Assembly (NCBI GenBank): GCA_027484165.1 | Contig: JAIXWH010000146.1 | Span: forward strand, 1-40,582 | Length of the DNA: 40,582 bases | From: Chitinophagaceae bacterium | GTDB lineage: Bacteria > Bacteroidota > Bacteroidia > Chitinophagales > Chitinophagaceae | Direction of reading: 5' to 3' | Shown: one piece after another, positions 1 through 40,582 of the stretch | How the letters are laid out: the number at the start of each line of letters is the position of its first letter | Position numbering within the stretch: the stretch's first letter is position 1 | Made by a program: the position numbers and the translations under genes | The notes under the pieces: generated by a model | Told to the model about the DNA's origin: nothing | The model's input: only the letters and a program-made list of their open reading frames with translations | The model's database searches: none

Positions 1-3000
1 CTGTTCCAGAAACAGGAACATTTTGTGATGTTGCATTTGTAGATAGATGTGTAATATTTCCAGAATAGATTTTATTCACAGTTGGACTAAACTTCACATA
101 AATTGCAGTACTGTTTAATGTTCCAGAAGTTGAAGTTAAATTAATAGTATTTGTAAATCCCGATCCGGATGTTGTGGAAATTAAAAAACCTTGTGGGGCA
201 GTGATTGTAAGATTTCCCTGCAATGAAGTTCCCGAAACTGTAAATGTTTTTACTGTCGATGTAGTGTTTACTAATTGAGTCCCAAATGAGGTTATACTCC
301 CAACAGTTATAGCCGGATTAGAAACTGTATTAGTTTTGGAATACCAAATCGGAGCCGTAATGGTTCTCTTCCCATTGATGGTTATATCTGCATAATAATA
401 TCCTGTTGATCCAGTAGTCAAACTTGAGTGTGTATAATTCAATGTTGTTGAACTTGTATTACTCGTTAACGTTGAAGGCGATACACCACTGCCAGGAATG
501 CCATACATTAATTTGATGCTCTTGGTAGCTCCAGCTGGAGCTGTTGGATCATTAACAGAAATACAAATTGTTGGGGCAGTATTTCCTGAGGTTACACTTC
601 CCATTACTTGATTATTGATGGTAAATGTAACTCTGGTATCTATGTCTTGTGTGGCATAAAATCTTCTTGCCTTCATGGCATCAATCAGATTTGCTTTTGT
701 TAAAGATGGTGCAAGCACCACAAGTCGATTTTCATTTGCTCTTCCAAAATTGGTATAATGAGTATCATGATCCATCAAAGGACCTAAGTGATATCCCTTT
801 GACAACATTTTGGTGTAATAACTCAAAAAACTCATCGAAGCGGGATAGTCGTTATAAGTTGTGCTTGTTGAAAAAGCAGGACCGCTCTCAACTGCACATC
901 CAACAACGGCACTGTCTACCGAAACATTATAGGAAGTGGCATCAATACGATTATAATCACCATTTGAGGGATGGGCATAAGATGCAAATGCATTTCCATT
1001 TCTGTTTAATATTTTAAACAGTCCTGAAGGCCCGGTGTAATCACTTTTTGGAACATAAATCTGATAGTTGTTGGTTTCCCATCCAATAAGAGAATCTATT
1101 CCATAAATAAGCACATGACCACCATTACTTATCACTCCCCACTCCTGACCATACAATGCAACAAAAGAAGAATTCGTTGCGGCATTTGCCTGAGCAATCC
1201 CCAACGGCCAGTTATTTTTACTCATACCTGCTCCCGCGTGATTATGTTCAGATATACCTAAAAAATCCATCCCTAATGAATTTTTCGCATACGTATAATC
1301 GTCTGCAGGGGTGAATGCAGTACTGTCTTTATTGCCATCTGAATAACTGGAATGTGCATGCAGATTTCCAAAGTAAAAATTGTATGTGTTTGAAGATGAA
1401 GTGGTAAAAGCCTGCGTTAAAGGCGAACTTGATTTGTATTTGGGCCCTCCTGAACAAGAAAAATTCTGTATGGCAAAAACAAAGAAATAATAAATTGTTG
1501 AGGAGCTTAAATTGTTTTTATAAAAACTCAATGAACTTGAGTATAAAACCACTGTTGCATTGCCCAAACTAGCTCCTAACGCATACAAAGTATTATTAAC
1601 CGGCAATTGCGTTAAAGTTGAGGAACTGCTCATCAATACCAAATAGCTATCAGCATCTATGCTCGCTGTAAATGATCCGGATATACTGCTATTGTCGCCA
1701 CTTAACAATAAACTTGTAGGCTGATTTAATGGAGCAACACAAGTTGAGGTTATTGATAATGTTGTAACGGAAGAAGTTAAAGGTGAGGATTTATTGTAAA
1801 CCGGACCATTAGAACAATTTTGTGATTTTAATCCAAAAACAAAATAATAGTAAGTAGTAGCTGAGTTCAATGAATCCTCTAAGAAAGAAGTTGATGGCCC
1901 ACTGCAAACAACTATACCTCCACCCAAAGTGTCTTTTGGATTATAAGTTGTTCCATTGACAGGCAATGTATTTAAATTGTTTGAAGTTCTTCTGATTACC
2001 AAATATTCATCAGCGTTTGCCGAAGCTGTAAAGTCTCCTTGCAATCCTCTAGTAGTAAGATTGCTAAATAAAAATAATGTTGGTTGATTCAATGGAGCTT
2101 CGCAGGGAAGAATTCCTGAAGATGTTGTAAATGAAGAAAATAATGGATTTGTTGTGTTGTATAATGGACCACCAACACACCTATTATTCTGTGCAAAAAC
2201 AAAAAGAAAATAATTTGTAGATGGATTTAATGATGAAATGTTAAAAGACAAGCTGTCGTCATTTGAAACAACAACTGCATCTCCCAAATCATCACCTAAA
2301 TTATAAACAGCTCCATTTATAGGAAGCGCACTTAATGAATTTGTTGTGCTTAAAACAAATAAATAATCATCAACTCCACCTGAAGAAGCAATAAAATTTC
2401 CAGATACATTGCTGCTGCCAATATTTGAAAAATTAATACTTGTAGGTTGATTAGCAGGTACAACACAAGGTAAATTAGCCACACCCGTTATCTTTAAATT
2501 ATCGATACTTAATTTAGGCCTTGAACCAGTTACTCCGCCAGTTCCATTAAATAAATAAAATCTAATTCTAGCAGTTGAGCTTCCATTAAAAATAGAAGGA
2601 AGATTCAGGTTGGTTATGCTTCCACTTGTCAATACATTATTAGTAAAATTTAAAACCTGTGCTGCTGACAATTCTGTAAATGAAACACCATCAATACTGG
2701 CATATACTTTCAATGATGCTTTTCTGTCACCAGTTGAATTGTTTACAGAAGCCCAATCAAAACTAATTGTACCTGCATTCAACCCTGTAAAATCCGCATA
2801 AAAATCCATAGCAACCGCACTTGAACTGTCAGTTGAACCTGTTGTCAACAACACCATACTACCCGAACCTTTTTGAACACCACCAGAAGTGGAAGATGTG
2901 AAACTTGTAGTTGCTGTAGTAATTTTCTTTGGATCAGGAATGCTGCCAGTAAATTGGGTTACATTACCCTTCCAAGATGTAGCACCCTTTCCAGAGGAAA

Positions 3001-3166
3001 ATGTTCCATCAGCAGATGGGGATGTTTTAAAAGTCCAGTTTGCTATACTGTCAAAATTTTCGGTGTAAGTATAGTTGGCTTGAGAAGATATTACAATTGG
3101 AGTTTGTCCAAATATGCAAGAAGAAAAAAAACAAAAAAAACCGAGAAAAAAAAGAAGTCTCAACAT
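1..3166 (-). CDS. Secreted CehA/McbA-like PHP-domain metallohydrolase with three 121-residue repeats (3' end outside window)
   Basis: The reading frame stays open from an ATG at 3166 to the window edge (1055 codons, C-terminus missing). It starts with a signal peptide (hydrophobic stretch ending IFGQ, about residue 23). Residues 25-230 look like a beta-rich carbohydrate-binding or choice-of-anchor domain. Three fibronectin-like repeats follow, each opening C-x-x-P-x-NQPT at residues 234, 355 and 476, an exact 121-residue period. Residues about 595-830 form a PHP phosphoesterase domain with probable metal ligands H603/H605/D610, E640-H641-x-H643, E675, H732 and D799-H-D-x-H803. After residue 940 come Ig-like sandwiches of a type common in Bacteroidota exported proteins. 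PHP enzymes of the CehA/McbA group hydrolyse esters or phosphoesters; the substrate here is unknown. A T9SS sorting domain would be expected beyond the edge but is not visible. Confidence 0.85.
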   Translation of the reverse strand, partial: MLRLLFFLGFFCFFSSCIFGQTPIVISSQANYTYTENFDSIANWTFKTSPSADGTFSSGKGATSWKGNVTQFTGSIPDPKKITTATTSFTSSTSGGVQKGSGSMVLLTTGSTDSSSAVAMDFYADFTGLNAGTISFDWASVNNSTGDRKASLKVYASIDGVSFTELSAAQVLNFTNNVLTSGSITNLNLPSIFNGSSTARIRFYLFNGTGGVTGSRPKLSIDNLKITGVANLPCVVPANQPTSINFSNIGSSNVSGNFIASSGGVDDYLFVLSTTNSLSALPINGAVYNLGDDLGDAVVVSNDDSLSFNISSLNPSTNYFLFVFAQNNRCVGGPLYNTTNPLFSSFTTSSGILPCEAPLNQPTLFLFSNLTTRGLQGDFTASANADEYLVIRRTSNNLNTLPVNGTTYNPKDTLGGGIVVCSGPSTSFLEDSLNSATTYYYFVFGLKSQNCSNGPVYNKSSPLTSSVTTLSITSTCVAPLNQPTSLLLSGDNSSISGSFTASIDADSYLVLMSSSSTLTQLPVNNTLYALGASLGNATVVLYSSSLSFYKNNLSSSTIYYFFVFAIQNFSCSGGPKYKSSSPLTQAFTTSSSNTYNFYFGNLHAHSSYSDGNKDSTAFTPADDYTYAKNSLGMDFLGISEHNHAGAGMSKNNWPLGIAQANAATNSSFVALYGQEWGVISNGGHVLIYGIDSLIGWETNNYQIYVPKSDYTGPSGLFKILNRNGNAFASYAHPSNGDYNRIDATSYNVSVDSAVVGCAVESGPAFSTSTTYNDYPASMSFLSYYTKMLSKGYHLGPLMDHDTHYTNFGRANENRLVVLAPSLTKANLIDAMKARRFYATQDIDTRVTFTINNQVMGSVTSGNTAPTICISVNDPTAPAGATKSIKLMYGIPGSGVSPSTLTSNTSSTTLNYTHSSLTTGSTGYYYADITINGKRTITAPIWYSKTNTVSNPAITVGSITSFGTQLVNTTSTVKTFTVSGTSLQGNLTITAPQGFLISTTSGSGFTNTINLTSTSGTLNSTAIYVKFSPTVNKIYSGNITHLSTNATSQNVPVSGT

Positions 3167-3276
3167 AAGATATTATGATAGTAATCCGTAAAGATAGCCT
3201 TCTTATCCAAAAAATCTAAATATGAGAATAGTAGAAACTACGTATTTTTTTACTTAAAATACAATGGCATTTAATT

Positions 3277-3311
3277 AAAAAAGCGGTAACATGAAATGTC
3301 ACCGCTTTTTT
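3277..3311 (-). terminator. Rho-independent terminator of pdhB
   Basis: A 14-base arm at 3277-3290 pairs with 3298-3311 around a 7-base loop, and an A/T tract flanks the GC core. Read on the minus strand the stem is complete with one G-U wobble and ends in a run of T; read on the plus strand the same position is an A-C mismatch. It lies 23 bases past the pdhB stop. Confidence 0.85.
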
Positions 3312-3333
3312 GATTGGAAATATGATTGAATAA

Positions 3334-4317
3334 TTATTTGTTCATGTACATCACTTCTTTTGCCAATTTAACTGTACGAGTTACATCTGGCAAGTAAGCG
3401 GCTACCAAATTTGGAGCATAGTGCATGGGTGCATCTGCAGAAGTTATTCTGCGGATAGGTGCATCTAAATAATCAAATCCTTCTTTTTGAATTCTGAATG
3501 TTATTTCAGAAGAAACAGATGCAAATGGCCATTGCTCTTCAACAATAAGTAAACGATTTGTTTTCTTCACACTTTCAAGAATTGTAAACCAATCCAATGG
3601 ACGAATAGTGCGCAAATCAATAACTTCTGCGCTGATGTTTTCTTTTGCTAATTCTTCTGCAGCTCCTAAAGCTACTTTCATCATTTTATTAAAAGATACA
3701 ATGGTGATATCAGAGCCTTCTCTTACTACATTTGCTTTCCCAATTGGAATGATATATTCTCCTTCAGGAACCTCACCTTTATCTCCATACATTAATTCGC
3801 TTTCCATAAAAACAACTGGATCATCATCTCTGATGGCAGCTTTCAATAAACCTTTTGCATCATATGGATTGCTTACAGAAATTACTTTTACTCCAGGGAT
3901 GTTCGCATACATACTTTCGAAAGCTGTAGAGTGTTGTGCTCCAAGCTGACCCGCGCTACCATTTGCACCTCTGAAAACGATCGGACAACCTACTTGCCCA
4001 CCACTCATTGCCAACATTTTAGAAGCTGTATTTAAAATTTGGTCCAATGCCAAAACAGCAAAGTTCCAAGTCATAAATTCTACGATAGGACGTAATCCAT
4101 TTTGAGCAGCACCCACAGCTATTGCAGTAAATCCCAATTCAGCAATAGGAGTATCAATTACTCTTTTTTCTCCAAACTCTTCAAGCATACCCTGACTTAC
4201 TTTGTAAGCACCATTATATTCGGCAACTTCTTCTCCCATTAAAAAAACCCTCTCATCCATTCTCATTTCTTCCGACATCGCCTCACGTAATGCCTCTCTG
4301 AAAGTAATTTGTCTCAT
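3334..4317 (-). CDS. pdhB: Pyruvate dehydrogenase E1 component, beta subunit
   Basis: This 327-residue protein has the full length of E1 beta subunits. It opens with the family pattern ITFREALREAM and carries GEEVAEYNGAYKVS (about residues 28-41), the TPIAELGF segment and the C-terminal transketolase domain (about 195-320). With an alpha subunit it would form the thiamine-diphosphate E1 enzyme that decarboxylates pyruvate and acetylates the lipoyl arm of E2. No alpha subunit is in the window, as is usual in Bacteroidota where pdhA and pdhB are often apart. The gene has its own consensus promoter in the 84-base gap after the thiolase gene and a strong terminator. A branched-chain 2-oxoacid dehydrogenase beta subunit is the main alternative, but the match is closer to PdhB. 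Confidence 0.93.
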   Translation of the reverse strand: MRQITFREALREAMSEEMRMDERVFLMGEEVAEYNGAYKVSQGMLEEFGEKRVIDTPIAELGFTAIAVGAAQNGLRPIVEFMTWNFAVLALDQILNTASKMLAMSGGQVGCPIVFRGANGSAGQLGAQHSTAFESMYANIPGVKVISVSNPYDAKGLLKAAIRDDDPVVFMESELMYGDKGEVPEGEYIIPIGKANVVREGSDITIVSFNKMMKVALGAAEELAKENISAEVIDLRTIRPLDWFTILESVKKTNRLLIVEEQWPFASVSSEITFRIQKEGFDYLDAPIRRITSADAPMHYAPNLVAAYLPDVTRTVKLAKEVMYMNK

Positions 4318-4359
4318 TGTAATATCTTGTTTTATTAAGCTTTATAAATTAGCGAGTTG

Positions 4360-4390
4360 CAAATTTATTCTACAAATGCCATAAAACAAA
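4360..4390 (-). promoter_or_regulatory. Promoter of pdhB, Bacteroidota type
   Basis: On the minus strand TTTG (4390-4387) is followed, after exactly 19 bases, by TAAATTTG (4367-4360), a full match to the -33/-7 elements used by Bacteroidota primary sigma factors. The implied transcript would start near 4356 and have a leader of about 40 bases before the ATG at 4317. Confidence 0.75.
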
Positions 4391-4401
4391 AAGAAAAGCA
4401 A

Positions 4402-5580
4402 TTAACAGTTTTCGATAACGATTGCGCTTGCTCCTCCTCCACCATTACAAATGCCCGCAGCTCCATATTTCCCGTTATTTTGTTTAAGCACATTTATTAA
4501 CGTAACAATCACTCTGGCTCCACTACAACCCAGAGGATGCCCTAAAGAAACGGCACCTCCATTTACATTCACTTTTGCAGGATCTAAATTCATTCTTCTT
4601 GTATTTTCAATCCCTACAACTGAAAAGGCTTCGTTTAATTCCCAGTAATTGATATCTTCCATTTTCAAGCCTGCTTTTTCAACTGCTTTCGGAACAGCTA
4701 CTGCAGGAGCAGTTGTAAACCACTCAGGCGCTTGTTCTGCATCAGCGTAAGAAATAATTTTTGCTATTGGCTTTAATCCTAAACGCTCCATTTTTTCTTT
4801 GCTCATTAAAACCAGTGCTGCAGCTCCATCGTTCATGGTTGAGGCATTAGCTGCCGTTACAGAACCGTCTTTTAAAAAGGCGCTTTTCAATTCCGGTATT
4901 TTATCAAATTTTACGTTGAAAGGTTCTTCATCTTTTGAAAATAGTACAGGATCTCCCTTTTTTTGAGGAATGGGAACAGCTACAATCTCTGCATCAAACT
5001 TCCCTTCATTCACAGCCGCCTGACTTCTTTTATAACTTTCAATAGCAAATGCATCCTGATCTGCTCTGCTTACTCCACAAGATGAAGCGCACATTTCAGC
5101 AGCAACACCCATCGCTTTTCCATCATAAACATCTGTCAATCCATCTTTAACTAAACCATCAACCAACATCGTGTTACCGTACTTGTTACCCCATCTCATA
5201 CTATCTGAATAAAAAGGAACATTGCTCATGCTTTCCATACCTCCGGCAACAACCACTTCAGCATCCCCCAACATAATACTTTGTGCAGCCAATGCAATTG
5301 ATTTCATTCCGCTAGCACAAACTTTATTTACTGTGGTACAAATAACTTCATTTGGTAACCCTCCAAACTTAGCAGCCTGACGAGCAGGTGCTTGTCCTAA
5401 GTTAGCTTGAATTACAGCACCCATATAAACTTCATTAACATCTGCGGGGTTAATACCCGCTTTTTCAACTGCACCTTTGATAGCGATTCCTCCTAATTGT
5501 GTTGCTGAAAAAGATTTCAACGATCCGCCAAAACTTCCCATAGGAGTTCTCACAGCAGCTATTACATAAACTTCTTTCAT
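4402..5580 (-). CDS. Acetyl-CoA C-acetyltransferase (thiolase)
   Basis: This 392-residue thiolase interconverts acetyl-CoA and acetoacetyl-CoA; it could also act on longer 3-ketoacyl-CoAs. The acyl-carrying cysteine is C88 in NKVCASGMK. GGMESMS, the GGAVSLGHPLGCSGAR loop with the catalytic His, and the C-terminal CNGGGGA with the second catalytic Cys are all present. The frame is open back to 5616, but the ATG at 5580 (MKEVYVIAAVRTP) is the family start, and the longer version would run into the upstream stop at 5597. It follows the MauE/thioredoxin gene by 16 bases, so the two may share a transcript. No HMG-CoA synthase or other mevalonate gene is nearby. Confidence 0.93.
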   Translation of the reverse strand: MKEVYVIAAVRTPMGSFGGSLKSFSATQLGGIAIKGAVEKAGINPADVNEVYMGAVIQANLGQAPARQAAKFGGLPNEVICTTVNKVCASGMKSIALAAQSIMLGDAEVVVAGGMESMSNVPFYSDSMRWGNKYGNTMLVDGLVKDGLTDVYDGKAMGVAAEMCASSCGVSRADQDAFAIESYKRSQAAVNEGKFDAEIVAVPIPQKKGDPVLFSKDEEPFNVKFDKIPELKSAFLKDGSVTAANASTMNDGAAALVLMSKEKMERLGLKPIAKIISYADAEQAPEWFTTAPAVAVPKAVEKAGLKMEDINYWELNEAFSVVGIENTRRMNLDPAKVNVNGGAVSLGHPLGCSGARVIVTLINVLKQNNGKYGAAGICNGGGGASAIVIENC

Positions 5581-5596
5581 ATTTTTGGTTTTTATT

Positions 5597-6691
5597 TTAT
5601 TTCTGATTGGACTCAATAATCTTCACCATTTCCTCTGCATTAAATTTGTTGGCTTCAAGTCCTTCGTATGCTTTTATGATGTTACCGTTCCATAGATAAT
5701 TGATTCCTGGTGTGGTTGCTTTGTTTCCCAATAACTTAAAAAAGGTGGGGATATCATCGATAACAAAATAAGGAAAACTGCTTTTTACTTCTGTAAAGAA
5801 TTCTGGTATTTTATAAACTTCTTCATTCATGAACAAAACAAATACAGGTGGCAATTTGTGCTTCTTGGATAACTTCACCATTTCTTTTGCAGCTTCCCTG
5901 CAATGATCGCAGCCGGGAACAAAAAGACAAACAATTTTTTTGCCTTCATCCAAATTAACTTTCTTGCCACTAAAATCTGTGTATACTGCAAATTTAGAAT
6001 TCACTTTTGGTGGTGCCTGAACTTGATCGACTACTTGTTTTGTCGTATCTATTTTCTGATTTTTATTTTTTGAAGTATCTGTAGATATTGATTTCGAATT
6101 GGTATCTATCGAATTGTATATTATTGAATCAGAACTGAATTGAACCAGAGGAGTTACTACAGCTTTTTCTTCTTTCGCACAAGGACAAAATGGAAAAGCA
6201 AAAAACATTAAAAATGCTGAAAGGAAATAAATGAAAAGAATCATCACAAACTTATTCTCTCCTTTTGGTTTGTCGCTTACGTTTTTATATAAATAAACAA
6301 GCAATGCAATGGTGATTATATTTTTAATAAATGCTTCCAATGGTGTCATCGGAATCAATTGTCCAAAACAACCGCAATTGCCATTCATCGCACCATGCTC
6401 AACCATTTGAATACCCAAATGGATACAAAAAGCAGCAAGCAATAATACAGTAACGGGAATTACAAAAGATTTGATGAAATGATTTTGAAGGATACCGATA
6501 GCAATAGCTACTTCCAAAGCAATGATCAATCTTGAAAAATAAGGAGCGCTGCACCAATCCACAATTCCCAAATCAACCAATTGCTTTTCGAAAGCCCAAA
6601 TTGGATAAGATTTAGCAACTGCTGAAAGTAAAAACAAAGCGGAAATAACAATCCTAACGATTAACGGTAAATGTTTTTTAATGTTCGCCAT
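5597..6691 (-). CDS. MauE/DoxX-like membrane protein fused to a thioredoxin-like domain
   Basis: About 364 residues from the ATG at 6691. Residues 8-150 contain four hydrophobic segments in a MauE/DoxX-like arrangement, with a CGCFG motif after the third. A fifth segment (about 157-175) is followed by FCPCAKEE. A polar Ser/Thr/Lys linker leads to a thioredoxin-like domain (about 235-360) with C-x-x-C in GCDHC. The layout resembles the family annotated in Bacteroides as BT_3928-type, but I cannot confirm that by search. By family logic it moves electrons across the inner membrane or handles periplasmic disulfides; the substrate is unknown. An upstream in-frame ATG (6751) would overlap the preceding gene by 26 bases and add a polar leader, so it was not chosen. 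Confidence 0.8.
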   Translation of the reverse strand: MANIKKHLPLIVRIVISALFLLSAVAKSYPIWAFEKQLVDLGIVDWCSAPYFSRLIIALEVAIAIGILQNHFIKSFVIPVTVLLLAAFCIHLGIQMVEHGAMNGNCGCFGQLIPMTPLEAFIKNIITIALLVYLYKNVSDKPKGENKFVMILFIYFLSAFLMFFAFPFCPCAKEEKAVVTPLVQFSSDSIIYNSIDTNSKSISTDTSKNKNQKIDTTKQVVDQVQAPPKVNSKFAVYTDFSGKKVNLDEGKKIVCLFVPGCDHCREAAKEMVKLSKKHKLPPVFVLFMNEEVYKIPEFFTEVKSSFPYFVIDDIPTFFKLLGNKATTPGINYLWNGNIIKAYEGLEANKFNAEEMVKIIESNQK

Positions 6692-6725
6692 CTTTACTTT
6701 ATTTAATTTAAAATTTTGTGAAACT

Positions 6726-7277
6726 TTATTTAAGGTGTTTACCTTCATCAATCAGAATCAATCCGAAAACAGCATAATTGAGTATGTCAAAAAAATTCGC
6801 ATCAATTCCTTCGCTGATTACAGTAACTCCATTATTTGCTAAAATTTGTTTGATACGAAGCAGCTTTGCTAAAATCAAATCTATAAAACTCTCCTGACTC
6901 ATTTCTCGCCATGCCTCTCCATAATCATGATTCTTGTCATTCATCAATTGCTTGGCCATTGCCACCTTACTGTCATACATAGCCGAAACTTCTTTTACCG
7001 ACAAGTCTTCTACATTTTCGTCTGTTATATCCAACTGAATCAAACCTATAACAGCATAATTTAAAATGCCCTGAAATTCGCTTTTAATGCCATCTTCAAT
7101 TTTCTGTTCTTGCTTTTCCTGGATGGTTCTGATTCTTCTAGCTTTGATATAAATCTGATCCACAATGGAAATAGTTCTATACACTCTCCAAGAGGTTCCA
7201 TAATCGCCAGTTTTTTTTAAGAATATATTTCTACAATTAGAAATTGCCTGATCATATTGAGAATTGGTAGCTGTCAT
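6726..7277 (-). CDS. DUF1599-family protein with two internal copies
   Basis: This 183-residue soluble protein is an internal duplication. Residues 10-80 and 94-183 each contain K-x-x-DYG-x-x-W, a helix rich in Ile/Leu/Arg, and NYAV-x-GLI near the end. This matches the DUF1599 family, which has been grouped with nucleotide-modification-associated domains, though no activity is established that I know of. It is upstream of and 34 bases from the MauE/thioredoxin gene, and divergent from folP, an arrangement I believe recurs in Bacteroidota. No membrane segments or signal peptide are present. Confidence 0.85.
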   Translation of the reverse strand: MTATNSQYDQAISNCRNIFLKKTGDYGTSWRVYRTISIVDQIYIKARRIRTIQEKQEQKIEDGIKSEFQGILNYAVIGLIQLDITDENVEDLSVKEVSAMYDSKVAMAKQLMNDKNHDYGEAWREMSQESFIDLILAKLLRIKQILANNGVTVISEGIDANFFDILNYAVFGLILIDEGKHLK

Positions 7278-7358
7278 TGATTTTATAAATAAATCTATTA
7301 TTAAATAATCCCAAAAACAAGGTTATCCTGTTTTATTTGCAACTTTGGTTTTAATTTG

Positions 7359-7366
7359 CAAAAATA
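7359..7366 (-). promoter_or_regulatory. Possible -7 element for the DUF1599 operon
   Basis: TATTTTTG on the minus strand matches TAnnTTTG in the divergent gap with folP. No TTTG lies at the correct distance upstream, and such octamers arise by chance in AT-rich DNA, so support is weak. The leader would be about 75 bases. Confidence 0.35.
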
Positions 7367-7380
7367 CAATTACTATCTCA

Positions 7381-8217
7381 ATGTTAACCCTCAACTGCAA
7401 AGGAAAAATATTAAGCCTGGAAAGACCACTCATAATGGGCATCCTCAATGCTACTCCGGATTCTTTTTTCGAAGGACATTTGAATGACTCCAATGACTCC
7501 ATCATAAAACGAGTTGGACATATGATAGCTGATGGAGCTGATATCATTGATATCGGCGGGCAAAGCACCAAACCAGGCAGTGAAAGGGTTGAACTTGAAG
7601 CAGAAAAAAAGCGGGTAATACCTGTAATTGATTTGATACATCAACATTATCCAGAATGTATTATTTCAGTAGATACCTATTACAGTAAAGTTGCTGAGTT
7701 GGCCGTTCATGTTGGCGCTTCTATTGTAAATGATATCAGTGCAGGTAATTTTGATAAGGATATGATTGAAATTGTAGGAAAATTAAAGGTACCCTATATA
7801 TGCATGCATATGCAGGGAACACCTGAAACCATGCAAAACAATCCTCAATATCAAAACATCACAAAAGAAGTGATTGATTTTTTTAGTGAAAAAATTCAAG
7901 AGTGTAAAAAAGCAAATATTCAGGATATCATCATCGACCCTGGATTTGGTTTTGGAAAAACCATTGAACACAATTTTAAGTTATTAAGAGAAATGGAAGC
8001 ATTAAAAATCCTGAAGCTACCTATTCTTGCAGGATTATCAAGAAAAGGAATGATTTATAAATCACTGAACACATCTGCAAATGAAGCATTGAACGGAACT
8101 AGTATTTTAAATACTTTGGCTCTGAATAATGGAGCATCCTTTCTAAGAGTACATGATGTAAAAGAAGCTCGTGAAGCTGTTGCTTTATTTCAATTATACA
8201 AAAATGCCACCCTTTGA
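7381..8217 (+). CDS. folP: Dihydropteroate synthase
   Basis: A 278-residue TIM-barrel enzyme joining p-aminobenzoate to the dihydropterin pyrophosphate in folate synthesis. Diagnostic segments are MGILNATPDSF near residue 20, DGADIIDIGGQSTKPG (pterin site), SVDTYY, NDISAG, DPGFGFGKT and GLSRKGM, ending with the RVHDV motif. The ATG at 7381 was preferred over an in-frame TTG at 7345, which lacks conserved sequence. The gene is divergent from DUF1599. Its stop codon lies inside the loop of the terminator shared with the FKBP gene. Confidence 0.95.
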   Translation: MLTLNCKGKILSLERPLIMGILNATPDSFFEGHLNDSNDSIIKRVGHMIADGADIIDIGGQSTKPGSERVELEAEKKRVIPVIDLIHQHYPECIISVDTYYSKVAELAVHVGASIVNDISAGNFDKDMIEIVGKLKVPYICMHMQGTPETMQNNPQYQNITKEVIDFFSEKIQECKKANIQDIIIDPGFGFGKTIEHNFKLLREMEALKILKLPILAGLSRKGMIYKSLNTSANEALNGTSILNTLALNNGASFLRVHDVKEAREAVALFQLYKNATL

Positions 8218-8228
8218 GAGTGGCATTT
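8202..8228. terminator. Bidirectional terminator between folP and the FKBP lipoprotein gene
   Basis: AAATGCCAC at 8202-8210 pairs perfectly with GTGGCATTT at 8220-8228 around a 9-base loop containing the folP stop. The perfect symmetry, with A/T runs on both sides, fits use by both convergent genes. Confidence 0.75.
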
Positions 8229-8246
8229 AAAAAATTTATGTTGGTA

Positions 8247-9290
8247 TTAATTTCTCTTCATCTTTTTCTTCATAGAGTCTGGCATTGCATTTTTCATGCT
8301 ATCTAAAAACTTTTTTTGTTTTTCTATTCTTTCTTTCTGAACCTTTTCTGCTTCTGCTTTAGCTTGCTCTTTTGAAAGCACATCTATCACCTCAATATCA
8401 AAAATCAAAATTGAATTTGGTTTGATATCTGCGCCAGCACCTTGCTTTCCGTAAGCTAATGTAGATGGGATAAAGAACTTGGCTTTAGCTCCTTTGTTCA
8501 ACATTTTTAAACCATCATACCAGCCATTAATTACTGAATTCCCTAATGATCTATCATTAGTTAAGTTTACAAGAAATGGCTCTACATGTCCTTTAGATGG
8601 ATCTGTATTGCTGTCAAACACTTTACCATCCATTGTTTTTCCAGTGTAATTAACTTTCACCACAACTGAAGTGTCTAATTGTGCGCCAGTTCCTGGCTGA
8701 AGGATTTGAACATATGTTCCTAAAGGTGCTTTTGTTGCATTTGAAATGTTATTCTTTTTCAAATAATTCAGAATGGCTTTTTCATCTTGCTTTAACAATT
8801 CAATGTTGGCCACAGAATCTTTCGCTCTTTGAAGAATCATTTCTGCATTACGAGCACTATCAGCTTGTGATTGATTTTTAAATACATTAAGCAACTTAAC
8901 AGTTGTTAATAAATAATATCCCTTTTTGATAAAAGGAGGCATTCCACCAGGATTTTGAGCTATTAATGAATCTGCTAACATTCTTAAAACCAAACTATCT
9001 CCATTTTTCATTTTGCTGATGATTTTGTAATAGTCTGGAGGAATAGACAAGGAATCCAATGGCTGAATCACTGCACCACTAGAAGTTCTGGTATCACTCA
9101 TCAATGAATCAGTTTTACCATTGTTGATGTATTGTGCAATTTGCATTTGCATGAAATCGCCATATTTCATTGAAGTTCCATTACCATTAGAAATGATTTT
9201 GTACTCTAATCCTTTAGGACCTTTTTGGAAATTCTGCTTACATGAAACCATAAAGATTACACCCAAGCATAAAAAAGAAAATTTGCGCAT
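8247..9290 (-). CDS. FKBP-type peptidyl-prolyl isomerase lipoprotein with two FKBP-like domains
   Basis: 347 residues beginning with a lipoprotein signal peptide whose lipobox is MVSC (Cys 17). Residues about 28-140 form a degenerate FKBP-like domain. Residues about 188-310 form a canonical FKBP domain with VNYTGKTMDGKVFDSN, the INGWYDGLKMLNKG helix, IPSTLAYG and a final DIEVIDV strand. The C-terminus is a Lys/Glu/Met-rich tail. It should assist folding of exported proteins at proline bonds while anchored to a membrane facing the periplasm. The first domain may act in dimerisation or chaperoning rather than catalysis (inference). It follows nrnA by 11 bases on the same strand. Confidence 0.9.
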   Translation of the reverse strand: MRKFSFLCLGVIFMVSCKQNFQKGPKGLEYKIISNGNGTSMKYGDFMQMQIAQYINNGKTDSLMSDTRTSSGAVIQPLDSLSIPPDYYKIISKMKNGDSLVLRMLADSLIAQNPGGMPPFIKKGYYLLTTVKLLNVFKNQSQADSARNAEMILQRAKDSVANIELLKQDEKAILNYLKKNNISNATKAPLGTYVQILQPGTGAQLDTSVVVKVNYTGKTMDGKVFDSNTDPSKGHVEPFLVNLTNDRSLGNSVINGWYDGLKMLNKGAKAKFFIPSTLAYGKQGAGADIKPNSILIFDIEVIDVLSKEQAKAEAEKVQKERIEKQKKFLDSMKNAMPDSMKKKMKRN

Positions 9291-9301
9291 TTTGATTTGT
9301 T

Positions 9302-10321
9302 TTAAAATTTATAAGTACTTAATTGATCTTTATTTTCGGTAATTGCTTTAGCAAACTTACTCACTACTTCATCCAAAGGTTCTTTACTTTGCCCTCCTGC
9401 AGCATTAAAATGCCCCCCTCCTTCAAAATAATTTCTTGCAAAGGTATTCACATCGAAGCTCCCTTTACTTCGGAATGACATTTTTCTCTCATCGCCTCTA
9501 TCTATAATAATTGCAGCTAGTTTTATACCCTCTATGCTCAACGGATAATTCACCAATCCTTCCGTATCGCCGGTTTTAATGTCATATTTAATTAAATCCG
9601 CTTGCGGAATGGATATCAAAGCGGTATTGTATTCATAATACAATTTCATTCTGTTTAATAACACATTACCTATGAACCTCAATCTATTTTCGGTAAAATT
9701 GTCGAAAAGATTTTGATGTATGATACTGTGTTGCAATCCTCTTTTGATAAAATCTGATACCATGGAATGAACATCTGCTGAAGTAGACGGAAACCTGAAA
9801 GAACCTGTATCAGTCATTACACCTGCATATAAACATTGAGCAATATCATCATTAATTTTATCACCAAATCCTGAAGCCATGATAAAATCATACACCATTT
9901 CTGCAGTTGAACTTTTGGTGGTGTCACTTACCCCATATGCAAACATTTCTACTTGTGGTTGCTGGTGATGATCTATTAAGATTTTGATCGCATTGGATTT
10001 GATTAACTCCGGTTCCATTTTTTTTGTCCTGCTCAACGTATTGAAATCCAGACAAAAAATCCAGTCAGCGTTATGTATAAACTCATTTGATTTGGATGTC
10101 TCTTTTTCAAAATCAAGAACACCTGAACATGCAGGCATCCAATTTAAAAAAGCAGCCCAATTGGTTGGAGAAATCACTTTTACATCATGACCAAATTGAA
10201 TCAAAAAATGAAATAACCCTAAAGTTGAACCCATTGCATCTCCATCAGGCTTTTGATGCATGGTAATTACAATTTTTTTGGGCTGTGTAAGTTCTGAAAA
10301 AATATGATGTATAGGTTGCAT
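9302..10321 (-). CDS. nrnA: DHH-family oligoribonuclease / pAp phosphatase (NrnA-like)
   Basis: 339 residues with the DHH/DHHA1 layout. MHQKPDGDAMGS (about residues 21-32) and DHHQQPQ (about 120) supply the manganese ligands. CLDFNTL lies between them and the C-terminal GGHFNAAGG is the DHHA1 substrate motif. NrnA-type enzymes degrade nano-RNA and can dephosphorylate pAp; c-di-nucleotide breakdown products are also possible substrates. The gene leads a two-gene unit with the FKBP lipoprotein. Its promoter is so close that the transcript would be almost leaderless. Confidence 0.92.
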   Translation of the reverse strand: MQPIHHIFSELTQPKKIVITMHQKPDGDAMGSTLGLFHFLIQFGHDVKVISPTNWAAFLNWMPACSGVLDFEKETSKSNEFIHNADWIFCLDFNTLSRTKKMEPELIKSNAIKILIDHHQQPQVEMFAYGVSDTTKSSTAEMVYDFIMASGFGDKINDDIAQCLYAGVMTDTGSFRFPSTSADVHSMVSDFIKRGLQHSIIHQNLFDNFTENRLRFIGNVLLNRMKLYYEYNTALISIPQADLIKYDIKTGDTEGLVNYPLSIEGIKLAAIIIDRGDERKMSFRSKGSFDVNTFARNYFEGGGHFNAAGGQSKEPLDEVVSKFAKAITENKDQLSTYKF

Positions 10322-10331
10322 AAAATCGGGG

Positions 10332-10362
10332 CAAAAGTAAGTGGAAATAGTGAATGTGCAAA
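10332..10362 (-). promoter_or_regulatory. Promoter of nrnA, exact Bacteroidota consensus
   Basis: Minus-strand TTTG (10362-10359), 19 bases, then TACTTTTG (10339-10332). The ATG is at 10321, so the predicted start site lies only about 4-8 bases before it. This leaves little room for a ribosome-binding leader. Confidence 0.75.
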
Positions 10363-10391
10363 TTTAGAGCACATCAAAAGCAAATAGGCCT

Positions 10392-10399
10392 TATCTTTG
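10392..10399 (+). promoter_or_regulatory. -7 element of ndk
   Basis: TATCTTTG matches TAnnTTTG exactly, 19 bases before the ATG at 10418. The -33 position shows no TTTG. A leader of about 12-15 bases is implied. Confidence 0.55.
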
Positions 10400-10417
10400 C
10401 GCCCAAAATTCAAAACA

Positions 10418-10834
10418 ATGACTAACAGAACTTTTACGATGATCAAGCCAGATGCTACTGAAAAAGGGCACACTGGAGGTATTTTAGAAATGATAAACAA
10501 GGCGGGATTTCGAATTGTTGCTATGAAAATGACACATCTTAGCCAACAAAAAGCGGGTGAATTTTACGCAGTACATAAAGAACGTCCTTTTTATGGCGAA
10601 TTGGTTGAATTTATGAGCCGTGGACCTATCACTGCTGCAATTCTTGAAAAAGATAATGCAGTTGAAGATTTCCGTAAATTAATCGGTGCTACCAATCCTG
10701 CAAATGCAGAAGAAGGTACCATCCGTAAAAAATATGCTGCTTCAATTGGTGAAAATGCTGTTCATGGCAGCGACAGCGATGAAAACGCTGCAATAGAAGG
10801 CAACTTCTTCTTCAGTAAATTAGAGCAATTCTAA
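10418..10834 (+). CDS. ndk: Nucleoside-diphosphate kinase
   Basis: 138 residues, normal for Ndk. It begins with TFTMIKPDA, has the GEL-V-FMSRGP region, and carries the phosphate-accepting histidine H116 in NAVHGSD. The enzyme transfers the terminal phosphate of a nucleoside triphosphate to any nucleoside diphosphate in the cytoplasm. An upstream in-frame TTG at 10397 would start inside the -7 element, so the ATG at 10418 was chosen. The gene stands alone with its own promoter and terminator, divergent from nrnA. Confidence 0.96.
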
Positions 10835-10854
10835 TTTATTAAAATCTATTTTTC

Positions 10855-10891
10855 AAAACAGCGGTGGCAATAAAGTCACCGCTGTTTTTTT
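10855..10891 (+). terminator. Rho-independent terminator of ndk
   Basis: Arm 10855-10868 pairs with 10875-10888 around AATAAA and is followed by more T. The one non-Watson-Crick pair is G-U on the plus strand and would be A-C on the minus strand, so the structure serves ndk. Its core closely resembles the pdhB terminator. Confidence 0.88.
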
Positions 10892-10933
10892 ATTAATTAA
10901 ATAATATTTTGAGTTAAATTCACCATTGATAAG

Positions 10934-11644
10934 ATGCAAACTACATTAACAATAATCAGATATAAAAACTGGGCAATTCCTTTTGCATTCATATCTATGG
11001 CAATTTTCCGAATCCCATTTTTATTAAATCGTAATATTTCATTTTATAAATTGATGGGATCAGGTAAAAACGGAACCTTTGATAAAATTCCAGATTTAAA
11101 TCAATGGGCGATTTTAGCAATTCATAAAAACAATATAGGAAACTCCATCAGTACTATAGAAAAGCTATATGGCAAATTCATTTCGTTTTGGTTAAAAACA
11201 TTCTCAAGTGAACAATTTATCTTTTTATTGGAACCCATTTCAGGCCATGGACTTTGGGACAACAAAGAAGTTTTTGGAGAATTCAAAAATAACGAAACCT
11301 ATTTTGGTCCTATTGCCACCATGACGAGGGCTACCATTAGACTCAACAAATTAAAATATTTTTGGAAAAATGTTGCTCCCGTTGCTAATAAAATGAATCA
11401 TGCAAAAGGTTTTATTTATTCTATAGGAATAGGTGAAACTCCCTGGATAAAGCAAGCCACTTTCAGTGTTTGGGAAAGTGTGGAAGATATGAAGCATTTC
11501 GCATACAGCATGAAAGAACACAGTGAAGTGATAAAAATAACTAGAAAGGAAAAATGGTACAAGGAGGATATGTTTGTTAGGTTTAATATCATAGATACTG
11601 CAGGTAAAATCAATGGCATCAACCCTCTGAAAAGAAATCAGTAG
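10934..11644 (+). CDS. CrtA-like protein (spheroidene monooxygenase family)
   Basis: 236 residues without signal peptide. The pattern fits the CrtA family: an N-terminal strand with KNWAIPFAF, F-LLNRN-SFYKLMGSGKNGTF (about residues 30-48), a WAILA strand, the central MTRATIRLNKLKYFW, SIGIGETPW followed by F-VWES, and a C-terminal KEKWYKEDMFVRF. CrtA from purple bacteria is a haem-dependent carotenoid 2-ketolase. Related Bacteroidota proteins carry this name without demonstrated activity. No phytoene synthase, desaturase or cyclase gene is in the window, so a carotenoid role is only an inference. The arginase-family gene follows 62 bases downstream on the same strand. Confidence 0.72.
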   Translation: MQTTLTIIRYKNWAIPFAFISMAIFRIPFLLNRNISFYKLMGSGKNGTFDKIPDLNQWAILAIHKNNIGNSISTIEKLYGKFISFWLKTFSSEQFIFLLEPISGHGLWDNKEVFGEFKNNETYFGPIATMTRATIRLNKLKYFWKNVAPVANKMNHAKGFIYSIGIGETPWIKQATFSVWESVEDMKHFAYSMKEHSEVIKITRKEKWYKEDMFVRFNIIDTAGKINGINPLKRNQ

Positions 11645-11706
11645 ATTTGCTTAAAATTGAATACTTAGTCTCGGATTATATCTTCACCTAAAAAAAGTGC
11701 TTGAAA

Positions 11707-12654
11707 ATGAAAAATATAAAATTAATTGAAGTCCCCTCCGAAATTGGGGCCGGAACTAGAGGTGCAAGCTTAGGAATAGATGCCATCAAAATTGCCGGAC
11801 TTGATTTTATGAGCAATTTCTTTGTTCATTTCCCTTCAGAAAAAGTACAAACAGAAAATACTTTATTGTTTGAACCGATTCAATCACCCTATGCCAAAAG
11901 AATCCACGGAGTACTGAATATGTGCGAACGTGTAAGTAATGCCGTTAGCGACACTATCAAAAATAATTTCTTTCCTGTAATTTTAAGTGGAGACCATAGC
12001 AATGCAGCTGGAACTATAGCTGGCATCAAATCGGCTAAGCCTAAAAGCAAATTAGGTGTAATCTGGATTGATGCCCATGCCGACTTGCACTCCCCCTACA
12101 CAACTCCCTCAGGAAATATGCATGGCATGACTTTAGCTACAGCTCTTGCTGAAGATAATACAGAAAATAAAGTTCATGAAATTGATGACAAAACAAAATC
12201 ATTTTGGGAGCAATTAAAATCATTAAATAAAATCAAACCCAAAGTACTTGCGGAAGACATCGTATTTATAGGCTTAAGAGATTTTGAAAAAGAAGAAAAA
12301 TCATTGATTGATAAATTAGGCATAAAAACCATCTCCATTAGTGAAGTAAGAAGAAATGGTGCTGAAAACATCTGCAGAAAAGTATTACGCTATCTCAGCG
12401 ATTGCACTGACATCTATGTGAGTTTTGATGTTGATAGCTTAGATTCTTCCATATCTAAAGGAACTGGAACTCCAGTGAGCAATGGCTTGAAAGAAAGAGA
12501 AGCTGAAGATTTAATCAGTAAGTTCATGCAAAACAGAAAAGTTTGTTGCTTTGAGATATCTGAAGTAAATCCTACACTCGACAAAGAAAATCTAATGGCT
12601 GAAATCGCATTTAATATTTTACAAAGAAGCGTGAATGTTTTGATGATGAATTAA
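11707..12654 (+). CDS. Arginase/agmatinase/formiminoglutamase family enzyme
   Basis: 315 residues with the ureohydrolase fold. The two-manganese site is complete: GDHS, DAHAD, SGNMHG and the D-x-D-x-x-D in SFDVDSLDSS, plus the late EISEVNP strand. The spacing and the SGNMHGM segment favour arginase, which splits arginine to ornithine and urea, over agmatinase. The N-terminus IKLIEVPSEIGAGTRGASLG is typical of Bacteroidota arginases. The ATG at 11707 was preferred over the TTG two codons earlier. No urease or ornithine-using gene lies nearby. A GC-rich hairpin follows the stop. Confidence 0.88.
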   Translation: MKNIKLIEVPSEIGAGTRGASLGIDAIKIAGLDFMSNFFVHFPSEKVQTENTLLFEPIQSPYAKRIHGVLNMCERVSNAVSDTIKNNFFPVILSGDHSNAAGTIAGIKSAKPKSKLGVIWIDAHADLHSPYTTPSGNMHGMTLATALAEDNTENKVHEIDDKTKSFWEQLKSLNKIKPKVLAEDIVFIGLRDFEKEEKSLIDKLGIKTISISEVRRNGAENICRKVLRYLSDCTDIYVSFDVDSLDSSISKGTGTPVSNGLKEREAEDLISKFMQNRKVCCFEISEVNPTLDKENLMAEIAFNILQRSVNVLMMN

Positions 12655-12679
12655 TTTTTTATCGTTGTATAAAATCAAG

Positions 12680-12703
12680 AAGCCCCGGGTTACCCCGGGG
12701 TTT
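12680..12703 (+). terminator. Terminator hairpin after the arginase-family gene
   Basis: Ten base pairs (12680-12689 with 12694-12703) close a TTAC tetraloop. The core is CCCCGGG, followed by TTTCTCTT. The single wobble is G-U on the plus strand, which favours the arginase transcript, although the convergent TPR gene could also use it. Confidence 0.75.
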
Positions 12704-12737
12704 CTCTTGTCCTGTAAATCAACCATTAAACGCTATT

Positions 12738-13754
12738 TTATAATATGCTTATGTCTCTTTTTGTTCTAAGGGATTCCAACGATGGATCCAATTCAATCGC
12801 TTTATCACACAAATTTTCTCCTTTCTCTTTCATCCCTTTTTTCTGAAAACATAATCCCGCTTGGAATAAAGTTTTACTGTCTTTTGTATCTAGTTCCATT
12901 AATTTTTCACAATAGAATAAGGCTCTGTCATACTGTTTTTTTTCATACAATGAAGTGATTAATGACCTTACAATATCTTTCTTCACCGGATTTTTTTGCC
13001 ACAATTCCATAATCAAATTTTCACCTTTTGGATAGTCGCCGCAGTATATTGATGCGAATGCATAATTTTCTTTGTAATCATTGCCCGGTATATACCCACG
13101 TTCCACTGATTTATTAAATGCAATCAAAGCATTCTTGAAATCATTGTTTAAATAGTACAAAATTCCTTGCTCGTATATCCACATGGGCCTTACATCTGGC
13201 ATTTTAACAACAGCATCATAACAGGTCATTGCTTTGTTGTATTGCTCCATTTCTACATAGATTTTTGCAAGAGTATATTTAATGATGATATCTGTGGGAT
13301 TTTCACGCGAAGCAAGATTTAAATATGTTTCTGCTTTTACATAATCTTCTAATTCATAATTACATAAACCCAGAATTCTATTATAGTTTTTAGAATTTGG
13401 GCAAGATTCAATAAATTCCTTTGCTTTATTTATTTGATGTTTGTTAAAATAAATATTGGCTAACTCTTCAAGTACGATTGGATTGTTAGGATCCAATTGA
13501 ATATATTTTTCAAAAAATTGCTGAGACAATGCAAGCTTATGCATTTCTTTAGCTAGGTATGCTTGAGCTAAAACAACAGATTTATTTTTCGAGTTAAAAT
13601 TCAATGACTTTTGAAAATGCTGACTTGCAAGAGAAAGATTATTATTCTTTTGAGCGTCTATTCCCCTTTCGAAATAAAACGTTGAACTATCGGTTATTTG
13701 TGCGACGGAAATTTGATAAAAGCATATCAAACCCAGCAGGGATAATAATTTCAT
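12738..13754 (-). CDS. Exported tetratricopeptide-repeat protein
   Basis: 338 residues. A signal peptide (residues 1-18, cleavage after SVA) is followed by about eight TPR units through residue 330, recognised by A-x-x-F-x-K and P-N-P-ILE-L-A-type helices. TPR proteins bind partner proteins; this one would act in the periplasm or at the outer membrane. It lies 30 bases downstream of glgB on the same strand and may be co-transcribed, but nothing in it suggests a carbohydrate role. Its partner is unknown. Confidence 0.82.
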   Translation of the reverse strand: MKLLSLLGLICFYQISVAQITDSSTFYFERGIDAQKNNNLSLASQHFQKSLNFNSKNKSVVLAQAYLAKEMHKLALSQQFFEKYIQLDPNNPIVLEELANIYFNKHQINKAKEFIESCPNSKNYNRILGLCNYELEDYVKAETYLNLASRENPTDIIIKYTLAKIYVEMEQYNKAMTCYDAVVKMPDVRPMWIYEQGILYYLNNDFKNALIAFNKSVERGYIPGNDYKENYAFASIYCGDYPKGENLIMELWQKNPVKKDIVRSLITSLYEKKQYDRALFYCEKLMELDTKDSKTLFQAGLCFQKKGMKEKGENLCDKAIELDPSLESLRTKRDISIL

Positions 13755-13784
13755 AGTGGTACGGATTAAAACCTTAAAATTCCA

Positions 13785-15692
13785 TTATCGGAATATCAGG
13801 ATACTTAACGCCGGAACATCTATTTTTATTTCATTACCTCCAGATTTTTTATTTGTTAAAATGGGCATTGCGTTTAAAAATTCGCCTGTACCCCAATATT
13901 GGATATCATTTGAATTAAATACCTCATTCCATATTTTTTTCCCTTTTATATGTAGGACACAGTCGATATAATTATTATTTGAAATATTTAATACAACCAG
14001 AATATCATTTTTAGACTTTTTTCCCATTCTTTTAAAAGCTAATATGCCTTCGTTACGTTTATTCAATTCCACCCAAACAAATCCAGATTCATCAAATTGA
14101 TTTTCATATAAAGTAGGCTCATTCTTATAAAAATGAGATAAATCCCTCACCCAATTTTTCATTTTCTGGTGAGAATCATGATTCAATAATGACCAATCCA
14201 ATTCAGATTGGTCATTCCATTCACTGGTTTGTGCAAATTCATTTCCCATGAACAAAAGCTTTGCTCCGGGATGCGTATACATATAACCGTAGAGTAATCT
14301 CAGATTTGCAAATTTCTCCCATTCGAAGCCGGGCATTTTATAAATCATCGGACTTTTTCCATGAACCACTTCATCATGACTCAAAGGCAGCATGAATTTT
14401 TCATCATAGAAATACATCATGCTGAAGGTAAATGTATTTTGAGCGTGTCGTCTGTCGGCATGTGGTGTTTTAAAGTACCTGAATGTGTCGTGCATCCAGC
14501 CCATCATCCATTTCATTCCAAAACCCATGCCGCCCTTATCGGTTGGTGTTGTTATATCGGGCCAGTCGGACGCTTCTTCAGCGATGGTTTGCACATCCGG
14601 AAATTCAGTGTAAATCGTTTGATTAAGTTCTTTCAAAAAAGAAATCGCTTCCAGATTTTCATTGGTTCCCAATTCGTTGGGCTGCCATTCCCCTTCATTT
14701 CTTGAAAAATCAAGTCTAATCATTGAATTAACAGCATCTACTCTGATTCCATCTGCATGGTAATACTTCAACCAAAAATGCGCACTGCTCAACATAAATG
14801 ATCTCACTTCTCCCCTTTTATAATTAAATACGTAACTGTTCCAATCAGGATGAAAGCCTTTTTGCATATTAGCATATTCATAAGTATGTGCTCCATCGAA
14901 ATAAAAAAGTCCGTGCTCATCTTTTGGAAAATGTGAAGGAACCCAATCTAAAATTACTCCTATATCATGCTGATGCAACTGATCAATCAAATACATCAAA
15001 TCTTCGGGTATGCCATAACGTGATGTTGCGGCAAAATATCCTGTACACTGATAACCCCAGCTTGCATCATACGGATATTCCATCACAGGCATAATTTCAA
15101 CATGAGTAAAACCCATCTCTGTAATATAGGGCACTAATCTTTCTGCAATTTGATGGTAAGTATTAAAGCTGTCCCAATCGTTTTTATTGGGGCGCATCCA
15201 GCTCGACAAATGAAGTTCATATACATTCCATGGAGCATTTAACGCATTCTTCTTTTTTCTTTTCTGCATCCATTTTTTGTCGTTCCATCCATATTCAAAA
15301 TCCCATAATTTTGAGGCGGTTGCAGGGCGTTTTTCCGCATAAAAAGCATATGGATCCGCTTTTACATACTCTTTATTTTGAATGCTAGTGATATGATATT
15401 TGTACAAATCTCCTTTTTGTAGATCAGGAATAAAACCTTCCCATATTCCCGATTGATCCAAACGAGGATACAATTCGTGAGATTTTTTATCCCATTGATT
15501 AAAATCCCCTAAAATCGATACCTTTTTGGCATTGGGAGCCCAAACAGAAAAATAATACCCTTTATTTTTGTTGAATTGGCAATAATGAGAGCCAAAATAA
15601 TCGTAACCGTTGGATAATTTACCATTTTGAAATCGTTTTATTATTTCAGAATCAAAAAGGGAATGAGGCCAAACAGGAGATTGATTATACAA
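13785..15692 (-). CDS. glgB: 1,4-alpha-glucan branching enzyme
   Basis: 635 residues. An N-terminal CBM48 domain (about 30-130, with YYFSVWAPNAKKVSILGDFNQW) precedes a GH13 barrel. Catalytic residues are visible: the Asp in DGIRVDAVNSM, the Glu in AEEASDWP and the Asp in LPLSHDEVVHGK. DWVPSHFPKD and MGNEFAQTSEWN are further branching-enzyme marks. It creates alpha-1,6 branches in glycogen made by GlgA. The start is a TTG at 15692: a stop lies two codons upstream, no ATG occurs until past residue 130, and the N-terminal SLFDSEIIKRF segment is family-like. It is separated from glgC-glgA by two opposite-strand genes. Confidence 0.94.
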   Translation of the reverse strand: MYNQSPVWPHSLFDSEIIKRFQNGKLSNGYDYFGSHYCQFNKNKGYYFSVWAPNAKKVSILGDFNQWDKKSHELYPRLDQSGIWEGFIPDLQKGDLYKYHITSIQNKEYVKADPYAFYAEKRPATASKLWDFEYGWNDKKWMQKRKKKNALNAPWNVYELHLSSWMRPNKNDWDSFNTYHQIAERLVPYITEMGFTHVEIMPVMEYPYDASWGYQCTGYFAATSRYGIPEDLMYLIDQLHQHDIGVILDWVPSHFPKDEHGLFYFDGAHTYEYANMQKGFHPDWNSYVFNYKRGEVRSFMLSSAHFWLKYYHADGIRVDAVNSMIRLDFSRNEGEWQPNELGTNENLEAISFLKELNQTIYTEFPDVQTIAEEASDWPDITTPTDKGGMGFGMKWMMGWMHDTFRYFKTPHADRRHAQNTFTFSMMYFYDEKFMLPLSHDEVVHGKSPMIYKMPGFEWEKFANLRLLYGYMYTHPGAKLLFMGNEFAQTSEWNDQSELDWSLLNHDSHQKMKNWVRDLSHFYKNEPTLYENQFDESGFVWVELNKRNEGILAFKRMGKKSKNDILVVLNISNNNYIDCVLHIKGKKIWNEVFNSNDIQYWGTGEFLNAMPILTNKKSGGNEIKIDVPALSILIFR

Positions 15693-15756
15693 TTGTTACT
15701 TTTTTGAATAAAAATAAGTTTATTAATTTAATTCAATACATCTTTGCAGATAATTG

Positions 15757-15792
15757 AAATCAGTCAAACTATATATTTTTTAAAACTGATTT
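15757..15792. promoter_or_regulatory. Inverted repeat in the glgB / outer-membrane receptor divergent region
   Basis: AAATCAGT at 15757-15764 is repeated in inverted form as ACTGATTT at 15785-15792, with 20 bases between. It sits between two divergent starts, so it could be an operator, but no regulator gene is nearby and chance is possible in this AT-rich spacer. Confidence 0.3.
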
Positions 15793-15824
15793 TGTTTCAT
15801 TATTAAATCAATCTCAAACAATCA

Positions 15825-18596
15825 ATGACCAGGATTTTATTAATTATCGTAATCACATTAATTAGCAGTACTTTTTCTTTAGGACAAAAAATTCAAATCA
15901 ACGGAAAAATACAGGATGAGGCAGGAAAGATGCCAATCAAAAATGCCGTAGTTATGATTTTATCAGAAAAAGATTCTATTCTGCAAAGCTTTACAAGAAC
16001 CAACGAAAGAGGTGAATACATGCTTACAATAGAAAGCGGAGGAAATAAAATATTAATGATTACAAATCCTTTATATGCAGATTATGTTGATAACATCACT
16101 TTGAACGGAAATTCAAAAACTATAAATACCGTAAATCTTACCAATAAAAGCAAATTACTTCAAGAAATCATTATTAAAACCGGTGGAAGCATCAAAATAA
16201 AAGGTGACACCACCATTTATACCGCTGATAGTTTTAATGTGAGCGCAAACGCCAATGTAGAAGAATTACTCAAAAAACTTCCAGGAATCCAGGTTGATAA
16301 AAATGGAGAAATAAAAGCCATGGGTGAAAAAGTACAAAAAGTGCTGGTTGATGGCGAAGAGTTTTTTGGCGACGATCCTGGTATGGCTGTTAAAAACTTG
16401 AGAGCAGATGCTGTTAAAGAAGTGCAGGTATTTGACAAAAAAAGTGAACAAGCTGCTTTTACTGGCATTGATGATGGAAATACTCAAAAAACCATCAATT
16501 TAAAATTGAAAGAAGATAAACGTAAAGGGTATTTTGGGAAAATAAGTCTTTCAGGTGGCGCAGGTAAAGATATTACCAATCGATTTAACAATAATTTCCT
16601 TTTTGGTTCATTTAAAGGAAAAAGAAAAATATCTGCGTTCATACTCAATGGCAATACAGGACAAGATGGATTAAACTGGCAAGAAAATCAGAAGTATGGC
16701 ATGAATGAAAACAGCAATTTTGAAATGTGGGATGAAGACGGCATTTTCGCTTTTAGTTTTGGTTCAGGCAATACAGATGAAGAAGTATACATCAATGCAG
16801 AAAATGGATTTTTAAGAAATGTAAACTCAGGATTACAGTACACCAACAAATGGAAAGACAAACACAACCTTAACTTCTCTCCAAAATATAATGAACAGGA
16901 TTATACTAACATTAAAACAGTAAAAAATATTACTCAATATGGCGACTCTTCAATAATTGAAAATAGCGTATCTACCAATCAAATTAAAAGATACAATTTA
17001 AAAAATACATTGATTTACGATTTCAATATTGACAGTAGCAATTCATTGAAAGTAACCTTGAGACAAAACTTTTTCCATAGTGAAAATAAAGACATCACCA
17101 TTTCAGAAACCAATGGAAATTCAGGAAAACTAATCAACAATAGCAGCAAAGAAATTAATAACAGTTACGATAAAAACAATTCAGTTGTTAATTTGATTTT
17201 TAAACACAAGTTTAAAAAAGAAAGAAGAACATTGTCACTTAATGCCGACTTGAATTATTTGAAGATTGAAAGTAACAATTATCTGAAATCTAACAATATT
17301 TTTGCTTTCAACAATTTCGACTCAACTATCGACCAGGTTACCAAAGGAGATAAAAGCACCAACGCTATCTCAACTAAACTGATTTATACAGAACCGCTAT
17401 CAAAAAGATGGTCAATGGAATTAAGTTATGAATTTTCAGCAAATACCGGAAAAAACAACCAAAACACTTTCTCTAAATCTAATACTACTGATACTTATGA
17501 TGTTTACAATAATTTACTAAGCAACAATTTTGATCAAAACATCATCATTCAAAAACCATCAGCAAAATTCAATTATGCGTTCAAGAAATTCAAATTCAAT
17601 TTTGGATCAGGTTTCGGATTCACCCAATTTGATCTTTTGGATGTATCTAACAAAAAAGAATATTTAAGAAATTACACCAACCTCTTTCCTACGGCCACTT
17701 TTGTATATGCATACAAAGGCAATCACTCATTGAGAATTAAATACAATGGTTATAACACCCAACCAACATTAAACCAATTACAACCATTACAAAACAATAA
17801 CGACCTCTTTAATCAATATATTGGGAATCCTGATTTAAAGCCTTCATTCGCCAACAATATCAATATCAATCACAATGGATACAATTTTCTTAAAGAGATG
17901 TGGAATTACCAATCATTGAATATCACATTCACTAATAACTCTATTACAAACAGCAAGATATTCGATCCATTCACCGGTAAAACCATTACCCAACCTGTAA
18001 ACACAAATGGAAATATCAATGTTAATTTATGGACTGGAGTTGGCTTTAAATTAAAGAAAACAAAAATCGATATCGAATTCAATCCCAATGCTAATTATTC
18101 TAGATTTAATGATATTATTAACGGAATTAAAAGTTCATCCAAAACAATCTCTGGTGGAATCAACCTCACTGTTAGAAAGTCTATTGCTGATAAATACGAT
18201 TTAAGTGCAAACAATGACTTCAATTATAACTATAATACAAATGCTCAAACAAATACATCTAATTCTTTCAAGACAAACAAGTTAAGTTTAAATGCTACGT
18301 TTTACTATAAAAAAGTTTGGTCTATAATTTCTGACTTCGAATACTTTTCTAGAGAAAAACTACCCGGACAAACAGACAATTTAAATGTGAATATGCTTAA
18401 TCTAAAATTGCAAAAAACATTCAAGAATAAAGAGTATACTTTATATGCACAGGTTAGAGACTTGTTAAACCAAAACACTGGAATCGACAGAAACTATTAT
18501 GGTAATACTTTCAGCGAAGAAAGAAATCAACGATTGAAAAGATACTTCATGATCGGTTTTAGCTGGGATTTTAAAAATAACAATAAGAAAAAATAA
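15825..18596 (+). CDS. TonB-dependent-receptor-like outer-membrane beta-barrel protein
   Basis: 923 residues. A signal peptide ends at about residue 20 (SLGQ). Residues 24-110 form a carboxypeptidase-regulatory-like beta-sandwich. A plug-like domain follows (about 120-235, with ELLKKLPGIQVDKNGEI and VLVDGEEFFGDDPG). The rest is a barrel of alternating Asn/Lys/aromatic strands ending FMIGFSWDF, an outer-membrane-type terminus with terminal aromatic residues. No SusD partner is present, so this is not a classic glycan-uptake pair. It is followed at once by a GLPGLI-family gene, a pairing common in Bacteroidota. The cargo is unknown; peptide or metal uptake is possible. It splits the glycogen genes without obvious connection to them. 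Confidence 0.88.
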   Translation: MTRILLIIVITLISSTFSLGQKIQINGKIQDEAGKMPIKNAVVMILSEKDSILQSFTRTNERGEYMLTIESGGNKILMITNPLYADYVDNITLNGNSKTINTVNLTNKSKLLQEIIIKTGGSIKIKGDTTIYTADSFNVSANANVEELLKKLPGIQVDKNGEIKAMGEKVQKVLVDGEEFFGDDPGMAVKNLRADAVKEVQVFDKKSEQAAFTGIDDGNTQKTINLKLKEDKRKGYFGKISLSGGAGKDITNRFNNNFLFGSFKGKRKISAFILNGNTGQDGLNWQENQKYGMNENSNFEMWDEDGIFAFSFGSGNTDEEVYINAENGFLRNVNSGLQYTNKWKDKHNLNFSPKYNEQDYTNIKTVKNITQYGDSSIIENSVSTNQIKRYNLKNTLIYDFNIDSSNSLKVTLRQNFFHSENKDITISETNGNSGKLINNSSKEINNSYDKNNSVVNLIFKHKFKKERRTLSLNADLNYLKIESNNYLKSNNIFAFNNFDSTIDQVTKGDKSTNAISTKLIYTEPLSKRWSMELSYEFSANTGKNNQNTFSKSNTTDTYDVYNNLLSNNFDQNIIIQKPSAKFNYAFKKFKFNFGSGFGFTQFDLLDVSNKKEYLRNYTNLFPTATFVYAYKGNHSLRIKYNGYNTQPTLNQLQPLQNNNDLFNQYIGNPDLKPSFANNININHNGYNFLKEMWNYQSLNITFTNNSITNSKIFDPFTGKTITQPVNTNGNINVNLWTGVGFKLKKTKIDIEFNPNANYSRFNDIINGIKSSSKTISGGINLTVRKSIADKYDLSANNDFNYNYNTNAQTNTSNSFKTNKLSLNATFYYKKVWSIISDFEYFSREKLPGQTDNLNVNMLNLKLQKTFKNKEYTLYAQVRDLLNQNTGIDRNYYGNTFSEERNQRLKRYFMIGFSWDFKNNNKKK

Positions 18597-18620
18597 AAAG
18601 TGAAAAGTAACATTTTAAAA

Positions 18621-19379
18621 ATGAAAAAGATCATATTATTCTTTGTTTTACAAACATCACTAAGTTTAATGGTTAGTGCTCAATTTATTGAGAGTGGCGA
18701 GATCGAATTTGAAGTAAAGACAAACATCAAAAAAACGATGGGTAACACTCCATGGGGCGAAATGATGAAGAACAAGCTTCCTAATTTCAAAACAGCCTAT
18801 TATAAATTCACTTTCAATCAAAACAAAAGTAATTACCAATTTGACCATTGGGAAAATAAAGATCTGATTCCAGATATGTTTAGAAAGAGTGATGAGCAAT
18901 CCATTTGGTATTCTGATTTCGATAACAACAAATTAATAATGCAAAAAGATGTATTTGGAACTGCATTCAACATCAAAGATTCATCGATTAAAATCGAATG
19001 GAAATTGAGCAATGAAAATCGTATCATTTCGGGGTATAATTGCAGAAAAGCAGTGGGCAAAATTATGGACAGCGTTTATGTATTCGCTTTCTATACCGAA
19101 GAAATCACCATCCCTGGTGGCCCCTGCACCATGCATGGTTTACCGGGAATGATTTTAGGAATGACAATACCAAGATTATACACTTCATGGATAGCCACTA
19201 AAATCAATGATAAAACAAAAGCAATTACGATTTCAGAACCTGCTTCATCTAAAAACGTTTTTTCATTAAATGCAATTCAAAAAACCATCATTGAAAAGAC
19301 AAAAGAATGGGGAGGCAATGATGACGATCCCGAATCCAGAAAATGGATTGAACAATTGGTTTGGAATGTGTTACTGTAA
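18621..19379 (+). CDS. GLPGLI family exported protein
   Basis: 252 residues. A signal peptide ending SAQ (about residue 21) precedes a beta-rich domain, and the family signature lies at CTMHGLPGMILGM (about residues 170-182). The family is defined by this motif and is often encoded beside outer-membrane receptors like the preceding gene, 24 bases upstream. Function is unknown. The frame is open from a GTG at 18600, but the ATG at 18621 gives a cleaner signal peptide. The last nine bases overlap the 3' end of glgC on the other strand, with no terminator between them. Confidence 0.88.
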   Translation: MKKIILFFVLQTSLSLMVSAQFIESGEIEFEVKTNIKKTMGNTPWGEMMKNKLPNFKTAYYKFTFNQNKSNYQFDHWENKDLIPDMFRKSDEQSIWYSDFDNNKLIMQKDVFGTAFNIKDSSIKIEWKLSNENRIISGYNCRKAVGKIMDSVYVFAFYTEEITIPGGPCTMHGLPGMILGMTIPRLYTSWIATKINDKTKAITISEPASSKNVFSLNAIQKTIIEKTKEWGGNDDDPESRKWIEQLVWNVLL

Positions 19380-20651
19380 TTCAAAGCCATCGTTGATTAC
19401 AGCACTTTTCTTAATGACAATGATTCCGTCTTTAATTGAAAATAATGGATGATCTGCATTTTCGAGGTGAGTTCCTCCTATTATAGTAACGTTATTGCCT
19501 ACACGACAATCTTTATCGACAATTACATTTTTCAATACACACTGATCACCAATACCCAACTTGGGTAAGTTGATGCTATTATTATTTTCAATCTGATCGA
19601 TGGTTTCATAAAAATCATTACCCATGATATAGCAACTGATAATTCTAGTTCCCTTTCCTACCCTGCTTCTAATACCAATAACTGAATTGGAAATCTCTGC
19701 TGCATGAATAATGGAGCCTTCTGCAATGATTGAATGAATGATACTCGTACCGATAAATTTTGCTGGTGGCAGCATTCTTGCCCTGCTGTAAACCATCTTG
19801 TCGTTATCAAATAAATTAAAAGGAGGCAAGTCTAGAGTCAAAGCCAAATTAGCTTCGAAAAAGGATGATATATTTCCGATGTCTGTCCAATACCCATCAT
19901 ACTGATAACTTACTACTTTATACTGGCTCAAAGAGTAAGGCATAATCTCTTTGCCAAAATCTGTTGCATCTGCTTTTTCAGATTCCAACAAATTGAATAA
20001 AGCTTTTTTATTGAAAACATAAATGCCCATCGAAGCGAGGTAAAACCTTCCTTGTTCTTTCATTTCATTACCTGTATCACTGATCCAATCTGGCAACAAT
20101 TGAACTGCAGGTTTTTCTATGAATGAAGTAATGATATTGTATTCATCAGCTTTTAATATGCCGAATTCAGTTGCCTCATGCTGACCAACAGGTATCGTTG
20201 CAATTGAAATATCTGCTCCTGAATTTCTATGACTTTCCAACATAAAGGTGAAATCCATCTGATACAACTGATCTCCACTTAAAATCAATACATATTCGAA
20301 ATCTTCTTTTTTTATATGCTTCAATGACTGACGAACCGCATCTGCAGTTCCCTGAAACCATCCCGGACTGTCGGGTGTTTGTTCTGCAGCAAGGATGTCA
20401 ACAAAGCCATTACTGAAACCACTGAACTGATAGGTATTTTTGATATGCTTATTTAATGAAGCTGAATTGTATTGTGTCAATACAAACATGCGATTAATAT
20501 TGCTGTTAATACAATTCGAGATTGGAATATCAACCAATCTATATTTGCCTGCTATAGGAACTGCGGGCTTACTTCTTGTTGCAGTAAGTGGATATAATCT
20601 GGTGCCGGCACCGCCGCCTAAAATAACTGCTATTGTTTTTTTATTGATCAT
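19371..20651 (-). CDS. glgC: Glucose-1-phosphate adenylyltransferase (ADP-glucose pyrophosphorylase)
   Basis: 426 residues. The N-terminal nucleotidyltransferase domain has GGGAGTRLYPLT, RSKPAVPIAGKYRLVDIPISNC, SGDQLYQMDF and the FIEKP glucose-phosphate motif. From about residue 290 there is a left-handed beta-helix of hexapeptide repeats. It makes ADP-glucose, the donor used by GlgA and the usual allosteric control point of bacterial glycogen synthesis. It follows glgA by nine bases and is almost certainly co-transcribed with it. Confidence 0.96.
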   Translation of the reverse strand: MINKKTIAVILGGGAGTRLYPLTATRSKPAVPIAGKYRLVDIPISNCINSNINRMFVLTQYNSASLNKHIKNTYQFSGFSNGFVDILAAEQTPDSPGWFQGTADAVRQSLKHIKKEDFEYVLILSGDQLYQMDFTFMLESHRNSGADISIATIPVGQHEATEFGILKADEYNIITSFIEKPAVQLLPDWISDTGNEMKEQGRFYLASMGIYVFNKKALFNLLESEKADATDFGKEIMPYSLSQYKVVSYQYDGYWTDIGNISSFFEANLALTLDLPPFNLFDNDKMVYSRARMLPPAKFIGTSIIHSIIAEGSIIHAAEISNSVIGIRSRVGKGTRIISCYIMGNDFYETIDQIENNNSINLPKLGIGDQCVLKNVIVDKDCRVGNNVTIIGGTHLENADHPLFSIKDGIIVIKKSAVINDGFELQ

Positions 20652-20660
20652 ATGGAATAC

Positions 20661-22076
20661 TTAACTTATTGTTTTGTAAAGTAATAGATAATCATTCGCA
20701 CTTTTCTCCCAACTGTTATTGATTGTTATCATTTTTTTTCTCAAGATATTTACCTTAGAAGAGTCATGATATAAATCAATTGCCCTTCCAATAGAATAGA
20801 CTATATCATGAACTGAAGCCTCATTAAAACAAATTCCGTATCCATTTTTCTCTCCAAAATCAACCACCGTATCTTTTAATCCGCCTGTGCTTCTTACTAT
20901 AGGAATGGTTTGATATCGTAAAGCATACATTTGGTTCAATCCGCAAGGTTCCACTCTGCTTGGCATCAATAAAAAATCAGCACCTGCATACATCTGATGA
21001 CTCAACTGTTCATTGTATTCTAGCTTTGAATGATAGTAATCAAATGAATGTTCCTTAATGCCCATCAATTCTTTTTCAATTGCAGGGTTACCATTGCCCA
21101 ACATTAAAAAGTTAAACTGAGCGGGATATTTTTCAAAAGCAATCCTCAAGGCTTCGGGCAATAAATCAGCCGATTTCTCTCCTACTAAACGACCAATAAA
21201 AATGAACAAAGGCAATTTTTCTTCAAACCCAAACTCGTTGCATAAATATTTCTTATTCAATTCTTTTCCCTTTTCAAAATTATTTTCGTCAAAATTAAAT
21301 TGAATCAGAGGGTCTATTGCCGGATTCCATACAGCATAATCAATGCCATTAATTATACCTGAACATTTTTGTTTTTCTGAAGAAATCAGGTATTCTATAC
21401 CGTTAGCTTTAGAAAAAAGCTCCTGCATGTAACTTGGGCTCACTGTTGTTACTCTGTCGGCGCATTTAACAGCACAAGCCAATGGATTCAACTGATAATC
21501 CCATTCCAGCAAACCTTTATTCCATTTTTCCCATGGCGGGAAAGCGTCAGATTTAGTTAAAGGCATCCAGCCTTGATATTGTGCATTATGGATGGTTAAT
21601 ACCGTTTTTATATTTACAAGAGATGTATATTCATAACAATTCCTTATCAGGAAGGGAATCAATCCAGTGTGATAGTCATGCACATGAATGATATCAGGAT
21701 TATTTTTCCATGTTGACAGCCATTTTAAAAAAGAGAGTTGAAAAACGAGATAGCGGTCACTGTCATCTTCATAACCATAAACATTTGTTCTGTCGAAAAA
21801 ACCTTCAACCTGAATACAATGCAGCTCGAAGCCTAAAATATTTTTTTGCTCTTTGATTACGGTAAAATTCACTTCTCGATTGAAAAAGGGAATTGAATTT
21901 TGATATACCGTATCCCATTGATGCTGAAAGAGAAAAGAAGTTTGGTGCATAGGCATTACCACTTTGATGTGATGCCCTAGTTTTTGTTGGTATTTTGGAA
22001 GCGAACCAACTACATCAGCAAGTCCGCCTACTTTTGCTACAGGATAACATTCGGCGCTGAGATGTATGATTTCCAT
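20661..22076 (-). CDS. glgA: Glycogen synthase, GT5 family
   Basis: 471 residues with a two-domain GT-B fold. The ADP-glucose motif KVGGLADVVGSLP is at residues 15-27. HVHDYHTGL, TIHNAQYQG and NGIDYAVWNP follow, with GRLVGEKSADL opening the second domain and PSRVEPCGLNQMYALRY near residue 390. It extends alpha-1,4-glucan chains from ADP-glucose. It is the first gene of a glgA-glgC unit. Upstream, a weak hairpin separates it from lipA on the same strand. Confidence 0.96.
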   Translation of the reverse strand: MEIIHLSAECYPVAKVGGLADVVGSLPKYQQKLGHHIKVVMPMHQTSFLFQHQWDTVYQNSIPFFNREVNFTVIKEQKNILGFELHCIQVEGFFDRTNVYGYEDDSDRYLVFQLSFLKWLSTWKNNPDIIHVHDYHTGLIPFLIRNCYEYTSLVNIKTVLTIHNAQYQGWMPLTKSDAFPPWEKWNKGLLEWDYQLNPLACAVKCADRVTTVSPSYMQELFSKANGIEYLISSEKQKCSGIINGIDYAVWNPAIDPLIQFNFDENNFEKGKELNKKYLCNEFGFEEKLPLFIFIGRLVGEKSADLLPEALRIAFEKYPAQFNFLMLGNGNPAIEKELMGIKEHSFDYYHSKLEYNEQLSHQMYAGADFLLMPSRVEPCGLNQMYALRYQTIPIVRSTGGLKDTVVDFGEKNGYGICFNEASVHDIVYSIGRAIDLYHDSSKVNILRKKMITINNSWEKSANDYLLLYKTIS

Positions 22077-22103
22077 TTCAAAAACTTAATTTATGATATC
22101 CTG

Positions 22104-22133
22104 AAAAGGGGAACAGTATGATAATCTGATCCC
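22104..22133 (-). terminator. Weak terminator-like hairpin after lipA
   Basis: On the minus strand GGGATCAG pairs with CTGTTCCC across a 9-base loop (one T-T mismatch) and is followed by CCTTTT. It lies in the 66-base gap between lipA and glgA and may attenuate read-through. Confidence 0.4.
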
Positions 22134-22142
22134 ATTCTTTTA

Positions 22143-23060
22143 TTATGCATTCTTTTCATTCAACCATTGGTTTCTACCCCAATTAGGAATTACATGCTTT
22201 TCACTATGATAAGATGAACGAACCAACGGGCCACTCTCAACGTAATCCAATCCTAACTGATATCCGATTTCACGATATTCTGCAAATTCATCGGGATGAA
22301 TAAAACGCTGAACAGAAAGATGTTTTTTTGTGGGTTGAAGATATTGACCCAAAGTAACCACATCAACACCACTATTGTATAAATCTTTTAAGGTTTGAAC
22401 TACTTCTTCTTTGGTTTCACCTAATCCCAACATGATACCACTTTTGGTTCTCATGCCACCTTCTTTTAATGTTTTCAGCGTTTCCATACTTTGCCAGTAT
22501 TTGGCTTGAATACGTACTTGTCGTGTAAGCCTTTCCGTTGTTTCTATATTGTGACTCACCACTTCTGGTGCAGCATCAATAACACGTTGAATATTTTCTT
22601 TTTGTGCTTTAAAATCTGGAATCAAAGTTTCCAAAGTAGTATCCGGATTTAATGCTTTTACCGCTTTGATGGTATTGAACCATATTATGCTTCCTCCATC
22701 TTTCAACTCATCCCTATCTACTGAAGTTATTACTGCATGTTTAACTTTCATCAGATGGATAGCTTCAGCCACTCTTTGAGGTTCATCCCAATCCACAGGA
22801 TCGGGCTTACCGGTTGCTACTGCACAAAAACCACAGCTTCTGGTACAAATATTTCCTAAGATCATGAAGGTTGCAGTTCCTGCACCCCAGCATTCTCCCA
22901 TATTAGGACAATTACCACTTTCGCAAATCGTATGCAACTTGTGCTGATCCACTAAACCTCTCACATGCTTATATTCTTCACCAATCGGCAATTTAACTCT
23001 TAACCAATTCGGTTTTTTTACCGGAAATATTTGATCCTCTGAAGCAGTTCCACAAGACAT
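22143..23060 (-). CDS. lipA: Lipoyl synthase
   Basis: 305 residues, a radical-SAM enzyme inserting two sulfurs into octanoyl groups on carrier domains. The auxiliary-cluster motif C-x4-C-x5-C is in [12 protein letters not shown] and the radical-SAM motif C-x3-C-x2-C in [17 protein letters not shown] and the C-terminal RSSYHS serine motif are also present. Its product is the cofactor of the pyruvate dehydrogenase complex, whose E1 beta subunit is encoded near 4 kb. It follows the probable outer-membrane protein gene by 27 bases. Confidence 0.97.
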
Positions 23061-23087
23061 TATAAAATAGAATTTAAAAGTTATTAA

Positions 23088-23891
23088 TTATTTTCTTGTT
23101 CCAAATATCAAAGAAAGATACACGCCTAAAAAAAGTTGATTTTGCTTAATCGCAATCATTTGAGGTATCTTTTTCGAATAATATTCTAATGATGCACCGA
23201 TTTCCAATCCACTTATTATTTCGTTGTATTTACCATAGTCAAAACGAAGAGCAGATTTTAAATACATACCTGGTATCATTTTCATCTTATTCCAACCCTG
23301 ACCTAAACCGGGACCACCAATTACAGCAAAAGAGTCTGAAACATTATAATCTTCATTATATAGAGTTTCATAATTTACAAAACTTATTACATCTTCAGCA
23401 TTTGCAACCTCTACAAGATAAGGCCTTAGCAACCCCAAAGAAAGACCACCGCCAAAATTACAGCTCACCGAAACTCCATTTTTGTTCCCTTTGTTTCCTA
23501 ATAAAAACTGTTGTTGTACTCCCAATTTCATAGGATAAAAGAAATTAATTTTACCGTAAATAAATGGAGCAGAATTGACATAAGGATTTGTTGACTTTTC
23601 CTCTTTACTGTTTTTTCTTTCAACTATTTCTAACTGAAATAACAAAGATTTTTTTACTGATTGAGCCTTGCCATATTCTAAAAATCCGCCATAACCATCG
23701 TTAACCAATTTAAATCCTCCTGCAAGATGTGTTTTGTAATGAATCACACCTTCTTCTTCTTGCTTTATGATTGCGTTGATTCTTTTATTCTTCTCATCGC
23801 GCTTCGATTTCCTGTCTTGATAAATGATTTGAGCAGACAATGAATTGTTGATCAACATCAAAAACAGTGTATATAAAAATAATTTCTTCAT
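23088..23891 (-). CDS. Exported protein, probable outer-membrane beta-barrel
   Basis: 267 residues. The signal peptide ends SLSAQ (about residue 20). A charged Lys/Arg/Glu region (25-50) is followed by alternating amphipathic strands with many Gly and aromatics (GGFKLVNDGYGGFLEYG, GLEIGASLEYY), ending FLGVYLSLIFG. This suits a small outer-membrane barrel, but I do not recognise the family. It is upstream of lipA on one probable transcript, which need not mean a shared function. Confidence 0.7.
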   Translation of the reverse strand: MKKLFLYTLFLMLINNSLSAQIIYQDRKSKRDEKNKRINAIIKQEEEGVIHYKTHLAGGFKLVNDGYGGFLEYGKAQSVKKSLLFQLEIVERKNSKEEKSTNPYVNSAPFIYGKINFFYPMKLGVQQQFLLGNKGNKNGVSVSCNFGGGLSLGLLRPYLVEVANAEDVISFVNYETLYNEDYNVSDSFAVIGGPGLGQGWNKMKMIPGMYLKSALRFDYGKYNEIISGLEIGASLEYYSKKIPQMIAIKQNQLFLGVYLSLIFGTRK

Positions 23892-23919
23892 GTTTACTGT
23901 TTACTTGAGTAAATTTATG

Positions 23920-23927
23920 CAAAAATA
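23920..23927 (-). promoter_or_regulatory. Possible -7 element for the outer-membrane protein/lipA unit
   Basis: Minus-strand TATTTTTG matches TAnnTTTG 28 bases before the start. No -33 TTTG is visible at the right distance. An 11-base palindrome, GGTAACTTACC at 23939-23949, covers part of the upstream region. Confidence 0.4.
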
Positions 23928-23991
23928 CAATGATGCAAGGTAACTTACCATTATTGTTTAAAAGTTCTTCATTGTTAAAAAACCCAATAAA

Positions 23992-24396
23992 ATGACAGCA
24001 GTTATAACTTATAAAGGAGATTTAAGATGTGAATGTACCCACCTTCAAAGCGGCACAATTATTGAAACCGACGCCCCAACAGACAATAGAGGCAAAGGCG
24101 AGCGATTTAGTCCTACCGACACCGTTTGTGTAGCATTAGGCACCTGCATCATCACAACAATGGGAATTAGGGCAAATGATATGAATGTTGAACTTAAAGA
24201 AACCCAACTTGAAGTGACCAAACATATGCTCAGCGAGCCCAGAAGAATTGGCAAAATTGATATTGTTTTAAATATTCCGCCAATTACAATTGAAGAAAAA
24301 GACAAAAAAGTTTTGGAAATGATTGGCAATAATTGTCCAGTAGCAAAGAGCTTGCATCCAGATTTAGAAGTTAGCATTCAGTACAATTGGCTTTAG
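23992..24396 (+). CDS. OsmC family protein
   Basis: 134 residues with the OsmC/Ohr fold. The two conserved cysteine regions are both present: DTVCVALGTCIITTMG (about residues 44-59) and NNCPVAKSLHP (about 114-124). The N-terminal ITYKGDLRCE strand is also characteristic. OsmC proteins reduce organic or fatty-acid hydroperoxides with these cysteines; the YhfA-like branch is less well defined and this short form may belong there. The gene stands alone. Its stop is two bases from the stop of the convergent DUF2851 gene, with no terminator between. Confidence 0.9.
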   Translation: MTAVITYKGDLRCECTHLQSGTIIETDAPTDNRGKGERFSPTDTVCVALGTCIITTMGIRANDMNVELKETQLEVTKHMLSEPRRIGKIDIVLNIPPITIEEKDKKVLEMIGNNCPVAKSLHPDLEVSIQYNWL

Positions 24397-24398
24397 AT

Positions 24399-25664
24399 TT
24401 ATTTTGATTCGGATTTGAAAATGGCATAACCAATTTGACAATTCAAACAATTCTTCAGATTACAATATTCATTTTTCAACTCAATCAAAAATTGACTGTC
24501 AAGTGCATTTTTGGGAATGATATTTAGTTGCATAAAATTATCTACAATTTTATTTTTTTCGGCTTTGGTTTCTGATAACATATCCATTGCCTTACTGATA
24601 TATTTTTCCTCTTTCATAATAAAACCATATGAGAATTGCATAGGAATGATTGCGTTAACCAATAAATGCAAAATCATTCTATCTCCCATTTTCTTTTTCT
24701 GAAAGATACTAGCCTCATCAAAACGAAAATGATCATCCCAATACGATTGTGTTTCCATTTTAAAATAATCTTTAAAATAGTTTATATTATCTAAATTCAA
24801 AAATGACCCAATACTGGTTGCATTTACAGCAATAAAAGCAGATAATTGGGCTAAACGAACCGAAGGAAAATTAGAAGGCCTCATCCTTAAGAACAATAAT
24901 TTGATTCGGGGTTTATCAAGATGATATTTGTGCTTTAAAAATAAAAATTCTTTCTTGATTTGAGTGGGATACACTTCTTCAAATTCATTATCGAGCAAAC
25001 CTGCTTGTCCCATTAAAATAGCTTCTACTGTAGATATATCATTTTGATGTTTGAGTATTAATTTAAACGGAATTGATTTGGCTAATTGATAAAATGCATC
25101 TCCATTGATACTACCTCCAAATGCACGTGCAATGATCATCCAAATCATTTGAATCCAATCAAATTTATTCTGATTCAATTCATATTGAATCAAATCTGCT
25201 TTTCTTTTTAACCGATTGAACACTAAGTTTTCCTTCCATTTTTCGAGCTGCAACTCTTTTATGAAATTGATATTTTTTTCGCAAGGAATGAATTGTTTAC
25301 TGCGTAAAAGCATCTCATATTTTTGAAGAATTAATTTGGGTACAAGTGATTTTAATTCGAGTGTTGGAAACGGAAGATCTAATTCTAGATCATGTTCCCA
25401 AACAACATGAAGGATTACATTATTATAATTATTGTCATTACTGTGTCCATGCAATTTCCAATCGGATGTTTTTACATGAATTTCAATACTTCCAATCCAG
25501 GTGGTGTTTGCAATTATTATTTTTCCATTCAAAAAATCCGGACCCTGATTATCATTTTTATTACCAGGTTGAATAACGATCAAATTATTCAACTCTGTTG
25601 TCAGCAGATTCATTTTATTAAACAATTGAAATTGCCAGATATACTGCAGGAGATTTTCATTCAT
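24399..25664 (-). CDS. DUF2851 family protein
   Basis: 421 residues, cytoplasmic. Family marks are GPDFLNGKIIIANTTWIGSIEIHVK (about residues 41-65, split here for reading), DWKLHGH, YNNVILHVVWEHD and, centrally, KPRIKLLFLRMRPSNFPSVRLAQL. The C-terminus has the Cys pair region C-x4-C-x2-C-x2-G (NLKNCLNCQIG), a possible metal site. DUF2851 is conserved in Bacteroidota and has no established function that I know of. The gene appears monocistronic. Confidence 0.88.
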   Translation of the reverse strand: MNENLLQYIWQFQLFNKMNLLTTELNNLIVIQPGNKNDNQGPDFLNGKIIIANTTWIGSIEIHVKTSDWKLHGHSNDNNYNNVILHVVWEHDLELDLPFPTLELKSLVPKLILQKYEMLLRSKQFIPCEKNINFIKELQLEKWKENLVFNRLKRKADLIQYELNQNKFDWIQMIWMIIARAFGGSINGDAFYQLAKSIPFKLILKHQNDISTVEAILMGQAGLLDNEFEEVYPTQIKKEFLFLKHKYHLDKPRIKLLFLRMRPSNFPSVRLAQLSAFIAVNATSIGSFLNLDNINYFKDYFKMETQSYWDDHFRFDEASIFQKKKMGDRMILHLLVNAIIPMQFSYGFIMKEEKYISKAMDMLSETKAEKNKIVDNFMQLNIIPKNALDSQFLIELKNEYCNLKNCLNCQIGYAIFKSESK

Positions 25665-25709
25665 ACAATTGATGTTGGTAGGATTACTTATAAATAGATT
25701 ATGATTACA

Positions 25710-25734
25710 ACATCAACTTTTTACTTTAGTTGAT
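25710..25734. other. Inverted repeat upstream of the DUF2851 gene
   Basis: CATCAAC and GTTGATG face each other around an 11-base A/T-rich spacer, in the 170-base gap between maf and the DUF2851 gene. No T-run follows on either strand, so it is not a normal terminator; it could be a leader hairpin or operator. Confidence 0.3.
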
Positions 25735-25834
25735 GAGAAAAAATCGATGCAAAATAATGATCAATAAAATTTTATAGATGGGGAAATGCACTTTAAGAAA
25801 AAGTAATTTTCTTTTGATGCAAGAAGAAATAAAC

Positions 25835-26404
25835 TTAATATAGATTCTGTAATGCCTGAACTACTCTGCTAACAGGTAGTCCCATCACATTGTAAAAATC
25901 ACCTTGAATTGATTTAATACCAACAACGCCAATCCATTCCTGAATTGCATAAGCACCAGCTTTATCGTAAGGCTTGTAATTATCTACATAAAATTCAATC
26001 TGCTCTTGGGTGAGCATATGAAAACTTACAGTTGTAATATCTGAAAAAAGGATTTCATTTTCTTGATGTAAAATTGCAACCCCTGTAATGACTTCATGAG
26101 TATTACCGGATAATTCATTAATAATGCTGATTGCATCAGCTCTATCTTTAGGCTTTCCAATTACTTTTTGATTACATACCACAATGGTATCAGCAGCAAG
26201 AATGGGCATTGAATTACCATGATTATCTTTTATAACTTGTGCTTTATTTTTAGCAATATGAATAGCGATTTCTGAAAAAGACAAATCAGAAGGATAACTT
26301 TCATCTGCATCACTCACTATTACATCAAACTCAATTTCTGCCCATTCAAGCAGTTGTTTTCTCCTCGGAGATTGTGAAGCCAAAATTATTTTATCGAGAT
26401 TCAT
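25835..26404 (-). CDS. maf: Maf-family nucleoside triphosphate pyrophosphatase
   Basis: 189 residues. Diagnostic segments are ASQSPRRKQLLEWAEIEF at the N-terminus, DADES, AADTIVVCNQKVIGKP and GAYAIQEWIG, ending with the GLPVSRV motif. Maf enzymes hydrolyse dTTP, UTP or modified nucleotides to monophosphates, a housecleaning role. It is the last gene of a three-gene unit and overlaps the UbiA-family gene by four bases (ATGA), which implies coupled translation. Confidence 0.95.
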   Translation of the reverse strand: MNLDKIILASQSPRRKQLLEWAEIEFDVIVSDADESYPSDLSFSEIAIHIAKNKAQVIKDNHGNSMPILAADTIVVCNQKVIGKPKDRADAISIINELSGNTHEVITGVAILHQENEILFSDITTVSFHMLTQEQIEFYVDNYKPYDKAGAYAIQEWIGVVGIKSIQGDFYNVMGLPVSRVVQALQNLY

Positions 26405-27351
26405 AATAATTTAAAAAATAGCATGGACAATATCCCCATTAACATGATCAATTTAAGATACCCGCTGAGTTGATTATAATCTTTGGATGTGTTTGCCTTA
26501 AATAGTTTTTTAAATACCATCACTAATGGCAGAACTATAAATAGTATGGAATAGACTGCGCTTGGCCACCAACCTACTTGCCATGCATAAATCTGAACTA
26601 CGAGCAATGCAGCAATACATACTACAATCCATACGGCAACAAAAACTTTTGTAGCAGAAACTCCCATTTTAATAGGCATAGTTTCGCATTTGAATTGCGC
26701 ATCACCATGCATATCCTCTAGATCTTTTACCACCTCTCTAATTATGGTCATTACAAATGCAAATCCGGAGTACAACATGGTAAGTTTAAACAATTGTTTG
26801 ATATTGTATGGATAGATGTGGATAGTCCAACCTTTTAGATTGATTAAAGAAGCACCTGCAAAAAAATAAACAACAAATACCACCCAAGCTGTTAATGCGG
26901 AGATGACAATATTCCCAAACAACAGTTTCTTTTTATATTTCGTAGAATAAAGCCACAATAAAAACACACAAACGATATTGATTATGAAGATGATCCATTT
27001 TTTAGTAATGATGCTAACCATTAAAGCAAACAGCACGCCTAACAATGAAAAGAGTAAATGTAATATTATCGTCCATCTTCTTTTTATTATTTTTTCTACA
27101 ACTACCTTGTCTGGCTTGTTTACATTATCTATATGCAAGTCGAAATAATCATTAATGATATAGCCTCCTGCAGATATGAAGAATGAAGACATTAACAAGA
27201 ACAAAAACGGCATCTCAGGCTTCACCAACTCCATCATGCTAAAAGACTCATGCGAAAGAACAATACAATGATAGAATAAAATTTGAGTGAGTAAAATAAA
27301 AAGCAAATTGGGCCATCGAATCAATTTAAAAAATGCAACGATTAGCTTCAT
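26401..27351 (-). CDS. UbiA-family prenyltransferase
   Basis: 316 residues with about eight or nine membrane helices. The first Asp-rich motif is NDYFDLHID (about residues 66-74) and the second is DLEDMHGD (about 211-218). These bind the magnesium-pyrophosphate of a prenyl donor. Bacteroidota homologues next to maf and kdsC are often named geranylgeranylglycerol-phosphate geranylgeranyltransferase, but the acceptor cannot be read from sequence. The gene is 25 bases after the KdsC-like gene and overlaps maf. Confidence 0.9.
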   Translation of the reverse strand: MKLIVAFFKLIRWPNLLFILLTQILFYHCIVLSHESFSMMELVKPEMPFLFLLMSSFFISAGGYIINDYFDLHIDNVNKPDKVVVEKIIKRRWTIILHLLFSLLGVLFALMVSIITKKWIIFIINIVCVFLLWLYSTKYKKKLLFGNIVISALTAWVVFVVYFFAGASLINLKGWTIHIYPYNIKQLFKLTMLYSGFAFVMTIIREVVKDLEDMHGDAQFKCETMPIKMGVSATKVFVAVWIVVCIAALLVVQIYAWQVGWWPSAVYSILFIVLPLVMVFKKLFKANTSKDYNQLSGYLKLIMLMGILSMLFFKLL

Positions 27352-27376
27352 TTGTTTTGTTTATAAAGGAGCAGAA

Positions 27377-27901
27377 TTATTTTGATGATATTTCAGAATG
27401 TAAATCCCAGTAACCATTTAGTTTCAATACTTTTTCAATCACATCTCTTACACATCCTTCACCGCCTTTGTTTGGTGAAATATAATCGGCGATTTGAATA
27501 ATATCAGAAACTGCATCTGAAGGGCAACAAGCTAATCCTACAGATTTCATGACTTCATAATCAGGAATATCATCACCAATAAATAAAACTTGTGCTGTTG
27601 ATACACCATAATGAACCATTTTATTTTTGAGCAAAGTTGCTTTGTCTTTAACCCCCATATTGACATCTTTAACACCTAACTCCTTCATTCTGTTTTGAAT
27701 GGCTCCTGTATCTGCAGCTCCTGAGATTACCACCACATGATACCCTTTTTTTACTGCTAGCTGTAATGCATAACCGTCTTTGATATTCATATTTCTAACC
27801 CAGTCAAGCGAAGGCATGATCCATAATTTGCCATCAGTAAGTACACCGTCAACATCCATGGCAATCATTTTAATCGGCTTGAATTTTTCGAGAATATTCA
27901 T
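27377..27901 (-). CDS. kdsC: KdsC-like HAD phosphatase (KDO-8-phosphate phosphatase)
   Basis: 174 residues from the ATG at 27901. The HAD nucleophile motif is MDVDGVLTDG (about residues 15-24), followed by VVISG, the Lys helix KDKATLLKNK, and GDDIPDYEVM. The C-terminal GGEGCVRDVIEKVLKLNG is typical of KdsC, which makes free KDO for lipopolysaccharide core. The frame is open to 28042, but the extra 47 residues would be translated from a heptamer tandem repeat (KPQTTNH-type), so they are not accepted as coding. It heads the KdsC-UbiA-Maf unit. Confidence 0.9.
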   Translation of the reverse strand: MNILEKFKPIKMIAMDVDGVLTDGKLWIMPSLDWVRNMNIKDGYALQLAVKKGYHVVVISGAADTGAIQNRMKELGVKDVNMGVKDKATLLKNKMVHYGVSTAQVLFIGDDIPDYEVMKSVGLACCPSDAVSDIIQIADYISPNKGGEGCVRDVIEKVLKLNGYWDLHSEISSK

Positions 27902-27938
27902 AATTGTGACCGTTTGGAAGGTTTCAAAGGTTAGAGTT

Positions 27939-28150
27939 GTTTGTGGTTTATTGTTTTTTGTTTGTGGTTTGTGGTTTGTGGTTTGCGGTTTGTGGTTTGT
28001 GGCTTTTCGTTGTTGTCGAATTTCAAATTGCAAAATCTTCATATCAGATTATTGCTACAAAGTCACTAAGTAACGCAAAGAAATCAATTAATTAATCAAC
28101 AAATTTTCAAATTTTCAAATCAACCAATCAACTAATCAACCAATCAACTA
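27939..28150. repeat. Compound intergenic repeat locus A
   Basis: The spacer between iscX and kdsC is built of short tandem words. TTTGTGG occurs six times in a row at 27961-28002 (the fourth is TTTGCGG), preceded by a looser copy region. Then come CTACAAAGTCACTAAG and AACGCAAAG (28055-28080), a pair of AAATTTTC-type words, and an 8-base array of alternating AATCAACC and AATCAACT, four units at 28118-28149. The last unit runs into the iscX stop codon at 28148-28150. Much of the vocabulary recurs at 33221-33408. Confidence 0.85.
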
Positions 28151-28384
28151 TTTCTGCCCATCTCTCCATTCATACACCCAAGTACTTTGAATCATCTCTA
28201 AATGACCTTCATTGCTTTCTTCTGCTTTGCCGGAAAAATTGGGAATCTCCATTACCCACTTATGCAAATCGGTAAACCTGATTCTGTAAATTTTACTTTC
28301 TCCAAAATCATCGCCAAAACGATCGTACAACTTCATAGCAATATCTTCGTAATCATTCCAGTGAATGGGTGGTTCAAATGTCAT
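28148..28384 (-). CDS. iscX: IscX-like iron-sulfur assembly protein
   Basis: 78 residues, slightly longer than E. coli IscX. It keeps the family core: HWNDYEDIAMKLYDRFGDDFGE, then RFTDLHKWV and SNEGHLEMIQSTW-YEW. IscX is a small acidic helical protein that binds iron and the cysteine desulfurase IscS and tunes cluster synthesis. It follows fdx by 18 bases, the same order as the end of the E. coli isc operon, but iscS, iscU, iscA and hscBA are not here. Its stop codon is part of an 8-base repeat array. Confidence 0.88.
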   Translation of the reverse strand: MTFEPPIHWNDYEDIAMKLYDRFGDDFGESKIYRIRFTDLHKWVMEIPNFSGKAEESNEGHLEMIQSTWVYEWRDGQK

Positions 28385-28402
28385 ATTCTTTTATTTACTT
28401 TT

Positions 28403-28738
28403 TTATTCTCCTAAAAATTGAGTTTGATCGGGCAAGGTAACTTCAATTACTCCGCCACCTTCATTTAATAAACATTGGCATCCCAACCTAGAATTTAATC
28501 GAGGATTTACGGCTCTGTCAATAAAATCTTCTTCCTTATCTGAAAGCTCCTCAACAAATGACTCTCCCTTATCAATATATAAATGACAAGTACTACAAGC
28601 ACAAACGCCTCCGCAATTGTGGTGCAATTCAATTTCATTTTTCAAAGCCACTTCTAAAATAGATTGGCCTGATTCAATATTTTCTAATGTAATCGGCTCT
28701 AATCCTTTTTGCTCAAATCTAAACGTAATCTTATACAT
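28403..28738 (-). CDS. fdx: 2Fe-2S ferredoxin, adrenodoxin/Isc type
   Basis: 111 residues. The cluster ligands are C-x5-C-x2-C in HNCGGVCACSTCH plus the Cys of RLGCQC near residue 91. The acidic helix around EELSDKEEDFIDRA matches the adrenodoxin/Isc branch rather than plant-type ferredoxins. It should supply electrons for iron-sulfur cluster assembly. It leads a two-gene unit with iscX from a near-consensus promoter and may also serve other redox partners in the cell. Confidence 0.92.
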   Translation of the reverse strand: MYKITFRFEQKGLEPITLENIESGQSILEVALKNEIELHHNCGGVCACSTCHLYIDKGESFVEELSDKEEDFIDRAVNPRLNSRLGCQCLLNEGGGVIEVTLPDQTQFLGE

Positions 28739-28758
28739 ACTTCTTTAATTTCGAAATG

Positions 28759-28789
28759 CAAACCTACATGAAAATACTAATTCGATAAA
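28759..28789 (-). promoter_or_regulatory. Promoter of fdx-iscX
   Basis: Minus-strand TTTA (28789-28786), 19 bases, then TAGGTTTG (28766-28759). The -7 element is an exact match and the -33 element has one change. The leader would be about 17 bases. Confidence 0.6.
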
Positions 28790-28873
28790 ATCTGTAATTC
28801 AGCTATTTAAAGTTTATCCACAATATTTGTTTACTTTGCATAGCATAATTACCAACCCTAATTAAACACAAAT

Positions 28874-29509
28874 ATGAAATTGAATACTTTTATTGCATCT
28901 ATTGTTTCTTTTTGCATACTGTTTATTTCATCTTGCGAAAATAATAAATCAACTTCCAGCGAAAATCCTATTGTTCTAAAAAATGACAAGCCTAGAAGTA
29001 AAAAAGATACCACATTAATCGAAAACGCCCCTATAATCAATATAGCAGATACAGTAGCTTTGGGATTTAACATCATATCCATAAAAGACAGTGCTTCTAA
29101 TGGAAAAAGACTGAGCACCAAACTGGATATCATCTACAAAGAAAGACTTGAAGAAATCATCAAAAAAAATAAGCTCAATAAAACCGGAGCACCAATTGCC
29201 TGGTACAAAAAGCTTAAAGCACCTTTTTACTTTGAAGCTGGAATCCCTGTTGATAAAAAACCAGGTAAACTTCCAAAAGGTATTGTATTTAAAAAAATCA
29301 GCAAAACAAGAGTTATTGTTGCCCATTATTTTGGGCCTTATACCGAAACTAACCTAGCTTATCAGGCTTTGAAAGACTGGCTCAAAGATGAACATAAAAC
29401 CCAAAGCGGTGAAGCTTATGAAGTATATGTTGGCAAAGCTTTGGATGAAGATGGCAAACCTGTTGACCCTTACAAAGTTCAAACGGATATAGTTATCCCT
29501 TATTATTAA
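28874..29509 (+). CDS. Lipoprotein with a GyrI-like / AraC effector-binding domain
   Basis: 211 residues. A lipoprotein signal peptide ends at Cys 21 (FISSC), followed by a polar linker to about residue 55. The rest has the GyrI-like small-molecule-binding fold: GAPIAWYKK, FYFEAGIPVDK, a VAHYFGPYTETNLAYQALKDWL segment and the final YEVYV-DPYKVQTDIVIPY. This domain usually binds hydrophobic ligands inside the cell, fused to AraC- or MerR-type regulators. Here it is exported and membrane-anchored without a DNA-binding part, so a sensing or scavenging role is an inference. Its 3' end overlaps the DUF2520 gene by 17 bases. Confidence 0.8.
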   Translation: MKLNTFIASIVSFCILFISSCENNKSTSSENPIVLKNDKPRSKKDTTLIENAPIINIADTVALGFNIISIKDSASNGKRLSTKLDIIYKERLEEIIKKNKLNKTGAPIAWYKKLKAPFYFEAGIPVDKKPGKLPKGIVFKKISKTRVIVAHYFGPYTETNLAYQALKDWLKDEHKTQSGEAYEVYVGKALDEDGKPVDPYKVQTDIVIPYY

Positions 29510-30263
29510 AATTGATGATGCTGTTCGACAATTTCAGATAAAGCGCTTTCAATTCTGGATAGTTGTTTAATAAATTCAAATGCTTATCAATTGTTTTTGC
29601 GTCATTTCTAACAGCAGGTCCGGTCTGTACTTTTGATGGTGACAAATAAGCTATTCGGGAAGCGGTCTCTTTGATTAATGGTTTCAACAAACCAAAATCT
29701 AATTGCTCCATTTTGCAATAATTTTCGGCTAAAGCATATAAATGATTGGTAAAATTATTTACCACAACGGCAGCCATATGAGTTTTCATTCTGAATTCTT
29801 CATCAACAACTCTTACGTCTTTTGAAATATTAATAGCTAATTCTGATAAAAGATTCAAAGTACTTCCATTATTTGCATCTATCAGCATTGGCATTTCGGG
29901 TATATCCTTCATTTCTTTCCTTAAAGTCTGTAAAGGATAAATTACACCATAATTATCGGACACTGATTTTAGAATATCTTTTGAAACTGATCCTGCAGTA
30001 TGAAATACAGGTTTATTATGGACTTTTAAAAAATGAAGACAATCAGTTATGGCGGCATCAGACACTGATACAATATAGATATCTGCTGTAATATCAATCA
30101 ATCCATTCAAGTCCGAATGCTTTGCCCCCAACTCCTCAGCCAACAATTTAGCATGTGCTTTGTTTCGACTTGCAATCTGTACAATATTATATTGTTTCTG
30201 TTTTAATAATCTCCCTAAAACAGATGCGGTATTACCTGAACCAATTATGGCTACATTCATCAT
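29493..30263 (-). CDS. Rossmann-fold DUF2520 protein
   Basis: 256 residues. The N-terminal NAD(P)-binding motif is GSGNTA (residues 8-13) in an F420/6-phosphogluconate-dehydrogenase-like Rossmann domain (to about 125, with IVSVSDAAI and HTAGSVS). A helical DUF2520 domain follows, with HMAAVVVNNFTNHLYALAE and a C-terminal TGPAVRNDAKTI-HL segment. An oxidoreductase role is likely from the fold, substrate unknown. Two adjacent ATG codons (30263 and 30260) could both start it. The only good promoter is about 150 bases upstream. Confidence 0.88.
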   Translation of the reverse strand: MMNVAIIGSGNTASVLGRLLKQKQYNIVQIASRNKAHAKLLAEELGAKHSDLNGLIDITADIYIVSVSDAAITDCLHFLKVHNKPVFHTAGSVSKDILKSVSDNYGVIYPLQTLRKEMKDIPEMPMLIDANNGSTLNLLSELAINISKDVRVVDEEFRMKTHMAAVVVNNFTNHLYALAENYCKMEQLDFGLLKPLIKETASRIAYLSPSKVQTGPAVRNDAKTIDKHLNLLNNYPELKALYLKLSNSIINFNNKG

Positions 30264-30410
30264 TTTTATGATTGTTTTAGATGAACTATTTTTTCTGCTT
30301 TTGGATAAAGTTACAGAAAACAGAAATCAGTACCATTCAAAAGAATGAATCCTCAAATCAGAAAAAAAACTATTTTTTAGAAGAAAAAAAATTTCAACAT
30401 CTTATCTAAA

Positions 30411-30440
30411 CAAAAGTAAATTCAGTTGTTTTTGATCAAA
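30411..30440 (-). promoter_or_regulatory. Promoter candidate for the DUF2520 gene
   Basis: Minus-strand TTTG (30440-30437), 18 bases, then TACTTTTG (30418-30411), an exact pair of elements. It predicts a leader near 145 bases, unusually long for this window. Confidence 0.55.
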
Positions 30441-30555
30441 AGTATTGAAAACATTGGCATTTTACCAGCATAACCCTATTTAGATTTTATTCATTAATCT
30501 ATTCAATAAACCTGTATTTTTTTGAGTATTTATTTAACCTCGCTGATAGAAATTA

Positions 30556-30585
30556 TTTGATTTTTAAAATTTAAAACTAATATTG
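30556..30585 (+). promoter_or_regulatory. Promoter candidate for topA
   Basis: TTTG (30556-30559), 18 bases, then TAATATTG (30578-30585), one mismatch to TAnnTTTG. The leader would be about 63 bases and would contain the hairpin at 30595-30631. Confidence 0.45.
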
Positions 30586-30594
30586 CAATCCAAT

Positions 30595-30631
30595 TCCGAA
30601 AAATCTGCACATTAAATAATCAGTTTTCGGA
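30595..30631 (+). other. Hairpin in the topA leader
   Basis: TCCGAAAA (30595-30602) pairs with TTTTCGGA (30624-30631). After a 2-base bulge, CTG (30605-30607) pairs with CAG (30621-30623), closing a 13-base loop. It ends 21 bases before the ATG. No T-run follows, so it is not a terminator. Confidence 0.5.
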
Positions 30632-30652
30632 TGCAAATTTTAATACAATTAA

Positions 30653-33217
30653 ATGGCAAAAAATTTATTAATTGTTGAGTCCCCTGCAAAAGCAAAAACC
30701 ATAGAAGGTATCCTCGGGAAGGATTTTGAGGTGAAAAGTTGCTATGGTCATATCCGTGATTTGGAAAAAAACGACATGGGTATAGATATCAACAATAATT
30801 TTCTCCCTAAATATATTGTACCTGCAGAAAAAGAACGTGTTGTAAGAGAATTGAAGAGTATTGCAAAAAAAGCTGATGAAGTTTGGTTAGCTTCGGATGA
30901 GGACCGTGAAGGGGAAAGTATCAGTTGGCATTTGGCTGAGGTACTTAATTTGGATCCTAAAACAACCAAGAGAATTGTTTTCCACGAAATCACAAAACCT
31001 GCTATTCAAAAAGCCGTTCAATCACCACGTACTATTAATATGAATTTGGTGGATGCGCAACAGGCACGTAGAGTACTAGACCGTATCGTAGGTTTTGAGT
31101 TAAGTCCGGTACTTTGGCGTAAGATTGGACAGAAAGGCGGTTTAAGTGCGGGAAGGGTTCAAAGTGTGGCGGTGAAACTAATTGTAGAAAAAGAAAGGGA
31201 GATTAATCATTTTGTGGCGGTCAGCAGTTTTAAAATAGAAGCTTCACTGTCAGCAACAGATTTAAATAACAAGACCGTTATCTTCAAAGCTGAAGGAACA
31301 AAATGCAACCAAACAGAACAAGCTGAAGCATTTTTAAACAGTTGCATTGGTGCAGATTATACCGTTAAAGACATACAGGTTCGTCCAGGCAAAAGAACAC
31401 CCGCAGCTCCATTCACCACTTCAACATTACAACAGGAGGCGAGTCGTAAATTAGGTTACGGAGTAAGCAAAACAATGTTGCTGGCACAAAAGCTTTACGA
31501 AAGCGGTAAGATTACTTACATGCGTACCGACAGTGTTAATTTGAGTGACACGGCAATGGATGGTATTAAAAACGAAATCAACAAAAGTTACGGAGAACCC
31601 TATTTACAAGTTCGCAGATACAAAAACAAGAATGAAAGTGCACAGGAAGCACATGAGGCGATTCGTCCTACATATATGGAGAATCACTCTGTAAATGACC
31701 CTGAATTGAACCGCTTATATGAATTGATCTGGAAGCGCACTATTGCTTCGCAGATGAGTGATGCAGAGTTTGAAAAAACAACTGCGAAAATTGATATCAG
31801 TACCAATCAACAGGAATTAACCGCAACTGGAGAAGTATTGAAATTTGATGGCTTTTTGAAAGTTTATCTTGAAAGTACAGACGAAGAAGAAAATGAAGAA
31901 GAAGGTGAAAGCAGATTGCCTAATTTAACTGTAGGGCAAAAACTAGCTTTCAACCAAATGACCGCAACAGAAAAATTCACCAAACACAGTGCAAGATATA
32001 CAGAAGCATCCTTGGTAAAGAAGATGGAAGAATTGGGAATCGGCCGCCCGAGCACTTACGCTCCTACTATTTCTACCATCATCAAAAGAACTTATGTTGA
32101 GAAGAAAGACAAAGAAGCGGTGAAGAGAAATTTTAGAATCATTCGATTAAAAAATAATGCCATTGAAAAAGTAACTGAACAGGAAAATACAGGTGCAGAA
32201 AAATCAAAACTCTTTCCAACAGATTTAGGATTGGTAGTAACTGATTTTTTAAACCAGCATTTTCAAAATGTAATGGATTATTCCTTTACAGCAAACATCG
32301 AAAAAGAATTTGATGAAATAGCTGATGGAAAAATGGTTTGGAACAAAATGGTGGGTAGTTTTTATGCTCCTTTCCATACCGGAGTAACTCATACTTTAGA
32401 AACTGCTGAAAGAGCTGTTGGGGAAAGGACTTTAGGTGTTACGGAAGAAGGGAAACCATTAATTGCTCGTATGGGCAGATATGGTCCGATGGTACAAATT
32501 GGCGCTCAGAATGATGAAGAGAAACCCAGATTTGCAAAACTAAAAGCAAGCCAAAGCATTGAAACCATAACCTTTGAAGAAGCATTGGATTTATTCAAAC
32601 TACCCCTTCAATTGGGTGAACACGAAGGAATGGAAGTTGCTGTAAATATTGGAAGGTTTGGTCCTTATGTAAAATGGGGCGAACAATTCATTTCAATTCC
32701 CAAAGGTGAAGAACCAACTGACGTAGATTTAAAAAGAGCAGTTGAAATCATCACTGCTAAACAAGTTGAAGATGCTCCGATTGGTTTTTATAATGAAATA
32801 CCCATCACAAAAGGAAAAGGAAGATTCGGTCCTTTCATCAAATGGAATAATTTATTTATCAATATACCAAGAGCTTACAATTTTGATTTGTTAACACAAC
32901 AAGATTGCAACGAGCTTATTGAAAAGAAAATAGAAAAAGAAGCCAACAGATATATCCAACAATGGCCTGATGAAAACATCTCAATCGAAAATGGAAGATG
33001 GGGCCCATTTATCAAGTTTGGTAAAAAAATGCTGAAATTAACCGGACAAGGTGCTAACGGAAAATATACTCCCGAAGAGCTTGCAGTAATTGATTTAGAG
33101 AGCATCAAAAAAATGATTCTCCAACAAGATCCAAAAGCATTCGATAAAAAAGCAGCAGCAAAGAAAAAAGCTGCGCCTAAAAAAGCGGCAACCAAAAAAG
33201 CGGTGAAGAAGAAGTAA
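30653..33217 (+). CDS. topA: DNA topoisomerase I
   Basis: 854 residues. The Toprim domain has LLIVESPAKAKTI at the start and the acidic triad in ASDEDREGE. The nicking tyrosine is Y289 in GKITYMRTDSVNLS. ARYTEASLVKKMEELGIGRPSTYA follows near 455-480 (read in parts). Instead of zinc fingers, the C-terminus has several repeats around GRFGPYVKW and GRWGPFIKFG, the topoisomerase C-terminal repeat type. It ends in a Lys/Ala-rich basic tail of about 30 residues, probably for DNA binding. The enzyme relaxes negative supercoils. Confidence 0.97.
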   Translation: MAKNLLIVESPAKAKTIEGILGKDFEVKSCYGHIRDLEKNDMGIDINNNFLPKYIVPAEKERVVRELKSIAKKADEVWLASDEDREGESISWHLAEVLNLDPKTTKRIVFHEITKPAIQKAVQSPRTINMNLVDAQQARRVLDRIVGFELSPVLWRKIGQKGGLSAGRVQSVAVKLIVEKEREINHFVAVSSFKIEASLSATDLNNKTVIFKAEGTKCNQTEQAEAFLNSCIGADYTVKDIQVRPGKRTPAAPFTTSTLQQEASRKLGYGVSKTMLLAQKLYESGKITYMRTDSVNLSDTAMDGIKNEINKSYGEPYLQVRRYKNKNESAQEAHEAIRPTYMENHSVNDPELNRLYELIWKRTIASQMSDAEFEKTTAKIDISTNQQELTATGEVLKFDGFLKVYLESTDEEENEEEGESRLPNLTVGQKLAFNQMTATEKFTKHSARYTEASLVKKMEELGIGRPSTYAPTISTIIKRTYVEKKDKEAVKRNFRIIRLKNNAIEKVTEQENTGAEKSKLFPTDLGLVVTDFLNQHFQNVMDYSFTANIEKEFDEIADGKMVWNKMVGSFYAPFHTGVTHTLETAERAVGERTLGVTEEGKPLIARMGRYGPMVQIGAQNDEEKPRFAKLKASQSIETITFEEALDLFKLPLQLGEHEGMEVAVNIGRFGPYVKWGEQFISIPKGEEPTDVDLKRAVEIITAKQVEDAPIGFYNEIPITKGKGRFGPFIKWNNLFINIPRAYNFDLLTQQDCNELIEKKIEKEANRYIQQWPDENISIENGRWGPFIKFGKKMLKLTGQGANGKYTPEELAVIDLESIKKMILQQDPKAFDKKAAAKKKAAPKKAATKKAVKKK

Positions 33218-33536
33218 AATTGGTTTGTTGTTTGTTGTTTGTCGTTTGTTGTTTGAATATTGGTTGACTTTGCGGCACTTTTCGCCTTTGCGTCTTTGTG
33301 GCAACAATTTGATTTGAAAATTTGTCGATTCGATGATTCGATACTAACAACAAACAAAAAACCACAAACAATGTAAACCTACTGAACCTTTTGAACCTAT
33401 TGAACCTACCCAACCCTTGAAACATTTTTTTTCACTTTCTCCTCAAAAGTTTGTCACGCCTGTGGAAAATTAAAAACCTCCTCCGTTCAATTTGTTTCCG
33501 ATATTTAATTTGTTTAGTAAAATAACATTTTAAACC
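33218..33536. other. Repeat-rich spacer between topA and the SirB1-like gene
   Basis: 319 bases without a gene. 33221-33408 is repeat locus B; the remainder to 33536 is AT-rich. No convincing topA terminator is seen. A TAATTTG near 33510 resembles a -7 element with wrong spacing. Confidence 0.6.
33221..33408. repeat. Compound intergenic repeat locus B
   Basis: It begins four bases after the topA stop. TTTGTTG occurs four times at 33224-33251 (third unit TTTGTCG). A core of CTTTGCG/CTTTGTG words (about 33268-33303) follows, then an AAATTTGTCGATTCGATGATTCG stretch read in parts, and inverted heptamers AACAACAAACAAAAAACCACAAACA (33346-33370, read in parts). Four 9-base units of TTGAACCTA type end it at 33373-33408. 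The heptamers at both ends face each other, so the locus could fold back on itself. Confidence 0.85.
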
Positions 33537-34406
33537 GTGCAAGAAAATAACGAAATAAAAGCGCTTTTGCATTTAATTGACGACCCTGATGAGGATGTAT
33601 TCAACAGCGTTAGTGATAAGATTGTTTCCTTTGGAAAAGATATTATTCCCAACCTTGAGCATTTTTGGGATTCAGTTAAAACTGAAGAAGTTCAGGAAAG
33701 AATAGAGCAACTCATTCATAAACTTCATTTCAGGGACCTTAACCATGAATTTCAGGAATGGCTCAATTCAAACGGAAGTTTATTGAGTGGTTCATTGATT
33801 GTTGCCAAATATCATCATCCCGATATTCAAGCCCATGTTGTATTACAGGAGATTGAAAAACTCAGAAGGAATATCTGGCTAGAGCTGAATAACTATCTCA
33901 CTCCAATGGAGAAAATTAGCATACTCAACAGCATTTTTTACAATTACGCAAAACATAACGGCGTTGAAGTTAATTATGATAATCCTGATTTGTTTCTGAT
34001 TAACAAAACACTGGAAACAAAAAATGGAAACGCTATAAGTAACGGAATACTTTATCTTATTCTATGTGATTTACTGGATATTCCCGTAAGTGCGATACAT
34101 ATTCCTCAGCAATTTATATTGGCTTACTTCGACGATCATTTTGATTTCCTCGATCCTAATGCCCTGCCAGCACAAAAAATTTCTTTTTACATCGATCCTA
34201 TTTCCGGACAAATGTATTCAACTAAAGATGTTGAAAGTTATTTCAATAGAATTTCAATAAAACCTTCATCCTCTTATTTTAAGCAGATGAGCAATAAGAT
34301 GATTATTAAAACTTTGCTCATTGAATTGAGTAAATGTTTTGATGACGAGAACAACAAATACAAAATGGAAGAATTGATTTCATTATCTGAATTGATTGTT
34401 TTATGA
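33537..34406 (+). CDS. SirB1/transglutaminase-like family protein
   Basis: 289 residues starting at a GTG: the codon two before it is a stop and no ATG precedes conserved sequence. The N-terminal 80 residues are helical (HEAT-like). From about residue 95 there is the transglutaminase-like SirB1 region with LNSIFYNYAKHNG, NAISNGILYLILCDLLDIPVSA and HIPQQFILAYFD. The catalytic cysteine position of true transglutaminases appears to be replaced (NGILYL), as in many SirB1 proteins, so enzymatic activity is doubtful. It overlaps the DUF952 gene by four bases (ATGA). Confidence 0.82.
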   Translation: MQENNEIKALLHLIDDPDEDVFNSVSDKIVSFGKDIIPNLEHFWDSVKTEEVQERIEQLIHKLHFRDLNHEFQEWLNSNGSLLSGSLIVAKYHHPDIQAHVVLQEIEKLRRNIWLELNNYLTPMEKISILNSIFYNYAKHNGVEVNYDNPDLFLINKTLETKNGNAISNGILYLILCDLLDIPVSAIHIPQQFILAYFDDHFDFLDPNALPAQKISFYIDPISGQMYSTKDVESYFNRISIKPSSSYFKQMSNKMIIKTLLIELSKCFDDENNKYKMEELISLSELIVL

Positions 34407-34699
34407 TATACCATGTAACTACAAAATCCCAATGGGAAGAAGCTATATCAAAAGGATTTTATGAAGTTGAATCACTTCAAACAGAAGGCTTTATCCATAT
34501 GAGCAAAATTGATCAGGTTGAAGGAGTATTAAACAGGTATTATCAAAATGTGCCTAATTTGGTATTGTTGCATGTAGAGGAAACAAAATTAATTGCAGAA
34601 ATCAAATTTGAATTATCTCCATCTGTAAATCAAGAGTTCCCACATGTATTTGGCGCCATTAATATTGATGCAGTTGTAAAAGTTGAAGCTATAAATTAA
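34403..34699 (+). CDS. DUF952 family protein
   Basis: 98 residues. It begins MIYHVTTKSQWEEA, then has TEGFIHMSKIDQVEGVLNRYY and PHVFGAINIDAVVKV, the typical DUF952 pattern (short alpha/beta proteins related to ADP-ribosyltransferase-like folds). Function is unknown. Translation is probably coupled to the SirB1-like gene through an ATGA overlap. Its last four bases overlap the 3' end of the mutS2-like gene on the opposite strand. Confidence 0.88.
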   Translation: MIYHVTTKSQWEEAISKGFYEVESLQTEGFIHMSKIDQVEGVLNRYYQNVPNLVLLHVEETKLIAEIKFELSPSVNQEFPHVFGAINIDAVVKVEAIN

Positions 34700-36795
34700 T
34701 CTGTTTTATCTCTTACCACAATAAGATCTTTTAAATCAACAAGGATTGGCATCACTCCAACTTGAAGCATTGCTTTCTTTCCTCGCAGTTCCTTAACAGT
34801 ACCCACTTGTCTGTTTTGTTTCATTTTCACTTTACTACCCACTATTATTTCACCTTCTATTTCATCATACTTTTCATTGATCTTTTTTTGCTGCTTCTCA
34901 TGTTTGAATTTATCCTTTTGCCCCATTAATAATGCTTGTATCATTTTAACCACGCTATCTTTATCTTCTGCTTTTCTCCATTCAACAACAAGCGATTTTA
35001 ATTTGCGCTCCATCTCTTTCAGGTAATTGATTTTTTCGGAGGAGATGGCATTTGATAATTTTAATCTTTCTGTTTCCTGCAAATGTTTTTCTTTGTTCAA
35101 AACATGCTGCATTTCTTTTTTCAATTGTTCGTTTTCTCTCAATAACTGATCTAATCTTTTTCGTTCCTGAGTAATTTTTTGTAAATCCTGCTCCGACTGG
35201 TTCAATAATTTATCCAATTGAAAGTGATTTTCATCAACCAGTTTTCTTGCTTTCAGTATTAATCTTTTATCTAAACCAATCCTTTCTGCAATCGAAAATG
35301 TGTAAGAACTCCCTGGAGATCCAATCTTTAACTGATAGAGAGGCATCAGCTTTTCTTCATCGAACTGCATGGCACCATTGATGATTCCCACAACTTTACC
35401 AGCCATCACTTTCAAATTAAGATAATGTGTGGTAACAATTCCAAATGCATGCTTGTGTGCAAGTTCTTCCATGATAACTTCTGCAAAAGCACCGCCTAAA
35501 TTTGGATCACTACCACTTCCCAATTCATCAATAAAAAACAAGGTCTTGCCATTTGCATTTTCAATAAACTCCTTCATGTGAGTCAGATGCGCAGAATAAG
35601 TACTCAAGTCAAACTCAATACTCTGGGTGTCGCCAATATGAATCATCAACTGCTTAAAAATCCCCATTTCACTATCGGGATGAACAGGCACCAGCAAACC
35701 ACTCTGCATCATTACTTGCAACAATCCAACTGTTTTTAAAGTAACAGTCTTACCTCCAGCATTGGGACCACTAATTACCAATATTCTGTTTTGCTCATCG
35801 AGGGTAAGATTTACAGGAATTGTTTTCTTATTGAGTTTGTTATTATGCAACAACAACAAAGGATGAAAAGCTTTAACCAGTTTTACAATAGCTTTATCGT
35901 GAACCAATGGCAAATGACCTCCTATCTCCTGAGCAAATTTTGCTTTTGCGGCTACAAAATCAAACGCTCCGGCTATCTCATAATAACTTTGCAACAGAGA
36001 AGCGTATACTGATAACTGTTGGGTTAGATTTCTGAGAATTCTGTATACTTCTTTTGATTCTTCATTCTCGAGCGAAAAGATATCATTGTTTAAAGCTGTG
36101 GTTTCTTCAGGCTCAATGAAAGTTGTTCTTCTGCTATCACTTTCAGCATGCATGATTCCCTTAATCATTCTTTTCTGCTCCGCATGTACAGCCAACACTC
36201 TCCTTCCATTCATAAAGCTTTCTTCTATATCTGCTAAGTATCCCTGCTTATTTAACTTACTTACAATTTTATCAAAAACCTTTCGTAACTCATTACGTTT
36301 ACGATACAAACTCATTCTGATATTGGCGAGTTCTTCGCTAGCACTGTCTTTTACCACTCCTGCTTCATCCAAAATTTCGTCAATTAGAATTTTGATTGTC
36401 TTCTCAAAATAGGACCCGTCTGTGATAGAAGCCATTGCAGAATATAAGGTTCTTCTTTCTTCATCAAACCACCTGAAAATATGCTCAGCATTATTGGCCA
36501 ATCTTTTTATCAATAGAAATTGTTCTCCGTAAAGTACCGCTCCTGGAATAGACAATAACTTCAGTTCTTTAGATATACTTATTGAAAAATCATTAGGAAA
36601 ATAAACACCGCTGTCTAAAAGCGTTTTGTATTCATGAGTCTGATTCAATTCATTATCAATGAATTCTTTTTTGGTATGAATACGGAGTTGGCTGGTTTTC
36701 AACTTAGCATATTCAGTCTTACACAAATGACTAATTTGCTCTTTGATTTTATCAAACTCAAGTTGTTTTAATGTAGTGGAGGGAAAAAATCTCAT
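34696..36795 (-). CDS. mutS2: MutS2-like ATPase without Smr domain
   Basis: 699 residues. The N-terminal core and clamp (1-320) contain the ESFMNGRRVLAV segment. The ATPase has Walker A GPNAGGKTVTLKT, the ST-motif STYSAHLTHM, Walker B LFFIDELGSGSDP and a switch His in VTTHY. A coiled coil (about 510-610) and a beta-barrel-like end (about 645-695) follow. Classic MutS2 proteins are about 780 residues and end in an Smr nuclease domain, which is absent: the protein stops after the barrel. MutS2 acts on branched DNA or collided ribosomes. It follows the PPC-domain gene by six bases. Confidence 0.92.
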   Translation of the reverse strand: MRFFPSTTLKQLEFDKIKEQISHLCKTEYAKLKTSQLRIHTKKEFIDNELNQTHEYKTLLDSGVYFPNDFSISISKELKLLSIPGAVLYGEQFLLIKRLANNAEHIFRWFDEERRTLYSAMASITDGSYFEKTIKILIDEILDEAGVVKDSASEELANIRMSLYRKRNELRKVFDKIVSKLNKQGYLADIEESFMNGRRVLAVHAEQKRMIKGIMHAESDSRRTTFIEPEETTALNNDIFSLENEESKEVYRILRNLTQQLSVYASLLQSYYEIAGAFDFVAAKAKFAQEIGGHLPLVHDKAIVKLVKAFHPLLLLHNNKLNKKTIPVNLTLDEQNRILVISGPNAGGKTVTLKTVGLLQVMMQSGLLVPVHPDSEMGIFKQLMIHIGDTQSIEFDLSTYSAHLTHMKEFIENANGKTLFFIDELGSGSDPNLGGAFAEVIMEELAHKHAFGIVTTHYLNLKVMAGKVVGIINGAMQFDEEKLMPLYQLKIGSPGSSYTFSIAERIGLDKRLILKARKLVDENHFQLDKLLNQSEQDLQKITQERKRLDQLLRENEQLKKEMQHVLNKEKHLQETERLKLSNAISSEKINYLKEMERKLKSLVVEWRKAEDKDSVVKMIQALLMGQKDKFKHEKQQKKINEKYDEIEGEIIVGSKVKMKQNRQVGTVKELRGKKAMLQVGVMPILVDLKDLIVVRDKTD

Positions 36796-36801
36796 ACTGT
36801 T

Positions 36802-37293
36802 TTAATCTTTGCTTGCTTCTACTTTTAATTCTTGCCAGGGTGTTGAACCATCATGTACTCTATTGAAAAGTAAACTTGATGTACTTTGAATTACAATTTC
36901 TGCTGTGGTGTATACTTTGCAATTGTCTAATAGATGTCCACCAATTGTTTTACCGGTACTGTCGCTAACGCTGATATGCAGATGAGACCCATTGGAGGAT
37001 AGTGTTCCAGTTAAACTTACAATTTCAAAATGACCGGAATCTGAATGTGATATTGTTTGATTAGCAAATCTTAAATGATATTGAGTCAAACTTCCTACAC
37101 AGGTAACCATCCATCCTGCTTTTATATCGTGATCATTTACATAATTTTGAATAGACTGCTTCAAATCTGAACCGGGCATCAATCTGAATACATGGGTTTG
37201 AACTGAATTCATATTATTATTTGTGGTTTTGCAAGAATAGACGACAACAATACAAAACAAAATGAATAATTTTATGTTTAGATTTTTGGACAA
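36802..37293 (-). CDS. Probable lipoprotein with a PPC/DUF296 domain
   Basis: About 163 residues from a TTG at 37293. This start gives a compact lipoprotein signal peptide (SKNLNIKLFILFCIVVVYSC). A second TTG at 37335 extends the frame but would sit two bases from the msrA start. No ATG precedes the hydrophobic stretch. The body is a PPC/DUF296 domain: RLMPGSDLK, AGWMVTCVGSL, FEIVSLTGTLS, HLHISVSD, GGHLL and VYTTAEIVI. PPC domains usually oligomerise AT-hook DNA-binding proteins; as an exported lipoprotein it cannot have that job. It is upstream of mutS2, six bases apart. Confidence 0.75.
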   Translation of the reverse strand: MSKNLNIKLFILFCIVVVYSCKTTNNNMNSVQTHVFRLMPGSDLKQSIQNYVNDHDIKAGWMVTCVGSLTQYHLRFANQTISHSDSGHFEIVSLTGTLSSNGSHLHISVSDSTGKTIGGHLLDNCKVYTTAEIVIQSTSSLLFNRVHDGSTPWQELKVEASKD

Positions 37294-37337
37294 TTTTTGT
37301 GTTTTTATAAAAAGAAAGCAAGATAGCAAATTCAATT

Positions 37338-37871
37338 ATGCAAATAGAGATAGCAACGTTAGGTAATGGTTGTTTCTGGTGTACAGAAGCCATTTTTCAG
37401 CAATTAAAGGGCGTTTTAAAAGTTACTAGTGGATATTGTGGTGGCCATATGCTCAATCCAGATTATAAATCTGTTTGTACAGGAGAAACTGGGCATGCCG
37501 AATGTTTGGAAATTGAATTTGATGCTGATATTATCAAATTTGAGGATTTGCTCGAAATCTTTTGGAAAACTCATGATCCCACAACATTAAACCGACAAGG
37601 GGGTGATATCGGAACACAATATCGCAGTGTAATTTTTTATCATAACACAAGCCAACTCGAAATTGCGAAGACTTTCAGAGAGCAATTGGAAAATTCAAAG
37701 GTATTCTCTAATACCATTGTCACTAGCTTTGAACCAATATCGAAGTTTTATCCTGCCGAAGATTATCATCAAGGATATTTTTTAGAAAATGGACATAATC
37801 CCTATTGTGAGATGGTAGTTCGGCCAAAAGTAGAAAAATTCAAAAAAATGTTTTCAACTTCTTTAAAATAA
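37338..37871 (+). CDS. msrA: Peptide-methionine (S)-S-oxide reductase
   Basis: 177 residues. The active site is GNGCFWC near the N-terminus with catalytic C12; C15 may be a resolving cysteine since no cysteine lies at the extreme C-terminus. [36 protein letters not shown] and AEDYHQ-YF are all family motifs. It repairs oxidised methionine in the cytoplasm, as there is no signal peptide. It is divergent from the PPC-domain gene with almost no gap, and no clear promoter was found. Confidence 0.96.
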   Translation: [177 protein letters not shown]

Positions 37872-37963
37872 TAACTCAAACTATTAAATACCCTCTTTTC
37901 TCATCAATAATTTCTTACTCTCATATTATATTATTGTTATACATATAGATTTATTCAAAAAAA

Positions 37964-37994
37964 CTTGTGAATGGTGATTTTAATGTTAATTTCG
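37964..37994 (+). promoter_or_regulatory. Promoter candidate for the right-edge secreted protein, flanked by an inverted repeat
   Basis: CTTG (37964-37967), 19 bases, then TAATTTCG (37987-37994): one mismatch in each element. A perfect 9-base inverted repeat, AATGGTGAT at 37970-37978 and ATCACCATT at 38010-38018, brackets the -7 element and likely start site. Confidence 0.45.
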
Positions 37995-38039
37995 CGTTTT
38001 AAAGAAATCATCACCATTTAATAATTAATATTTTTATAT

Positions 38040-40582
38040 ATGTACAACTGTTTTAAAAATTTATTTTCTTGCTTAACATTTGTTTTTTGCCTAACTATTT
38101 TAAGTTCAAAAACTTTAGGACAAGGATCTAAAACTTTCATTTCTGGCTCCTATATTGTTGATATGGGTCAACATTCAGGCACATTAGCAACTGATAAAGC
38201 TAAAGAGCTCACTCCTTGGGGCATGATTTACGACCTATTAAAAAACTATAATGTACCGGTATACGTTGTTATAAATGCAAACAAAACAAAAGATGGTATC
38301 GATTTTAATTATAATGGTATCAATTACAAAGGGGGAACTTTCGTAATTGATAAACAAAATATATCGACTGCCGTATCTGCTAGAATTACTTATTGGAACA
38401 ACCAAGGAATGGTTGGAACTTATACAAATTCTAATCTTACTTTAAACACTACTTTTCGTTACACAGTTGTGCCAACATGGACTTTAGATAGAGATAATTC
38501 CAAACTAGTTACTCCTTACTTTACAAATGCAAAAATTCCAACTACAGCATATAATACTTTATTGCCCTCTCAATTGAGTGCTTGTAATGATATTTTCGTT
38601 ATGCCCCATGCAGATCCTACATGGGCAGTTCATGGAAATTTATTCAATTGGAATTTACAATACAAAGGAGCTATTTGGTTAGGTTGTCATGCAGGAAGTG
38701 CTTTACACAATACATACAACCCTGCTAACATCAGTCAACAAATGAATTTCTTGACAACAAAAACTTTAACTGCTGGTACAAATATTACATTACCTTCTGC
38801 AAACTCAACTAATTACTCTCAGAATTCACTACAAATATGGGACAATCATTCAGATCCAACAGCTCCTTATACTACATGTAATGGTAGCATTGCGAGTGGT
38901 TCAATAGCAAATGGAGCTGATCCAGTTGCTCAATATATTGGCACAACTGATGCCTCTCATAATAATGGTTCTGAAAGAAGTTATGTTCCGGCAAAAAATC
39001 AAACTTGGCTTCCTTCAACCAAAATAATTTGCTATGATGCTTCATCTCCAAATGTACCCTCCATTTCTAATGGACCTGACGTTTTAATTGCATACGGCAG
39101 AGCTTTTGGAGATTCAAATAGAGGACTTGTGATGATGGAATCCGGACATGATCTAAATAAAGGAACTACTGGAGATGTAGCAGCTCAAAGAGCTTTCTGG
39201 AATTGGAGTTTCTTAGCTGCCCAAGACAAAGCAATAAAAATCAATAGTTTGTCTGGCTTACCTATAAATAGCATTGTTCTATCTAGTGGAACTTATAATT
39301 TATCTTTAAATTATAGTACAGCTGGTTCAGCAAATTCTAATCTTACTTTTACTTGGAGTTGTATACAAACTAACAACAGCTTAAGCTTTGGCACATTTAC
39401 ACCAAATGGCAATAGCAATTCATTCAATACAACTTTTTCTCCTACAATTGTAACCAGTCCAACAGATGTAACAATTCAAGTTGTGGTTACAGATGGTTGC
39501 GGACGTCAATCATTTGAAAGTTTTCCTCTAACTATTGTACCAAATGTAGTAACTATATCCGGTAAGGTATGGAATGATACCAATAGAAGTGCAAACAATT
39601 CATTTAATAACATTTATACTACAGGTGAGCAAGGAACAAATGCAAATAATAGTTTGTTTGCTTATTGTTTAGATCAAAATGGATTCGTTATCGCAAAGAG
39701 CGCAATTTCTTCAAATGGTGATTATAGTTTGAGTAACATACCTTCAATGACCAATGGACTCTCTCTAATTTTAAGCACTGTTAATGTTTCAATTGGTACC
39801 TATTCTCCAACTGCAATAATAAATAGTATTGGATGGATTAACACAACCCCATTAATCAGATCTTCAATAAATACACTTGCTGTTGCTCTAACAAATATGG
39901 ATTGGGGTGTTGATGCATTCCCGATAGCTAATAATGATATTTTTGCTCCTGATCAAGATACTCCTTACAATGGCAACGTGTCTTTAAATGACTCTCTAAG
40001 TGCAAATAATGGAAACATTTTCAGTTTAGTTAGTGGCCCTTCTCATGGCACCATAACTTTTAACACTAATGGCACTTTCATTTATACACCTGCTCCAGGA
40101 TTTACTGATATCGATACTTTCTACTACAGTTTATGCGACGCAGACAATGACTGCAGCACTGCTATGGTTAGATTGATTGTTCAAGCTGGTGGAACGACTC
40201 CTATCACTTTAACTTCTTTCAATGCAAGATTAGCTAACAATGAAACTGCTGTGTTAACATGGAATGCTCAATCTGAAATCAATGCCAATCGTTATGAGGT
40301 TGAAAGAAGCGAAAATGCAATCAGTTTCTCCAACAGAGGAAATGTAGCTGCAATTGGATCTCCAACTAGAAGTCAAGATTATATTTACAATGACGCATTA
40401 AATACAAATTCATTCGTTGTTTACTATCGATTGAAAATGGTTGACAATGATGGATCATATAAGTATTCAAATATTGTCGCTCTAAAGCTAAAAGATGAAG
40501 GAACCTCACTCAACACTTATCCAAATCCATTTGCATCTAACATTAAAATCGAAATTGTTAGCCAATTAGAAGAAATTGGACA
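38040..40582 (+). CDS. Large secreted protein of unknown function with T9SS sorting domain (3' end outside window)
   Basis: The frame is open from an ATG at 38040 to the window edge, 847 codons. A signal peptide ends near residue 27 (KTLGQ). Residues about 30-400 form a domain I do not recognise, with LTPWGMIYDLLKNYNVPVYVVINANK, PHADPTWAVHG (H190), GAIWLGCHAGS (C216) and GLVMMESGHD (E367, H370). Ig/PKD-like (about 405-505) and carboxypeptidase-regulatory-like (about 510-635) regions follow. Residues about 640-720 are a cadherin-like Ig domain (PHGTITFNTNGTFIYTP-type). After a TLTSF-AR-N-AVLTWNAQSE linker, a T9SS type A sorting domain begins at TYPNPF (about residue 825). It is exported by type IX secretion; activity is unknown. 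Confidence 0.82.
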   Translation, partial: MYNCFKNLFSCLTFVFCLTILSSKTLGQGSKTFISGSYIVDMGQHSGTLATDKAKELTPWGMIYDLLKNYNVPVYVVINANKTKDGIDFNYNGINYKGGTFVIDKQNISTAVSARITYWNNQGMVGTYTNSNLTLNTTFRYTVVPTWTLDRDNSKLVTPYFTNAKIPTTAYNTLLPSQLSACNDIFVMPHADPTWAVHGNLFNWNLQYKGAIWLGCHAGSALHNTYNPANISQQMNFLTTKTLTAGTNITLPSANSTNYSQNSLQIWDNHSDPTAPYTTCNGSIASGSIANGADPVAQYIGTTDASHNNGSERSYVPAKNQTWLPSTKIICYDASSPNVPSISNGPDVLIAYGRAFGDSNRGLVMMESGHDLNKGTTGDVAAQRAFWNWSFLAAQDKAIKINSLSGLPINSIVLSSGTYNLSLNYSTAGSANSNLTFTWSCIQTNNSLSFGTFTPNGNSNSFNTTFSPTIVTSPTDVTIQVVVTDGCGRQSFESFPLTIVPNVVTISGKVWNDTNRSANNSFNNIYTTGEQGTNANNSLFAYCLDQNGFVIAKSAISSNGDYSLSNIPSMTNGLSLILSTVNVSIGTYSPTAIINSIGWINTTPLIRSSINTLAVALTNMDWGVDAFPIANNDIFAPDQDTPYNGNVSLNDSLSANNGNIFSLVSGPSHGTITFNTNGTFIYTPAPGFTDIDTFYYSLCDADNDCSTAMVRLIVQAGGTTPITLTSFNARLANNETAVLTWNAQSEINANRYEVERSENAISFSNRGNVAAIGSPTRSQDYIYNDALNTNSFVVYYRLKMVDNDGSYKYSNIVALKLKDEGTSLNTYPNPFASNIKIEIVSQLEEIG

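Follow-up and report, generated by a model that had tools for sequence, protein, structure and literature searches.

A predicted GATase/ThuA-like domain with a candidate Cys-His-His site in probable Bacteroidota surface proteins

The window analysed here is a stretch of 40,582 nucleotides from a Chitinophagaceae bacterium, and its last gene, cut by the right-hand edge, raises the question of what an apparently exported protein does with an N-terminal region that resembles no nameable family. A sequence-only reading had proposed a secreted GATase-like or ThuA-like hydrolase with a Cys-His site around C216, and this proposal was followed up by family searches, structure prediction and analysis of residue conservation.

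Gene and domain architecture

The gene and the parts of its product are as follows.

38040..40582, + strand: gene for a T9SS-type multi-domain surface protein, of which the window holds 847 aa before the contig ends
38040..38123, + strand: signal-peptide-like N-terminus, residues 1-28, by eye on the translation
38127..38468, + strand: predicted N-terminal ferredoxin-like subdomain, residues 30-143
38466..39236, + strand: predicted GATase/ThuA-like core, residues 143-399
39252..39539, + strand: Ig-like module (about residues 405-500) that contains D485-x-C487-G-R489
39921..40172, + strand: Big_9 bacterial Ig domain, residues 628-711 (PF17963, E 6.5e-15)
40518..40582, + strand: start of a T9SS type A sorting domain, truncated where the window stops

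The open reading frame at 38040-40582 (+) stays open up to the final base of the window, where contig C75 of a 158-contig assembly likewise ends. The window's final 119 bases (40464-40582) are identical, in frame, to the end of contig C113, which adds 57 residues and a stop codon to give a full protein of about 904 aa. Contig C113 also holds a second T9SS-like protein gene, the last 649 matched bases of which are 86% identical to the window gene, and continuation of the window gene onto C113 through the exact end overlap is therefore probable but not proven. The 3' similarity between the two T9SS-like genes is a recent duplication or conversion of the end comprising Big_9 and the sorting domain.

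Pfam matches on the window protein comprised only Big_9 and cadherin-like domains, at about residues 624-714. The Ig-like module (about 405-500) had no Pfam match; its residues W439, G451, F453, D485, C487 and R489 were conserved at 90% or above in 45 proteins. On the overlapping C113 piece the T9SS type A sorting domain model TIGR04183 scored over its cut-off (E 1.2e-10), an assignment that depends on the 119-base overlap. The secretion that had been proposed thus agrees with a signal-peptide-like N-terminus and with a sorting domain on the probable C113 continuation, and judged by these signals the protein is probably exported to the cell surface via T9SS.

In 76 of 80 loci the domain under study (residues 26-405) begins no more than 120 residues into the ORF, and the D-x-C-G-[RTK] motif at the end of the Ig-like module follows within 160 aa of it in 55 of the 78 loci with enough sequence. 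Among 45 chosen proteins, the window protein included, the domain partners were SprB repeats (28), Por_Secre_tail (19), OmpA (1) and CHU_C (1); this set consists mostly of closed ORFs, with several long ones left out. A short protein of Salegentibacter agarivorans (L096, 4899-6533) carries the domain with an OmpA-type C-terminus and with neither repeats nor a sorting domain, suggesting that the domain may also work in the periplasm.

Family and distribution

Residues 30-400 are covered by no Pfam, NCBIfam or PDB sequence family, in agreement with the earlier statement that they match no nameable family. A scan of a species-level genome collection returned 206 pattern stretches of which 194 were relatives, so that at least 194 loci carry the domain. 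Eighty of these relatives were kept as alignment A2 (81 sequences with the window). No convincing Pfam match was found in any of the 80 A2 members or in 10 members of a second subfamily described below, and no convincing NCBIfam match in any of the 80. PDB sequence searches gave nothing, or a single chance-level match (E 0.81), for the first subfamily and only chance-level thioredoxins and others for the second; PADLOC returned nothing and the best PHROGs match had an E of 0.029. Although it is present at 194 or more loci, the domain falls outside every family model found here. The best reading is that the N-terminal 370 residues represent an undescribed family in which a ferredoxin-like subdomain is followed by a GATase/ThuA-like core.

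The domain was present in 10 of 59 genomes, its own genome counted. Searched with the A2 profile, 34 of 298 genomes of the same order gave matches at E<=0.01, some of them weak, and a sample of 395 genomes over the phylum gave one, the window's own. Titles of the 80 kept relatives name Bacteroidota taxa, except three without a phylum and one contig of 5.8 kb (L043) binned as Candidatus Nitrotoga, a proteobacterium, for which mis-binning is more likely than transfer. Viral contigs yielded 21 pattern stretches and no relatives.

The second, distant subfamily (10 members aligned, 27 unique matches) cross-matches the first by profile, for example with an E of 1.8e-26 across nearly the full length, and a search with one of its proteins in 296 genomes of the phylum found nothing. 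One subfamily-1 copy, in genome G046 (C87; L010, L015, L017), is split over two frames, reflecting a frameshift in either the gene or the assembly. No conserved partner was detected in the gene neighbourhoods, where the largest cluster (27 loci) was driven by repeats. A very large repeat-rich exported protein is often encoded directly downstream on the same strand (for example L047 7560-11081, L058 4892-8407, L083 7548-11054).

Predicted fold

An AlphaFold2 model built from 80 sequences was confident (pLDDT 95.3, pTM 0.94). Foldseek matches to the PDB were weak (best E 0.0091), in a list rich in GATase-like chains, and on VIA realignment 237 of 1000 chains reached Z>=8. The 50 chains shown had Z values of 10.4-13.3, mostly over model residues 118-374, corresponding to residues 143-399 of the protein. 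They include the ThuA-like protein 4jqs, PdxT, HisH and GMP synthetase as well as non-amidotransferase GATase-like domains of GH42, Agd3, NDST1 and a levan SGBP; going by their titles and in part by general background on these proteins, we take all 50 to belong to one fold class. The model therefore supports a class I glutamine-amidotransferase-like (GATase/ThuA-like) fold for residues 143-399, the fold that had been suspected from sequence. When modelled alone, the N-terminal 119 residues (pLDDT 91.8) appear ferredoxin-like by their strand order; this subdomain had no telling structural match, the best VIA hit, to UreE (Z 6.4), possibly reflecting just a common arrangement. Viral structures in BFVD gave one unnamed match under 0.001, with low TM.

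Predicted secondary structure places C216 (domain residue 191) directly after the core strand 186-190, at the opening of helix 191-198, as expected of the nucleophile elbow that had been proposed for it. H190 (domain residue 165) comes after strand 160-163, and H370 (domain residue 345) falls in the stretch that separates strand 338-342 from the last helix, 352-372. As we read the model, rather than from alignment output, C216, H190 and H370 would stand at the places where HisH-type proteins have their Cys, PGxG strand and His, respectively.

Conservation of the candidate site

The codons concerned are listed below.

38583..38585, + strand: C182, invariant, kept where C216 is lost
38607..38609, + strand: H190, proposed site residue, N in three members of one clade
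38685..38687, + strand: C216, proposed nucleophile at the elbow, S in the same three
39138..39140, + strand: E367, named in the sequence-only reading, not conserved
39147..39149, + strand: H370, proposed site residue, placed like the His of GATases, N/D/N in the three

The motifs named in that reading, PHADPTWAVHG (H190, H198), GAIWLGCHAGS (C216) and ESGH (E367, H370), were found where it had placed them. In the window sequence and its 80 relatives C216, H190, H370, C182, K82, D88, Q298 and E312 were each present in 81/81, with H190 and C182 favoured by construction because one of the two scan patterns contains C182...PHA; C216 and H370 are in neither pattern. The whole-genome profile searches were carried out without the C182...PHA pattern. 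For C216, H190 and H370 the conservation lies far beyond what chance would give. In a wider set of subfamily 1 (108 sequences examined), C216 was found in 105/105, H190 in 104/104 and H370 in 104/104 of the sequences with a letter at that position, and none of the close homologues had lost C216. E367 was rejected as a site residue, with E in only 52/81. The earlier interpretation is thus partly supported: three of its four named residues, H190, C216 and H370, proved invariant and the fourth did not, leaving a Cys-His-His site without E367.

The same residues recur in subfamily 2, in which the elbow is mostly GGNFLAQC, the first His follows a Pro and the last His lies in GGH or GNH. A joint alignment of both subfamilies comprised the 128 sequences longer than 300 aa out of 135 unique matches. 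Outside one clade, 14 columns were at least 98% conserved in 125 sequences, and H190, C216 and H370 were invariant (125/125) across the two distant subfamilies. The exception is a subfamily-2 clade of three sequences from the same genus, L199 (G520), L200 (G544) and L204 (G046), with support 98/97 and open frames, in which exactly these three of the 14 columns had changed (H>N, C>S and H>N/D) while the other 11 were kept. If three of 14 columns changed at random the chance of this set would be 1 in 364; the co-loss is one evolutionary event. Change as a set is what a shared site predicts and points to one functional Cys-His-His site, giving substance to the Cys-His site first proposed. At the level of sequence the C>S and H>N substitutions are those of a dead thiol enzyme, and the clade would represent either a pseudo-enzyme that has been maintained or a copy that serves some other role.

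Three readings other than catalysis were weighed against these data. The first is structural, with C182 and C216 joined in a disulfide and the histidines in a structural role. Both cysteines are invariant, in 46 of 81 sequences they are the only ones, and the protein is probably exported, all of which would suit such a bond. However, C182 precedes its strand and C216 follows its own, which in a parallel sheet would put them at opposite ends and make a bond between them unlikely, and C182, the sole other invariant Cys, is retained in 3/3 sequences of the clade where C216 is Ser. The C182 end is moreover already marked by a separate covarying pair, extra cysteines at alignment columns 156 and 183 that occur together in 16/16 of the 81 sequences with either and never alone, and that likely form a disulfide there. 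A C182-C216 disulfide is accordingly regarded as highly improbable.

A Cys with two His is a usual set of metal ligands, and a metal site made of C216, H190 and H370 predicts the same joint change, as ligands would be lost together no less than catalytic residues. There is a precedent in dimethylformamidase, where Fe3+ is held in a ThuA/GATase-like core with an essential His nearby (excerpts of PMC7686228), and one distant relative has a sub-threshold match to PF20254 (E 0.031) just before the elbow. Against this, C216 occupies the very elbow at which proteins of this fold carry the nucleophile, and the dimethylformamidase ligands are Tyr, Tyr and Glu, unlike Cys-His-His. A metal site is considered rather unlikely.

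The domain might instead be a glycan-binding module, an adhesive head of the surface protein comparable to CBM87 of Agd3 and to the levan SGBP domain, both extracellular and of the same fold (excerpts of PMC7229062 and PMC7618045) and both among the VIA matches (6nwz, Z 11.4; 8aa2, Z 12.6). The host proteins carry adhesin-like repeats, and W147, W195, W204, W213 and W323 are near-invariant in the 81 sequences. However, in the excerpted account of Agd3 the Cys-His-Glu triad is absent and surface aromatics are described instead (PMC7229062), whereas in the present family that end of the domain has an invariant Cys and two invariant His, which vanish as a set. Glycan binding as the role of the domain is likewise considered rather unlikely. 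For the core as a whole we lean, with some caution, towards a working cysteine active site with catalysis by C216; metal binding and glycan binding, each with a precedent in this fold, are its leading rivals.

Proposed mechanism

In a cysteine enzyme of this kind C216, at the nucleophile elbow and activated by H370 at the GATase His position, would attack an amide or ester carbonyl. H190, at the position of the first P-G-x-G strand Gly in GATases, would stand in for the canonical Glu and complete the site. The enzyme, a hydrolase or acyltransferase, would find its substrate, a peptide or matrix polymer, outside the cell. Computation supports the fold, by prediction and structural comparison, and shows the conservation and the joint loss; we infer the nearness of the three residues, the nucleophilic chemistry, the roles of the two histidines and the substrate, and likewise the hydrolase function suggested for the window domain. 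Counting against the cysteine-enzyme reading, position 372 (H370+2) is variable and lacks the canonical Glu, with I, L, H, F, Y and A the six commonest residues in the 81 sequences and Glu not among them. The single-event nature of the co-loss also counts against it, as do the missing profile similarity to ThuA or HisH, although the control pair ThuA-HisH fails too, and the glycan binding of published extracellular relatives of the fold (PMC7229062, PMC7618045).

The family probably comprises extracellular GATase-fold modules that are cysteine hydrolases or acyltransferases. The fuller proposal, of a new extracellular enzyme family heading long Bacteroidota surface proteins, in which the amidotransferase fold is rewired from Cys-His-Glu to Cys-His-His and acts on matrix polymers or partner proteins, with the dead-copy clade kept as a pseudo-enzyme, is put forward tentatively, its chances falling a little short of even. 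If true, an extracellular thiol enzyme in a GATase-like fold would be a new activity for such surface proteins, and the three-residue site together with a natural clade devoid of it makes the question directly testable by mutation.

Comparison with known systems

No described T9SS or extracellular catalytic GATase-like domain was recognised in the open-access literature searched, which does not prove absence, and the extracellular uses of the fold found in print bind glycans, as far as the excerpted papers go. According to such excerpts, the N-terminal domain of Agd3 (CBM87) resembles 4JQS, lacks a Cys-His-Glu triad and binds polysaccharide (PMC7229062), the SGBP domain that binds levan resembles ThuA-like 1T0B (PMC7618045), and one domain of NDST1, Rossmann-like and non-catalytic, is similar to the one in Agd3 (PMC10864358). 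CBM87 and the levan SGBP C-terminal domain are therefore, like the window domain, extracellular and GATase/ThuA-like; they are known glycan binders, whereas the window family has an invariant Cys-His-His.

ThuA-like proteins (PF06283; PDB 4jqs, 1t0b) have the same fold, with 4jqs the top VIA hit (Z 13.3 over 206 residues, rmsd 3.3, 8% identity). PF06283 matched neither the window domain nor any of the 80 A2 members at E<=1, and 22 fetched ThuA sequences have His or another residue, never Cys, at the elbow (GIHAAS type), where the window family has Cys. An hhalign comparison of the family profile with ThuA and HisH gave no similarity, as did the control pair ThuA-HisH. The family is assigned neither to ThuA nor to the canonical GATases. 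BPL_N, considered as a Cys-bearing comparison, was present in 1 of 99 genomes, which is not enough for that purpose.

Domain III of the dimethylformamidase large subunit (PF20254) shares the ThuA/GATase-like core and uses it for amide hydrolysis (excerpts of PMC7686228), with its iron held by Tyr/Tyr/Glu where the window family has Cys-His-His. In one of 10 subfamily-2 members the DMFA2_C model (PF20254) scored 14.2 bits, below its cut-off of 27, and it matched none in A2. Class I GATases (HisH, PdxT/SNO, GMP synthetase) share the fold (Z 10.4-12.8), a Cys after the elbow strand and a His before the last helix. Unlike them, the window family has no Glu at H+2 and a His replacing the PGxG glycine, and it carries an extra N-terminal subdomain and is probably extracellular.
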